Below are positions 1 to 55,170 of a stretch of DNA of 55,170 bases, one piece after another; the stretch's first letter is position 1; each line of letters opens with the position of its first letter. Made by a program: the position numbers and the translations under genes. Source of the stretch: an uncultured Phocaeicola sp. (GTDB taxonomy: Bacteria; Bacteroidota; Bacteroidia; Bacteroidales; Bacteroidaceae); contig CALUGI010000023.1 of the NCBI GenBank assembly GCA_944320135.1, forward strand, positions 1 to 55,170. Reading direction: 5' to 3'. The notes under the pieces were generated by a model. The model did not search any database, was not told the origin of the DNA, and was given only the letters and a program-made list of their open reading frames with translations.

Positions 1-77
1 GCCTTAGGCTATACACTTCCCGCTATCGGGCGTGTTACGGACTTGCACCGATTAGAGAATGTTCGTGCTGGGCGAAC
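1..77 (-). mobile_element. 5' end of a group IIC intron (truncated by window edge)
   Basis: Read on the minus strand from 77, the sequence begins GTTCGCCCAGCACGAAC, continues through a GGTGCAAGTCC element, and reaches GCCTAAGGC at the window edge. From memory this follows the domain I start of bacterial class C group II introns such as the Oceanobacillus iheyensis intron: a G-T start, then GCCC-GCA, GGTGAGAGTCC and AGCCTAACGC in the same order. The first base lies directly after a terminator hairpin and T-run (79-121), which is the known insertion preference of class C introns. The reverse transcriptase ORF and the 3' half would lie to the left of the window. Seen: sequence and position. Inferred: class and identity. 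Confidence 0.8.
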
Positions 78-78
78 T

Positions 79-121
79 AAAAAAAATGCCGCCGCATTCC
101 GGCCGAAAAGCGGCGGCATTT
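79..121 (-). terminator. Intrinsic terminator, minus-strand T-run
   Basis: A perfect 12-bp stem (84-95 with 110-121, core GCCGCCGC/GCGGCGGC) encloses a 14-base loop. The eight A at 79-86 give a T-run on the minus strand, immediately before the intron start. On the plus strand only three T follow, so it may also stop a plus-strand gene lying left of the window. No minus-strand gene is visible upstream of it inside the window. Confidence 0.75.
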
Positions 122-179
122 CCTACCGAAGGCGGACACGCCATCTTCCCCGGACGGGCGCGTTTTGAAAATAACTTCG

Positions 180-187
180 TATCTTTG
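180..187 (+). promoter_or_regulatory. Bacteroidetes -7 element (TATCTTTG)
   Basis: TATCTTTG matches the Bacteroidetes housekeeping -7 consensus TAnnTTTG and lies 30 bases before the ATG at 218. No well-spaced -33 TTTG is seen. It supports the start at 218 rather than any upstream start, since an upstream start would place the promoter inside the coding region. Confidence 0.55.
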
Positions 188-217
188 CCTGCGCAACCTG
201 CAAAAAGACCAGAAGCA

Positions 218-1912
218 ATGGACAAACGAAGCATATTCTTCCTTTTAAAGACATGCCTCATCGGAGCGATGCTCACAGGGCCGTGCGCCCCGGCGGAAAA
301 GCTCTCGGCCCAACCCAAGCATGAAATCCGGGCTACGTGGCTCACCACGTTGGGAGGCATGGACTGGCCCGAAAAGAAAGCGGTGTCGCACGCAGGCACC
401 GCCGCCCAAAAACAGGAGCTTGCCGATTTGTTGGACGCGCTGGAAGCCGCCAACTTCAACACGGTGCTTTTCCAGACCCGTCTCAGAGGAGACGTGATTT
501 ACCCCTCGCAGATAGAGCCTTTCGCCGAATGCCTCACGGGACACGCGGAGCAAAGCCCCCGCTACGACCCTCTGAAGTTCGCCGTAGAGGAATGCCACAA
601 GCGCGGGCTGGAACTCCATGCGTGGATAGTGTGCATCCCGATAGGAAACAGGCGGCAAGTCGGCCTGCACAAGAACAGCATCGTGAAAAAGCAGCCCGGA
701 CTCTGCAAATTCTTCAACGGCTGCTGGTATCTCGACCCCGGCAATCCCGGAACGGCCCATTACCTCTCGCGCATCGCCCAAGAAATCGTCGCGAACTACG
801 ATGTGGACGGCATACACCTCGACTACATCCGCTATCCGGAACAGGCCGAAAAATTCCCCGACCGGGACACTTACCGCAAATACGGACGCGGGAAAGACAT
901 CAGGCAATGGAGGCGCGACAACATCACGCGCATCGTCCGGCAGATATACGCCGACGTGAAGGCCCTCAAACCTTGGGTGAAGGTGAGCAGCTCGCCCGTA
1001 GGGAAATACAACGACACCGACCGCTATTCCTCCTACGGATGGAACGCATACGAAGCCGTCTTCCAAGACGCGCAAGGATGGTTGGAGGAAGGCATACACG
1101 ACGCGCTCTTCCCCATGATGTATTTCCGGAAAAACCAGTTCTACCCCTTCGCCCTCGACTGGCAGGAGAACAAGCGCCGGCGATGGATAGTCCCCGGACT
1201 AGGCATCTACTTCCTTCACCCGGAAGAGCAAGACTGGGAGCTGGACGAAGTGACCCGCCAAATCCGCTTTTCGCGAGGAATCGGGCTTGACGGGCAAGCC
1301 TACTTCCGCAACAAGTTCCTGCTGGACAACACGAAAGGATTGCTCGACGAATTGAAAAGGCATTTCTACGTCTTCCCGGCAGCAGTGCCCCCGATGACAT
1401 GGGCCGACTCCATCGCTCCGGCCGCTCCTTCCCGCGTGCAAATGACGTTCGACGGGAAAAGCGTCAGCATGAAATGGGCCTCATCAGCAGACAACACGCA
1501 GAGCGACGTGTATTATCGCATCTACGCCTCGAACACGTATCCGGTGGACACGGAAAATCCGCGCAACCTGATTGCCGCCCGCATCGGCACATGCCGATAT
1601 GTCTACGCTCCCGAACGCCCTTGGCGGCAACGGGCGTACTGGGCAGTGACAGCCGTCGACCGATTCGGCAACGAAAGCGCACCGGCGCCGTTCAACCGGA
1701 AAGACGCACGCTCGCCGGAAATCATCGACGGACGGCTTCCGGAAATTCCTGAAGGCTGCACCCTGATCGTGAACGACGCGACAGGCACGGAAATCCTGCG
1801 CACGCAATCGTCCGCTACGGACATTCTCAGCAAAATAGGCACCGGCCTGTTCCGGTTCATCCTGCTCGCTCCCGACGGCACAATCAAGGCTACGGGCGTA
1901 ACCGCAAGATAA
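218..1912 (+). CDS. GHL10 (DUF187) family glycosidase-like lipid- or polysaccharide-active secreted protein
   Basis: This 564-aa protein starts with a hydrophobic signal segment (about residues 5-30, cleavage probably near LSAQ). It continues with a glycosyl-hydrolase-like family 10 (PF02638, formerly DUF187) TIM-barrel. Recognisable blocks are EIRATWLTT at the barrel start, FNTVLFQTRLRGD, HAWI, and VDGIHLDYIRYP, where acidic residues line the putative active site. The last 150 residues look like a fibronectin type III domain (YYRIYASN, YWAVTAVDRFGNES). GHL10 proteins are thought to act on glycans or peptidoglycan, but no substrate is visible here. The start at 218 was chosen because the promoter-like element at 180 excludes the longer frame. 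It stands alone, with purM following from its own promoter. Confidence 0.85.
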   Translation: MDKRSIFFLLKTCLIGAMLTGPCAPAEKLSAQPKHEIRATWLTTLGGMDWPEKKAVSHAGTAAQKQELADLLDALEAANFNTVLFQTRLRGDVIYPSQIEPFAECLTGHAEQSPRYDPLKFAVEECHKRGLELHAWIVCIPIGNRRQVGLHKNSIVKKQPGLCKFFNGCWYLDPGNPGTAHYLSRIAQEIVANYDVDGIHLDYIRYPEQAEKFPDRDTYRKYGRGKDIRQWRRDNITRIVRQIYADVKALKPWVKVSSSPVGKYNDTDRYSSYGWNAYEAVFQDAQGWLEEGIHDALFPMMYFRKNQFYPFALDWQENKRRRWIVPGLGIYFLHPEEQDWELDEVTRQIRFSRGIGLDGQAYFRNKFLLDNTKGLLDELKRHFYVFPAAVPPMTWADSIAPAAPSRVQMTFDGKSVSMKWASSADNTQSDVYYRIYASNTYPVDTENPRNLIAARIGTCRYVYAPERPWRQRAYWAVTAVDRFGNESAPAPFNRKDARSPEIIDGRLPEIPEGCTLIVNDATGTEILRTQSSATDILSKIGTGLFRFILLAPDGTIKATGVTAR

Positions 1913-1952
1913 TAATATCCCGATAAAACAAGGAAAAAAACGGAATATTGCG

Positions 1953-1960
1953 TAACTTTG
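1953..1960 (+). promoter_or_regulatory. Bacteroidetes -7 element (TAACTTTG) before purM
   Basis: TAACTTTG fits TAnnTTTG and sits 37 bases before the purM start codon. No good -33 partner is visible, so this is a motif call only. Confidence 0.5.
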
Positions 1961-1997
1961 CACATCCAAGACGAACTAACATAAAAACATCATACTC

Positions 1998-3170
1998 ATG
2001 AGCAACCAACGATACATGCAGCGCGGAGTTTCCGCATCGAAAGAAGACGTGCATAACGCCATCAAGAACATCGACAAAGGCATTTTCCCGAAAGCATTCT
2101 GCAAGATTATCCCCGACATTCTGGGAGGCGATCCCGAATACTGCAACATCATGCACGCCGACGGAGCGGGCACGAAGTCGTCACTGGCTTATCTGTACTG
2201 GAAAGAAACGGGCGACCTGTCGGTATGGAAAGGCATCGCGCAGGATGCGCTCATCATGAATATCGATGACCTGCTCTGCGTAGGAGCGGTCGACAACATA
2301 CTGGTATCGTCCACCATCGGACGAAACAAGCTGTTAGTGCCGGGTGAAGTCATCTCTGCCATCATCAACGGAACGGACGAACTGCTTGCCGAACTCCGCG
2401 AAATGGGCGTGGGCGTCTATGCCACGGGAGGCGAAACGGCTGACGTGGGCGACTTGGTGCGCACCATCATCGTAGACTCTACCGTAACCTGCCGCATGAA
2501 GCGCGCGGATGTAATCGACAACGCCAACATCCGTCCGGGAGACGTGATTGTGGGTCTGGCATCCTACGGACAGGCTACCTACGAAAAGGAATACAACGGC
2601 GGAATGGGAAGCAACGGACTGACCAGCGCGCGCCATGACGTGTTCGCCAAGTATCTGGCCGAGAAGTATCCGGAAAGCTATGACCATGCAGTGCCCGAAG
2701 AATTAGTCTACAGCGGCAAGCTGAAACTGACCGATGCGGTGGAAGACTCTCCGCTCGATGCAGGCAAGTTGGTTCTCTCTCCGACACGTACATACGCGCC
2801 GGTAGTGAAGAAACTGCTCGATGCGCTCCGTCCGCAGATTCACGGAATGGTGCATTGCTCCGGAGGCGCACAGACAAAAGTGCTGCACTTCGTGGGCGAC
2901 AACTGCCGCGTCATCAAGGACAATCTCTTCCCCGTTCCTCCTCTTTTCCGCACCATCAAGGAACAGAGCGGCACCGAATGGGACGAGATGTACAAGGTGT
3001 TCAACATGGGCCATCGTCTGGAGGTTTATCTCTCGCCTGAACATGCTGAAAAGGTCATCGCTATCTCGAAATCATTCAACATCGACGCACAGGTAATCGG
3101 ACGCATCGAGGAAAGCGACAGACGTGAACTGATTATCCGCAGCGAATTCGGAGAGTTCAAGTATGAATGA
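1998..3170 (+). CDS. purM: Phosphoribosylformylglycinamidine cyclo-ligase (AIR synthase), PurM-type
   Basis: AIR synthase closes the imidazole ring of formylglycinamidine ribonucleotide with ATP in cytosolic purine synthesis. The 390-aa product has the PurM/AIRS fold landmarks: the opening RGVSASKEDV, a HADGAGTKSSLAYL substrate/ATP loop near residue 55, DALIMNIDDLLCVGA near 85, and a C-terminal AIRS_C domain with HCSGGAQTKVLHF. It is longer than the roughly 345-aa enterobacterial enzyme, with a divergent sequence typical of the Bacteroidetes type, so some annotations call it only AIR-synthase-related. Its stop overlaps the start of the small membrane protein by eight bases, and prfA follows, giving a probable operon. 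Confidence 0.85.
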   Translation: MSNQRYMQRGVSASKEDVHNAIKNIDKGIFPKAFCKIIPDILGGDPEYCNIMHADGAGTKSSLAYLYWKETGDLSVWKGIAQDALIMNIDDLLCVGAVDNILVSSTIGRNKLLVPGEVISAIINGTDELLAELREMGVGVYATGGETADVGDLVRTIIVDSTVTCRMKRADVIDNANIRPGDVIVGLASYGQATYEKEYNGGMGSNGLTSARHDVFAKYLAEKYPESYDHAVPEELVYSGKLKLTDAVEDSPLDAGKLVLSPTRTYAPVVKKLLDALRPQIHGMVHCSGGAQTKVLHFVGDNCRVIKDNLFPVPPLFRTIKEQSGTEWDEMYKVFNMGHRLEVYLSPEHAEKVIAISKSFNIDAQVIGRIEESDRRELIIRSEFGEFKYE

Positions 3171-3435
3171 GATGAAGCTAAGGAAACGTCCGGCCGGCAT
3201 ATATGTCGCATTAGGAATCATCGTGCTGGGAGTAGGACTGAGCATTCTGGCCGACCTGCTGGAAAGTCCTTTCCTGAGATCGCTGGGACTCGTGTTGCCT
3301 TGCGGTCTGACGGGATATGCCATCAGTGTCTACATATTCGACATGAAACCGTTCAAGACCAGAGCGGGACTGGTTTTCTTCGCCGCAATCATTTTATTGG
3401 TAACAGTCGCTTTTTGGCTCATTGACATCAGCTGA
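3163..3435 (+). CDS. Small three-helix membrane protein, unknown function
   Basis: This is a 90-aa protein with three hydrophobic segments (about residues 12-30, 36-55 and 66-88) separated by short charged loops, so it probably sits in the inner membrane. Its ATG overlaps the purM stop; a second in-frame ATG at 3172 gives MKLRKRPAG and could be the true start. It ends inside the upstream extension of the prfA frame, but the likely prfA start at 3455 leaves a 19-base gap. I do not recognise a family. The tight coupling between purM and prfA argues that it is a real gene. Confidence 0.7.
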   Translation: MNEMKLRKRPAGIYVALGIIVLGVGLSILADLLESPFLRSLGLVLPCGLTGYAISVYIFDMKPFKTRAGLVFFAAIILLVTVAFWLIDIS

Positions 3436-3454
3436 AACAAACAAGAATGGTAAG

Positions 3455-4564
3455 ATGACAGAAAACAATACTTTGCTTGAAAAACTGGAAGGGCTGGTCG
3501 CCCGTTTTGAAGAAGTGTCGACCTTGATAACCGACCCTTCCGTCATTGTTGACCAGAAGCGGTACGTGAAGCTCACGAAGGAATATAAGGAGCTGAACGA
3601 CATCATGAAGGCACGCAAGGAATACGTGCAATGCCTCAACGGACTGGAAGAGGCCAAGGATATGATGAACGAAAGCGACCCGGAGATGAAAGAAATGGCC
3701 CGTGAGGAAGCCGTCCGATATGAAGCGCGCATACCGGAACTGGAAGAGGAGATCAAGCTCCTCCTCATTCCGGCCGACCCGCAAGACGACCGCAACGCCA
3801 TTCTGGAAATCCGGGGAGGAACAGGAGGCGACGAGGCGGCCATCTTTGCAGGTGACCTGTTCCGAATGTATTCAAAGTATTGCGAATCGAAAGGATGGAA
3901 ACTGGAAGTATCCAGCGCAAATGAAGGGGCGGCCGGAGGCTTCAAGGAAATCATCTGTTCGGTGACGGGCGAGAAAGTGTACGGCACGCTGAAATACGAA
4001 TCGGGAGTCCACCGCGTGCAACGTGTGCCCGCCACTGAAACGCAAGGACGTGTGCATACATCCGCCGCATCCGTAGCAGTATTGCCCGAAGCAGAACCTT
4101 TCGATGTGGAAATCAACGAAGGGGAAATCAAGTGGGATACTTTCCGAAGCGGTGGTGCCGGAGGACAGAACGTAAATAAAGTGGAATCAGGTGTACGCCT
4201 ACGCTATAACTGGAAGAATCCGAACACGGGTGTAGTGGAAGAGATTCTGATTGAATGTACCGAGACGCGCGACCAGCCGAAGAACAAGGAACGGGCTCTT
4301 GCGCGCCTGCGTACCTTTATATATGACAAAGAACATCAAAAATACATAGACGACATCGCCTCAAAACGCAAGACGATGGTAAGCACCGGCGACCGGTCGG
4401 CCAAAATCCGTACTTACAACTATCCGCAGGGACGAATCACCGACCACCGCATCAACTATACCATCTACAATCTGGCCGCATTCATGGACGGCGACATCCA
4501 GGACTGCATCGACCATCTGATTGTGGCGGAGAATGCGGAAAGATTGAAGGAAAGTGAACTATAA
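3455..4564 (+). CDS. prfA: Peptide chain release factor 1
   Basis: RF1 recognises UAA and UAG stop codons on the ribosome and triggers peptide release. The 369-aa protein has the N-terminal coiled-coil domain (residues 1-100), the PAT tripeptide that reads the stop codon (in HRVQRVPATETQGRVHTS), and the universal GGQ in RSGGAGGQNVNKVESG, whose Gln is the methylation target. The ATG at 3455 (MTENNTLLEKL) aligns with other Bacteroides RF1 starts; the longer frame from 3422 overlaps the preceding gene. PAT rather than SPF identifies RF1, not RF2. It lies between purM and the DUF4153 gene in the same direction. Confidence 0.95.
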   Translation: MTENNTLLEKLEGLVARFEEVSTLITDPSVIVDQKRYVKLTKEYKELNDIMKARKEYVQCLNGLEEAKDMMNESDPEMKEMAREEAVRYEARIPELEEEIKLLLIPADPQDDRNAILEIRGGTGGDEAAIFAGDLFRMYSKYCESKGWKLEVSSANEGAAGGFKEIICSVTGEKVYGTLKYESGVHRVQRVPATETQGRVHTSAASVAVLPEAEPFDVEINEGEIKWDTFRSGGAGGQNVNKVESGVRLRYNWKNPNTGVVEEILIECTETRDQPKNKERALARLRTFIYDKEHQKYIDDIASKRKTMVSTGDRSAKIRTYNYPQGRITDHRINYTIYNLAAFMDGDIQDCIDHLIVAENAERLKESEL

Positions 4565-4574
4565 ATCAAATAAA

Positions 4575-4647
4575 GAATGAAGAGTTAAGAATGAAGAATC
4601 AAATACTATTCATCATTCTTCATTCACCATTCTTAATTCTTCATTCA
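4575..4647. repeat. Inverted repeat of GAATGAAGA-type units
   Basis: The left arm (4575-4599) is built from AAGAATGAAGA-like units. The right arm (about 4614-4646) is its imperfect reverse complement, so the stretch folds as a long A/T-rich hairpin between prfA and the DUF4153 gene. An in-frame ATG at 4591 lies inside the repeat and would give an unlikely N-terminus (KNQILFIILHSPFLILHS), so the gene start was moved downstream. Such simple repeats are often seen in Bacteroides intergenic regions. Confidence 0.7.
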
Positions 4648-4659
4648 ATTTGTAACGAT

Positions 4660-6381
4660 ATGGCAGAGACTTTTATCAAGAAAGCGGTTTATACCGTGGC
4701 GGAAGCCTTTCAGAACTGCCTGAAACGCTTCCCGGTTACGGTTGCATTTGTGTTTGCCCTGACCGGACACCTGATTTATCTGTTGGCCGTGGAAGGGAAC
4801 GTTTCCAACGGCAAGCTGATCTACACCGTCAGCTACTATCTTTCCGTAGGTACGCTGCTCTCTCTCACCCTCCATCTATGGAGCGAAGAGATGAAAAGGA
4901 AAGCGACCAAGCTCGTCACGCACGCCATCGGCCACGCGCTTCTACTGGCCGACACCTGTTTCCTTTATGTCCAATCGCCGGACCGGGTATGGACTGAAAT
5001 CACCATCGCACACTCTGCCGCCATCCTAACATTGGGGCTTTCCGTGTTCTTCCTGTCCTTTTTCCGCGAGAAGAATGACGTACCGAGCTGGAACTTCGCC
5101 TTGTCAAGCCTCGGCTCGTTCGTCACGGCCAACATCATGGGAAGCATCATGAGCGGAGGACTCTGCCTGCTGCTTTTCTCGCTCGAAAAGCTTTTCAGTC
5201 TGGACATTGACGCCCGCGGATATGGCTATATCACCATCCTGTGCAACGTGCTGCTCGCCATGATGCTGTTTCTGGGACTTCTCCCGAAAGGAGAAGCCAA
5301 ACACGACCGCAAGCCGCTTGCCCGAAGTTTCCTGAACACGGCGGCACACTATCTTTTTCTTCCGCTCACCGGAGCCTATCTGTTAGTGCTTTACATATAC
5401 GCAGCAAAGATATTCATAAGCTGGGAATTGCCCGACGGATGGGTATCGTGGTTGGTTACGGTTCTTATGATGGGGTGCATCGCGATTGAGTTCAGCGTCT
5501 ATCCCACCCGCATGGCTCTGGCCGGCAAGTGGGACGAACGCGTCGCACGCTGGCTTCCCATGCTTGTACTTCCCCTGCTCGTGCTCATGAGCGTGGGCAT
5601 CGCACGGCGGTTCAATGATTACGGAATCACCATCAACCGCCTGTATCTCGCCACTTTCAACGGGTGGTGCTACTTGGTCTGCATCGGCCTGTTCGCCAAC
5701 CGCGCGAGACGCATCAACTGGATTCCGATTTCCTTCGCCGTCATCTTCCTGCTGACTTCCGTATTCCCCGTAAACTTTACCAGCATAACCCGCCGGACTT
5801 TACGGCACAACATCGAGGAGTTGACGGCACAAGTGGATAAAGATAAGCTGCCATTTTCAAACCGCGAGTATGAAAAGTGGTTAGAGACGCTGCCTGAAGA
5901 AAAAGCAAAAGAAGTAAACGATAAACTCGATTACATGCGATACACCTTCGGATGGGAAAGCATCCGTGACATTGTGACCGAAGACGTGTACTTTTACGAC
6001 AAGGTAGTAACGACATCCGAAGGAACAAACATACTCGTCGGTTCGTTTGATTACACGAAACCTATGAGAATCCCCGAAGGCTATACCCGCTTCATCGGAG
6101 ACGGCCAACAGATCACTTTCTTCTTCTCGCCGGAGGAATGCCGGACGGGAACACTATCCGTCCCTTTGGACAAGTGGATTGAAAACGCCGGAGATTCCAT
6201 TTCCTTAGACATCAAGACATTGGAAGAATGGGATAAAGAAAACGAATCCGGGAAGATTCCTCCGGTGCGAATCAACAGCAGGTCGGGGAAATATGTGTTC
6301 TATATAACCTATTTCTGGTATAATCCAAGGAAGAACGATGACTCCGCTCTCCAACTGAACGGCTACTTATTCATGAAATAA
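4660..6381 (+). CDS. DUF4153 multi-spanning membrane protein
   Basis: This 573-aa inner-membrane protein starts [19 protein letters not shown], has about ten to twelve hydrophobic helices from residue 25 to 385, and ends in a soluble C-terminal region of about 180 residues. The arrangement fits the DUF4153 family, which is common in Bacteroidetes and has no assigned role that I know of. The start at 4660 was chosen because the longer frame begins inside an inverted repeat. pyrF follows 19 bases downstream, so it is probably cotranscribed with prfA and pyrF. Confidence 0.8.
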
Positions 6382-6400
6382 CCATCAAAAACAAACCGAT

Positions 6401-7225
6401 ATGAACAAACAACAACTCTTTGAGAACATCAAGCGCAAGAAATCATTCCTCTGCGTGGGTCTGGACACCGACATCAAGAAGATTCCGGAACACCTGCTGA
6501 AAGAGGAAGAACCTATTTTCGCATTCAACAAGGCCATCATAGACGCAACCGCCCCCTACTGCATCGCCTACAAACCGAACCTGGCTTTTTACGAGAGCAT
6601 GGGCGTAAAAGGATGGATTGCCTTCGAGAAAACCGTGCAGTACATCAAGACGAACTATCCCGACCAGTTCATCATCGCCGACGCGAAACGCGGTGATATC
6701 GGGAACACATCCGCCATGTACGCCCGCACGTTCTTCGAAGAACTGGACATCGATTCAGTGACCGTAGCTCCCTACATGGGCGAGGACAGCGTGACCCCCT
6801 TCCTCACTTACGAAGGGAAATGGGTCATCCTGCTGGCTCTGACATCCAACAAAGGCTCGCACGACTTCCAGCTCACGGAAGACAAGGAGGGCGAACGCCT
6901 GTTCGAGAAAGTGCTCCGCAAGTCGCAGGAATGGGCGAACGATGAAAACATGATGTACGTGGCAGGCGCGACACAGGGCCGCATGTTCGAGGACATCCGC
7001 AAGATTGTTCCGAACCATTTCCTGCTGGTTCCGGGCATCGGCGCACAAGGCGGCTCGCTCGAAGAAGTGTGCAAATACGGCATGACCCGCGAATGCGGAC
7101 TGATTGTGAACTCCAGCCGCGCCATCATCTATGCCGACAAGAGCGAGAATTTCGCAAAAGCGGCCGAAGAAGAGGCACGGAAAGTGCAGGCGCAAATGGA
7201 AGAACAGCTGAAAGGCATACTCTGA
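6401..7225 (+). CDS. pyrF: Orotidine 5'-phosphate decarboxylase, subfamily 2
   Basis: PyrF decarboxylates OMP to UMP, the last step of de novo pyrimidine synthesis. The 274-aa protein carries the active-site stretch [15 protein letters not shown] (about residues 94-108), with the Lys and Asp residues of the catalytic tetrad, plus [12 protein letters not shown] at the N-terminus and [10 protein letters not shown] for phosphate binding. Its length and the DAKRGDIG motif indicate the longer subfamily 2 (mycobacterial/Bacteroidetes type) rather than the roughly 230-aa enterobacterial type. It is the last gene of the run starting at purM and is followed by a clear terminator. Confidence 0.95.
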
Positions 7226-7284
7226 CCACAACCCGCACACGCATTTAACCTAATCAACCGCGATTAAAAGGTTGTCATTCTTTG

Positions 7285-7334
7285 AGAACGGCGTTATAGG
7301 GCAAATCATCGTCCCATACGCCGTTCTTCTTTTA
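7285..7334 (+). terminator. Intrinsic terminator after pyrF
   Basis: A 10-bp stem AGAACGGCGT (7285-7294) with ACGCCGTTCT (7318-7327) is followed by a T-rich tail. It closes the purM-to-pyrF transcription unit and separates it from the sigma factor gene. Confidence 0.85.
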
Positions 7335-7457
7335 CCTAAGAAAAGCCGCCATAAAATATTCACCAAAATGAAACATTCTGAAATATATACACGCTCCTTT
7401 CCGGCTTTTCTTCTTAAAAAGATTTCAAGAAAGAGTATCTTTTTAAAAAGATTTGCC

Positions 7458-7465
7458 TATATTTG
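7458..7465 (+). promoter_or_regulatory. Bacteroidetes -7 element (TATATTTG) before the ECF sigma gene
   Basis: TATATTTG fits TAnnTTTG, 31 bases before the ATG at 7497. Upstream, a TTAAAAAGATTT motif occurs twice (about 7414 and 7443), and could be an operator or just A/T-rich sequence. This may be the promoter by which the housekeeping sigma expresses the sigma/anti-sigma pair. Confidence 0.5.
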
Positions 7466-7496
7466 AACTTGGCTATCAACTTTTATATAGCAATTT

Positions 7497-8096
7497 ATGC
7501 AATATACATCTGCTTATCAGAACATGACAGACAAGGCTTTATGGAATCTTGCAGTGAAAGGAGACAAGAAAGCCTTGTCCGTATTGTATAAGAAACACTA
7601 CGAACTTCTGCTTAATTTCGGCCTTAAATACATTGCAGACGAAGAACTTGTAAAAGACTGCATTCAGGATATTTTCGTAAGGTTCTGCACAAGCAGCAAC
7701 CTCTCGCAAACAGATTATGTACGTTCCTACCTCCTGACTTCCTTGAAACACTCCATATCCGACAAGCTGTCCGCATTAAAAATAACGGAAGGATTGGATG
7801 CACACCTTTTCGACCTAAAAATAGAAGATTCAGCCTTAGAAGTACTTTTCAAGAACAACGATGAAGAATTGCGGATAGGGAAACAACTAATGGACGCATA
7901 CAAGAAACTTCCCGACAACCAGCGCGAAGCAATCTACCTCCGTTATGTGAAAGGATTGTCATATAAAGAAATAGCCGCGTTCTTGGACATCACTCCTCAG
8001 TCATCCATGAATCTTGTTTCCCGCGCATTGTCCGGACTCCGTTCAAGGATGTCCTTGGAAGATTACTTGCTGGCACTTGCTTTATTCTTTTCCTGA
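7497..8096 (+). CDS. ECF (extracytoplasmic function) RNA polymerase sigma-70 factor of the PUL
   Basis: The 199-aa protein has a sigma region 2 (about residues 25-95, containing LVKDCIQDIFVRFC) and a region 4 helix-turn-helix (about 145-190, LPDNQREAIYLRYVKGLSYKE followed by EIAAFLDI and SRALSGLRSRM). Lack of regions 1 and 3 and pairing with a FecR-type gene 85 bases downstream mark it as the SusC-signalling ECF type, as in PULs for host glycans. A second in-frame ATG at 7524 (MTDKALWNLAVKGDKKALS) fits family starts equally well. It would direct transcription of the susC-led operon when released by the anti-sigma. Confidence 0.92.
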   Translation: MQYTSAYQNMTDKALWNLAVKGDKKALSVLYKKHYELLLNFGLKYIADEELVKDCIQDIFVRFCTSSNLSQTDYVRSYLLTSLKHSISDKLSALKITEGLDAHLFDLKIEDSALEVLFKNNDEELRIGKQLMDAYKKLPDNQREAIYLRYVKGLSYKEIAAFLDITPQSSMNLVSRALSGLRSRMSLEDYLLALALFFS

Positions 8097-8181
8097 TTTT
8101 TTCTTGCCTTTTGTATTTTTCTCCAAAAAAGTGAGTAGAGAATTTGCTCTCTCTCGTTTTAAAGACAAAAGGTATTGAAAG

Positions 8182-9258
8182 ATGGAGAAAGAAAAGTTGA
8201 GTTTGCAACATGTTGTAAAGACGTTGATTTCATACGCCAGAGAACAAGAACGTCGTGTGGCTCCGGAAGAGCTGGACGCATTATGGGCGGAAGTGGAAAA
8301 GCGGACGGAGGCAGAACGGAGAAGGAAAAGCCATCGCCGTATCTTTTATGCAGCCGCTTCATCCGCCGCAGCAATCATATTTTGTGCTTTTCTGATAGGC
8401 CGCCAATACATTTCTTATTGTGATGACGATTCAATCTCAGAATTCGCGGGTCAAACCTGGACACACATACCGGACGGAGGAGAAATTCTGCTGATGATGC
8501 CTGGAAAGAAAGAAGTGGAAGTGGAACAGGCCGCGAATATCGTCCATTCCAAAGAGGGAATCATTACGGTGAATACGGATACGGTCGGCATAGAAGAGGA
8601 AACACGGGAAAAAGAAGTCCTGTTCAACCAGCTGATTATACCGAAAGGGAAAAGAACTTACCTTACTTTGGCCGACGGCACCCGTCTGTGGGCGAACGCA
8701 GGAACAAGAATAGTCTATCCGACCCGTTTCAAAAAAAGGCTTCGTGAGATTTATATGGAAGGAGAAGTTTATCTGGATGTGGCACGCAATGAAAAAGCAC
8801 CGTTTGTGGTTAAGACAAACGACTTTCAGATACAGGTGCTGGGCACTTCTTTCAATGTTTCCGCCTATCCTTCCGAGAATACGGCCTCAGTCGTATTGGT
8901 AAAGGGAAGCGTCAATGTAAAGAGCAAGGGAAAGGAAGAGGTGACGCTTGCACCGGGCCAACTGGTGGATATTCAAACGGGAAAGCCGGGAACTCCCCGT
9001 AACGTAAATGTGGAGCCTTATGTATGCTGGATAAGGAATATGCTGATGTTTGCGGACGAGCCGCTGGATAAAGTGTTCAAGAAACTGAATCTGTACTATG
9101 GAGAAGACTTTGTGCTTGGGCCCGGAGTGGCGGAACTGCGGGTTTCCGGCAAACTGGATTTGAAAGAGAAGCAAGAGGAAGTGCTGCACACGATATCTTA
9201 TTCCGCGCCGGTGATTTATGAAGAAAAGGGCGGGAAAATTTATATCTACAGGAAATAA
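8182..9258 (+). CDS. FecR-family anti-sigma factor with DUF4974 C-terminal domain
   Basis: This 358-aa transmembrane regulator has a cytoplasmic N-terminal part (1-52) that would hold the ECF sigma factor, a single membrane helix near residues 54-74 (FYAAASSAAAIIFCAFLIG), and a periplasmic FecR domain (about 150-260: TLADGTRLWANAGTRIVYP, GEVYLDVARNEKAPFVV, VLGTSFNV). It ends with a DUF4974 domain (about 285-358). The periplasmic part is expected to contact the STN domain of the SusC encoded next, so that substrate import frees the sigma factor. The order sigma, anti-sigma, susC is the standard trans-envelope signalling arrangement. Confidence 0.93.
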   Translation: MEKEKLSLQHVVKTLISYAREQERRVAPEELDALWAEVEKRTEAERRRKSHRRIFYAAASSAAAIIFCAFLIGRQYISYCDDDSISEFAGQTWTHIPDGGEILLMMPGKKEVEVEQAANIVHSKEGIITVNTDTVGIEEETREKEVLFNQLIIPKGKRTYLTLADGTRLWANAGTRIVYPTRFKKRLREIYMEGEVYLDVARNEKAPFVVKTNDFQIQVLGTSFNVSAYPSENTASVVLVKGSVNVKSKGKEEVTLAPGQLVDIQTGKPGTPRNVNVEPYVCWIRNMLMFADEPLDKVFKKLNLYYGEDFVLGPGVAELRVSGKLDLKEKQEEVLHTISYSAPVIYEEKGGKIYIYRK

Positions 9259-9327
9259 GCCGGAAGTATATTTTTATTAACCTCAATTAGTATCGCCATG
9301 AAGAACAAAGATCCGTAAAAAAGAAAA

Positions 9328-9359
9328 GGCTGAATGATAATGGCAGTTATCACCCAGCC
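9328..9359 (-). terminator. Hairpin between anti-sigma and susC with minus-strand T-run
   Basis: GGCTG (9328-9332) and TGATAA (9335-9340) pair with TTATCA (9347-9352) and CAGCC (9355-9359), across a two-base bulge on each side. On the plus strand it has no T-tract. On the minus strand it is followed by TTTTCTTTTTTTA (from 9327 down), so it has the shape of an intrinsic terminator for an antisense transcript. It could also be a processing or stability hairpin between the regulatory and structural genes. Confidence 0.6.
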
Positions 9360-9411
9360 GCAAAACTAAACAATCCACTGATTATTTAATTTTTAAATTC
9401 GTTGCTAATAT

Positions 9412-12400
9412 ATGAAAAATACGAATGGACTTTTTTGTGCGAGGGTTGGATTCACTCGCATATTATTCCTTTTTAGTCTTTGTTCTCTTTCTTTGCACTC
9501 TTATGCCGCAGACGTGGACCGCTATGCCGAGGAAAAGACATTGACAGTGGAAATGCAGAACAAGCGTGTCAAGGATGTACTTGATTATATCGAGAAGAAC
9601 AGTGAGTTCATCTTCTTTTATTATAATGAGGCGATTGACGTTGACCGCAAAGTGAGTCTTTCATTAAGAGACAAGCCGATTACGGTCATATTGGACCATC
9701 TGTTCAAGGGCACGGGAGTACGTTATGAAATTAACGGACGACAAATAGCGTTGAAAAAAGAGATGCAGCAGGCGCAACGGAACGATTTCCGGAAGCGTAC
9801 CTTGCAGGGAACCGTCATGGATGTGAACGACGGGACGCCGCTTATCGGAGCGAACGTCAAAGTGCAGGGGGAGAAGACCGGTGTCATCACTGATATGGAC
9901 GGCCGTTTCTCCATACAGATTGGAGGGGCTTCCTGCACTTTAGAGTTCAGTTATCTTGGCTATAAGACGCAGGAAGTGTATATTACAGACCAAGGTATCA
10001 TCAGCGTGCGGATGGTCCCGGACGACGAGATGTTGGGAGAAGTCGTTGTCGTGGGCGCAGGTACACAAAAGAAGATTGCTGTGACGGGAGCCATCACTTC
10101 CGTGAAAGGCTCGACGCTGAGAATCCCAAGTTCCTCATTGACCAACAATCTGGCCGGACAATTGTCCGGAATCATTGCCAAAACCAATAGCGGAGAACCT
10201 GGCAGCAGCGGTGAGTTCTACATCCGCGGTATCAACACATTCGGCGGGCGTGCCACTCCGCTTATCCTGCTTGACGGGGTGGAAATCTCTACAAGTGATC
10301 TGAACAATATCCCGCCGGAAACCATCGAGAGCTTTTCTATCTTGAAGGACGCTTCGGCGACGGCAATCTATGGTGCGCGCGGTGCCAATGGCGTGATGCT
10401 TGTCACGACCAAGTCGGGCGAAGAAAATTCAAAGGCAAGAATCAATGTGACGTATGAGCATTCGTTCCTGAAACCGGTCAATATGGTGGAATATGCGGAT
10501 GGGGTAACCTACATGCAACTGTATAACGAAGCGCAGCTGAGCCGGAGTCCGACCACTGTGCCAAAGTATTCGACAGAGCAGATTGAACGCACGGCAAGTG
10601 GGGTCAATCCGTATGTCTATCCCAACGTAGACTGGTATGGTCTGATGTTCAAGGATATGTCTCAAAGCCAGCGCGCCAATGTCAATGTTTCCGGTGGCGG
10701 TTCGCGCGTGACGTATTATATGAGTCTGCAGGCCAATCACGACAGCGGTATGCTGGATGTTCCGCAGAACTACTCGATGAACAACAACTATAACCGGTGG
10801 ATGTACTCTTTTCAGAACAACATCGACTATAAACTGACCTCCACGACAAAGCTGGGTCTGCGCATGAACGCCCAGATTGTGAACACCAAGTCGCCTAATA
10901 CGAGCGCTGCGGTCATTTTCAGTTCCATTTATCTGAACAATCCGGTAGAGTTCCCGGCTATATACCCTTCGGACGGCTCGGAGTATGTCCGGTTCGGAAG
11001 TGGGCTGAGACAGGCAGGCCAGTATTACAACAATCCGTATGCAGGTATGCTGAACACGTTCAAGGAAGACAATCAGAATAAGATCAACGTATCGCTCAAT
11101 CTGGACCAGAAGCTGGACTTTATTACGGAAGGACTTTCGTTGACGGCATTGGTCAACTTCAATAACTGGTCACAGACTTGGTACACACGTTCCATCACTC
11201 CCTATTACTTTTCGGTGGTTCCGGGCAGCTGGAGTCCTGAAAATCCGGACGAGTATGAATTGCAGCAGTTGCAGGAAGGCTCACAATATATCAGCGAAAG
11301 CGGAATCAGCCGGAACAGCGACCTGACATTCTATTTCGATGCCCGCCTGAACTATGCCCGCAGTTTCGGTTTGCATAACGTGACGGGCATGTTGATGTAT
11401 ATGATGCGCGAATACAGGAGCAGCGTGCTTCCCAACCGCAACCAGGGTTTCTCCGGACGTTTTACCTATGACTACGGACACAGATACCTGGCTGAGTTCA
11501 ACTTCGGTTACAATGGTACGGAGCGTATAGATAAAGGAGATCGGTTCGAGTTTTTCCCGGCTGTTTCCGTAGGATGGGTAGTCAGCAGTGAAAAGTTCTG
11601 GGAACCTGTTCTTGATTATGTGGACAATTTCAAAATCCGCGCTTCCTATGGTCTTGTAGGCAGCGACGAGACCGGAACGAGTGCCGGAGCACCTCACTTC
11701 CTTTATAAATATGATGTGAATCTGAGCGGCGGTCCGAGCTTCAGTTCGGGTCCTACAGGCAGCAACAGCCAGACCTATAACGGCCCGGCAATAAACGGTT
11801 ATCCTGTGGCGGACGCTTCATGGGAGCGTTCCAGGCAATTCGACATCGGTGTAGACTTGCGCCTGTTCAATCAAGTGGACATCACTTTCGACTATTTCAA
11901 CTACAAGCGTGACCGCATCCTGATGTCCCGCGGGTCTTTCCCCCGCATATTGGGATACATCAACGCAATACCTTGGTCCAACATCGGTAAGGTGGACAAT
12001 AAAGGTATTGAGCTGAGCGTGAACTGGAGCAAACGGTTCAACAAAGATTGGACAATTGACTTGCGCGCCAACTATACTTACAATAAAAACAAGTATGTGT
12101 TCAAGGATGAACCGAACTATCCTTATGTATGGCAGACGGAAACCGGCAAGCCGATGGACAGCATGAGAGGCTATATAGCGGACGGTCTGTTTGCGGATCA
12201 GGCGGAAATTGATGCGCACGCCACACAGAACTTCGGCAGTCCGGCAATGCCCGGTGACATTAAGTATCGTGACGTGAACGGTGACGGACAGATAAGCGAG
12301 GAAGACAAGGTGATGATTTCGCCCTATGGCGACACGCCGCGCATCCAATATGGGTTCGGAGTCAGCCTTACATGGAAAAAACTGGACTTCAATGCCTTCT

Positions 12401-12819
12401 TCAACGGCTCCGCCAAGCGTACCATCATGTTGGTCAACTCAAACGGATTTGACAGCGATGACAATATTCATCCGTTCATCAATGCGAGTACACATGCCAA
12501 CACGAACCTTATGCAATGGATAGCCGACAGCCATTGGACGGAAGGAGGGGATAACAGCGGTGTGGCTTTCCCGCGTCTGGGAGTCAACCCCGGAGAAGTG
12601 AACAACAACCTGCAGCCCAGCACGTTCTGGATGCGCAACGGTTCATACCTCCGCTTCAAGACACTGGAAATCGGTTATCGTCTGCCCTATTGCCGCATTT
12701 ACTTCAGCGGAGACAATCTTGCCGTATGGTCGCCTTTCAAATATTGGGACCCTGAGCTGGCGTACAATCAGTATCCGTTGAGCCGGACGTTCAACATTGG
12801 CGTGCAATTTAATTTCTAA
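9412..12819 (+). CDS. SusC-like TonB-dependent outer-membrane transporter with STN signalling domain
   Basis: The 1135-aa protein has a signal peptide (about 1-32). Next come an STN (secretin/TonB N-terminal) domain (about 42-115, TLTVEMQNKRVKDVLDYIEK) and a carboxypeptidase-D-like beta-sandwich (about 128-205, GTVMDVNDGTPLIGANVKVQ). A TonB box/plug region follows (EVVVVGAGTQKKIAVTGAI, then the plug with YGARGANGVMLVTTKSG), and then a long beta-barrel ending in an aromatic C-terminus (FNIGVQFNF), as outer-membrane barrels do. It imports oligosaccharides together with the SusD lipoprotein encoded next. The STN domain is the feature that links it to the sigma/anti-sigma pair upstream. Confidence 0.96.
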   Translation: MKNTNGLFCARVGFTRILFLFSLCSLSLHSYAADVDRYAEEKTLTVEMQNKRVKDVLDYIEKNSEFIFFYYNEAIDVDRKVSLSLRDKPITVILDHLFKGTGVRYEINGRQIALKKEMQQAQRNDFRKRTLQGTVMDVNDGTPLIGANVKVQGEKTGVITDMDGRFSIQIGGASCTLEFSYLGYKTQEVYITDQGIISVRMVPDDEMLGEVVVVGAGTQKKIAVTGAITSVKGSTLRIPSSSLTNNLAGQLSGIIAKTNSGEPGSSGEFYIRGINTFGGRATPLILLDGVEISTSDLNNIPPETIESFSILKDASATAIYGARGANGVMLVTTKSGEENSKARINVTYEHSFLKPVNMVEYADGVTYMQLYNEAQLSRSPTTVPKYSTEQIERTASGVNPYVYPNVDWYGLMFKDMSQSQRANVNVSGGGSRVTYYMSLQANHDSGMLDVPQNYSMNNNYNRWMYSFQNNIDYKLTSTTKLGLRMNAQIVNTKSPNTSAAVIFSSIYLNNPVEFPAIYPSDGSEYVRFGSGLRQAGQYYNNPYAGMLNTFKEDNQNKINVSLNLDQKLDFITEGLSLTALVNFNNWSQTWYTRSITPYYFSVVPGSWSPENPDEYELQQLQEGSQYISESGISRNSDLTFYFDARLNYARSFGLHNVTGMLMYMMREYRSSVLPNRNQGFSGRFTYDYGHRYLAEFNFGYNGTERIDKGDRFEFFPAVSVGWVVSSEKFWEPVLDYVDNFKIRASYGLVGSDETGTSAGAPHFLYKYDVNLSGGPSFSSGPTGSNSQTYNGPAINGYPVADASWERSRQFDIGVDLRLFNQVDITFDYFNYKRDRILMSRGSFPRILGYINAIPWSNIGKVDNKGIELSVNWSKRFNKDWTIDLRANYTYNKNKYVFKDEPNYPYVWQTETGKPMDSMRGYIADGLFADQAEIDAHATQNFGSPAMPGDIKYRDVNGDGQISEEDKVMISPYGDTPRIQYGFGVSLTWKKLDFNAFFNGSAKRTIMLVNSNGFDSDDNIHPFINASTHANTNLMQWIADSHWTEGGDNSGVAFPRLGVNPGEVNNNLQPSTFWMRNGSYLRFKTLEIGYRLPYCRIYFSGDNLAVWSPFKYWDPELAYNQYPLSRTFNIGVQFNF

Positions 12820-12841
12820 ACTTATCATTAAGCGGACTATT

Positions 12842-14875
12842 ATGAAAAAGACAACAAGAAAAAACAGGATAGGCATCCTCGCGGCTTCAGCTGTGCTGGC
12901 GTTCAACGTTGCTTCATGCGATTATCTGGATGTCGTGCCTATTGAAACCGCAGATGTGGATGACATGCTGAAAACCCAGGTGGATGCTTTGGAATATCTG
13001 TACGGGTGTTACGGCTTTGTACAGGGAAACGGAAAAGGCTCGGCCACGGGTTATGACGGCAAAGTAAACGGATGGTGGATAGCTCCCTTGCTGTATTACA
13101 CCTCACGTTTCGCGAGCGATGAGTTTGTGGAGGTTGATCAGGGAGTTGACGTAAGCCAGCTTATACAATGGAACCAGGTTACAGGGACGAATGCGGACGA
13201 AAAGTGTATCCCCTGGAATACGTATTGCGATGCCATCGGCTACTGCAACCAGTTTATTCGCGACTTGAGCGCGGCTGAGATTGAAGAACTGAACCCTGCC
13301 GACAAGACGCAATATCTGGCGGAAGCCAAATACTTGAAGGCTTACTATCATTTCAGCATGATGCAACAGTTCGGCCCGATTCCGGTGATGGACGAGATGA
13401 GCGACCGGAACACTTTGCCGGGTGACATGCCGGGACGTTCGCACTTCGACTATTGCACGGAATATGTGGTGAACCTGTGCAACGAGGCATATAACGATTT
13501 GCCGCCCAGTTACTCCAATGCCCAATATTACGGGCGCGCCACAAGAGCGATGGCGAAGATGGTTGCCGCCAAAGCCCGCTGGCTGGCTGCATCGCCGATG
13601 TATAACGGAGAGTTTCATGACCCTTCGTGGAAAAACAAGACGTTCGAGACTCCGGGTTACGGCATGGAGTTGGTGAGCCAGACGTACGACCGCAACAAAT
13701 GGGCACTGGCGCGTCAGGCTTGTTTGGAAGCCATTGAGGAAGCGGAAAGCGCAGGACACGAGCTGTTCCAGCTGGAAGATTCCGAAACCAGGCGCAGTCA
13801 GGACGAGATTCCTCTGCCTCAGATTCCGGGCGTGGACACAAGTGAGCCGGAAGGTGTGGAGTTTGCCAAGCGTGTGATGCTGATGCGTTATGCCACTGTG
13901 TGCGGACCGACCGAAGGAAACACGGAATTTATTTGGGCCATGCGCAACATTGCCGGCAACATGGACATGGCTTCCGTGCCCCACTTTGTAATGTATGACC
14001 AGAAAAACCAGGCTCGCGGAGGATGGGGGATGATGAATCCCACGCTCTACACGATGCAGCATTTCCTTACGGCTGACGGGAAACTGCCCGAAGAAGATAC
14101 GAAGTTCACTCCTAAGGCGGACTGGTACAAGTCGTCAGGAATAAAATTAACTGCGGACGACGGCAATGACACGCCGGAAATCATCAATCTTTTTGTAGGC
14201 AGGGAGCCGCGCTTCTATGCCAGCGTAGGTTTTGACGGAGATGAATATTCGCCGGTCATCGCAAACAGAAAGAATCTCATCACCCGGATGAGGGACAGTA
14301 AGGAAAACGGATACAATACGAGCGCCGGTGCGAACAACCAGTCGCAAACGGGATTCCTGAACAAGAAATTTGTCCATCCGAACTTCTATTATACAGGTGT
14401 TGACGGCGGGCACAATCAGGCGGCCTGCATAGACCATGTTTTCCCGATATTCCGACTTGCCGACCTGTATCTGATGTTGGCGGAATGTGACGCGCGGTTG
14501 GGCGAAGAAACGACCGAAGCCTTGGAATATCTGAACCGCGTGCGTACACGTGCCGGCATACCCGCATTGCAGGAAAGCGATGTGAACGGAGGGAATGATT
14601 TGCTGAAAGCCGTGCTCAACGAACGTTTCTCCGAACTGTATATGGAAGGATGGCGCCGTACAGACATCACCCGCAACATGGAAGGCCCGGAACGCATGAG
14701 CAAGCAGTGCTATCAGAGTTTCGATGCCTTGAAGGTGGATCCGTCGTTCGAAGAGTTCAACACTCCTATCATCATCGACCAGCCGTTCCAATGGGACGAC
14801 CGCATGTATCTGCTTCCTGTTCCCAACTCGGAACTGTACACCAATCCGCAGATGGTGCAGGCTCCGTTCTATTGA
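12842..14875 (+). CDS. SusD/RagB-like surface glycan-binding lipoprotein
   Basis: This 677-aa lipoprotein starts MKKTTRKNRIG and has a lipobox ending at Cys26 (NVASC), so it should be lipidated and exported to the cell surface. The body is a TPR-supported SusD fold: KAYYHFSMMQQFGPIPVMD in the N-terminal half and the RagB/SusD C-terminal block (DLYLMLAECDARLGE, LEYLNRVRTRAGIP, ERFSELYMEGWRRTDITRN). It caps the SusC barrel and captures glycan. The ATG at 12842, 22 bases after the susC stop, was chosen over the longer frame from 12797 because only it gives a signal peptide. At 677 aa it is longer than many SusD proteins. Confidence 0.95.
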   Translation: MKKTTRKNRIGILAASAVLAFNVASCDYLDVVPIETADVDDMLKTQVDALEYLYGCYGFVQGNGKGSATGYDGKVNGWWIAPLLYYTSRFASDEFVEVDQGVDVSQLIQWNQVTGTNADEKCIPWNTYCDAIGYCNQFIRDLSAAEIEELNPADKTQYLAEAKYLKAYYHFSMMQQFGPIPVMDEMSDRNTLPGDMPGRSHFDYCTEYVVNLCNEAYNDLPPSYSNAQYYGRATRAMAKMVAAKARWLAASPMYNGEFHDPSWKNKTFETPGYGMELVSQTYDRNKWALARQACLEAIEEAESAGHELFQLEDSETRRSQDEIPLPQIPGVDTSEPEGVEFAKRVMLMRYATVCGPTEGNTEFIWAMRNIAGNMDMASVPHFVMYDQKNQARGGWGMMNPTLYTMQHFLTADGKLPEEDTKFTPKADWYKSSGIKLTADDGNDTPEIINLFVGREPRFYASVGFDGDEYSPVIANRKNLITRMRDSKENGYNTSAGANNQSQTGFLNKKFVHPNFYYTGVDGGHNQAACIDHVFPIFRLADLYLMLAECDARLGEETTEALEYLNRVRTRAGIPALQESDVNGGNDLLKAVLNERFSELYMEGWRRTDITRNMEGPERMSKQCYQSFDALKVDPSFEEFNTPIIIDQPFQWDDRMYLLPVPNSELYTNPQMVQAPFY

Positions 14876-14884
14876 TTCATCTCT

Positions 14885-14902
14885 CCCCTCCTTCGGGAGG
14901 GG
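14885..14902 (+). other. Intercistronic UUCG-loop hairpin between susD and the surface lipoprotein gene
   Basis: CCCCTCC-TTCG-GGAGGGG forms a very stable 7-bp stem with a UUCG tetraloop ten bases after the susD stop. No T-run follows, so it is more likely an mRNA 3'-end stabiliser or partial attenuator separating highly expressed susCD from the downstream genes than a full terminator. Confidence 0.7.
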
Positions 14903-14957
14903 CGTTGGAAAAGCAGAAACAATACAATCAGCACTTTTAAACTTAAAAAGAAAAGAT

Positions 14958-16382
14958 ATGAAAAAGCAGAATCTTATTTACGCGACATTGTTTTCTTTCA
15001 CATTGTTGCCGATGGCGACAAGCTGCAGCGAGGAAGATACCCAAGACCTTTTCCCGGAAGAATACAGCGAAATATTGTATATTAAGGAAAGCGGTGAACA
15101 GAATGTCACGCTCTATGATGCAGGAGTCGATGTGAACTACTCTTTTATGGTATGCAAGGGAGGAAGTGACCCGTCGCAGGAAGCCGATGTGAGCATTCAG
15201 GTGATGTCGCAGGGCGAAGTGGATGCCGTCTACACGGCCAACGAAGGGGTGCCTTACCGGATTGTCCCTGCCGAGAGCTACAGTCTGGACGCTACGGAAC
15301 TGGCTTTCACTTCTTCAGACGAATACAAACAGGTAAATATCACACTGAATCCGGGCACCATAAAGAACGCGATGGAAGCGGCTGAAACGGAAACGCGCTG
15401 GCTCCTTCCGCTGAAAGCCGTAAGCGAAAACGACTCGGTCAATGCCAACAAGAATTCGTATATCCTGCTCATTGAGGACGTAGTGACACCGCCCGTAGGG
15501 TTCTCCATCTCCGGAGTGAAGGAATATGAACATTCCGCTTCGGACGGGGCGTTTACCGTAACGAATGCTTTCGCTTTGTTGACGGAAACGATAGCGAACG
15601 AATGGGACATTACGGCTGACATTACAATAGACGAAGATTACTTGGCCGCATATAACGAGGCGAACGGAACGAGCTACGAACTGCCTAAGGCATACACCGT
15701 TCCGGAGAGCGTAACGCTCAATCCCGGCGAACAGGAAGTGTCTCTGGATTTTACTATTTCCGACTTTGGCAACAGCATCGGTTCTTTCATGCTTCCGATA
15801 AGGCTCAGCAATCCGTCACGCTTTGAGATTCCGGAAGAATCTTCAATCTTTGTGATAGCGATAAGTTTTGGCTTTGACGGTGGGGAGATTGACCGTAGCG
15901 GATGGACGCTTACCGCTTGTTCCGAACAGAGCGGATATGCGGTTAGCAATCTTAAAGACGGAAAGATTTCAACTCCCTGGCTCACTAATTGGAACAACAG
16001 ATGCGGTTTCCCGCATTGGGTTAAGATTGATATGCAACGAGCATATACGGTATCACAAATTTCTCTTATTCCGTGGACAAACTGGGGAAATCGTGATTTG
16101 AGGCATGTCAAAGTATATTATAGTGAAACGGATATTGATGCAAAGAATGAAGAAGGATGGACATTGGCCAGAGAAATTAAGGAAGATGAGTGGCCCACAC
16201 ATGGCTCTCTCGAAGAATATACGGGTTGGCAGGCAAATCTGGCCAATGACAGAACTGACGTGACGTTCAACATGACGACACCTTTCACCGCCAGATATGT
16301 GAAAGTTGAGTTTCTGGACAATTGGCGTAATAACAGTTCGGATTATGGCATTGTTGAACTCTATCTGTACGGCGCGGACTAA
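14958..16382 (+). CDS. Surface lipoprotein with two DUF1735 (BT_3987-like) domains and an F5/8 type C domain
   Basis: The 474-aa protein has a lipobox at Cys23 (MATSC). Two similar beta-sandwich modules follow, each with a DUF1735-like signature: residues about 35-165 (YRIVPAESYSLD, ITLNPGTIK, WLLPLKAVSENDSVN) and about 180-300 (YELPKAYTVPESVTLNPGE, MLPIRLSN). The last 160 residues resemble a galactose-binding F5/8 type C (discoidin) domain (GWTLTACSEQSG, LKDGKISTPWLTNWN, ARYVKVEFLDN). Position after susD and the module order suggest a surface glycan-binding protein helping SusCD. No catalytic residues were recognised, so an enzymatic role is unlikely. Confidence 0.85.
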   Translation: MKKQNLIYATLFSFTLLPMATSCSEEDTQDLFPEEYSEILYIKESGEQNVTLYDAGVDVNYSFMVCKGGSDPSQEADVSIQVMSQGEVDAVYTANEGVPYRIVPAESYSLDATELAFTSSDEYKQVNITLNPGTIKNAMEAAETETRWLLPLKAVSENDSVNANKNSYILLIEDVVTPPVGFSISGVKEYEHSASDGAFTVTNAFALLTETIANEWDITADITIDEDYLAAYNEANGTSYELPKAYTVPESVTLNPGEQEVSLDFTISDFGNSIGSFMLPIRLSNPSRFEIPEESSIFVIAISFGFDGGEIDRSGWTLTACSEQSGYAVSNLKDGKISTPWLTNWNNRCGFPHWVKIDMQRAYTVSQISLIPWTNWGNRDLRHVKVYYSETDIDAKNEEGWTLAREIKEDEWPTHGSLEEYTGWQANLANDRTDVTFNMTTPFTARYVKVEFLDNWRNNSSDYGIVELYLYGAD

Positions 16383-16610
16383 GGCTTGTTTTCAATAGGG
16401 TAAATATAGCAGGATAGGAGGACGTGTCGGAAACTTAGTCTCGATACGGTCTCCTGTCCGTCCGCCAAACGTCGGAAAGACGAGCCGCCGGGTTTCAGAC
16501 GAAAGCGGTCAAGTTTTCAGACGTATGCGGCCAGGTTTTCCGACTTTGGCACACGAACAAGAAGTTTTCATAGGACAAATATCATATCTAATCTAAAAAC
16601 AGACAAAAAC
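16383..16610 (+). other. Structured intergenic region before GH43 with short direct repeats
   Basis: This 228-base gap holds a 9-bp stem, GGATAGGAG (16412-16420) with CTCCTGTCC (16451-16459, one G-U pair). GTCGGAAA occurs twice (near 16426 and 16471) and its complement TTTTCCGAC near 16536. Two imperfect 21-22 base direct repeats share the core TTTCAGACG...GCGG (16492-16512 and 16513-16534). No ORF or promoter motif is evident. Confidence 0.55.
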
Positions 16611-17708
16611 ATGAATTGCAGAAAAACAGAAAAGAAACTTCCGGCCTTGCTGCTCCTGATGCTGCTTACACTGCTGGCATGCAGCAACGATTCGCCCGAA
16701 GAAAACACGCCCGGACCGGACGGGACGGACGAAGAGAAAACGGAACGCTATTGGAATCCCGTCATTCGGGAGAACCTTCCCGACCCTACAGTTACCCGCG
16801 ATGAAAGCACCGGATATTTCTATCTGTACGGCACGGAGGGCGGATTCAAGACGGAAAGCGGCTCCTACTACATGCCTGTTTACCGCTCAAAAGACATGTT
16901 GAGATGGGAAATCGCAGGCAGGGTATTCGCTTCGGACAATGACCGGGGAGATGCAAAAGGACGCGGCATCTGGGCTCCCGACATACAATACATCAAAGGA
17001 AAGTGGGTGCTGTTCTTGACCATCAACAAAGGTGACCATAATACGAACAGCGTCGCGTATGCCGTAGCCGACAAGCCGGAAGGACCTTTCGAGTATAAAC
17101 ACGAACTTTTCACCGGAGTCGACACGGGGGTGCTGCAATCCATTGACCAGTTCTACTGGGAAGAAGACGGACGCTCGTACATCTTTTTCGGGAGCTTCCG
17201 GGGAATCTTCTGCTATGAGCTGAACATAACGGACGACCTCGAAATCACGCTGAAAGGCAATGACCCGAAAGCCGACAAGAAGCAGATAGCAGGCGATGCG
17301 TTCGAAGGCAGCAACATCTGGAAACGCGGAGACTATTATTATTACTTCGGTTCGGCGGGCGACTTTACCACTTCCGAATACTGTACCGTGGTGGCACGCT
17401 CAAAAAGCCTTTTCGGACCTTACTTGGACAAGGACGGGACGGACATCATGAACGTGGACAAAATATCTTCAGACTATTCGAGCATCATCCTGAGGAAAAG
17501 CAACGACAACACTTTCACCGGTCCGGGACACAACGCCAAGTTGGTGGAGGACGATGAGGGGAACACATGGATGTTCTACCACGCTTACCACAACGGAGGG
17601 AGCACGCGCGAAGTCTGTCTGGACAAAGTGGAATGGACGGATGACGGATGGCCGGTAATAAATGACGGCACGCCCTCGGCGCAGGCAAAGGCGCCTGTCA
17701 TAAAATAG
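16611..17708 (+). CDS. Glycoside hydrolase family 43 lipoprotein
   Basis: The 365-aa protein has a lipobox at Cys24 (LTLLACS) and a linker rich in Glu, Pro and Gly (residues 26-45), so it is probably anchored in the outer membrane. The rest is a five-bladed GH43 propeller. The three acidic active-site residues fit ENLPDPTV (general base Asp near 57), SIDQFYW (pKa-modulating Asp near 177) and DAFEGSNIW (general acid Glu near 230). GH43 enzymes usually release alpha-L-arabinofuranose, beta-xylose or galactose; the subfamily cannot be fixed by eye. It follows the surface lipoprotein gene after a 228-base structured gap. Confidence 0.88.
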   Translation: MNCRKTEKKLPALLLLMLLTLLACSNDSPEENTPGPDGTDEEKTERYWNPVIRENLPDPTVTRDESTGYFYLYGTEGGFKTESGSYYMPVYRSKDMLRWEIAGRVFASDNDRGDAKGRGIWAPDIQYIKGKWVLFLTINKGDHNTNSVAYAVADKPEGPFEYKHELFTGVDTGVLQSIDQFYWEEDGRSYIFFGSFRGIFCYELNITDDLEITLKGNDPKADKKQIAGDAFEGSNIWKRGDYYYYFGSAGDFTTSEYCTVVARSKSLFGPYLDKDGTDIMNVDKISSDYSSIILRKSNDNTFTGPGHNAKLVEDDEGNTWMFYHAYHNGGSTREVCLDKVEWTDDGWPVINDGTPSAQAKAPVIK

Positions 17709-17756
17709 TCGGAAACAGGTTCATTTTTTATTTACAATTTGAAGAAAGGTTTTATT

Positions 17757-18536
17757 ATGAAAGCAAAGTTACTGATATTCTCCGTCCTGCTGTTCGCTTC
17801 ATGCGGACTGGCGCAGGCGCAACAAACACAAGTTATCGCGCATCAAGGCTTCTGGAACACGCCGGGAGCTGCACGCAACTCCATCGCATCGCTCGTGAAA
17901 GCGGACTCCATCGGATGCTACGGCTCCGAGTTCGATACGGGAATCACGACCGACGGGCAAATAGTCGTAAACCACGACGAGACATTCAGAGGGGTAATCC
18001 AGCAGGCCGCCACGTCAAAGGTCTGCACTTCGATTCGTTTGGACAACGGCGAGTATCTTCCCCTGCTGAAGCAATATGCGGAAAAGGCCAAAGAGCTGAA
18101 CGTCCGGCTCATTCTGGAACTGAAGCCGCACAAGACCTTCAAGCAGGAAACGCGGGCTGCGGAAGAAATCGTAAGGATAATCAAGGAGGCCGGACTGGAG
18201 AAGCGGACGGAATACATCTCGTTCTCACGCCATGCCGTGAAAGAACTTATCCGTCTGGCGCCCAAAGGCTCTCCCGTCTATTACCTGAACGGGGACATCG
18301 CTCCGCAAGTGCTGAAAGCCTGGGGATGCGCAGGGGCGGACTACCGTCTTGAAGTATGGCAGGAACATCCTGAATGGATAAAGGAATGCCACGATCTCGG
18401 CATGAAGGTGAACGTATGGGTCGTGGACAATGAACAGGACTTGAGATGGCTCATTGACCAGAAAGTGGACTTTATCACGACCGACAATCCTCTGCTGCTT
18501 CAAAAACTGCTGAAAGAAAAGAGTAACAGCTTATGA
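17757..18536 (+). CDS. Secreted glycerophosphodiester phosphodiesterase family protein
   Basis: The 259-aa product carries a signal sequence (ISVLLF-type core, ending near AQAQQ) followed by a GDPD TIM-barrel. The diagnostic elements are the N-terminal VIAHQGFW (in place of the usual AHRG), SEFDTGITTDGQIVVNHDETF (metal-binding Glu/Asp and catalytic His), LILELKPH, and a C-terminal KVNVWVVDNEQDLRWL with FITTDNP. GDPD enzymes cleave glycerophosphodiesters such as those of phospholipid head groups or teichoic acids. The ATG at 17757 was preferred to 17739 because it gives a clean signal peptide behind a purine-rich stretch. Its stop overlaps the GH123 start (ATGA), which indicates translational coupling. 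HQG instead of HRG is a noteworthy active-site change. Confidence 0.85.
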   Translation: MKAKLLIFSVLLFASCGLAQAQQTQVIAHQGFWNTPGAARNSIASLVKADSIGCYGSEFDTGITTDGQIVVNHDETFRGVIQQAATSKVCTSIRLDNGEYLPLLKQYAEKAKELNVRLILELKPHKTFKQETRAAEEIVRIIKEAGLEKRTEYISFSRHAVKELIRLAPKGSPVYYLNGDIAPQVLKAWGCAGADYRLEVWQEHPEWIKECHDLGMKVNVWVVDNEQDLRWLIDQKVDFITTDNPLLLQKLLKEKSNSL

Positions 18537-20284
18537 GAACATTTGCCTTATTTGTTTTGCTCGTATGCGGACTCTCATGCTTCGCCGAGAAATATCCTTT
18601 GAAGGAGTATGAAGAACTGACGGACACAAAAGCGCATGACGGTCCGGAAGTGTGGGCAAAAATGAGCGCCCCCGTCTCACTGAGCTGGGGAAGCACAGAT
18701 GTCCGCTACAGGAAGCTGGATGTTCCTGACGTGAAGAAAACGACACGCCTGCAACTGAAGGCATGGAAAGGCGAGCGTGTCAACGCTCAGGCCGTGTTGT
18801 GGACGAAGATTGGCCTGACAGACGTATCTGTATCCGTAAGCGAGTTGAAGTGCGGTTCTTCGGCCATCCCGCAATCGGCCATATCCACCCATTTCGTGCG
18901 CTACGTCATGACCGACGAGTTCGGGAAAGGATGCGACCAGCGTCCGGACAAAACCAAACTGGATTCATCGCTCGTGGCGGACGTGCTCGACATCAACAAG
19001 ACACTCGACGTGAAAGCCTGCAGCACCCGGCCCCTATGGGTGAAGGTATGGGTCCCCACGGACGCGAAAGCCGGAAAATACAAAGGCACACTGGCCGTAT
19101 CGGCAAAGGACCTCAAGCCGATGAAACTTCAGATTGAAGTCAATGTGCTCAACCGCACGCTGCCCGAACCGAAGGACTGGGTCTACTACCTTGACCTGTG
19201 GCAGAACCCGTATGCCGTGGCACGCTACCATCAGGTTCCCCTGTGGAGCCGGGCACACTTCGACGCCATGCGTCCGCTGATGAAGATGCTTGCCGATGCA
19301 GGACAGCGCACCGTCACGGCCAGCATCATGCACAAGCCGTGGAACGGACAGACGGAAGACCATTTCGACAGCATGGTCACACGCATCAAGAAAATAGACG
19401 GCACCTGGAGCTACGACTATACCGTGTTCGACAAATGGGTGACCTTCATGATGGACGAGGCGGGCATCGACGGCATGATATGCTGCTACACCATGATTCC
19501 TTGGGCCTTGAAATTCGACTATTACGACCAAGCCACTAACCGCATGCAGTTCATCGAGGCCAAGCCCGGCGACAAGGCGTATGCCGAATACTGGGGTGCC
19601 TTCCTGAAGGACTTCTCCCGCCATCTCCGCTCGAAGGGGTGGTTCGAAAAAACCGCCATATCAATGGACGAACGCCCGATGGAGGCCATGCGTGAAGCCA
19701 TCAAGGTAGTCAAAGAGGCCGACCCGGAATTCAAGATCACTCTGGCGGGCAACTACCACGCGGAGATTCAGGAGGACCTGCACTATCTGTGCATTCCTTT
19801 CGGCCGGAAGTTCCCGGACGATGTGCTGGCATCACGGAAAAGCAAGGGACAAATCAGCACCTACTACACCTGCTGCACGGAGGCGTTCCCGAACACTTTC
19901 ACCTTCTCCGACCCGGCAGAGGCAACATGGACAGCCATCCATGCCACGGCCGGCAACTACGAAGGCTATCTGCGCTGGGCCGTAAACAGCTGGACGGCCG
20001 ACCCGCTCCGCGACTCCCGTTTCCGCACCTGGCCGGCCGGCGACACCTACAGCATCTATCCCGGACCGAGAAGCAGCATCCGCTTCGAGCGGCTGGTGGA
20101 AGGCATTCAGGACTGCGAGAAAATCCGCATTCTCCGCGAAGAACTGAAAGCGGAAGGCGCCACCGGAAAGCTGAAAAGGCTGGACGAGGAAGTGGCCGGG
20201 TTCAGGTTTGAGGACATTGCCGGAAGCAAGCCTTCGGCAAGCGAAATGGTTGACAATCTGGAAGAATTATTAAATTCCTTCTGA
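18533..20284 (+). CDS. Glycoside hydrolase family 123 (former DUF4091), putative beta-N-acetylgalactosaminidase
   Basis: The 583-aa secreted protein has a signal peptide (about 1-18, ending CFA). Its N-terminal beta-sandwich (about 50-215) contains AWKGERVNAQAVLWTK, and its C-terminal (beta/alpha)8 domain is of the DUF4091/GH123 type. The adjacent Asp-Glu pair in TAISMDERPMEAM (near residue 380) matches the substrate-assisted catalytic DE pair described for GH123. Characterised members remove beta-linked GalNAc from glycosphingolipid-type glycans; that activity is inferred, not shown, here. It overlaps the GDPD gene by four bases and is followed by a terminator. Confidence 0.85.
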   Translation: MRTFALFVLLVCGLSCFAEKYPLKEYEELTDTKAHDGPEVWAKMSAPVSLSWGSTDVRYRKLDVPDVKKTTRLQLKAWKGERVNAQAVLWTKIGLTDVSVSVSELKCGSSAIPQSAISTHFVRYVMTDEFGKGCDQRPDKTKLDSSLVADVLDINKTLDVKACSTRPLWVKVWVPTDAKAGKYKGTLAVSAKDLKPMKLQIEVNVLNRTLPEPKDWVYYLDLWQNPYAVARYHQVPLWSRAHFDAMRPLMKMLADAGQRTVTASIMHKPWNGQTEDHFDSMVTRIKKIDGTWSYDYTVFDKWVTFMMDEAGIDGMICCYTMIPWALKFDYYDQATNRMQFIEAKPGDKAYAEYWGAFLKDFSRHLRSKGWFEKTAISMDERPMEAMREAIKVVKEADPEFKITLAGNYHAEIQEDLHYLCIPFGRKFPDDVLASRKSKGQISTYYTCCTEAFPNTFTFSDPAEATWTAIHATAGNYEGYLRWAVNSWTADPLRDSRFRTWPAGDTYSIYPGPRSSIRFERLVEGIQDCEKIRILREELKAEGATGKLKRLDEEVAGFRFEDIAGSKPSASEMVDNLEELLNSF

Positions 20285-20321
20285 TTGCGGGACATTGTTC
20301 TATTGATTAGGTATTATATCG

Positions 20322-20374
20322 AATAAGGAGCCGAGGCGTTTGCAATTAAATGCCCCGTTTCCTTATTCTGTTTT
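20322..20374 (+). terminator. Intrinsic terminator after the GH123 gene
   Basis: AATAAGGA (20322-20329) pairs with TCCTTATT (20360-20367). An inner GGCGTTT/AAATGCC stem and a CTGTTTT tail complete the shape. It suggests that the main PUL transcript ends here and that the SGNH gene is read from readthrough or its own start. Confidence 0.7.
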
Positions 20375-20435
20375 GGAAAGGCACTTTTACGGTCTGAATA
20401 ACGGACTGAAATGAAATATGTAAAGAAAGAATGTG

Positions 20436-21536
20436 ATGAAAAAATATATGTTTTTAATAACCTTCCTTTTGGCGAGCGTAGAATTGTGCGCGCAATGGAA
20501 CTGGTATAACCCTCAAGATGTGAAAGAAAAAGAAGACAATGCTTCATTTGTCCATAACCAAGGTTGGAATGAGGATGAAAGCAATTATCATCGTTTGCCT
20601 TTACGTGCAAAGGCAAAAATAAGAAAGGACGTATGGACTCTCGCATGTCAGTCGGCCGGTCTTGCCCTCCGCTTCAGGACAAGTGCGGAAGATATAAAAG
20701 TCCGCTATCAGGTATCTCGCGTTTATAGTATGCTCCACATGCCGGCAACAGGCGTGTCGGGAGTCAGTCTTTATCAAATGTCAGAAAAAGGGAGGGCGGA
20801 AATGTGTACTGGCAGTTATTCTTTTGCTGACACAATCAGCTATTCTTTTCATGTCAGCCGGAAAGAAACGCATCCGACAAGCGAGTATGTGTTGTATCTG
20901 CCTTTGTATAATGAAGTGAAGTGGCTTGAAATTGGTGTCAAGAAAGGCTCCGAACTGTCGTTTGTGCCTGCTGTCAGTGATGTGAAGCCGATAGTTGTAT
21001 ATGGTACATCCATAGCTCAAGGTGCCTGTGCCTCACGGCCGGGTATGGCTTGGACAAATATTCTCAATCGCTCTATGGGGATTCCTGTCGTCAATTTAGG
21101 ATTTTCCGGCAATGGAAAGCTGGAGAAAGAAGTGCTCGATTTCGTAAACGAACAGGATGCTTGCGTCTATATTTTGGATTGTATGCCGAATTTGTCGGGA
21201 ATGGCAGTTGAGAGCGTGAAGATTCTTGTCAAGAATGCAGTATGCCAGATCCGTGAGAAGCATGACACTCCGATTCTGTTAGTGGAACATGCCGGCTATA
21301 GCAATGCCGTTACGGACAGAAAGGCGTATGAAAATTATGCGGCTCCGAATAAAGGGCAAAGAGAAGCCTTTGAAGAATTGAAAGAAGAAGGAATAAAGAA
21401 TCTGTTTTATTTGTCGCATGGAGAGCTGGGATTTGATTCTGATTCATGGGTGGATTACGTACATCCGTCCGATTGGGGAATGGTGCAACAGGAAGCGGCT
21501 GTAAGGAGAACCTTAAAAGTCATTTTAGGCAAATAG
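20436..21536 (+). CDS. Secreted SGNH/GDSL hydrolase (carbohydrate esterase-like)
   Basis: The 366-aa protein has a signal peptide (MKKYMFLITFLLASVELCAQ) and an N-terminal beta-sandwich of about 140 residues like the GxDLY domain (PF14607). The SGNH catalytic domain follows (PF14606 type): block I VVYGTSIAQGAC with the nucleophile Ser, block II NLGFSGNGKLE, and the C-terminal DxxH as WVDYVHPSDWG. Such enzymes usually remove acyl groups from glycans. The longer frame begins with GTG at 20433; the ATG at 20436 is the better start. It lies behind the terminator that follows GH123 but has its own terminator downstream, so it may be an independently expressed PUL accessory. Confidence 0.87.
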   Translation: MKKYMFLITFLLASVELCAQWNWYNPQDVKEKEDNASFVHNQGWNEDESNYHRLPLRAKAKIRKDVWTLACQSAGLALRFRTSAEDIKVRYQVSRVYSMLHMPATGVSGVSLYQMSEKGRAEMCTGSYSFADTISYSFHVSRKETHPTSEYVLYLPLYNEVKWLEIGVKKGSELSFVPAVSDVKPIVVYGTSIAQGACASRPGMAWTNILNRSMGIPVVNLGFSGNGKLEKEVLDFVNEQDACVYILDCMPNLSGMAVESVKILVKNAVCQIREKHDTPILLVEHAGYSNAVTDRKAYENYAAPNKGQREAFEELKEEGIKNLFYLSHGELGFDSDSWVDYVHPSDWGMVQQEAAVRRTLKVILGK

Positions 21537-21561
21537 CGTAGATTCAGTATGGAAAGATTAT

Positions 21562-21606
21562 CCAACTAATTCACACTCAAAGCATTCGTGAATTAGTTGG
21601 CTTTTT
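21562..21606 (+). terminator. Intrinsic terminator after the SGNH hydrolase
   Basis: A perfect 13-bp stem, CCAACTAATTCAC (21562-21574) with GTGAATTAGTTGG (21588-21600), is followed by CTTTTT. It marks the end of the PUL. Confidence 0.92.
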
Positions 21607-21608
21607 CC

Positions 21609-21981
21609 TAAAGACGTTTGTTGAATATCCCTATATTGCACGTTATTTCTTCATTTGCATGAAAATCAAATAGAATCCGAGGCAGCAAACATCATAAAAC
21701 CGGAAAAATCTCCATGATTTATACCTCATTTTGCCGTCGGCTGAAACCCATGTTCCCCAAAAGTTCTTTTGACATCCCGACATAGCACGAGGGCCTTCTC
21801 TCCACCCTCCTTTCCGCACCGCGACAGAGAATAAAAAGAATAATCTGCAAATAACTTGGCTTTTTCTACGTCTATGTAAAAAAAAAATATTTAATTTGCA
21901 TAATTAAGTAGTAAGTATGCTTTTTCAAGCGTTCTTGCCGGAAAACCGAAACAAAAACCAAGGAACAAAAGACTAAAAATT
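21609..21981 (+). other. Non-coding leader region before lpxD
   Basis: No supported ORF is seen in these 373 bases. The last 110 bases are A/T-rich with an A10 run near 21880 and TTTAATTTGC near 21893, which only partly resembles the Bacteroidetes -7 box. The promoter of the lpx operon probably lies here, but I cannot place it firmly. Confidence 0.5.
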
Positions 21982-23022
21982 ATGGAGTTCTCAGCGAAAC
22001 AGATTGCGGAATACATAGGAGGAACGATTATTGGGGATGAAAACGCCACGGTACATACCTTCGCAAAGATAGAAGAAGGCATTCCGGGTGCCTTGTCGTT
22101 CCTGTCAAACCCCAAATATACACATTATATATATGACACCCAATCGTCCATCGTTTTGGTGAACAACGACTTTTGTCCGGAGCGTGAAGTAAAGGCCACA
22201 CTGATAAAAACAGCCAACGCCTATGAAAGTCTGGCAAAGCTGATGACTTTGTACGAACAGAGTCTGCCCAAAAAGCACGGCACAAGCCCGCTGGCATCCG
22301 TGGCCGAAAGCGCAAAAATCGGAGAAAACGTATACATAGGCCCGTTTGCCTGCATCGAAGAAGGAGCTGAAATCGGCGACAACACCCGCATCCACCCTCA
22401 CGTGACGGTAGGCTGTCACGCAAAAGTGGGCGCAAACTCCATCCTCTACCCCAATGTGACCGTCTATCACGACTGTCGCGTGGGCAACGGCTGCATCCTC
22501 CATGCCGGAGCCGTTATCGGAGCGGACGGATTCGGCTTCGCTCCCTCGCCCGAAGGCTATGAAAAGATACCCCAGATAGGCATCGCTGTTATCGAAGACA
22601 ACGTGGAAATCGGAGCCAACACATGCGTGGACAGAGCCACGATGGGAGCTACCATAGTCCGCAAAGGGGCGAAATTAGACAACCTCATCCAAGTGGCCCA
22701 CAACGTGGAAATAGGCAGCCACACGGTGATAGCCTCCCAAACGGGCATAGCCGGTTCCGCAAAAATCGGAGAATGGTGCATGTTCGCCGGACAAGTGGGC
22801 ATCGCCGGACACATCAAAATAGGCGACCGCGTGACAGTAGGAGCGCAGTCCGGCATCCCCGGCAACACCAAATCGGGACAAACGCTGATGGGTTATCCGG
22901 CCATCGACCCGAAACTGTTTGCACGCTCGGCAGCCGTCTACAAGAAACTGCCTGACATGTACGCAGAATTGGGACGCCTGCAAAAAGAAATTGATGAATT
23001 GAAGAAACAACTAAATAAATAA
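21982..23022 (+). CDS. lpxD: UDP-3-O-(3-hydroxyacyl)glucosamine N-acyltransferase
   Basis: LpxD adds the N-linked hydroxyacyl chain in lipid A synthesis. The 346-aa protein has the N-terminal uridine-binding domain ([12 protein letters not shown]) and a left-handed beta-helix of hexapeptide repeats (about residues 105-300, such as [18 protein letters not shown]). [10 protein letters not shown] and VAHNVEIG, which contains the catalytic His, are visible, and a C-terminal coiled helix ([18 protein letters not shown]) completes it. It leads the operon lpxD, lpxC-fabZ, lpxA with gaps of 3-4 bases. Confidence 0.97.
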
Positions 23023-23026
23023 ACCC

Positions 23027-24412
23027 ATGTTGAAACAACAGACATTAAAAGGCAGCTTCTCGCTGAACGGGAAAGGGCTTCACACAGGAGTGAAGCTGAC
23101 CGTCACGTTCAACCCTGCTCCGGAACATCACGGGTACAAAATACAGCGCATCGATTTGGACGACCAGCCCGTCATCGACGCGGTGGCCGAAAATGTGGTA
23201 GACACTACTCGCGGCACGGTTCTGGCAAAAAACGGAGTGAAAGTCAGCACAGTGGAACATGCGTTGGCCGCCTTGTACGCCGCAGGCATCGACAACTGTC
23301 TGATACAGGTGGACGGTCCGGAAATGCCGATTCTGGACGGAAGCGCAAAAGCGTATGTGGAATGTATCAAACGGGTAGGAATTGAAGAACAGACTGCGCC
23401 AAAAGACTATTATATCATCAAGTCAAAAATTGAGTTCCGCGACGAGCAGACAGGTTCGTCAATCATCGTGCTTCCTGACGAAAAGTTCAGCGTAAACACG
23501 TTAATCTCATACGACTCTAAAATCCTTACCAACCAGTATGCTACGCTGGAGAACATGGAGGATTTCCCTGCCGAAATCGCCTCGGCACGCACGTTCGTAT
23601 TCGTGCGCGAAATAGAGCCGCTGCTTAATGCCGGCCTCATCAAAGGAGGCGATTTGGACAACGCCATCGTTATCTACGAGAAACAGATGACGCAAGAGAA
23701 CTTCGACAAGCTGGCCGATGTAATGGGAGTGCCGCACATGGATGCAGCCCACTTGGGCTACATCAACCACATCCCGCTGGTATGGCCCAACGAACCGGCC
23801 CGCCATAAGTTGCTCGACATAATCGGCGATATGGCCCTGATAGGGAAACCCATCAAAGGACGCATCATCGCTACACGGCCGGGGCACACTATCAACAACA
23901 AGTTCGCACGCCAGATGCGCAAGGAAATCCGCCAACATGAGATACAGGCTCCTATCTATAACTGCAACGAGCCTCCTTTGATGGACGTGAACCGCATTCG
24001 CGAGCTCCTTCCCCACCGCTATCCGTTCCAGCTGGTGGACAAAGTGATAGGAATCGGGGCAAACTATATCATCGGCGTAAAAAACGTCACGTCCAACGAA
24101 CCGTTCTTTCAAGGACACTTCCCACAAGAACCCGTCATGCCGGGCGTACTGCAAGTGGAAGCGATGGCACAAGTGGGAGGATTGTTAGTGTTGAATTCCG
24201 TAGATGAACCGGAAAAATACTCTACCTACTTCCTAAAAATCGACAATGTGAAGTTCCGGCAGAAAGTAGTCCCCGGCGACACGCTCGTCTTCCGTGTGGA
24301 ACTGATGGCACCTATCCGCCGTGGAATCTCCACAATGAAAGGATATATCTTCGTAGGTGAAAAAATTGTCTGCGAAGCAGAATTTATGGCACAAATCGTA
24401 AAAAACAAATAA
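23027..24412 (+). CDS. lpxC/fabZ: Bifunctional UDP-3-O-acyl-GlcNAc deacetylase / 3-hydroxyacyl-ACP dehydratase (LpxC-FabZ fusion)
   Basis: Residues about 1-310 are LpxC, the zinc-dependent committed step of lipid A synthesis: VSTVEHALAALYAAGIDN with a zinc His, and RHKLLDIIGDMALIG with the second His and Asp of the metal site. Residues about 320-461 are FabZ, the hot-dog-fold dehydratase of fatty acid elongation, with LLPHRYPFQLVDKVI and FFQGHFPQEPVMPGVLQVE (catalytic His and Glu). The fusion is characteristic of Bacteroidetes and couples hydroxyacyl-ACP use between phospholipid and lipid A. It is flanked by lpxD and lpxA. Confidence 0.97.
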   Translation: MLKQQTLKGSFSLNGKGLHTGVKLTVTFNPAPEHHGYKIQRIDLDDQPVIDAVAENVVDTTRGTVLAKNGVKVSTVEHALAALYAAGIDNCLIQVDGPEMPILDGSAKAYVECIKRVGIEEQTAPKDYYIIKSKIEFRDEQTGSSIIVLPDEKFSVNTLISYDSKILTNQYATLENMEDFPAEIASARTFVFVREIEPLLNAGLIKGGDLDNAIVIYEKQMTQENFDKLADVMGVPHMDAAHLGYINHIPLVWPNEPARHKLLDIIGDMALIGKPIKGRIIATRPGHTINNKFARQMRKEIRQHEIQAPIYNCNEPPLMDVNRIRELLPHRYPFQLVDKVIGIGANYIIGVKNVTSNEPFFQGHFPQEPVMPGVLQVEAMAQVGGLLVLNSVDEPEKYSTYFLKIDNVKFRQKVVPGDTLVFRVELMAPIRRGISTMKGYIFVGEKIVCEAEFMAQIVKNK

Positions 24413-24415
24413 GCT

Positions 24416-25183
24416 ATGATAAGTCCACTTGCATATATAGACCCGGATGCCCGGATTGGCGAGAACGTTGAAATCGGGCCATTCGTGTTTATTGACAAGA
24501 ATGTGGTGATAGGCGACAACAACGTGATTATGCCTAACGCCAATATCCTTTACGGCTCACGCATCGGAAACGGGAACCGGATTTTTCCGGGAGCTGTTAT
24601 CGGCGCCATACCGCAGGATTTGAAGTTTCACGGAGAGGAAACGACAGCAGAAATCGGCAACAACAACACGATTAGAGAGAACGTAACCATCAACAGAGGC
24701 ACAGCCGCCAAAGGTAAAACCATCGTTGGCGACAATAACCTGCTGATGGAGGGAGTTCATGTGGCCCATGATGTATGGGTAGGTAGCGGATGCATTATCG
24801 GAAACTCGACCAAGATAGCAGGTGAAGTTATCGTTGACGACAATGCCATTGTCAGCGGAGCCGTATTAATGCACCAGTTCTGCCGCGTAGGGGGATACGT
24901 GATGATTCAAGGAGGATGCCGTTTCAGCAAAGACATCCCGCCATTTATCATTGCCGGACGCGACCCTATAGCCTATTGCGGCATCAATATCGTGGGATTG
25001 CGCCGCCGCAACTTCTCCAACGAACTGATTGAAAACATACACAATGCCTACCGAATCATCTACAACAGCGGAAAGGTTGTTGCCGAAGCGTTGGAACAGG
25101 TGCGGCAGGAGGTTCCCATGAGCAAAGAAATCGAATACATCATTTCTTTCGTCGAAAGCTCGCAACGAGGAATCATCCGATAA
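24416..25183 (+). CDS. lpxA: Acyl-ACP--UDP-N-acetylglucosamine O-acyltransferase
   Basis: LpxA performs the first acylation of UDP-GlcNAc for lipid A. The 255-aa protein is a hexapeptide-repeat beta-helix (ISPLAYIDPDARIGENVEIG onward) with the catalytic-His region VHVAHDVWVGSGCIIGN near residue 120, and a C-terminal helical domain with GLRRRNFSNELIENIHNAYR. The start lies three bases after the lpxC-fabZ stop. Confidence 0.97.
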   Translation: MISPLAYIDPDARIGENVEIGPFVFIDKNVVIGDNNVIMPNANILYGSRIGNGNRIFPGAVIGAIPQDLKFHGEETTAEIGNNNTIRENVTINRGTAAKGKTIVGDNNLLMEGVHVAHDVWVGSGCIIGNSTKIAGEVIVDDNAIVSGAVLMHQFCRVGGYVMIQGGCRFSKDIPPFIIAGRDPIAYCGINIVGLRRRNFSNELIENIHNAYRIIYNSGKVVAEALEQVRQEVPMSKEIEYIISFVESSQRGIIR

Positions 25184-25239
25184 TCCACCCTTTGCTTTGT
25201 GCATGAAACATAAAACCAAACCGATAAGGAACAAACAAA

Positions 25240-25788
25240 ATGGTATATAAATTTAGAATCATATCCGATGAAGTCGATGACTTCTTGAGAGAAATCAAAA
25301 TCGACTCCGAGGCTTCATTCTACGACTTGCATGAAGCCATCTTGAAATCAGTCGGCTATAAAGACGACCAGATGACGTCATTCTTCGTTTGCGATGACAA
25401 TTGGGAAAAAGAAACGGAAATCACGCTGGAAGACATGGGACAAAGTTCTTCGGAAGAAGACACCTACGTGATGAAGGAAACCAAACTGAACGAACTGCTT
25501 GAAGACGAAAAGCAAAAATTACTTTATGTGTTCGATCCGTTGTCGGAACGAGTGTTCTTCATCGAATTGTCGGAAATCATCACGGGAAAGGAACTGGACA
25601 AGGCCGTTTGCTCGCGCAAAAGCGGAGAAGCGCCGCAGCAGACCATTGATTTTGACGAGCAGATGAACACCAACACAGCCCTCGATTTGGACGAAAACTT
25701 CTACGGAGATGAAGATTTCGATATGGAAGATTTCGATCAAGACGGCTACGGGATGGATGACGAAAATCCGTATAACGACAAATATTGA
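25240..25788 (+). CDS. Acidic protein of the plasmid pRiA4b ORF-3 / IS1096 TnpR-like family
   Basis: The 182-aa protein begins with a beta-alpha fold typical of the pRiA4b ORF-3-like family (VYKFRIISDEVDDFLREIKI, then SFYDLHEAILKSVGYKDDQM, FFVCDDNWEKETEI). Its C-terminal third is a strongly acidic tail rich in Asp, Glu, Tyr and Met. Despite the mobile-element family name, nothing mobile is present around it. It sits 56 bases after lpxA and before miaA in what looks like a fixed neighbourhood. The function is unknown; the acidic tail could bind nucleic-acid-binding partners or metal, but that is a guess. Confidence 0.8.
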   Translation: MVYKFRIISDEVDDFLREIKIDSEASFYDLHEAILKSVGYKDDQMTSFFVCDDNWEKETEITLEDMGQSSSEEDTYVMKETKLNELLEDEKQKLLYVFDPLSERVFFIELSEIITGKELDKAVCSRKSGEAPQQTIDFDEQMNTNTALDLDENFYGDEDFDMEDFDQDGYGMDDENPYNDKY

Positions 25789-25815
25789 ATCAGGCAACGC
25801 CAAACAAACGCCAGA

Positions 25816-25847
25816 AGCACGGATCGTTTGAATCCGTGCTTTTTTTA
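25816..25847 (+). terminator. Intrinsic terminator after the pRiA4b-like gene
   Basis: AGCACGGAT (25816-25824) pairs with ATCCGTGCT (25832-25840) and is followed by seven T. It ends nine bases before the miaA start, so miaA is either expressed by readthrough or from a promoter overlapping this region. Confidence 0.9.
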
Positions 25848-25855
25848 ACCCCTAT

Positions 25856-26773
25856 ATGAACAAGCCCGCATTAATTGTCCTCATTGGCCCGACAGGAGTC
25901 GGGAAAACGGAACTGAGCCTGTCGGTTGCCGAGAAGTACCGCACGTCGATTATCTCTGCCGATTCGCGACAGCTTTATGCCGACCTGAAAATCGGAACAG
26001 CCGCACCCACAGACGACCAATTGGCACGAGTGGAACATTACTTCGTAGGAACACTGAAACTGGCCGACTACTACAGCGCAGCGCAATATGAAGCGGAAGT
26101 GCTGAAGAAACTTGACGAACTTTTCACCCAGAATCCGGTGCAGCTCATGACAGGAGGTTCCATGATGTATGTCGACGCCGTATGCAAAGGCATAGACGAC
26201 ATTCCTACAGTGGACAAGGAAACGCGCGAAACCATGCTGAGACGCTACGAAACGGAAGGGCTGGAACGGCTTTGCAGCGAACTGAGGCTGTTAGACCCGG
26301 AATATTACCGGATTGTTGACCTGAAAAACCACAAACGAGTGATTCATGCGCTGGAAATCTGTTACATGACAGGCAAAACATACACGTCTTTCCGCACGCA
26401 AACCCGAAAGGAACGGCCTTTCGACATACTCAAATTGGGTCTGCAACGCGAACGAAACGAGCTTTACGAACGAATCAACCGGCGTGTCGACTGCATGATG
26501 GAAAACGGGCTGTTGGAGGAAGCCCGCAGCGTATATCCCTACCGCAACCTCAATTCGCTGAACACCGTAGGGTACAAGGAACTTTTCAAGTACTTCGACG
26601 GAGAATGGACGCTGCCTTTTGCCGTTGAAAAAATCAAGCAGAACTCGCGCATCTACTCGCGCAAACAAATGACATGGTTCAAACGAGACCGCGACATACA
26701 TTGGTTTCATCCGGACGACAAGACGCAAATCATGAACTTCCTCGACGAGAAGCTGCCGCCCGCCAACCGATAG
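25856..26773 (+). CDS. miaA: tRNA dimethylallyltransferase
   Basis: MiaA prenylates A37 of tRNAs that read UNN codons, using DMAPP. The 305-aa protein has the P-loop [11 protein letters not shown] (residues 9-19), the [21 protein letters not shown]/tRNA block, [13 protein letters not shown], and the C-terminal swinging loop ending [12 protein letters not shown]. Length and motifs are normal. The terminator just upstream makes its transcription start interesting. It ends ten bases from the convergent AI-2E permease gene. Confidence 0.97.
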
Positions 26774-26782
26774 GAAAAACTG

Positions 26783-27790
26783 TCAGGGTTCGCGGCTGTC
26801 TTCCATAAGGTATTCTTTCCGGAACATATCCAGAAACAATAAAAACAAAGAGACGAGCAGAGGACCGAAAATCACTCCCATAAAGCCGAACAAGGGCAGT
26901 CCGGCCACCACGCCGAATATAGTAATCAGCGGATGAACGTCCGCCATCTTCTTTTGAAGGATAAAGCGAATCAGATTGTCGCATTGCGAAATGATGATTC
27001 CGCCGTATCCCAACAGAACCAGCGCGTTCATCCAATCGCCCACCACAAGGAAATACGCCACAATCGGCACCCACACCAACGCCGTCCCCACAATCGGAAT
27101 TATCGAAGCGAAAGCGGTCAGCATAGCGCTCAACGCCGGATTCGGAGCGCCGCACAGAAGATAGCCGCCGAACGAGATGACACCCTGAATCACTGCAAGC
27201 AGGGGGATGCCGATTGCGTTTGAGCGCACCATCAGCACGACCTTGGCAAGCACTTCCCGCTTGTTGCTCTCGTCAAACGGAAGCAGGGACGAAACGTAAT
27301 GCTCCATGCTCTTCCCTTCATAAAGCATGAAAAACAAAAGCATGATGGCCACAGCCAGATTCACCAGCAAATCGCTTACTCCCGACATTACCGACTGCCC
27401 GATGGAAGATGCCTGGGAAACGATAAATTCAAGAGACTTCTCGGAAAGCAAGTCGAAACCGGTCTTGTCTTTTATAAAGTCAATCACCCTCCATGCGGGC
27501 CGTATGATGGCTTCCGTATCGAAGTGCATCTGCGAAACCTGCCCCACCAAGGCCCAAGCGAACAGCGACAAAGGAATCAGGATGAAAAGCGTAATGCCGA
27601 TTGTCACTAACCACACTGCCAACGCCGGCTTTATCTTGGTCTGAAGCCAGAAGGTGAAGTTGCGCAACAGCAGATAAAGGGTGAAGCCGCCCAAAATGCC
27701 GTTCATGAAAGGGCGGGCCTGCTGGAACAGGATGTATCCCAAACCGACAATGAATATGATGAGCGAATATTTCCAGTACTTTTCTTTCAT
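26783..27790 (-). CDS. AI-2E family (PerM-like) transporter
   Basis: The 335-aa protein has about eight hydrophobic helices in the pattern of the AI-2 exporter/PerM family (PF01594): two helical hairpins at the N-terminus, a soluble stretch (about 75-150), and a C-terminal bundle with GIPLLAVIQGVISFGGYLLCG and the conserved late motif IIPIVGTALVWVPIVAYFLV. Members are proposed to export small molecules or ions; a role in AI-2 transport is not implied by sequence. It is the last gene of a minus-strand run that starts at the FtsB/DivIC gene. Confidence 0.9.
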   Translation of the reverse strand: MKEKYWKYSLIIFIVGLGYILFQQARPFMNGILGGFTLYLLLRNFTFWLQTKIKPALAVWLVTIGITLFILIPLSLFAWALVGQVSQMHFDTEAIIRPAWRVIDFIKDKTGFDLLSEKSLEFIVSQASSIGQSVMSGVSDLLVNLAVAIMLLFFMLYEGKSMEHYVSSLLPFDESNKREVLAKVVLMVRSNAIGIPLLAVIQGVISFGGYLLCGAPNPALSAMLTAFASIIPIVGTALVWVPIVAYFLVVGDWMNALVLLGYGGIIISQCDNLIRFILQKKMADVHPLITIFGVVAGLPLFGFMGVIFGPLLVSLFLLFLDMFRKEYLMEDSREP

Positions 27791-27805
27791 AGAATGCGGC
27801 GGAGT

Positions 27806-28156
27806 TTAAAGGTTTTTCTCTTTCGCCTCTTCCTGGGGTATGCGGAACGCCGTATACAGTTCGAGAATGGCGGATATGGCCAGACACACAATCCACTCGT
27901 TGCGATGCCACAACAGCATCACCACGCCGGTAAAGACAAGAAGCATCGCCCCGAATATCTGTTGGCGGCGCAAGCGGCGAATTACGGCGTTCGCTCCCGA
28001 ATAGCCCGTTGCCACGACTTGCACGTAAGCAAACAGCACTGCCCCCAACAGATAAATATACGGCGCGCATTCAAACCTGAAAAACTGCAACGCCAGTCCC
28101 ACAAACAAGACCGCCGCGCCCGCAAGCGCTGTCATGTCAATCCACTTCACTTTCAT
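27806..28156 (-). CDS. Small membrane protein, four predicted helices, unknown function
   Basis: This 116-aa protein has hydrophobic helices at about residues 8-26, 31-50, 67-83 and 86-104 and a short charged C-terminus (PQEEAKEKNL). Its start codon lies 20 bases inside the end of the FtsB/DivIC gene and its stop 15 bases before the AI-2E permease start, so it is translated within the same operon. I do not recognise a named family. Confidence 0.75.
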   Translation of the reverse strand: MKVKWIDMTALAGAAVLFVGLALQFFRFECAPYIYLLGAVLFAYVQVVATGYSGANAVIRRLRRQQIFGAMLLVFTGVVMLLWHRNEWIVCLAISAILELYTAFRIPQEEAKEKNL

Positions 28157-28463
28157 TGTCCTCTATATCTTCTTGAAAAACAAATATGTCCTCATTCTCC
28201 TGCTTCATCAAGTAACGCTCGCGGGCCACCTTCTCAAGCGCGTCTCTGTTGCCGGTAATTTCCTTCAGCATCCGGCTGTCTTCTTCATATTGGCGCTGGT
28301 AATGTTCAATCTCCGTCTTCAGGCGGTGCATTTCCCTCCGGTGCGCAAAACGCTGCACCAGGCTGTTCTCATCGAGCACCCCGATTATCAACAAAAAAAA
28401 CGCCGTGACCACTCCATACTTGTGTCGGCGTATTAAAGACCAAACATCGGCTAATTTGTTCAT
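28137..28463 (-). CDS. Septum formation initiator family protein (FtsB/DivIC-like)
   Basis: This 108-aa bitopic protein has a short cytoplasmic N-terminus (MNKLADVWSLIRRHKYG), one membrane helix (residues 18-33) and a periplasmic coiled coil (about 40-85, HRREMHRLKTEIEHYQRQYE). A conserved cap near EKVARERYLMKQENEDIFVF is the hallmark of the FtsB/DivIC family. It should join the FtsL/FtsQ subcomplex of the division septum. It is the first gene of a minus-strand operon and is divergent from dnaX. Confidence 0.88.
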   Translation of the reverse strand: MNKLADVWSLIRRHKYGVVTAFFLLIIGVLDENSLVQRFAHRREMHRLKTEIEHYQRQYEEDSRMLKEITGNRDALEKVARERYLMKQENEDIFVFQEDIEDNESEVD

Positions 28464-28490
28464 AAACTCCCTCGCGTTTTATACCGATGG

Positions 28491-28498
28491 CAAAGATA
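28491..28498 (-). promoter_or_regulatory. -7 element (TATCTTTG) for the ftsB-like operon
   Basis: On the minus strand TATCTTTG fits the Bacteroidetes consensus and lies 27 bases before the start codon at 28463. No clear -33 partner is visible. Confidence 0.5.
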
Positions 28499-28542
28499 GA
28501 AATTATTTCAAAGCAACTCCATGCAAGGAGAAAGATTTTATG

Positions 28543-28550
28543 TACATTTG
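28543..28550 (+). promoter_or_regulatory. -7 element (TACATTTG) for dnaX
   Basis: TACATTTG fits TAnnTTTG and lies 33 bases before the dnaX ATG at 28584, which supports that start over the upstream one at 28521. The -33 element is not obvious. Confidence 0.5.
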
Positions 28551-28583
28551 CAAGAACAAACGAAGAAGAAAACTATACAGCTG

Positions 28584-30401
28584 ATGGAAAATTATATCGT
28601 ATCGGCGCGGAAATACCGCCCCTCCACTTTCGACACGGTAGTAGGCCAACGCGCGCTGACCACTACGCTCAAGAACGCTATCGCCACGCAGAAGCTGGCG
28701 CACGCCTACTTGTTCTGCGGGCCGCGCGGAGTGGGAAAAACCACGTGCGCGCGCATCTTCGCGAAAACCATCAACTGCCTGCATCCTACGGAAAACGGAG
28801 AAGCGTGCAACGAATGCGAATCGTGCCTCGCCTTCAACGAACAGCGCTCCTACAACATCCACGAGCTGGACGCAGCTTCCAACAACTCCGTGGAAGACAT
28901 CCGCAGCCTGATAGAGCAAGTGCGGATACCGCCCCAAATAGGCAGATACAAAGTGTATATCATCGACGAGGTACACATGCTTTCCACCGCCGCATTCAAC
29001 GCTTTCCTGAAAACGCTGGAAGAACCGCCGCAACATGCCATCTTCATTCTTGCCACTACGGAGAAGCACAAAATACTGCCCACCATCCTGAGCCGCTGCC
29101 AGATATACGATTTCAACCGAATCAGCGTGGCCGACACGGTGGAGCATCTGGAAAACGTGGCTAAAAAGGAACACATCGAGGCCGAACCCGAAGCGTTGAA
29201 CGTCATCGCGCAGAAGGCGGACGGGGGTATGCGCGATGCGCTCTCCATATTCGACCAAGCAGTGAGCTTCACCAACGGGCACATCACGTACAGCAGCGTC
29301 ATCGAAAACCTGAACGTGCTCGACTACGAATACTATTTCAAGCTGACCGACTGCTTCCTTGAAAACAACGTAACGGACTGCCTGCTGATATTCAACGACA
29401 TCCTCCGCAAAGGCTTCGACGGAAACCATTTCATCACCGGATTGAGCTCGCATTTCCGCGACCTCTTAGTGAGCCGCGACCCTGCCACACTGAAACTGCT
29501 GGAGGTAGGGGCCTCTATCCGCGAACGCTACCAGACGCAGGCGCAAAAGTGCCGGCCGCAATTCTTGTACAAGGCAATGAAGCTGTGCAACGACTGCGAC
29601 CTTAACTATCGCCAGAGCAAAAACAAACGCTTGCTCGTAGAGCTGACACTGATTCAAGTGGCACAGCTTACAGCCGAACCAGACGAACCGAACGGAGGGC
29701 CCAGCCCTAAAAAAACGCTAAACCCCATATTCAGCGGCAATCCGGCTGCCCCTCAACCTCAGCAGCCCGCCTCACCCCAACCCGGATACGCAGCTTCCTT
29801 ACAGCAGGAGGCTCCTGCCTATCAACCGCAACATGCTCCGGCAGCGCAAACCGCTCAGCCGACACCGCACAAAAGTCCGCTTCCCAACCCGCAGAAGGAA
29901 AAGAAAGCGCCGGTCATGAATGCAGCGAGCCTGAGCACGTCCATCAAGCGGCAGCCAGCTCCGCAACCTGTCCGGAACGCCGCCCAACCGATGCAGCCGA
30001 CACCCTCTGCCCCCGTCTCCGAAAACTGGGAAGACTACATCTTCAATGAAAAAGACTTGGACTATTACTGGAGAGACTTCACGAACAGGCTTCCCCAGGA
30101 AGAAGCCGCCAACGCCGGACGAATGAAAAACATTCATCCGAAGCTGCTGAAAGACCAGACAACGTTTGAGGTGGCAGTAGACAATGAAATGGTGCAGAAA
30201 AACATGCAACGGCTCGCTCCCCAGATAGAAAACTACCTTCGCCAACAATTGCACAACCGAAAAATCAAGATGACGGTACGCATAAGCGAAGCGGGAGAGG
30301 TGGTCCGCGCATACAGCCAGCCGGAAAAGTTTCAGATGATGAGCAAAAAAAACCCCAGCCTGCAAAAACTCAAAGACGAGTTCGGGCTGGAGCTTTCCTG
30401 A
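28584..30401 (+). CDS. dnaX: DNA polymerase III subunit tau/gamma
   Basis: DnaX is the clamp-loader ATPase that assembles the beta clamp and ties two polymerases together. The 605-aa protein starts MENYIVSARKYRPSTFDTVV and has the P-loop GPRGVGKTT (residues 46-54). A zinc module follows (Cys in NCL and ACNECESC), then the VYIIDEVHML Walker B and the LSRCQIYDF sensor/SRC motif. Domain III runs to about residue 372, followed by a Pro/Gln-rich linker (about 374-470) and a C-terminal domain. An A7 run at 29709-29715 (codons 376-377) lies exactly at the domain III/linker border, and the alternative frame stops four bases later. A short gamma-like product is therefore possible. Confidence 0.96.
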   Translation: MENYIVSARKYRPSTFDTVVGQRALTTTLKNAIATQKLAHAYLFCGPRGVGKTTCARIFAKTINCLHPTENGEACNECESCLAFNEQRSYNIHELDAASNNSVEDIRSLIEQVRIPPQIGRYKVYIIDEVHMLSTAAFNAFLKTLEEPPQHAIFILATTEKHKILPTILSRCQIYDFNRISVADTVEHLENVAKKEHIEAEPEALNVIAQKADGGMRDALSIFDQAVSFTNGHITYSSVIENLNVLDYEYYFKLTDCFLENNVTDCLLIFNDILRKGFDGNHFITGLSSHFRDLLVSRDPATLKLLEVGASIRERYQTQAQKCRPQFLYKAMKLCNDCDLNYRQSKNKRLLVELTLIQVAQLTAEPDEPNGGPSPKKTLNPIFSGNPAAPQPQQPASPQPGYAASLQQEAPAYQPQHAPAAQTAQPTPHKSPLPNPQKEKKAPVMNAASLSTSIKRQPAPQPVRNAAQPMQPTPSAPVSENWEDYIFNEKDLDYYWRDFTNRLPQEEAANAGRMKNIHPKLLKDQTTFEVAVDNEMVQKNMQRLAPQIENYLRQQLHNRKIKMTVRISEAGEVVRAYSQPEKFQMMSKKNPSLQKLKDEFGLELS

Positions 30402-30418
30402 CGCCAATCGGCGTGCAA

Positions 30419-30877
30419 CTACAAATCGTGATTCTTCATCCGGTATTCGGCCAGTTCCTCGTACTTCGTACCGGGACGGCCGTAGTTGCAGTACGGATAA
30501 ATGGAGATGCCTCCGCGCGGCGTGAAGATTCCCGTCACTTCGATATACTTCGGGTCCATCAGCTTAATCAAATCCTTCATGATGATGTTCACACAATCCT
30601 CATGAAAGTCTCCATGATTGCGGAAGCTGAACAAGTAAAGTTTCAGGCTCTTGCTCTCTACCATCTTCACGTCCGGCAGATAGCTGATGCGGATTTCCGC
30701 AAAGTCCGGCTGCCCGGTAATCGGACAAAGGCTCGTGAACTCCGGACAATTGAAACGCACCCAATAGTCGTTTTCCGGATGTTTGTTGACAAAAGCCTCC
30801 AGCACTTCGGGCGCATAGTCCTGCCTGTACACCGTATTCCTGCTCCCTAAAAGGCTCAGTTCATCTTTTCTTTCCAT
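30419..30877 (-). CDS. queF: NADPH-dependent 7-cyano-7-deazaguanine (preQ0) reductase
   Basis: QueF reduces the nitrile of preQ0 to the amine of preQ1 for queuosine in tRNA. The 152-aa length is that of the unimodular YkvM type. The active-site Cys is in [19 protein letters not shown], and the QueF signature [16 protein letters not shown] and CVNIIMKDL follow. It starts seven bases after the queC stop and is the last gene of the queuosine operon. Confidence 0.97.
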
Positions 30878-30884
30878 ATCGGTT

Positions 30885-31559
30885 TCATTTAAGTTCTATT
30901 TTCTCTCCCTTGGAAGCCAGATATTTCTCCAAACCTTCCCGGCGCAACTTGCAGGCAGGACAATGTCCGCACCCGTCGCCCGGAATGCCGTTATAGCAGG
31001 TCAGCGTCTCGTTACGAACCAAATCGAGCACCCCCAATTCATCTGCCAAAGCCCAAGTCTGCGCCTTGTCAATCCACATCAAAGGGGTATGAATGACGAA
31101 CTGCTCGTCCATAGCAAGGTTGAGCGTCACGTTAAGCGACTTGACGAACGAATCGCGACAGTCGGGATAACCGCTGAAATCGGTCTGGGAAACGCCCGTC
31201 ACCAAATGGCAAACGCCCAACTCGCGGGCATAAACGGCTGCAATGCTCAGGAAGAACAGGTTGCGTCCCGGCACGAACGTATTCGGGAAAGAGTTTTCCG
31301 GCTTTTCTTCGTCCATCCGGATAGAAGCGTCTGTCAGCGAGTTCTTTCCGAGATGACCGATGAACGAAACGTCCATCGCATGGAAGTCCACGCCGGCCTT
31401 TTCCGCAATGGCACGAGCCAGTTCTACTTCTTTCTCATGTTTCTGTCCGTAAATGAAACTCAAGGCATATACTTTCTTGAAGTGTCTCTTTGCCCAGAAC
31501 AGGCAAGTGGTGGAATCTTGTCCGCCACTGAACACCACTAACGCTGCATCGTAACTCAT
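30885..31559 (-). CDS. queC: 7-cyano-7-deazaguanine synthase
   Basis: QueC converts 7-carboxy-7-deazaguanine to preQ0 with ATP and ammonia. The 224-aa protein carries the PP-loop [16 protein letters not shown] (residues 8-23) and the C-terminal zinc site [10 protein letters not shown] together with a preceding Cys in NETLTCYNG. queD and queE are not in the window, so they are encoded elsewhere or the pathway is partly fed by uptake. It lies between the transporter and queF. Confidence 0.97.
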
Positions 31560-31570
31560 AAACTTAAACT

Positions 31571-32257
31571 TCAGATTTCTTTAATCTTCAATATATTATA
31601 AGAGATATGTTCATCGTAAACATCGCTTCCGTCCACCCGCTTCACATAACTGACCACACGGACGGTCACGGGCAGAATGACGATTTCGTAAAGCGTTTTC
31701 AGCACCACCTGCACTATCATCATCTTGCCCAACTCGTCCAACGGCATCAGTCCGCCGAATGCCAGCGGGAAGAATATCAGTGAATCAGCACTCTCTCCGG
31801 CCAAAGTGGACACGATGGCACGCACGGAGAAATGCTTTCCACGGGAAGCCACTTTCATCCGGCTCATCACGTAAGCGTTCATGAACGAACCTACGAGAAA
31901 AGCCAACAAGCTGGCAACGGCAATGCGGGGCGCCATGCCGAACACGAAGTTGAAGCCTTCCTCCCCCTCCCAGAACGGGGCGGCGGGAAGAGCCACGGCT
32001 ATCTGCCCCAAGGCTACTGCCAGAAAGTTCATCAGAAAGCCCATCCAGATAATAAGCCGGGCCTTGCGGAAGCCCCACACTTCGGCTATGCAGTCATTGA
32101 TAATGTAAGAGATGGGAAAAACCAGCAGACCGGCGGTCACTGCAACCGGACCTAACTGCACGACTTTGGTCTCCAAAAGATTGGCCGCCACGAGGCAGAC
32201 GCAAAACACGATGCCCAAGACCATGAAAGGCACCGACACGAGATTTTCTTTTTTCAT
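31571..32257 (-). CDS. yhhQ: Queuosine precursor transporter (YhhQ/COG1738 family)
   Basis: The 228-aa inner-membrane protein has six hydrophobic helices and the family signatures [20 protein letters not shown] and [20 protein letters not shown]. YhhQ members take up preQ0, preQ1 or related deazapurines. Being first in an operon with queC and queF fits salvage combined with synthesis. Its start codon is five bases beyond a preQ1-I-like leader, so its translation may be switched by preQ1. Confidence 0.93.
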
Positions 32258-32260
32258 CGC

Positions 32261-32294
32261 TCCTGTTTTTTACGTGGTGTTCTAGAATACACGG
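32261..32294 (-). promoter_or_regulatory. Putative preQ1-I riboswitch aptamer overlapping the ribosome binding site
   Basis: On the minus strand the leader has a CGTG stem strand, a loop containing ATTCTAGAA, the returning CACG, then TAAAAAACAGGAG just before the ATG. This resembles the class I preQ1 aptamer of Bacillus (stem, TTCTAGC loop, returning stem, ATAAAAAACTAAGG tail). The purine-rich tail overlaps the AGGAG, which would hide the ribosome binding site when ligand folds the pseudoknot. The stem is only 4 bp by eye, and the identification rests on pattern and on the que gene context. Confidence 0.6.
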
Positions 32295-32352
32295 AGAGGC
32301 GCCGTTTCTCTGCGCGCTCTCATCGCAAGTGAATGTTCGTTCTTGTCGGGTG

Positions 32353-32383
32353 CAAAGTTACGGATAATTTGCCGAATTACAAA
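32353..32383 (-). promoter_or_regulatory. Complete -33/-7 promoter for the queuosine operon
   Basis: On the minus strand TTTG (32383-32380), 19 bases of spacer and TAACTTTG (32360-32353) give a near-ideal Bacteroidetes promoter. The leader from about 32345 to the ATG at 32257 is roughly 90 bases and contains the preQ1-like element. Confidence 0.75.
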
Positions 32384-32399
32384 GAATCGCGTATCTTTG
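32368..32399 (+). promoter_or_regulatory. Complete -33/-7 promoter for corA
   Basis: TTTG (32368-32371), 20 bases and TATCTTTG (32392-32399) form a well-spaced Bacteroidetes promoter 25 bases before the corA start. It interleaves with the opposite promoter of the queuosine operon, so the two polymerases would compete for overlapping DNA. Confidence 0.75.
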
Positions 32400-32424
32400 T
32401 CTCATACCAAATACGCAAAACATT

Positions 32425-33462
32425 ATGGCAAAGAACAATCTGCTGAGCGAGGAACTGAGCTATATCGGTGAAAGCCGGACCCCTACGCACCTGCACTTGT
32501 GCAGTTACAACGCAAAAGAAATCCAAACCGCCAGCGGAAAGAATCTGGAAGATATTCAATCCTGCCTGCGCAATGATGCCATCAACTGGATTCAGGTACA
32601 CGGACTTGAAAACACGGAAACCATACAAGACTTGTGTACTCATTTCCACATCGACTTCCTTACCACGCAGGATATACTGAACTCACAACACCTCACAAAA
32701 ATCGAAGAACACGACACTTACAACGTGGTATTGCTGAAACAGCTCTCTCCCAAAGAGGAAAACGAATACACTCCCCAGCAGTTCTGCATCGTGCAGGGAG
32801 AAAACTTCGTGCTGACCTTCCTTGAACGCGAAACCGACTTCTTCAACGAAATCAACGCGGCCATCAGCGACAACGTGCTGAAAATCCGCAACCGCCAGTC
32901 GGACTACTTGATGAGCGTCATGCTCAACAGCGTGATGGCGAGCTTCATGTCCATCATATCAAAGATGGAGGACGGACTGGAGGATTTGGAAGAAAGACTG
33001 CTCTCGCCCACAGACGTCAATCCGGGCATTGAGGAAATCCAGCAATACCGGCGCAACTTCCGGCTCGTCAAACGAAGCATTCTTCCGCTAAAAGAACAGT
33101 TCAGCAAACTTTTCCGCACGGATAACAACCTGATACACAAAGCTAACCGCCCGTTCTACAACGATGTGAACGACCATCTGCAGTTCGTGCTGCAAACGCT
33201 TGAGGGATGCCGCGACATGATTTCCGCATTGCTCGACCTTTACATGACGAACAGCGACCGGCAGATGAACAACATCATGAAGCAGCTTACCGTCGTTTCA
33301 ACCATCTTCATTCCGCTGACTTTCCTCGCGGGGATATGGGGAATGAATTTCAGCTTCATGCCCGAACTCGACTGGAAATACGGCTATCTGTTCGCATGGC
33401 TGCTGATGCTTCTGTTGGGAATCGGCCTATATTTCTATTTCAGACGTAAAAAATGGTATTGA
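32425..33462 (+). CDS. corA: CorA-family magnesium/cobalt transporter
   Basis: The 345-aa protein has a large cytoplasmic N-terminal domain with a long helix (about 170-285) and two C-terminal membrane helices. The first ends in the invariant GMN selectivity motif (FLAGIWGMNFSFMPE, near residue 310), and the C-terminus is basic (YFRRKKWY), as expected on the cytoplasmic side. It forms pentameric Mg2+ channels in the inner membrane. nth follows after one base, so the two are cotranscribed. Confidence 0.95.
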   Translation: MAKNNLLSEELSYIGESRTPTHLHLCSYNAKEIQTASGKNLEDIQSCLRNDAINWIQVHGLENTETIQDLCTHFHIDFLTTQDILNSQHLTKIEEHDTYNVVLLKQLSPKEENEYTPQQFCIVQGENFVLTFLERETDFFNEINAAISDNVLKIRNRQSDYLMSVMLNSVMASFMSIISKMEDGLEDLEERLLSPTDVNPGIEEIQQYRRNFRLVKRSILPLKEQFSKLFRTDNNLIHKANRPFYNDVNDHLQFVLQTLEGCRDMISALLDLYMTNSDRQMNNIMKQLTVVSTIFIPLTFLAGIWGMNFSFMPELDWKYGYLFAWLLMLLLGIGLYFYFRRKKWY

Positions 33463-33463
33463 T

Positions 33464-34114
33464 ATGACAAGGAAAGAACTTTATCAGAAAGTAACGGACT
33501 ATTTCCAGACGGCTATGCCCGTGGCCGAAACGGAACTGCACTACGACGACCCGTTCCAACTGCTTATCGCCGTCATCCTGAGCGCGCAATGCACCGACAA
33601 GCGGGTGAACATGATTACTCCCCCACTCTTCCGCGACTTCCCGACCCCGGAAGCGCTTGCCGCCGCCACACCGGAAGTCGTGTTCGAATACATCAAGAGC
33701 GTGAGCTATCCCAACAACAAGGCCAAGCATCTGGTAGGTATGGCCCGGATGTTGGTGAAAGACTTCCAGAGCCAAGTGCCCGACACGCTCGAAGAATTAG
33801 TGAAGCTGCCCGGAGTGGGACGCAAGACGGCGAACGTCATCCAAAGCGTAGTGTTCCACAAGGCGGCAATGGCGGTCGACACCCACGTGTTCCGCGTGAG
33901 CCATCGCATCGGCCTCGTCCCGAAAAGCTGCACCACGCCGCTCGCCACCGAGAAATACCTGATGAAATACCTGCCCGAAGCGATTGTTCCCACCGCACAC
34001 CACTGGCTGATACTCCACGGACGATACGTGTGTACGGCACGCAACCCCAAATGCCACGAATGCGGGCTGAACGGACTTTGCAAGGAATCGCTGAAAGGAG
34101 CAAGCGGGAAATAA
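33464..34114 (+). CDS. nth: Endonuclease III (DNA glycosylase/AP lyase)
   Basis: Endonuclease III removes oxidised pyrimidines and nicks at abasic sites. The 216-aa protein has the helix-hairpin-helix LVKLPGVGRKTANVIQS with the catalytic Lys, the catalytic Asp in AVDTHVFRVSHRIGL, and the C-terminal four-Cys iron-sulfur loop (Cys in VCTARNPKCHECGLNGLC). Start one base after corA. Confidence 0.97.
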   Translation: MTRKELYQKVTDYFQTAMPVAETELHYDDPFQLLIAVILSAQCTDKRVNMITPPLFRDFPTPEALAAATPEVVFEYIKSVSYPNNKAKHLVGMARMLVKDFQSQVPDTLEELVKLPGVGRKTANVIQSVVFHKAAMAVDTHVFRVSHRIGLVPKSCTTPLATEKYLMKYLPEAIVPTAHHWLILHGRYVCTARNPKCHECGLNGLCKESLKGASGK

Positions 34115-34616
34115 AATGTCATTCTGCCATTCCAAAGGCGTGAGAATCGCGTATTTCCGCACAAACGTCAAGGAGGACAAAAAGACGGGAAGGAGAAGGC
34201 AAAGGCGAATTGCAGCACGCTTCCAAAAACGCACCGAGAGGGAAAATAAGAAACCCACATTCCGCTTATTCCTTCATTGAGAAAGAAAAAACAAACATCA
34301 TGCAACATCCCGTCACACAAAAACCTTCATCCGTCCGAAACAATCCGGGGAAAAAAGAGGGTCAAAAGGCGGCTTCCGAGCAAGACAACAGGACATTTTT
34401 CTAAAACGACCGCTCGTTTCCATCAAAACATGCGGCCGTTTTCAGCAAGACAACCGCTTGTTTTCCGCCATTCTCCGGGGAAAGTCTGCAAAGATGCCCC
34501 AGAAGAATCCCCTCCACAAGCCGTTTGAGAGGGGAGATTGGTTATATTTTTTTAGAAATCGCCTCCAAAAGGAGAAAAATGCGGCAGGTACGAGCAAGCG
34601 AGAAACGCCTTTCCGC
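34115..34616. other. Convergent intergenic region with terminator-type hairpins, no supported gene
   Basis: This 502-base gap lies between nth (+) and the MBL hydrolase (-). Short ORFs in it (for example 34277-34528) are rich in Lys, Thr and Arg with no family pattern, so I left them out. It holds a long hairpin at 34402-34442 and a second stem CCCCTC (34509-34514) with GAGGGG (34529-34534). It presumably terminates both sides. Confidence 0.6.
34402..34442. terminator. Bidirectional hairpin with a loop shared with the leu operon terminator
   Basis: AAAACGACCGC (34402-34412 region) pairs with GCGGCCGTTTT (34432-34442) with a small mismatch, and the A/T flanks act as T-runs on both strands. 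The loop and adjoining bases 34415-34435 are identical over 21 positions to 41918-41938. A related half-unit (CAACCGCTTGTTTTCC) follows at about 34450. Confidence 0.65.
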
Positions 34617-35405
34617 TTACATATTGCAATGCAACTCCAGTCCGTCGTAAGCAAGATGCACATTTTCGGGGAGTGTCTTTTCCACCTCCGCATGAAGGCC
34701 AATCTGGTGGCTCGCATGGATAAGCCAAGTCTGGCGCGCCCCGATGCGTCCGGCCTGCACAAGGGCTTCCGAGAGCGACTGGTGCGTCCAGTGCGGCTCG
34801 ACGCGCAGGGCATTCATGACTAAACAATCCAGATTCCGCAAACGCTCATACGAAGCGTCGGGCATGGTAAGCATGTCCGTAATCCATGCCATCCCTCCGA
34901 TGCGGTAGCCCACGATGGGCAGGGGGCCGTGCATCACGCGGAAAGGAATCACCTCCACCGAGTTTCCCTGCATGTTGCTGACTTTGAAGGATACGCCCTC
35001 AGCAATCTTTTCCAACGGTATGTGCGGCACTCCCGGATACAGATGCTCCGCAAAGCAATAGGGAATGCGCCTTTTCAGCCGCTCGGCCGTGTCTTCCTCG
35101 GCATAAACCGGAATGTCGCGGAAACGGCAGAACGGGCGCAGGTCGTCAAGTCCGCCCACGTGGTCGTAATGCTCGTGCGTTATCAGCACCCCGTCAATCG
35201 GGCGGTAATCGTTCAGGCGGAGCATCTGCTGGCGGAAGTCCGGCCCACAATCAATCAGGATGCGCACGCCGTCCGCCTCCACCAATCCGGAGCAGCGCAG
35301 GCGGTTGTCCCTCGCGTCCGCGCTCCTGCACACCTCGCACGTACACCCTATCTGGGGAACTCCCGTCGAGGTTCCGCTTCCCAATATCGTTATCTTCATG
35401 TCCAT
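34617..35405 (-). CDS. MBL-fold metallo-hydrolase (PhnP-like phosphodiesterase family)
   Basis: The 262-aa protein has the metallo-beta-lactamase metal motif THEHYDHVGGLDDLRPF (HxHxDH) and an N-terminal LGSGTSTGVPQIGCTCEVC, with three Cys that resemble the extra zinc site of PhnP-like enzymes. It ends with the late metal-binding His in LIHASHQIGLHAE. PhnP-like proteins cleave cyclic phosphodiesters, but the true substrate here is unknown. The start may be ATG 35405 or 35399. It lies 21 bases after murB in a minus-strand operon. Confidence 0.88.
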   Translation of the reverse strand: MDMKITILGSGTSTGVPQIGCTCEVCRSADARDNRLRCSGLVEADGVRILIDCGPDFRQQMLRLNDYRPIDGVLITHEHYDHVGGLDDLRPFCRFRDIPVYAEEDTAERLKRRIPYCFAEHLYPGVPHIPLEKIAEGVSFKVSNMQGNSVEVIPFRVMHGPLPIVGYRIGGMAWITDMLTMPDASYERLRNLDCLVMNALRVEPHWTHQSLSEALVQAGRIGARQTWLIHASHQIGLHAEVEKTLPENVHLAYDGLELHCNM

Positions 35406-35426
35406 CTTGTCTTGTTTTATCTGAGT

Positions 35427-36440
35427 TTATCCGATTACATTCACTTCGGGCGAAATCGTGATGCCGAACCTGTCATGCACCGAGCGGACCACTTCATCGG
35501 CCAGACGGAGCACGTCGCGCCCCGTAGCCCCTCCCCGGTTGACGAGCACCAATGCCTGGCGGTCGTGTACGGCGGCAGGCCCCAACGCCTTGCCCTTCCA
35601 TCCGCAACGGTCTATCAGCCATCCGGCGGGAACCTTCACCCTGTCCCCTCCCAACGGATAGGAAGGCATGTCGGGATATTCCGCACGCAGGGCCTCGAAA
35701 CGGCTCCGGGAGATGACCGGATTCATGAAGAAACTTCCGGCATTTCCGGTGACCTCCGGGTCGGGCAACTTGTTCTTGCGGATAGAGATGATTACCCGCC
35801 GCACATTGGCAAGGGTAGGCTCCAAGCCCTCCTTTTCCAGTTCCGCACGCACATTGCCGTAATCAAGACGGAAAACGGGGAGCTTGCCCAGACGATAGGT
35901 CACGTAAGTTACGAAGCACTTTCCTTTCAGTTCTTTCTTGAAGACGCTTTCACGGTAGGCATAACGGCATTCCGCATTGGAGAAACGGCGTTTCTTCCCC
36001 GTCATGGCCTCAACCGCTTCGACCGACACAATCAGGTCTTTCGCCTCCGCCCCGTATGCGCCGATGTTCTGCACCGCCGAAGCCCCCACCTCGCCCGGTA
36101 TCAGCGAAAGGTTCTCGGCTCCGTACCATCCGCGCGCCACCGCATAGGCCACAAAGTCGTCCCACACGACACCCGCTCCGGCACGAACCTCCACCCGCTC
36201 GTCCGTCTCGGAAACAATCTCCATTCCTCTGATGCCCGAATGCAGAATCAGGCCGGGATAGTCCGCAAGGAACAACAGGTTGCTCCCCCCTCCGATATGC
36301 AAATAAGGTTCGCGAAGCCCTCCCGAAGAAAGGAAACCGGCCAGCTCGTCTTCCGACTCGTATTCCACGAACCGGGCCGCCTTCACATCCATCCTGAACG
36401 TATTGCGGGAAAGCAAAGAATAGTCTGTATATTCAATCAT
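35427..36440 (-). CDS. murB: UDP-N-acetylmuramate dehydrogenase
   Basis: MurB reduces UDP-GlcNAc-enolpyruvate to UDP-MurNAc in peptidoglycan precursor synthesis, using FAD and NADPH. The 337-aa protein shows FAD-binding blocks [10 protein letters not shown] and [20 protein letters not shown], the tyrosine loop [11 protein letters not shown] typical of type I (E. coli-like) MurB, and the catalytic Ser in [14 protein letters not shown]. It starts three bases after the DUF4348 stop, consistent with cotranscription. Confidence 0.97.
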
Positions 36441-36443
36441 AGG

Positions 36444-37301
36444 TCAATCGCTTAAATCTTCGAATTTCACCAATTTCCAGAGCCCGTTTCTCCTGGAAAA
36501 ATAAAGCGTGTTGTTGAATCCGTTTCCGAACCCTTTGAATTCTACAATTTTCCTGTCCGAATCCCTGTTCTCGGCCTGTCCGTAATGCACGTTCGTCAGA
36601 CGTTCCTTCATCATCGGCGGACGGAAAGCAAACCATTGGCCCTCGTCGAGCGTGGTTTCCAATATCTGGAACTCGTCTTCCGGGTCAGCCGTCACAAAAC
36701 CCAACGGGTCGGACAGACGCTCGCCCTGAAACACGGAATCGCAAGAAAAACGTTTGTAGAAATCCAAGAAGTTTTCTTCCTCACCGCCCTCATGCGCCAA
36801 TGTCTCCACATTGACGGCCTCCAGAAACCAAGAACGGTTCTTCCTCTCGAAGTAATAGCGCTTGACTTTGCCCTTGTCCAGAAAAATCCAATCCACCTGC
36901 ACGCTTTGCAGGCTTGTGTCTTTCTCCATTTCCATGTCTTCTTCATTATCAAACAAAACCGTGTAGGCAGTTTCGCGGCTGAACAACGGATCAAATTTCC
37001 AGTCTTCCTGCCGAACCCTCTTCACGTCTTTCCCCTGATAGACGGATAAAGGAAACATCACCCGCGATTTCTGGAACTTCGGCTCTGAAGCGAAATTATA
37101 GAAAAAGTCGGCAAAACTTTCATCAGCCGATGCGGGAATCTTTTCTTCCTCCACCAACACTACATCTCTGACAGAATCGGCCTGTACAGCCAACGAGTCA
37201 GTCCGCTCGGTCAAAGGCGCAAAAAAATCGGCTTTCTTCCCTTTCCGGCCACACGATGCCGCCAGCATAACCAAACAGCATCCGAAAATCAGTGTTCTCA
37301 T
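36444..37301 (-). CDS. DUF4348 lipoprotein
   Basis: The 285-aa protein has a signal peptide with lipobox MLAASC (Cys17), followed by basic GRKGKKAD and a soluble domain matching DUF4348 as I remember it (FADFFYNFASEPKFQKSRVMFPL, then WFLEAVNVETL and YGQAENRDSDRKIVEFKGFG). The fold is probably NTF2-like. It is the first gene of the operon with murB and the MBL hydrolase, so it may have an envelope role, but the function is unknown. Confidence 0.85.
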   Translation of the reverse strand: MRTLIFGCCLVMLAASCGRKGKKADFFAPLTERTDSLAVQADSVRDVVLVEEEKIPASADESFADFFYNFASEPKFQKSRVMFPLSVYQGKDVKRVRQEDWKFDPLFSRETAYTVLFDNEEDMEMEKDTSLQSVQVDWIFLDKGKVKRYYFERKNRSWFLEAVNVETLAHEGGEEENFLDFYKRFSCDSVFQGERLSDPLGFVTADPEDEFQILETTLDEGQWFAFRPPMMKERLTNVHYGQAENRDSDRKIVEFKGFGNGFNNTLYFSRRNGLWKLVKFEDLSD

Positions 37302-37324
37302 TTACTTCGGTAAAATAACGGCTG

Positions 37325-37332
37325 CAAAATTA
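37325..37332 (-). promoter_or_regulatory. -7 element (TAATTTTG) for the DUF4348-murB operon
   Basis: Minus-strand TAATTTTG fits TAnnTTTG and lies 23 bases before the start at 37301. Confidence 0.45.
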
Positions 37333-37384
37333 CCTTTTTTTTCGTTTCAACATAAAATTACGTAGGACTTTTCTTTTTTATTGC

Positions 37385-37392
37385 TACCTTTG
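37385..37392 (+). promoter_or_regulatory. -7 element (TACCTTTG) for pheS
   Basis: TACCTTTG lies 29 bases before the pheS ATG and fits the consensus. It is divergent from the element at 37325. Confidence 0.55.
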
Positions 37393-37421
37393 CACTCAAC
37401 AAAAACAATAATCGAAGAAAT

Positions 37422-38456
37422 ATGTTAGCAAAAATAGAAGAACTGCTTCATGAAGTTGAAAGCATGACTGCCGCCAATGCGGAAGAACTGGAAGCTCTCC
37501 GCATCAAATACCTGAGCAAAAAAGGAGCAGTCAATGCACTGATGGCGGACTTCCGCAACGTGCCGGCCGAACAGAAGAAGGAAGTAGGCATGAAACTGAA
37601 CCAACTGAAGAACCTTGCGCAAGAGCGAATCGCCGCACTGAAAGAGGCGTTCGACAATCAAGACACTGACACGGAAGGGCTCGACCTGACCCGTACAGCA
37701 TATCCCATCGGCTTGGGCACGCGCCACCCGCTCTCAATCGTCAAGAACGAAATCATCGACATATTCGGACGCATGGGCTTTACCATTGCCGAAGGCCCGG
37801 AGGTGGAAGACGACATGCACGTATTCACGATGCTGAACTTTGCAGCCGACCATCCGGCACGCGACATGCAGGATACGTTCTTCGTAGAATCGAACGCTGA
37901 AGACGTGACGAAAAACATCATTCTCCGCACCCACACCAGCAGCGTACAGGCCCGAACGATGGAAAAGACCCAACCGCCCATCCGCGTAATCTGTCCGGGA
38001 CGTGTGTACCGCAACGAAGCCATCAGTTACCGCGCGCATTGTTTCTTCCACCAGATTGAAGGCTTGTACGTAGACAAGAACGTATCATTTACCGACCTGA
38101 AACAAGTGCTTCTGCAATTCGCTCAGGAAATGTTCGGCCCCCAGACCAAAATACGTCTCCGCCCCTCCTACTTCCCGTTTACGGAACCGAGCGCGGAAAT
38201 GGACATCAGCTGCCATATCTGCGGAGGCGAAGGATGCCCGTTCTGCAAACACACGGGATGGGTGGAAATCCTCGGATGCGGGATGGTTGACCCTGCCGTA
38301 CTCGACGCTTGCGGAATCGACAGCAAAATCTATTCGGGCTATGCGTTCGGTCTCGGCGTGGAACGAATCACCAACCTGAAGTATAAGGTAAAAGACCTGC
38401 GCATGTTCTCTGAAAACGATACCCGTTTCCTCAAAGAGTTCGAATCAGCTTATTAA
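37422..38456 (+). CDS. pheS: Phenylalanine--tRNA ligase, alpha subunit
   Basis: PheS is the catalytic subunit of the (alpha-beta)2 synthetase. The 344-aa protein has the N-terminal coiled coil that binds tRNA (residues 1-85), then the class II core: motif 2 near VICPGRVYRNEAISYRAHC, FHQIEGLYVDKNVSF, and motif 3 GLGVERITNLKYKVKDLRMF. A CHICGGEGCPFCKHTGW insert with four Cys near residue 265 is probably a zinc knuckle, absent from the E. coli enzyme as I recall it. pheT is not adjacent; an MFS gene follows. Confidence 0.97.
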   Translation: MLAKIEELLHEVESMTAANAEELEALRIKYLSKKGAVNALMADFRNVPAEQKKEVGMKLNQLKNLAQERIAALKEAFDNQDTDTEGLDLTRTAYPIGLGTRHPLSIVKNEIIDIFGRMGFTIAEGPEVEDDMHVFTMLNFAADHPARDMQDTFFVESNAEDVTKNIILRTHTSSVQARTMEKTQPPIRVICPGRVYRNEAISYRAHCFFHQIEGLYVDKNVSFTDLKQVLLQFAQEMFGPQTKIRLRPSYFPFTEPSAEMDISCHICGGEGCPFCKHTGWVEILGCGMVDPAVLDACGIDSKIYSGYAFGLGVERITNLKYKVKDLRMFSENDTRFLKEFESAY

Positions 38457-38526
38457 TTCTACACTATATTTGCTATAAGGGCTGCAGAAACCATCCTGTG
38501 GCCCTTTCCATAAAAATCTTTCTGTT

Positions 38527-39726
38527 ATGGGAAAAGAAAGGCTCGTCACTCCGAGCTATTGTTTCATTCTTGCAGCCAACTTCTTGCTTTACTTCGGATT
38601 CTGGCTCTTGGTTCCGGTGCTTCCTTTCTATCTGTCGGAAATATTCCAGGTTTCCAATTCCACTATCGGAATAGTGCTGTCATGCTATACAATCTCATCC
38701 TTGTGCATCCGGCCTTTTTCCGGGTATTTGCTCGACACGTTCGCCCGAAAGCCTCTTTACTTGCTTGCTTACTTTATCTTTATGCTAATCTTCGCCGGAT
38801 ACATGACAGCCGGTTTGCTGGCTATATTCATCATATTCCGAGTGATACACGGCATTTCGTTCGGAATGGTTACGGTGGGAGGAAATACGGTGGTCATCGA
38901 CATCATGCCGTCATCCCGGCGCGGTGAAGGACTGGGATATTACGGACTTGCCAACAACATAGCCATGTCCATCGGCCCGATGTTCGGACTGTTCCTTCAC
39001 AGCGGAGGGGCTTCATACACAACCATCTTTTCTTATGCGCTCGGCTCATGCGTATTGGGTTTCCTGTCGGCTTGTGCAGTAAAGACCCCCTACAAGGCTC
39101 CCGTCAAACGCGCTCCGATTTCTCTCGACCGGTTCATTCTGCTAAAAGGACTTCCGGCAGGATTCAGCCTGCTGCTTCTTTCCGTGCCTTACGGGATGAC
39201 CACCAACTATGTAGCCATGTACGCACGTCAGATAGGCATCACGGCTGAAACCGGCTTCTTTTTCACGCTGATGGCGGCAGGCATGGCCATCAGCCGATTA
39301 TTCAGCGGAAGGCTTGTTGACAAAGGAATGGTTACGCAAGTGATTGCAGCAGGGCTGTATTTGGTGAGTTTCTGCTACTTCGCGCTGACTGCATGCGGAT
39401 GGGTTGTGGAATGGAGCATGACTTTTGCCACCATATTGTTTTTTACAGTATCCTTATTGCTGGGCATTGGATTCGGGACGATGTTTCCTGCCTACAACAC
39501 GCTTTTCGTCAACTTGGCTCCCAACAGCCAGCGCGGAACGGCTACCAGCACCTACCTCACTTCGTGGGATGTGGGCATAGGAATAGGAATGCTTGCCGGA
39601 GGATATATCGGAGAGATTTCCACATTCAGAACCGCTTATCTCTTCGGAGCGGCATTGACGGTGGTTTCGCTGTTCTATTTCCACTTCAAAGCCGGACCTC
39701 ACTTTCAGAAAAACAGGCTGCGGTAG
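38527..39726 (+). CDS. Major facilitator superfamily permease
   Basis: The 399-aa inner-membrane protein has twelve predicted helices with a central break near residue 195. Motif A-like segments are GYLLDTFARKPLYLLAYF after helix 2 and GRLVDKGMV in the second half. VNLAPNSQRGTATSTYLTSWD fits the drug/sugar exporter-type subfamily (DHA1-like). The substrate cannot be read from sequence. It starts 70 bases after pheS in the same direction and converges on the next gene with only four bases between stops. Confidence 0.9.
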   Translation: MGKERLVTPSYCFILAANFLLYFGFWLLVPVLPFYLSEIFQVSNSTIGIVLSCYTISSLCIRPFSGYLLDTFARKPLYLLAYFIFMLIFAGYMTAGLLAIFIIFRVIHGISFGMVTVGGNTVVIDIMPSSRRGEGLGYYGLANNIAMSIGPMFGLFLHSGGASYTTIFSYALGSCVLGFLSACAVKTPYKAPVKRAPISLDRFILLKGLPAGFSLLLLSVPYGMTTNYVAMYARQIGITAETGFFFTLMAAGMAISRLFSGRLVDKGMVTQVIAAGLYLVSFCYFALTACGWVVEWSMTFATILFFTVSLLLGIGFGTMFPAYNTLFVNLAPNSQRGTATSTYLTSWDVGIGIGMLAGGYIGEISTFRTAYLFGAALTVVSLFYFHFKAGPHFQKNRLR

Positions 39727-39730
39727 AAGT

Positions 39731-40864
39731 TCATCCCTTATAAGTGAAGACAATAATATGAGAGAAGCGGTTTTCTACACGGGTTATCTGCACTGACAAG
39801 ATAAACGAACGGAAAAGGTTCAGATGGCGGGATACAAACGAAGGCAGACAGGCAAGATATTTCTGCGGCTCCAACGCTGCCTTATCCATGTCGGCCACCA
39901 TGATATACGAAGCGTCACGCGAAAGATTGGCGACGCACTCGTCGAACAAAGAATGGGAAGGCGACGCGATTACGCGCGAAATGCACGAATCGACCCTCTG
40001 CTGGCCCGCCATTACCAACAGGCTGTCTTTCACGGAAACAGAGCTTGCTTTTGCCAAACGTTCGGACATAGCCTGCATACACGAGTCGGGGGCATACATC
40101 GAACCGCTCAAGTAAAACACATCACTGTTGAGATGGATGTCAAACTCGCTCCAGCAGTCTGCACGCCCGTCAGAAAGAAAAGGAAGGGAAGCCGTGCGGC
40201 CGTAAATCGTGATATGATTTGCCGATTTGGAGCGGCAAACTGACGAGAACACGCCATTCCTCCGAAGCGAAGTGCCGTCCTTACGGGCATCTATCACCTT
40301 CTCGATCAAACGCTTCTGATAACTTGCTACCAACACCCCACCTTTGCTGTAGACGGAAAGATATTTAGCAGGACTGACAGGATAAATTTCGATTTTTTCT
40401 CCGCGATAGCTTTCCTCTTTAGAAACGAAATCAGCCCCATGCTTTTTGCGCACGGCATCGACCAGCTGCCTTTTCCCTTCTTTGCCGGCCCGGAAATAAG
40501 CTATCATGTCCGGACGCTCCGTGGAATGAAAACTGAAAAGCAGATGGTTCATCCGCGAACTGAGGCCGTGTGCCGACGAAAAGGAGTATCGGTTCAAATC
40601 ACCCAGCACATCGTCAATCAGCCCCGTGCGCTGCAATGTGTCCAGCTGGGACGCATAAGCCGCCATCGGAAATTCGTGCATGAAATAGTCTATATTGTCA
40701 GATTCGAACAGTCCGTGGCAATCGTCCGGGACGAAATCGAGCAAATCGGTATCCCCGTACTCGTCAGCCGCACTGAGGCGCGCGAATCCGTAGAACCCGA
40801 TTCCGACGCAAAACAATATCACGGAAAGCGTCACCGCCAGCTTAATGACCAAACGTATTTTCAT
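39731..40864 (-). CDS. Membrane-anchored protein of unknown function (DUF3352-like)
   Basis: The 377-aa protein has one N-terminal membrane helix (about residues 7-28) and a long extracytoplasmic region with no recognised catalytic motif. Segments such as LLDFVPDDCHGLFESDN and ESYRGEKIEIYP, followed by YLSVYSKGGVLVASYQKRLI, resemble proteins of the DUF3352 type (repeated beta-strand-rich halves), but I cannot be certain. The next gene on its strand upstream is the TPR protein, 80 bases away with an intervening promoter-like motif. Confidence 0.7.
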   Translation of the reverse strand: MKIRLVIKLAVTLSVILFCVGIGFYGFARLSAADEYGDTDLLDFVPDDCHGLFESDNIDYFMHEFPMAAYASQLDTLQRTGLIDDVLGDLNRYSFSSAHGLSSRMNHLLFSFHSTERPDMIAYFRAGKEGKRQLVDAVRKKHGADFVSKEESYRGEKIEIYPVSPAKYLSVYSKGGVLVASYQKRLIEKVIDARKDGTSLRRNGVFSSVCRSKSANHITIYGRTASLPFLSDGRADCWSEFDIHLNSDVFYLSGSMYAPDSCMQAMSERLAKASSVSVKDSLLVMAGQQRVDSCISRVIASPSHSLFDECVANLSRDASYIMVADMDKAALEPQKYLACLPSFVSRHLNLFRSFILSVQITRVENRFSHIIVFTYKG

Positions 40865-40884
40865 GCCTCTTCACTCTTATGGAG

Positions 40885-40892
40885 CAAAGATA
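40885..40892 (-). promoter_or_regulatory. -7 element (TATCTTTG) before the anchored unknown protein
   Basis: Minus-strand TATCTTTG lies 20 bases before the start at 40864. A TTTG 22 bases upstream (40918-40915) could be the -33 element. Confidence 0.5.
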
Positions 40893-40944
40893 GCAAAAAC
40901 AAATTAAAAAAGCACAAATTTAAACGATATATTTTAAGACTTTC

Positions 40945-41784
40945 CTACCGGCATTTCTCTAACCTGTCTAACAGTTCCGCTCGCGGAACGCCCAACCCGA
41001 TTGCCTTTTCATAAGCCTCCTTCGCCTTCTTTCTGTCTTTCCGCTCCAGACAGATGTCGCCGCGCATCAGCAACGTCTCCGCATCGGCGGGAGCCAATGC
41101 AGAAGCATGGTCCAAATCGAGCAAAGCCGCCTCCAGATTCCCCTGCTCCCACTCCAGATTTGCCCGCATCTTGTACAGAGAAGCATCGTCCGGACTGCTT
41201 TGCAACAACAGGTTCAGGCGGTCGCGCGCCGAGGCGAAACGCCCTTCCTTTTCATCCAGCATAACCAGTCCGAGAATAGCCGTCGTGTTGTTCATGTCCT
41301 TCCCCAACACCACGTTATAGTCGATACGCGCCTCCTGATACTGGCGGCGCTGCATGTAGATGTAAGCCCGGAACAACCTCGCCTCCACGTTTTCAGGCAG
41401 CAGGTCGATGACATTGCAATAGTCGATGTAAGCCTTGTCCGTAAGGTTCATTTCCAGATACAGCGACGCGCGGTTCAAGAGCATGGCCGTCGAATAAGGG
41501 ATGATGTTCAAGGCCATCGTGTACGACTCGATTGCCTCATCTCTCTTTCCCAAACGCTTCTGCACCGTTCCGAGATTGGAAAAGAGCAGCGCATTGCGCG
41601 CATTGGAAGGGTCCATCTTCAACGCTTTCTGAAAAAGCGATTCCGCCTGCACGAGGCTGTCTTTCTTGATGCAGTCCATCGCTTCCTCAACCACTTCGGC
41701 ATACGACTGCGCATACAAAGGACACTGCCACGCCGCAAAAGCAACGCAAAGAATCGCCCCGCAACGTTTAAACAACTGAATCAT
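40945..41784 (-). CDS. Periplasmic tetratricopeptide repeat protein
   Basis: The 279-aa protein has a signal peptide (about 1-25, ending LYAQS) and about six to seven TPR units in succession, for example AESLFQKALKMDPSNARNAL, AIESYTMALNIIPYSTA, AYIDYCNVIDLLPENVE, ALLDLDHASALAPADAE and AKEAYEKAIGLG. It is likely a periplasmic scaffold for protein complexes. No specific partner is suggested by the neighbourhood. Confidence 0.85.
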   Translation of the reverse strand: MIQLFKRCGAILCVAFAAWQCPLYAQSYAEVVEEAMDCIKKDSLVQAESLFQKALKMDPSNARNALLFSNLGTVQKRLGKRDEAIESYTMALNIIPYSTAMLLNRASLYLEMNLTDKAYIDYCNVIDLLPENVEARLFRAYIYMQRRQYQEARIDYNVVLGKDMNNTTAILGLVMLDEKEGRFASARDRLNLLLQSSPDDASLYKMRANLEWEQGNLEAALLDLDHASALAPADAETLLMRGDICLERKDRKKAKEAYEKAIGLGVPRAELLDRLEKCR

Positions 41785-41901
41785 AATCGGATTTTTTCAC
41801 GAAATAAGCAAACTTTGGCGAGATGTACAAATCAGAAACGGCAAAAATCGCCCGAATAACTTTTTTTGAGAATGCCCGCATCAGAAACCCCAACCGCTCT
41901 C

Positions 41902-41941
41902 AAAAAAAATTCCCGCACGTTTCCATCAAAACATGCGGGAA
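41902..41941 (-). terminator. Terminator of the leu operon
   Basis: TTCCCGCA (41910-41917) pairs with TGCGGGAA (41934-41941) across a 16-base loop, and eight A at 41902-41909 make the T-run on the minus strand. It lies 84 bases after the leuB stop. An outer inverted repeat, TTTTTTTGAGA (41862-41872) with TCTCAAAAAAA (41898-41908), overlaps the A-run. Confidence 0.85.
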
Positions 41942-42025
41942 CTTCACACGACGGACGGCCCTCTTTCCGCGTCCCCTCGTCCGGGACAAAAGAAAAGCCG
42001 TCCGCACCTTAAGAATGTTCTTCCA

Positions 42026-43087
42026 CTACGCCTTTCTGATATAATCCACAATCCACTCTCCTACTTCCTTCGTGCCGTATTTGGCGCCGCCTTCCACCTG
42101 GATTTCCGGAGTGCGCACATCGGCATCGAGCGAAGCATCGACTGCCTTGCGAATCAGCGCGCCCTCATCTTTCAAGTCGAAATGTTCGAACAGCATCGCC
42201 ACGGAAAGAATCTGAGCCAACGGATTGGCTATATTCAAGCCTTTCGCCTGCGGCCACGAACCGTGAATCGGCTCGAACACCGGAGTGCTTTCCCCCGTAG
42301 AAGCGGAAGGCAGCAGGCCCATCGAACCGCTGATGCAAGAACCTTCGTCCGTCAGAATATCGCCGAAAGTGTTCTCCGTCACCATTACGTCAAAGAATGT
42401 GGGTTCCTGAATCATGCGCATGGCGGCATTGTCCACATACATATAATCCGTGGTCACCTCCGGATAGTTCGGAGCCATTTCCTGCGCAATCTGTCTCCAC
42501 AGACGGGAAGAAGCCAGCACATTGGCCTTGTCCACTACGGTCAGATGCTTGCGGCGTTTCATCGCATACTCGAAAGCCACCTTCAATATACGCTCGATTT
42601 CCGGACGAGTATACATGTTCGTGTCGTAAGCCTTCTCGTCGTCCTGATATTTCTCGCCGAAATACATTCCCCCTGTCAGTTCGCGAATGCAGAGAAAATC
42701 AGCTCCCTCCACGAGTTCCGCGCGGAGAGGCGATTTGTGGAGCAAACACTTGAACGTCTGCACAGGGCGGATATTGGCAAACAATCCTAACTTCTTTCTC
42801 ATTGCCAGCAACCCCTGTTCGGGACGCACCTTTGCTGTCGGGTCATTGTCGAATCTGGGGTCTCCTACCGCAGAAAACAACACGGCGTCCGCTTCCTTGC
42901 ATGTATTGTATGTTTCTTCTGGGAAAGGGTCGCCCACCTCGTCAATGGCATGGGCGCCGCAAAGCGCATATTTATACTCCACCGTATGGCCGAACTTCTC
43001 GCAAACGGCCGTCATTACATTCACGCCTTGTACTGATATTTCCGGGCCGATACCGTCGCCGGCCAATACCGCAATCTTAAAATTCAT
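42026..43087 (-). CDS. leuB: 3-isopropylmalate dehydrogenase
   Basis: LeuB oxidises and decarboxylates 3-isopropylmalate to 2-ketoisocaproate with NAD+. The 353-aa protein has [17 protein letters not shown] at the start, the substrate-binding Arg residues in RPVQTFKC and [13 protein letters not shown], the Lys/Asp site [18 protein letters not shown] with MYVDNAAMR, and [25 protein letters not shown]. The same enzyme type can use methylmalate-derived substrate in citramalate-based isoleucine synthesis. It is the last gene of the leu operon. Confidence 0.96.
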
Positions 43088-43105
43088 ATTCTTCTCGTTT
43101 AAAAT

Positions 43106-44641
43106 TTATTCAAAATCATTTTCTACCATATTCAGCATCTTGATAGTGGCTTTTATAGCCGCTTCCGTCTGGTCGGCATCCAGCCCTCTCGTGCGAAACT
43201 CCCGGTCTTCATAGTTCCATGTAATGACCGTCTGCACAAACGCATCGGTACGTCCGCCCGGAGGTATGGACACGGCATAATTGGTCAGCATCGGGAACTT
43301 GCGTCCGAGGGTACCTTTGTATATCTTGCGGAGAGCGCGCACGAACGCATCATACTGTCCGTCTCCCGAAGAACTTTCTTGATAAGTTTTTCCATTTATC
43401 TCGATGCTCAGCGTCGCCATCGGCTTCAATCCCTGGGCCAGCGTAACGAAATAGCTCAGCAAGCGCACTTTATTCTTTCCGCTATCATGCTTCAGCACAT
43501 CGCTGATGATATAAGGCAAATCTTCTTGGGTAACTACTTCCTTGCGGTCGCCCAGTTCGATGATGCGCTGGGTTACCTTCTTCATAGAGTCCTCGTCAAG
43601 TTCCAGTCCGAGACTTTCCAGATTTTTCCGGATGTTCGCCTTTCCGGAGTTTTTGCCCAACGCATATTCTCTGACACGCCCGAAACGTTCAGGAAGCAGA
43701 TCGTTGCAATACAGATTGTTCTTGTTGTCGCCATCGGCATGTACTCCGGCCACTTGCGTAAACACGCTGTCTCCCACAATCGGCTTGTTGGGCGGAATCA
43801 CGACCCCCGAATACGACTCTACGACACGGCTCACTTCGTTCAGACGACTCTCGTCAATATTCGTAACCGCATGGAAATGGTCTTTCAGAATGGCCTGCAC
43901 GCTGGCCAAAGGAGCGTTTCCGGCGCGTTCGCCCAACCCGTTGATAGTGGTATGAAGCCCTTTCACCCCGCTCAAGACAGCGGCAAGCACATTGCTCACC
44001 GCCAAGTCATAGTCATTATGAGCATGGAAATCAAAATGCACGTCCGGATAACGCTTACGCATCTTCCGCATGAACTCAATCACCTGAAGCGGATTCAATA
44101 TACCCAACGTATCAGGAAGCATGAAACGCCGGATATTGCATCCAAGAAGCCCGTCCATCAGTCCGAACACGTATTCGGGCGAATCCTTCATGCCGTTGCT
44201 CCAGTCTTCCAGATAGACGTTCACGTCCAGTCCCTTCTCGTGGGCGTATGCCACCACCGGCCTGATATCGTCCAGATGCTCTTCAAGCGTTTTCTTCAAT
44301 TGGAAGCGGCAATGCTTCTCCGAGCCTTTGGTCAGCAGATTGATGACCTTTCCTCCGGCACCGTGAATCCAGTCGACCGACACATGCCCGTCGACGAAGC
44401 CCAGCACCTCCACCTTATGCAGCAGTCCGCGCCGTGCCGCCCAATCGCAAATCATCTTGACCGCATTGAACTCACCATCCGACACACGTGCCGACGCTAC
44501 CTCTATTCGGTCCACTTTCAGGTCTTCAAGCAGCAAGCGAGCTATCATCAGTTTCTCATGGGGCACGAACGAAACGCCGGAGGTCTGCTCCCCGTCGCGC
44601 AGCGTCGTATCCATGATTTCTATTTTCGGATGATTTTCCAT
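43106..44641 (-). CDS. cimA: Second LeuA-family synthase, probable (R)-citramalate synthase
   Basis: This 511-aa HMGL-like enzyme has [14 protein letters not shown] near residue 12, metal-binding HAHNDYDLAVSN, NGLGERAGNAPLASVQ, and a C-terminal alpha-isopropylmalate synthase regulatory (LeuA dimer) domain from about 390. It is distinct from LeuA 3.6 kb upstream in the operon. It has TSGVSF where LeuA has VPGCQL after DGEQ, and RIEVASARVSDGEFNAV where LeuA has [14 protein letters not shown]. Such paralogues condense acetyl-CoA with pyruvate to citramalate, a route to isoleucine; this specificity is inferred. The start at 44641 ([19 protein letters not shown]) was chosen over a 21-residue upstream extension. 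Confidence 0.82.
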   Translation of the reverse strand: MENHPKIEIMDTTLRDGEQTSGVSFVPHEKLMIARLLLEDLKVDRIEVASARVSDGEFNAVKMICDWAARRGLLHKVEVLGFVDGHVSVDWIHGAGGKVINLLTKGSEKHCRFQLKKTLEEHLDDIRPVVAYAHEKGLDVNVYLEDWSNGMKDSPEYVFGLMDGLLGCNIRRFMLPDTLGILNPLQVIEFMRKMRKRYPDVHFDFHAHNDYDLAVSNVLAAVLSGVKGLHTTINGLGERAGNAPLASVQAILKDHFHAVTNIDESRLNEVSRVVESYSGVVIPPNKPIVGDSVFTQVAGVHADGDNKNNLYCNDLLPERFGRVREYALGKNSGKANIRKNLESLGLELDEDSMKKVTQRIIELGDRKEVVTQEDLPYIISDVLKHDSGKNKVRLLSYFVTLAQGLKPMATLSIEINGKTYQESSSGDGQYDAFVRALRKIYKGTLGRKFPMLTNYAVSIPPGGRTDAFVQTVITWNYEDREFRTRGLDADQTEAAIKATIKMLNMVENDFE

Positions 44642-44671
44642 AACTTTTTTTATATTAAAAGAAAAACACGC

Positions 44672-44736
44672 TTGCGCTTCGCATAAAACGACAGGGCGTT
44701 CCAATCAAAATGCCGCGACATTTTTTCGAAGCGCAA
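44672..44736 (-). terminator. Long hairpin with T-run between leuD and the citramalate-synthase-like gene
   Basis: TTGCGCTTCG (44672-44681) pairs with CGAAGCGCAA (44727-44736). An inner stem GGCGTT (44695-44700)/AATGCC (44709-44714) has an 8-base loop. On the minus strand GTTTTTCTTTT follows shortly after the stem. It could attenuate transcription between leuACD and the last two genes. Confidence 0.65.
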
Positions 44737-44761
44737 CGGCCTTTTCCTACACCGCCAACCA

Positions 44762-45358
44762 TCAGCTGCGTGTACGTTCAAAATTTTCAATCTTGTCCTT
44801 GTTTTCTACCAAAAAGTCAATGTCGTCAAGTCCGTTCATCAGACAATGCTTCTTGTACGCATTGATTTCAAATGTTTCCGATTTTCCGGTAGCTTTGTTC
44901 GTAATGGTCTGCGCAGGAAGATTCACTACCACCTCCGTTTTCGGGTCTGCATAGATAGAATCAAAAAGCTCTTTGAGGAATCCCTCGCTCACAACCACCG
45001 GAAGCACGAAATTGTTCAGTTCGTTATTCTTGTGAATATCGGCGAAGAAACTGGAAACGACCACGCGAAAGCCGTATCCGGCAATCGCCCATGCCGCATG
45101 TTCGCGGCTGGAACCGCTTCCGAAGTTCTTTCCTGCAACCAGTATCTGGCCGCCGTATGTAGGGTCGTTCAACACAAAATCCTTGTTCAGCGAACCGTCG
45201 GGATTGTATCTCCAGTCACGGAAAAGATTGTCGCCGAAGAATTTTTCTTCACGGGTTGTCGCTTTCAAGAAGCGCGCCGGAATAATCTGGTCTGTGTCCA
45301 CATTTTCCAAAGGCAATGGAACGCATGTGCTGGCAATTATATCAAATTTCTGTTTCAT
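44762..45358 (-). CDS. leuD: 3-isopropylmalate dehydratase, small subunit
   Basis: LeuD is the swivelling small subunit that forms the isopropylmalate isomerase with LeuC. The 198-aa protein shows the LeuD start FDIIASTCVPLPLENVDTDQ, IPARFLKATTREEKFF, and the substrate-binding loop LVAGKNFGSGSSREHAAWAI. The frame opens six bases earlier at a TTG, but the ATG at 45358 is the natural start. It begins 12 bases after the leuC stop. Confidence 0.96.
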   Translation of the reverse strand: MKQKFDIIASTCVPLPLENVDTDQIIPARFLKATTREEKFFGDNLFRDWRYNPDGSLNKDFVLNDPTYGGQILVAGKNFGSGSSREHAAWAIAGYGFRVVVSSFFADIHKNNELNNFVLPVVVSEGFLKELFDSIYADPKTEVVVNLPAQTITNKATGKSETFEINAYKKHCLMNGLDDIDFLVENKDKIENFERTRS

Positions 45359-45370
45359 AGTCAATATCTC

Positions 45371-46765
45371 TTACATTAATGTTCTCGGATCGGTTATCAC
45401 ACCCGTCACGGCAGCGGCGGCGGCAGTCAGCGGACCGGCAAGCAAAGTGCGGGAACCCGGCCCCTGACGGCCCTCAAAGTTCCGGTTGCTTGTCGAAACG
45501 GCATATTTCCCGGCAGGAATCTTGTCATCGTTCATCGCCAGACAAGCCGAACATCCCGGCTGGCGGATTTCAAATCCGGCTTCTTCCAGAATCTTGTCAA
45601 GCCCTTCTTGACGAATCTGCGCATCCACCATCCATGACCCCGGCACCAACCAAGCCGTGATGTTGCCTGCTTTCTTCCGACCTTTGGCAATAGAAGCGAA
45701 AGCTCGGAAGTCCTCGATGCGCCCGTTCGTGCAGGCGCCAAGGAAGACATAGTCCACCTTCTTTCCAAGCAACGGCTCTCCCGGTTCGAATCCCATATAG
45801 TTCAACGACTTTTCAAAGGAAGTCTTCTCCACTTCAGACATACCTTCGACTGTTGGGATACAGTCTGTTATCGCCATACCCATCCCCGGATTTGTTCCGT
45901 ATGTAATCATCGGCTGAATATCTGCCGCGTCATAGCGCACTTCTTTGTCAAACACCGCATCGTCATCGCTTTTCAACGTTTTCCAATAAGCCAATGCCTT
46001 GTCCCATTCCTCGCCTTTCGGAGCATACTCGCGCCCCTTGATATATTCAAAGGTCACTTCATCCGGAGCAATCATACCGCCTCTGGCTCCCATCTCTATC
46101 GAAAGGTTACACAAGGTAAGGCGACCTTCCATCGTCAGGCTGCGGATTGCTTCTCCGGCATATTCCACGAAATAACCCGTGGCGCCGCTCGTCGTCATCT
46201 TCGACATCATATACAAAGCGACATCCTTGGCCGTAACGCCTTTGCCGAGCTTTCCGTCGATAGTGATGCGCATCGTCTTCGGACGCGACTGGAGGATACA
46301 CTGCGAGGCCATTACCATTTCCACCTCGCTCGTTCCGATGCCGAAAGCCACAGCCCCCATAGCCCCGTGAGTAGAGGTGTGAGAGTCACCGCACACGATG
46401 GTCATTCCCGGCAAAGTAAGCCCTCGCTCCGGTCCCACCACGTGGATAATTCCGTTCCGCTTGTCCATCATTCCGAAATGCGCCAAACCGAAATCTGCCG
46501 CATTCTTCGCCAAAGCATCCACTTGCGCCTTCGATACCGGATCCTCAATCGGCTTGTCCTGATCGTGGGTGGGCGTATTGTGGTCCGGCATACAATAGAT
46601 ACGTTCCGGACGGAAACACTTCAAGCCTCTTGCACGCATACCGGCAAAAGCCTGCGGACTGGTCACCTCGTGACAATAAAGACGGTCAATATACAACTGG
46701 ACGGGTCCGTCTTCAACCGTCTGCACTACATGTGCATCCCATATTTTATCAAATAAAGTGTTCAT
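45371..46765 (-). CDS. leuC: 3-isopropylmalate dehydratase, large subunit
   Basis: LeuC carries the [4Fe-4S] cluster of isopropylmalate isomerase. The 464-aa protein starts [16 protein letters not shown] and shows [21 protein letters not shown], the cluster Cys in [14 protein letters not shown], and two more in [18 protein letters not shown]. The upstream in-frame extension to 46804 would run into the leuA end and was not used. It lies 14 bases after leuA. Confidence 0.96.
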
Positions 46766-46779
46766 GAATCTAATAACGG

Positions 46780-48276
46780 TTATTTCCTGAATTTGTTGAT
46801 ACAATCAATATAAGCCTCTACCGAAGCGGCGATGATGTCGGTGTTTGCTCCGAAGCCATAATACATCTGCCCGTCATATTCCACCTGCATGTGAACCTTA
46901 CCCACATCGTCACTGCCTTTGCTGATAGCCTGGATGGTAAATTCCTTCAGTGTCATCTGACGGCGGATAATCTGCTTGACAGCTTTGATGGCCGCATCCA
47001 CAGGCCCGTTGCCGGTGGCAGCCGCCTCAAAATGTTCACCGCTGATATTCAGTCCCAAGCTGGCGACAGAGCGCACTCCCACGCCACTGGTCACTTGAAG
47101 ATATTCCAATTTGATGTGATGGTTCACATTACGGTCCGCACCGGCCAACACCAGAATATCGTCATCCGTAATGTCTTTCTTCTTGTCTGCCAGCTTCAAG
47201 AAATCCTCATACACCTTGTCCAGCTTTTCCTGGCTCATTTCCACTCCCAACACATGCAGGCGATGTTTCAACGCCGCACGTCCGCTACGTGCCGTCAACA
47301 CGATTGCGTTGTCATCGATGCCTACGTCTTTCGGATTGATGATTTCATAAGTCTGTACATTTTTCAGTACACCGTCCTGATGGATTCCTGAAGAATGAGC
47401 AAACGCATTCCGGCCCACAATCGCCTTATTAGGCTGTACCGGCATGTTCATCAGACTGGAAACCATACGGCTTGTAGGGCAAATCTTCTGAGTATTGATG
47501 TTGGTATCAATATTCAAATGCTTGTGACAGCGCAAAATCATGGCCACTTCTTCAAGCGATGTGTTTCCGGCGCGCTCGCCGATGCCGTTGATTGTCACTT
47601 CCACCTGACGCGCCCCGTTCAGCACACCGCTGACGGTGTTGGCGGTGGCCATGCCCAAATCATTATGGCAATGGGTGGAGACAATGGCTTTGTCGATGCC
47701 GTCCACATGGTCAACGAGATACTTGATTTTCTCTCCATACTCGTCCGGAAGGCAATAGCCGGTCGTGTCGGGGATATTGACCACCGTAGCTCCTGCCTTG
47801 ATGACCGCCTCGACCACACGCGCCAGATACTCATTGTCCGTGCGTCCCGCATCCTCTGCATAAAATTCCACGTCGTCTACATAACGGCGCGCATATTTCA
47901 CAGCCGCTACGGCACGCTCGATAATTTCTTCGCGGGTGGAATTGAACTTGTATTTGATATGAGGGTCGGAAGTGCCGATTCCTGTATGAATGCGCTTGCG
48001 CTTGGCAAACTTCAAGGCTTCGGCAGCCACATCAATATCCTTCTCGACCGCACGGGTCAAAGCGCAGATAGTCGGCCATGTCACAGCCTTCGATATTTCA
48101 ATCACAGAATTGAAATCACCCGGACTCGAAACGGGGAAACCTGCTTCAATCACGTCTACTCCCAAAGCCTCCAACTGCTTTGCCACCTGAATCTTTTCGA
48201 CTGTATTCAACTGGCATCCGGGGACTTGTTCGCCGTCGCGCAATGTCGTGTCAAAAATAAACAATCTTTCACTCAT
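46780..48276 (-). CDS. leuA: 2-isopropylmalate synthase
   Basis: LeuA condenses acetyl-CoA with 2-ketoisovalerate, the committed and normally leucine-inhibited step. The 498-aa protein has [20 protein letters not shown] (residues 8-27), the metal-binding [33 protein letters not shown], and a C-terminal LeuA dimer/regulatory domain from about 375 that should bind leucine. It is the first structural gene of the leu operon, 85 bases after the leader peptide stop codon and behind an attenuator. Confidence 0.96.
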
Positions 48277-48306
48277 AGCTTATGTTTTTATGTATCACTC
48301 AAACAA

Positions 48307-48339
48307 AAAGCCTTTCGCACAGGAAGTGAGAAAGGCTTT
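48307..48339 (-). terminator. Attenuator terminator in the leuA leader
   Basis: On the minus strand AAAGCCTTTC (48339-48330), a 13-base loop, GAAAGGCTTT (48316-48307) and a TTTTGTTT-type tail form a strong intrinsic terminator that ends 31 bases before the leuA start. The bases CTCACTTCC in its 5' side and loop (48330-48322) can instead pair with GGAAGTGGG inside the leader peptide gene (48382-48374), which would destroy the terminator. This is the classical attenuator arrangement. Confidence 0.85.
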
Positions 48340-48361
48340 ATATCGTTTTTGCTTACCGCAT

Positions 48362-48445
48362 TTACGCACACGACCCACTTCCCATTGGTTTTTCCAATAG
48401 AATAATCAGACCATTTAGCAAAATGTGGATAAACAATGTATTCAT
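48362..48445 (-). CDS. leuL: Leucine/isoleucine-rich leader peptide of the leu operon
   Basis: This 27-codon ORF starts MNTLFIHILLNGLIILLE and ends KPMGSGSCA. It has six Leu and four Ile codons within residues 4-17, including ILL and IILL runs, far above chance for a random 27-codon frame. A GGGAC-type purine stretch lies just before the ATG. Its stop codon lies 22 bases before the terminator stem. Ribosome stalling at the Leu/Ile runs would free GGAAGTGGG (codons 22-24) to pair with the terminator; completion of the peptide would cover it. The gene is too short for routine annotation; the call is from sequence logic plus operon context. Confidence 0.82.
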   Translation of the reverse strand: MNTLFIHILLNGLIILLEKPMGSGSCA

Positions 48446-48470
48446 GTCCCTGTTTTTTATATTCCGGATG

Positions 48471-48478
48471 CAAAGGTA
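48471..48478 (-). promoter_or_regulatory. -7 element (TACCTTTG) for the leu operon leader
   Basis: Minus-strand TACCTTTG lies 25 bases before the leader peptide start. TTTG at 48500-48497, 18 bases upstream, may be the -33 element. Transcription would start near 48464. Confidence 0.65.
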
Positions 48479-48607
48479 TAGCTTTTTTTGAAACGACAAA
48501 ACAAAACCGTTATTTTTTCGTTTGTAAAAATAATGATTTGTCACAAATGAAGGCTGCATACGGTTCCTTCTATTCGCATTCAACCTCAACCGCTAACAGA
48601 ATGCTAT

Positions 48608-50221
48608 TCAGACCAACGGGCAAAGTTCTTCCACCTGCTTCTCGAAATCGTCCCTCACTATCGCTTTGTTCTTGACCGCACTCCGGTAATTGTAAATGGT
48701 TTGCGGCGAATAAAACAATAAAGTAGCTATTTTCGAACTGTCTTTGATGCCGATGCGTATCAAGGCGAATATCCGAAGCTCCGTATTCAGAATCTCCCCT
48801 TTCTTGGGAACAATCCGTTCATCTTCCCGCAAAAGAGAGTTGAATTCTTCAACAAACTTGGGATAAACAGCCAGAAAAGCCGTATCGAAATTGACAAAAA
48901 ACTCTTTCGCATCCAAGTCTGACATTTTGGAAGAATTGGCCATCTTCAGCAAATCATCCATCTGTTTGGCTTTGACTTTGCGCTTCACCAGTCCCTGATA
49001 TTTGTTCAACTTCTCGATATAAGCGGCACAAAGTTCGAGGAAAAGGCTCACGTACCCTTCACGAATACGATTGGTGTCCACCAGCTCGCGGTTCAGCCGC
49101 TGCAACCGCCCGTTCACTGCAACCAGTTCGCTCTTTTTGGCGCGCAACAGACGCATCTGCTTACAAATATAGAGCAACGAAAGCAGCAGCCCGACAGAAA
49201 GGATGCCGATAAAGGAAGCGGTCAGCGCCAAGCGACGGCTCTTTTCCTTATTCTGCTGCTGATAGGCCACGACAATAGGAGGAAACTTCTTGGCTATCTC
49301 AAGCAGACGCAGCCGGTTGTTATAGAAGATAGCGTCTTCCATCGAATAGTTCAGATAGCGGTTTGCCTGATCCACATCCTCCACACGGGTCTTGTAGATG
49401 TGCAGTGCCAGCTCCTGCATGGAAAGATTCTCTTTCAAAGGGCACATCTGGTCGGAAATGGCGGAAAGAATCAAGTATTTCTCATACTCATCATACTCGC
49501 CTTTATATGCATAGTTCATGGCAAGCCCGCAGGTGACGCAGGCATAAAGGCGCGTATCTATCGGGGTTCCCTCCAATGCCTTGAGATAATACTCCTCTAT
49601 TCTGTTCCAATTGCCCGAATACCTCATGTTTTCAGCCTTACGATAATAATATTCTTGCGTATCCGGCTCCAGCACGCCCAACAAAGAATCTCCATACAGA
49701 ATGTATTTCTCCCGATAACGGGGAGCGTACACGTTGTCGTTCGAATATTCAGCCCACACATTGTATGCCCACTGGCAAGCCTGATAATACTCCTTGTCCA
49801 GTCTCAGGTCAAAGACGGAACGGTCGACTTGGGAAAGGGCGGCCACGGCTTCGCTGAAGTATCCGGCAGTGGAAAGCAGGTAACCGCGATATATCGTGAA
49901 CAGATTCCTGTAGTAGGCGTTGTGGCGTTCCAACGCCAGTTCTTCGGCCTTGTCTACATACACCATCGCCGAATCAAACTTATACACATAATATTCTTGG
50001 TAGATGGCATCGTAAATGCGAAACGTTTCTTCCGTCGAGCGGGCAACCGGCAACAGCCTTTTCAAGCTGTCTATCTTGTGTTCTTTCCGGCTCATGTACT
50101 CGCTGCGATGTTTCAGGGCGTATTCCAGACGATGATACAGAGAGTCCAACGCAGCGGCCTCCGCAGAAAGACAGACCGCACTCAACACACACGCAAGAAC
50201 CGTTTTTCTCATTTTTCTCAT
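48608..50221 (-). CDS. DUF6377-type membrane regulator with TPR-like sensor and C-terminal LuxR-like HTH
   Basis: The 537-aa protein has a signal-like N-terminus (MRKTVLACVLSAVCLSAEA), about 300 residues of helical TPR-like repeats on the periplasmic side, and one membrane helix near 330-350 (ALTASFIGILSVGLLLSLLYI). A coiled coil follows (about 355-390), then a cytoplasmic tail that ends in an HTH resembling LuxR/GerE (LNTELRIFALIRIGIKDSSKI, then LLFYSPQTIYNYRSAVKNK). This SusR-like layout suits a one-component envelope sensor. It is divergent from the TonB receptor/GH36 pair, its likely targets. ATG 50212 is an alternative start. Confidence 0.85.
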   Translation of the reverse strand: MRKMRKTVLACVLSAVCLSAEAAALDSLYHRLEYALKHRSEYMSRKEHKIDSLKRLLPVARSTEETFRIYDAIYQEYYVYKFDSAMVYVDKAEELALERHNAYYRNLFTIYRGYLLSTAGYFSEAVAALSQVDRSVFDLRLDKEYYQACQWAYNVWAEYSNDNVYAPRYREKYILYGDSLLGVLEPDTQEYYYRKAENMRYSGNWNRIEEYYLKALEGTPIDTRLYACVTCGLAMNYAYKGEYDEYEKYLILSAISDQMCPLKENLSMQELALHIYKTRVEDVDQANRYLNYSMEDAIFYNNRLRLLEIAKKFPPIVVAYQQQNKEKSRRLALTASFIGILSVGLLLSLLYICKQMRLLRAKKSELVAVNGRLQRLNRELVDTNRIREGYVSLFLELCAAYIEKLNKYQGLVKRKVKAKQMDDLLKMANSSKMSDLDAKEFFVNFDTAFLAVYPKFVEEFNSLLREDERIVPKKGEILNTELRIFALIRIGIKDSSKIATLLFYSPQTIYNYRSAVKNKAIVRDDFEKQVEELCPLV

Positions 50222-50237
50222 CCGTTAGGGGTTTACG

Positions 50238-50245
50238 CAAATGTA
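50238..50245 (-). promoter_or_regulatory. -7 element (TACATTTG) for the DUF6377 regulator
   Basis: Minus-strand TACATTTG lies 16 bases before the start codon at 50221, a very short leader. Confidence 0.45.
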
Positions 50246-50393
50246 TGAAAAGAAATCCATATAAGAAAGAATCTACTTTATTCTTTAAGGAAATAAGATA
50301 TAAACATTTACTGTATAGATAATTATATGCAAATCATCCTAACTTCGGCCTACTTGAATCCTACCGGATGAGCCGACCGGACAAGATGAAGCC

Positions 50394-50401
50394 TACTTTT
50401 G
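50394..50401 (+). promoter_or_regulatory. -7 element (TACTTTTG) for the TonB receptor gene
   Basis: TACTTTTG fits TAnnTTTG, 74 bases before the receptor start. There is no clear -33 element, as expected if an activator such as the divergent regulator is needed. The 254-base divergent region would hold its operator; no clean inverted repeat was found. Confidence 0.4.
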
Positions 50402-50475
50402 CGATATCCAATAACCGACGGGAAGAACCGGAGGTTTGCGCACGAAACCATAAACTTTAAACAGCTTTACTTTTT

Positions 50476-52776
50476 ATGAAACCTAAATTCTTTTACCTGA
50501 TGATGTCCGCACTCATCCCGGCCATGCCGGAAGCGGCGAATGCGGAATCAATGAAACACATGTATGCGTCGCCGCAAGACTCGCTGAAGACCGAATCGCC
50601 CAAGAAACCGGAAGGAAGTGAACGAAACGTGATGCTGAACGCTTCGGACGCCAACAAGCCCCGCGAAATCCAAATCGGACTTCCCAGCGAAGACGTCAAC
50701 GTGTACGAAAACGGGCTTCCGGCCGTATATTCTTCAGCCGTCCATAAACTGGCCGCACATTGGAGAAGCGACGCGAGCTTGGGAGAAGTGGGACTGCTCA
50801 CCCCGTCCGAATCTGCCATCATGACCGGCAACATCGCCTATTCCGTCAACTCGTTCAGCAAACTCGGACAGAAAGAGTTCAAAGGGATGCTGAACTATCG
50901 GGCAAACCACTTCGGAATGCAGCAGTTCGACCTGAACGTATCGGGAGGAATCGGCAACAAATGGCTCTATACGGCCAGCGCATACCAGAACTTCGATCCG
51001 GGGAGCTTCGACTTGAAAATCGACGAATATTCAGACAGGACGCAAATCTATCACGCAGGGCTGACCCGGCTGTTCGACAACAACCGGGGAAAGATTTCCG
51101 TCATCTACAAATATGCCAACAGCCGCAATCCGGGCAACTTCTTCAACCAGGCGCCTTTCATCTACGTGGGCGACGGCTCGGTGAAGGAGCTTCCGGGGTT
51201 CTCGTTGGGAACGGCTTCTTACGGGCCTAAGAACGGCGACATCGAATACATGGACGTAATGAACGGGCAGATGACGAAGGCGAACCTCCGCGACCTTACC
51301 CACAACCGCTCGCACGAAGTCGCATTGCTCACGGACTATACCTTCGGAAACGGCATGAAATGGACGCTGAACATGAAGTACATGAACGCTCCGGAAGCGA
51401 ATTTCGTGGATTTCGGAGGAAGCACGATTTCTGAAATCACGGCAGCCGACGGATACATTGACGGAGACGGAAATCCGTTTGAAGGATTAGTGGAAGGAAG
51501 ACGCACATGGCTGCACTTCGGAAAGGTGCAGAACTTCCTGGTCACTTCCGAACTCCAGAAGCGATTCGGCAACCACGGACTCCGCTTGGGGCTGAACGAA
51601 TGGTATTACCATCTTGACTACCATTCGTCTTCCCTGCAATGGGTGGGCTCGGTGCAGGAATATCCGGAAATCCTGACAGGGCCGGACGGAGAGAAATTCC
51701 GGGGATTCAACGAACTGAGCCCGGAGTACACCAAAGGATACGAAAACAAGCTGGCTCTCTACCTGACAGACAACTGGCAGATTACGCCGAAACTGAACTT
51801 GTACTACGGAGGACGTCTGGAATACTACCGCATGTCGGCCGACCAAATCCCATACGCCCGCTATGCCGGATTCCACATCGGAGACGTACACACCTACGCC
51901 AATGCCGACGGCTCGGCCTGCACGGAGTCCATCGCCCCGCACAAAGTGGTAAAAGACAAGCTGAACTACGCGGCCACCGCACGCATCACCTACAACCTGA
52001 CAAAAGAGTTCGGACTGACTGCTGACGGAACCGTCGCCACCCGCTTCCCGCGCATCAACGAATATGCCGGCACGGGGCCTACGGAGGCGCAGTACAACCG
52101 CGTGACTATCCCGCTCGTGCGCGGAGGGCTTTTCTACAAGAACGATTGGATTGACCTCACTTCAATGGTCACATACATCGCGAAATCAAACAACATTGAC
52201 CAGCAGAACATCACCAAGCCGGGAACGACCGAATCGAAAACCACCCTGCTGATTTACGACATCCAGACGTTAGGATGGACTACCTCCGCCGAAGTAGACC
52301 CCTTCAAAGGATTCCACCTGCACGCGCTGTTCACCTACCAGAAACCGGTGTACAACAACTATCAGGCCACCGTCACCTTCAACGACGGCTCTACACAGAC
52401 GCTGGACGCAAACGGAAACATCGTAAAAGAAATTCCCCAAATACTGGTGGAACTTGACCCAAGCTACAACATTACCAAAGACTTGCGGGTATGGCTGAGT
52501 TTTCGTTACTTCGGGAAAACATACGCGAACCTGACCGACGCGCTTTACTTCAACGGGCGATGGGAGACCTTCGGAGGCGTGAACTGGAACGTGAACAAGC
52601 ATCTTTCGCTCGGAGTGAGCGTAATCAACTTCCTCAACCAGAAAGGCGCCAGCGGAACCATCAGCGGTTCGGAACTGATTTCGAAGGAAGAGGCTGCCCG
52701 CTTCAACAACATGTATATGAGCGGCACCTACCTCCGCCCCTTCACCGTAGAATTCAGCGCAAGCATCAAGTTCTGA
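50476..52776 (+). CDS. TonB-dependent receptor without a SusD partner
   Basis: The 766-aa protein has a signal peptide (about 1-23, ending ANA). It has an N-terminal region with a degenerate plug domain (IQIGLPSEDVNVYENGLPAVY, then GNIAYSVNSFSKLG) and a beta-barrel of alternating amphipathic strands that ends in an aromatic outer-membrane signature (TYLRPFTVEFSASIKF). No carboxypeptidase-D-like or STN domain precedes the plug, so it is not a standard SusC and has no SusD next to it. It is followed by the GH36 gene, which suggests uptake of galactosides. The ligand is inferred only from that neighbour. Confidence 0.88.
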   Translation: MKPKFFYLMMSALIPAMPEAANAESMKHMYASPQDSLKTESPKKPEGSERNVMLNASDANKPREIQIGLPSEDVNVYENGLPAVYSSAVHKLAAHWRSDASLGEVGLLTPSESAIMTGNIAYSVNSFSKLGQKEFKGMLNYRANHFGMQQFDLNVSGGIGNKWLYTASAYQNFDPGSFDLKIDEYSDRTQIYHAGLTRLFDNNRGKISVIYKYANSRNPGNFFNQAPFIYVGDGSVKELPGFSLGTASYGPKNGDIEYMDVMNGQMTKANLRDLTHNRSHEVALLTDYTFGNGMKWTLNMKYMNAPEANFVDFGGSTISEITAADGYIDGDGNPFEGLVEGRRTWLHFGKVQNFLVTSELQKRFGNHGLRLGLNEWYYHLDYHSSSLQWVGSVQEYPEILTGPDGEKFRGFNELSPEYTKGYENKLALYLTDNWQITPKLNLYYGGRLEYYRMSADQIPYARYAGFHIGDVHTYANADGSACTESIAPHKVVKDKLNYAATARITYNLTKEFGLTADGTVATRFPRINEYAGTGPTEAQYNRVTIPLVRGGLFYKNDWIDLTSMVTYIAKSNNIDQQNITKPGTTESKTTLLIYDIQTLGWTTSAEVDPFKGFHLHALFTYQKPVYNNYQATVTFNDGSTQTLDANGNIVKEIPQILVELDPSYNITKDLRVWLSFRYFGKTYANLTDALYFNGRWETFGGVNWNVNKHLSLGVSVINFLNQKGASGTISGSELISKEEAARFNNMYMSGTYLRPFTVEFSASIKF

Positions 52777-52795
52777 AAAACGCCCTTGGCAGCAA

Positions 52796-52833
52796 AAACG
52801 TCCCGGCGTTCCGGCCGGCTCTCCGGGACGTTT
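52796..52833 (+). terminator. Intrinsic terminator-type hairpin after the TonB receptor
   Basis: AAACGTCCCGG (52796-52806) pairs with CCGGGACGTTT (52823-52833) around a 16-base loop containing TTCCGGCCG, the same nine bases found in the loop of the hairpin at 79-121. A second small hairpin, AAAAATGC-CGCC-GCATTTTT (52837-52856), follows immediately and shares 19 bases with 80-98. Confidence 0.7.
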
Positions 52834-52909
52834 CAAAAAAATGCCGCCGCATTTTTCAGACCGCCGGACAAACAGGAAAAAACGCATAAACCCTATAAAC
52901 AAAAAAGCC

Positions 52910-55102
52910 ATGAAAAAAGTATTGTTAGCAACCGCATTGGCCTGCATGACCCTTACGGGGGTTGATGCCGCCGAACAAAAGTTCATCCGTATCTCTACAG
53001 ACAATACGGACCTGATTCTGCAAGTAGCCCCCAACGGACGGCTCTATCAATCGTACCTCGGAGAAAAGCTCCTGCACGAAAGCGACCTGAAAAACCTCCC
53101 GTGGGATGTACACGCCGCCTCCGACGGAAGCGTGAGCCAACGGGGATGGGAAGTGTACAGCGGTTCGGGCAACGAAGATTTCTTCGAGCCTGCAATAGCC
53201 GTCACCCACAGCGACGGAAATCCTTCCACTTACCTCTATTATGTGTCTTCCTCTTCGCAGCCGGTAGAAGGCGGAACGGAAACGACCGTTAACCTGCGCG
53301 ACGACAAATATCCGGTAGACGTGACCCTGCATTACATTGCCTACGCAAAAGAAAACGTCATCAAGACGTGGAGCGAAATCAAGCATCAGGAAAAGAAGCC
53401 CGTATTGCTGTCGAGATACGCATCCGCCATGCTGTACTTCAACCGCGCAAGCTATTATCTGACAGAATTCAGCAGCGATTGGGCAAAGGAGATGCAGATG
53501 AGCTCCCAGCAGCTCCAGCCGGGCAAAAAAATCCTCGACACTAAATTGGGAAGCCGGGCAGCCATGCACATGCAGCCCTTCTTCGAAATAGGATTCGACC
53601 GGCCCGCCGACGAGCATGAAGGAGACGTGCTCATGGGAACGGTAGGATGGACAGGGAATTTCCGCTTCACGTTTGAAGTGGACAATGTGGGTAACCTTCG
53701 CGTCATCCCGGCCATCAATCCGTATGCCTCCAACTACGAACTGAAAGCCGGAGAAACGTTCACTACTCCCGAATTCATCTTCACCCTGAGCCGCAAAGGG
53801 ACAGGACTCGGAAGCCGCAACCTCCAGACTTGGGCAAGAAACTATCAGCTCAAAGACGGAAAAGGAGAGCGCATGACATTGCTGAACAACTGGGAAAACA
53901 CAGCCTTCAACTTCAACCAAGAGATACTGGCCAACCTGATGAAAGAGGCCAAACATCTGGGAGTAGACATGTTCCTGCTCGACGACGGATGGTTCGGCAA
54001 CAAATATCCGCGCAAGGACGACCATGCAGGGCTGGGCGACTGGGAGGTAACTCGCGACAAGCTGCCCGGCGGCATTAAGGCGTTGACAGAAGCAGCCAAG
54101 GAAGCAGGCGTGAAATTCGGTATCTGGATTGAGCCGGAAATGGTCAACCCGAAAAGCGAACTGTTCGAAAAGCATCCCGAATGGGCTATCCATTACCCCA
54201 ACCGTGACATGTATTTCTACCGCAACCAGCTGGTGCTCGACCTGAGCAATCCCGAAGTGCAAGACTACGTATATGGCATCGTAGACAAAATATTGACCGG
54301 GAATCCGGAAGTTGCCTACTTCAAATGGGACTGCAACAGCCCGATTACAAACATCTATTCGCCGTATCTGAAAGACAAGCAAGGGCAGCTGTACATCGAC
54401 CACGTGCGCGGCATCTACAACGTATTGAAGCGCATCAAAGAAAATCACCCGAATGTGCCGATGATGCTGTGCTCCGGAGGCGGAGCGCGCTGCGACTATG
54501 AAGCTCTGAAATACTTCACGGAATTCTGGTGCAGCGACAACACGGACCCGATAGAGCGCATCTATATCCAATGGGGATTCTCGCAGTTCTTCCCGGCAAA
54601 AGCCATGTGCGCCCACGTAACAAGCTGGAACAAGAACACATCTGTGAAGTTCCGTACCGATGTAGCGTCCATGTGCAAATTGGGATTCGACCTTGGATTG
54701 AAAGAGTTGAGCGCAGACGAACTGGCATACTGTCAGAAAGCGGTAGCCAATTGGAAGAGCTTCCAACCGGCAATCATGGAAGGAGACCAATACCGCCTTG
54801 TATCTCCCTACAAGAGCAACCACATGGCTGTCAACTATGTAAGCCAAGACAAGAAACAGGCCATCCTGTTTGCGTATGACATCCACCCACGCTTTCAGGA
54901 AAAACTGATGAACGTCAAGCTGCAAGGACTCGACCCGAACACAATGTACAAAGTAGAAGAAATCAATCTGATGCCGAACACCGCATCAACCCTGAAAGCT
55001 GACGGAAAACTGCTTTCCGGCGACTATCTGATGAAAGTCGGTCTGGAGGTGTTCGGATTCACACAAGCTCAAAGCCACGTAATTTCAATTACAGCACAAT
55101 AA
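52910..55102 (+). CDS. Alpha-galactosidase, glycoside hydrolase family 36
   Basis: The 730-aa secreted enzyme starts MKKVLLATALACMTLTGVDA (signal peptide). An N-terminal beta-supersandwich (about 25-290) precedes the catalytic barrel. GH36 signatures are LLDDGWFGNKYPRKDDHAGLGDW, split by the active-site Asp residues, the nucleophile Asp in YFKWDCNSPITN (near 480), and CSGGGARCDYEAL followed by FWCSDNTDPIER (acid/base Asp near 545). It should release alpha-1,6-galactose from melibiose- or raffinose-type oligosaccharides in the periplasm. The frame opens at 52841, but the start at 52910 gives the signal peptide. It is the last gene of the receptor-GH36 pair and is followed by a terminator. Confidence 0.95.
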   Translation: MKKVLLATALACMTLTGVDAAEQKFIRISTDNTDLILQVAPNGRLYQSYLGEKLLHESDLKNLPWDVHAASDGSVSQRGWEVYSGSGNEDFFEPAIAVTHSDGNPSTYLYYVSSSSQPVEGGTETTVNLRDDKYPVDVTLHYIAYAKENVIKTWSEIKHQEKKPVLLSRYASAMLYFNRASYYLTEFSSDWAKEMQMSSQQLQPGKKILDTKLGSRAAMHMQPFFEIGFDRPADEHEGDVLMGTVGWTGNFRFTFEVDNVGNLRVIPAINPYASNYELKAGETFTTPEFIFTLSRKGTGLGSRNLQTWARNYQLKDGKGERMTLLNNWENTAFNFNQEILANLMKEAKHLGVDMFLLDDGWFGNKYPRKDDHAGLGDWEVTRDKLPGGIKALTEAAKEAGVKFGIWIEPEMVNPKSELFEKHPEWAIHYPNRDMYFYRNQLVLDLSNPEVQDYVYGIVDKILTGNPEVAYFKWDCNSPITNIYSPYLKDKQGQLYIDHVRGIYNVLKRIKENHPNVPMMLCSGGGARCDYEALKYFTEFWCSDNTDPIERIYIQWGFSQFFPAKAMCAHVTSWNKNTSVKFRTDVASMCKLGFDLGLKELSADELAYCQKAVANWKSFQPAIMEGDQYRLVSPYKSNHMAVNYVSQDKKQAILFAYDIHPRFQEKLMNVKLQGLDPNTMYKVEEINLMPNTASTLKADGKLLSGDYLMKVGLEVFGFTQAQSHVISITAQ

Positions 55103-55131
55103 CTCAATTCATTCATTTTTTCATTCTTCAC

Positions 55132-55167
55132 AATAAAGGCGTTAAGAGTCATCTCAACGCCTTTATT
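55132..55167 (+). terminator. Terminator after the alpha-galactosidase
   Basis: AATAAAGGCGTT (55132-55143) and AACGCCTTTATT (55156-55167) form a perfect 12-bp stem around a 12-base loop; the A/T-rich ends serve as T-runs in either direction. Confidence 0.85.
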
Positions 55168-55170
55168 TCA

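Follow-up and report, generated by a model that had tools for sequence, protein, structure and literature searches.

The window, by which we mean the whole stretch of 55,170 nucleotides that was analysed (contig CALUGI010000023.1 of an uncultured Phocaeicola sp.), carries on its minus strand a leucine-biosynthesis operon, in which a short leader is followed by leuA, leuC, leuD, a citramalate-synthase-like gene and leuB. Its genes are as follows:

46780..48276, minus strand: leuA, 2-isopropylmalate synthase (TIGR00973/NF002086)
45371..46765, minus strand: leuC, 3-isopropylmalate dehydratase large subunit (start codon chosen by us)
44762..45358, minus strand: leuD, 3-isopropylmalate dehydratase small subunit (start codon chosen by us)
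43106..44644, minus strand: cimA-like gene, probable citramalate synthase of the Leptospira type (start codon chosen by us)
42026..43087, minus strand: leuB, 3-isopropylmalate dehydrogenase

The best PDB match of the cimA-like product is 3ble, the citramalate synthase of Leptospira interrogans (E 2.8e-116), and against NF042433 (CimA) it scores 644.5 bits, under the NCBIfam cut-off of 950. Directly upstream of the operon, on the same strand, lies a SusR-family glycan regulator (NF058541; 48608-50221, minus strand), and divergent from it, at 50476-55102, are TonB-receptor-like and alpha-galactosidase-like ORFs, whose identities come from reading the translations only.

A preliminary description had placed a leader-peptide attenuator with leucine and isoleucine codons at 48301..48478. 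The element is found exactly there, with promoter box, leader ORF, terminator and leuA following one another on the minus strand:

48478-48471, minus strand: -7 promoter box TACCTTTG, of the Bacteroidetes TAnnTTTG type
48445-48362, minus strand: leader ORF MNTLFIHILLNGLIILLEKPMGSGSCA, with its ATG at 48445 and its stop at 48364-48362
48395..48406, minus strand: putative control codons ATT ATT CTA TTG (Ile-Ile-Leu-Leu), leader codons 14-17, or -8 to -5 relative to segment 2
48379..48402, minus strand: protector hairpin (segments 1:2), TTCTATTGG / CCAATGGGAA, from folding and from pair counts in the alignment
48382-48374, minus strand: segment 2, GGAAGTGGG, 5' strand of the antiterminator, in leader codons 22-24
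48330-48322, minus strand: segment 3, CTCACTTCC, 3' strand of the antiterminator, made of the last base of the terminator's 5' arm and of its loop
48339-48307, minus strand: intrinsic terminator (segments 3:4), with a T-rich tract after the hairpin to about 48300

When translated, the leader has the 27 codons, six for leucine and four for isoleucine, that had been claimed for it, and both the sequence and the comparison below mark it as a small reading frame in which codons for the end products of its operon are clustered; its stop codon lies 9 nt past segment 2. The claimed antiterminator stands as well, segment 2 being complementary to segment 3 within the terminator. The hairpin between the leader ORF and the first structural gene, leuA, had been called strong, and at -19.9 kcal/mol (z -6.8) it was equalled in stability by none of 200 shuffles; its stem pairs AAAGCCTTTC with GAAAGGCTTT (48339-48330 / 48316-48307), continues inwards with CAC/GTG and is followed by the T-rich tract. 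The whole 181-nt leader folds with a z of -3.9. A simple consensus scan for terminators did not pick up this one, since the scan allows loops of up to 8 nt and the loop here has 13. Within the window, on both strands, the combination of terminator, antiterminator and leader ORF reached a score of at least 50 only at this place, the scan having covered the regions before ORFs that begin with ATG and have 150 aa or more; pheS, at 37422, had no comparable leader in that scan. The TTTTG at 48497-48501 is a possible -33 element, judged by the consensus. The -7 consensus of Bacteroidetes promoters is named in a passage of PMC9723704, and the same passage, on flavobacteria, mentions that the phylum is reported to be without Shine-Dalgarno sequences.

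Conservation and base-pair covariation in Bacteroidales

A match to leuA is present in 58 of 60 genomes of the same genus, and the named best matches include P. coprocola, P. barnesiae and P. vulgatus. The best-hit set comprised 110 leuA loci with 99 distinct upstream regions, of which 87 passed a joint score for terminator and antiterminator, against 2 of 198 shuffles. Upon reading, five of those passing were rejected (L062, L079, L093, L105 and L106) and L053, where the script had picked a wrong terminator, and L081 were accepted, so that the net effect of reading was five out and one in. Leader, segments and terminator thus occur in the same order in 83 of the 99, and 16 have no clear copy (L056, L060, L062, L064, L065, L079, L087, L090, L091, L092, L093, L099, L104, L105, L106 and L109). 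In L087 leuA lies, by reading, directly behind an apparent ilvC end. L104, a Paludibacteraceae MAG, is counted as absent and is possibly a diverged copy; here and in L228, probably the same genome, a Leu/Ile ORF is accompanied by a GGAG/CTCC variant that our scripts did not accept. In Phocaeicola vulgatus ATCC 8482 (L044) and in L050, leuA with its leader comes soon after a 5S rRNA gene.

In the order-wide sample leuA was present in 47 of 119 and in 162 of 392 genomes, and 146 upstream regions (46 + 100) were read; 14 of the 162 leuA-bearing genomes, and the same-genus genome G059, lay outside the upstreams taken. A strict rule was passed by 76 of the 146 as compared with none of 438 shuffles; one of these passes, L240 in genome G329, is false, there being no real leader on reading. 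Among the 70 failures about seven have leuA behind an apparent ilvC (eight were flagged, L301 unconvincingly). The result that the preliminary description had named as contrary to its reading, relatives that keep the operon and lose the element, therefore occurs in part (16/99 best-hit and 70/146 order-wide upstreams), alongside the 83/99 and 76/146 that keep it. Outside Bacteroidales no leuA-proximal element was found in 40 leuA upstreams taken from 90 matches (20 from other orders of the class and 20 from other classes of the phylum), and phage records gave no match. It appears that the putative leuA leader switch is recurrent in many Bacteroidales relatives.

For the comparison of codons and pairings we used an alignment of 75 rows, in which near-duplicates more than 93% alike and L078, cut at a contig start, were left out. 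In all 75 aligned loci the leader ATG is preceded, at 18-39 nt, by a promoter box of the TAnnTTTG type, against 101 of 1500 shuffles. The terminator is paired in 94.9% of cells and has two-sided changes in 8 of 13 pairs, with none of 500 shuffles as high. The antiterminator is paired in 93.6% of cells, with 11 double-change cells against 3.4 in shuffles (0/500 as high); two-sided changes are seen in four of its nine pairs, and 14 of 500 shuffles attain that number, as do controls slid by +2 and +3, yet these controls pair in less than 45% of cells. A Paraprevotella MAG (L094), for instance, has the variant antiterminator GGAAAGTG/CACTTTCT, and a Prevotella MAG (L107) has CAAGTGAG/CTCACTTG. In distant families the letters are others and the pairing is kept, as in GTGAGAATG/CATTCTCAC (L176, L282 and L284) and TGAGAATGG/CCATTCTCA (L168 and L288). 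All of these shuffles ignore kinship.

A third pairing, absent from the preliminary description, is the protector hairpin, in which the control codons pair with the strand before and into segment 2. From the full set of 75 rows RNAalifold predicted no hairpin in the leader, a weak one appearing solely with 17 Prevotella-like rows; the protector was therefore taken from single-sequence folds (25 rows) and counted separately. It is paired in 77.0% of cells, with 68 double-change cells against 37.0 in shuffles (0/500) and a covariation score of 0.414 against 0.246, which no shuffle of 500 reached; two-sided changes in six of its seven pairs were reached by 249 of 500 shuffles and so represent no excess. 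The predicted protector is weaker than the terminator and antiterminator pairings, and its bulge seems to shift between lineages. Folding of the leader ORF is only moderately stronger than that of synonymous recodings (38 of the 75 leaders; mean z -1.0, 11 at p<0.05, nine with positive z). Two-sided base-pair changes are present in all three predicted structures. The comparison that the preliminary description had proposed, of Leu/Ile codons and of compensatory changes in both of its pairings across Bacteroidales, thus came out in its favour.

Leader codons and the enzymes of the operon

Counted back from segment 2, the most conserved residue is the leucine at codon -5 (72 of 75 leaders). Codon -6 is Leu in 57 and Arg in 18, codons -7 and -8 are Ile in 59 and 61, codon -9 is Ile in 37 and Leu in 28, and codon -4 is mixed. 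The leucine at -5 is written CTG in 29 leaders, TTG in 20, CTA in 14, CTT in six and CTC in three, so that what is kept here is the residue and not a particular string of bases; isoleucine is almost always ATT. Segment 2, on the other hand, has the same reading frame in 70 of the 75 leaders, whereas five read it in another and have the stop inside it; it is therefore kept as RNA. In 67 of the 75 leaders the stop codon comes 9-21 nt after segment 2, in six it lies within the segment and in two it precedes it. The latter, L021 and L080, have low joint scores (44.3 and 41.2) and are possibly decaying switches.

The preliminary description had explained the isoleucine codons by the citramalate synthase in the operon, with both Leu and Ile being sensed. 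We sought cimA in 46 and in 57 genomes and tabulated 80 leaders. Where cimA lies within 12 kb of leuA, all 67 leaders have 2-7 Ile codons; in genomes without cimA, the four leaders have 0, 0, 1 and 1 Ile, and 4-7 Leu; and where cimA lies elsewhere or linkage is not visible, nine leaders have from 0 to 7 Ile. Fisher's test gives p of about 1e-6, uncorrected for kinship. Six tabulated rows fail the strict rule (G259, G100, G232, G317, G375 and G358), and when the test was repeated on the strict rows only (62, 4 and 8 leaders), at least two Ile were found in 62 of 62 linked and at most one in four of four cimA-free leaders (p 1.4e-6). "Absent" here means no cimA match beyond LeuA at 1e-30 (G067 and G084) or none at 1e-70 (G288 and G351), and the cimA-free genomes represent two independent cases at best, because G067, G288 and G351 belong to one family and G084 to another. 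The ORF picker favours I/L/V-rich frames, equally in all cimA classes.

Three genomes with cimA near leuA stand outside the table. G096 has a leader with many Ile codons that passes the strict rule, and G235 has no ATG leader and, on reading, an Ile-rich ORF started by GTG. In G329, whose terminator resembles the others in type, nothing convincing as a leader lies between terminator and promoter box; the ORF behind its strict pass (L240) has six codons, none for Ile, and overlaps the promoter box, and we judged it to be no leader. If G329 is counted, it is one exception to the rule for linked cimA.

Thus, in the few sampled relatives without the operon's predicted isoleucine-pathway gene, Ile codons are nearly gone, and the putative two-amino-acid input appears to follow the pathway enzymes, as the preliminary description had proposed; the claim rests on two lineages for the cimA-free side. 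The mixed third class fits the view that leuCDB would serve both pathways, yet it limits how far Ile codons can be tied to cimA.

One may also consider that the switch is the same and is mainly a sensor of leucine, the Ile codons merely slowing translation or holding RNA pairs. The prominence of Leu at -5 would agree with this, as would the cimA-free leaders, which retain Leu and hardly any Ile, the wide range of Ile numbers in the nine leaders of the third class, and the fact that some Ile and Leu codons also form the protector hairpin. However, Ile is itself frequent at -8 and -7, no tabulated leader with linked cimA has fewer than two Ile, and Prevotella-type leaders keep their Ile run even though -6 is Arg in 18 rows. 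We regard a mainly leucine-sensing switch as improbable, if the best of the alternatives.

A covariance model of the element (R1) found in its own genome one further credible place, before ilvD (E 5.7e-4):

G000:C22:5997-6165 (L144), minus strand: sister attenuator candidate before ilvD-ilvB-ilvN-(thioesterase-like ORF)-ilvC (names from reading translations), with a Val/Ile/Leu leader peptide MKTIHTLINLAVLHVVRVVVVEPRGEGASCM and an antiterminator GGTGAGGGAG/CTTTCTCACC, after which a terminator follows

Elsewhere R1 matched 50 of 198 Bacteroidales genomes, and the 13 loci with a readable downstream gene have leuA (9), ilvD (3) or ilvB (1). In G165 (L143) two R1 matches stand in tandem before ilvD (C25:18235-18394 and 18397-18548), possibly a double attenuator. 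All 30 same-genus ilvD loci examined have 3 to 7 Val codons in the leader (37 of 40 genomes have ilvD); at one of the ilvD loci, L210, the antiterminator picked by the script looks wrong. Three or more Val occur in only 2 of 74 strict leu leaders, and in 8 of the 75 aligned ones, mostly of Prevotella types. Since Val is found in the ilvD leaders and rarely in the leu leaders, the codons follow the products of the operon. Two other searches in the same genome were less telling: the pattern CCTTTCTCN{3,20}GAAAGG had three matches including the leu leader against four for a backwards control, and a pattern of His-codon runs, for a his leader, had 42 against eight, too many to tell.

On balance, we lean towards a reading in which sister attenuators across Bacteroidales share one plan, with Ile/Leu codons before leu and Leu/Ile/Val codons before ilv genes, and in which the residues sensed would be re-edited along with the enzymes of the operon, Ile codons being kept with cimA and dropped upon its loss. 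If this is true, the codons of the leader record the pathway by which isoleucine is made.

Probable attenuation by a translating ribosome

The conserved anatomy, the positions of the codons and the covariation in both of the pairings first described strongly support ribosome-mediated attenuation as the preliminary description had it, and the element before leuA is very probably a transcription attenuator of this kind. A rival reading takes the hairpin merely for the terminator of the SusR-like gene upstream, which ends at 48608, or for insulation of the leu operon, with an incidental ORF. That gene is on the same strand, intergenic terminators are ordinary, and in G329 a similar terminator apparently persists with no leader; yet a promoter box stands between the SusR-like gene and the leader, as such a box does in every aligned locus, the Leu and Ile codons stay at fixed distances from segment 2, and the antiterminator strand, needless for a plain terminator, is kept and covaries, all of which makes a plain terminator very unlikely. 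Least probable of all is a riboswitch or T-box, binding a ligand or a tRNA, in which the small ORF is a coincidence; a structured 5' leader with alternative folds might suggest it, but the conserved bases are codons, two pairing strands and a terminator, and no Rfam 15 family reached its gathering score in the window, 12 related loci giving rRNAs only. At E<=10 nothing in Rfam came near its gathering score, the best leader-type match being Phe_leader with 15.9 bits against the 55 required, and the Leu_leader, T-box and riboswitch models did not match the leuA leader.

In attenuators of the E. coli leuL/ilvL type, which belong to the leu, ilv, his and trp operons of proteobacteria, a short leader with control codons is combined with protector, antiterminator and terminator pairings, and a ribosome at the stop codon favours termination. 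The leuA leader likewise has candidate control codons, protector, antiterminator and terminator. It differs in that segment 3 consists of the terminator loop and the end of its 5' arm, not of the whole arm, in its Bacteroidetes promoter type, in its Ile codons within a leu operon that carries cimA and, unlike the proteobacterial leader families, in reaching no Rfam leader family's gathering score. The principle of attenuation is classical, and the leuA leader would be a new and widespread member of the class, with a putative input of two amino acids. Bacteroidales rank among the most abundant bacteria of the gut, and the leuA leader offers a testable post-initiation switch for their leu and ilv genes, in which leader codons are suggested to track a change of pathway enzymes.

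The attenuator class of leader peptides is described in PMC1183508, and attenuators of branched-chain amino acid genes are described for Actinobacteria and Staphylococcus (PMC1262725 and PMC5794164). The Staphylococcus one resembles the leuA leader in having a leucine-rich leader peptide before amino-acid genes outside the proteobacteria; both come from other phyla and are likened here by description only. Closer by phylum, and from a different order, are the "strong clues" of leader peptides upstream of amino-acid biosynthesis operons in Flavobacterium psychrophilum, where the passage of PMC9723704 names no operon, and in B. thetaiotaomicron an excerpt of PMC7366714 mentions sORFs reminiscent of leader peptides. 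The Bacteroid-trp RNA (RF01692), listed in PMC2864571 as a putative cis-regulatory RNA of Bacteroidetes, belongs by its name to trp genes, and the leuA leader does not match it. Passages of PMC8040213 and PMC2864571 name no such motif. Judged by titles, the starts of abstracts and passages, we found no description of the leuA leader element, and in such material little on the control of branched-chain amino acid synthesis in Bacteroidales.

Anatomy, conservation, covariation and the codon-enzyme link are what sequence and comparison show; translation of the leader, stalling of ribosomes in it and a response to amino acids are the predicted part of the model. Transcription would begin from the promoter that directly precedes the leader, with a ribosome trailing the polymerase through the 27 codons. 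When charged Leu- and Ile-tRNA are ample, the ribosome at the stop codon would cover segment 2, the terminator would form and leuACD-cimA-leuB would be off. When either is short, the ribosome would stall on Ile-Ile-Leu-Leu (codons 14-17) and open the protector hairpin, and segment 2, thus freed, could pair with segment 3 while segment 4 is still to be transcribed, letting the polymerase read through. Without translation, segment 2 would tend to be held by the protector hairpin, leaving the terminator to form. The Ile codons would be there because the operon also makes isoleucine via citramalate.

Folding with the ribosome masked was carried out on 73 loci (L053 and L081 were left out), assuming a ribosome edge 11 nt past the A-site codon. 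With a stall at the last Leu and the RNA ending before segment 4, the antiterminator formed in 69 of 73; broken antiterminators in L021 and L080 were considered and dropped, neither being among the four failures. With the ribosome at the stop codon, the terminator formed in 73 of 73 and the antiterminator in none, so under the assumed footprint a stop-bound ribosome masks segment 2 and a stalled one leaves it free. In untranslated nascent RNA, segment 2 was held by upstream bases in 53 of 73 and the antiterminator formed in 19, hence the protector hairpin is no universal block; at full length the untranslated RNA formed the terminator in all 73. Besides the protector hairpin and the ilv sister leader, the preliminary description also lacked the terminator's usual win at equilibrium: at full length with a stalled ribosome, 60 of 73 loci form the terminator and 13 the antiterminator. 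Control must therefore be kinetic, with the antiterminator forming first, as classical attenuation likewise needs.
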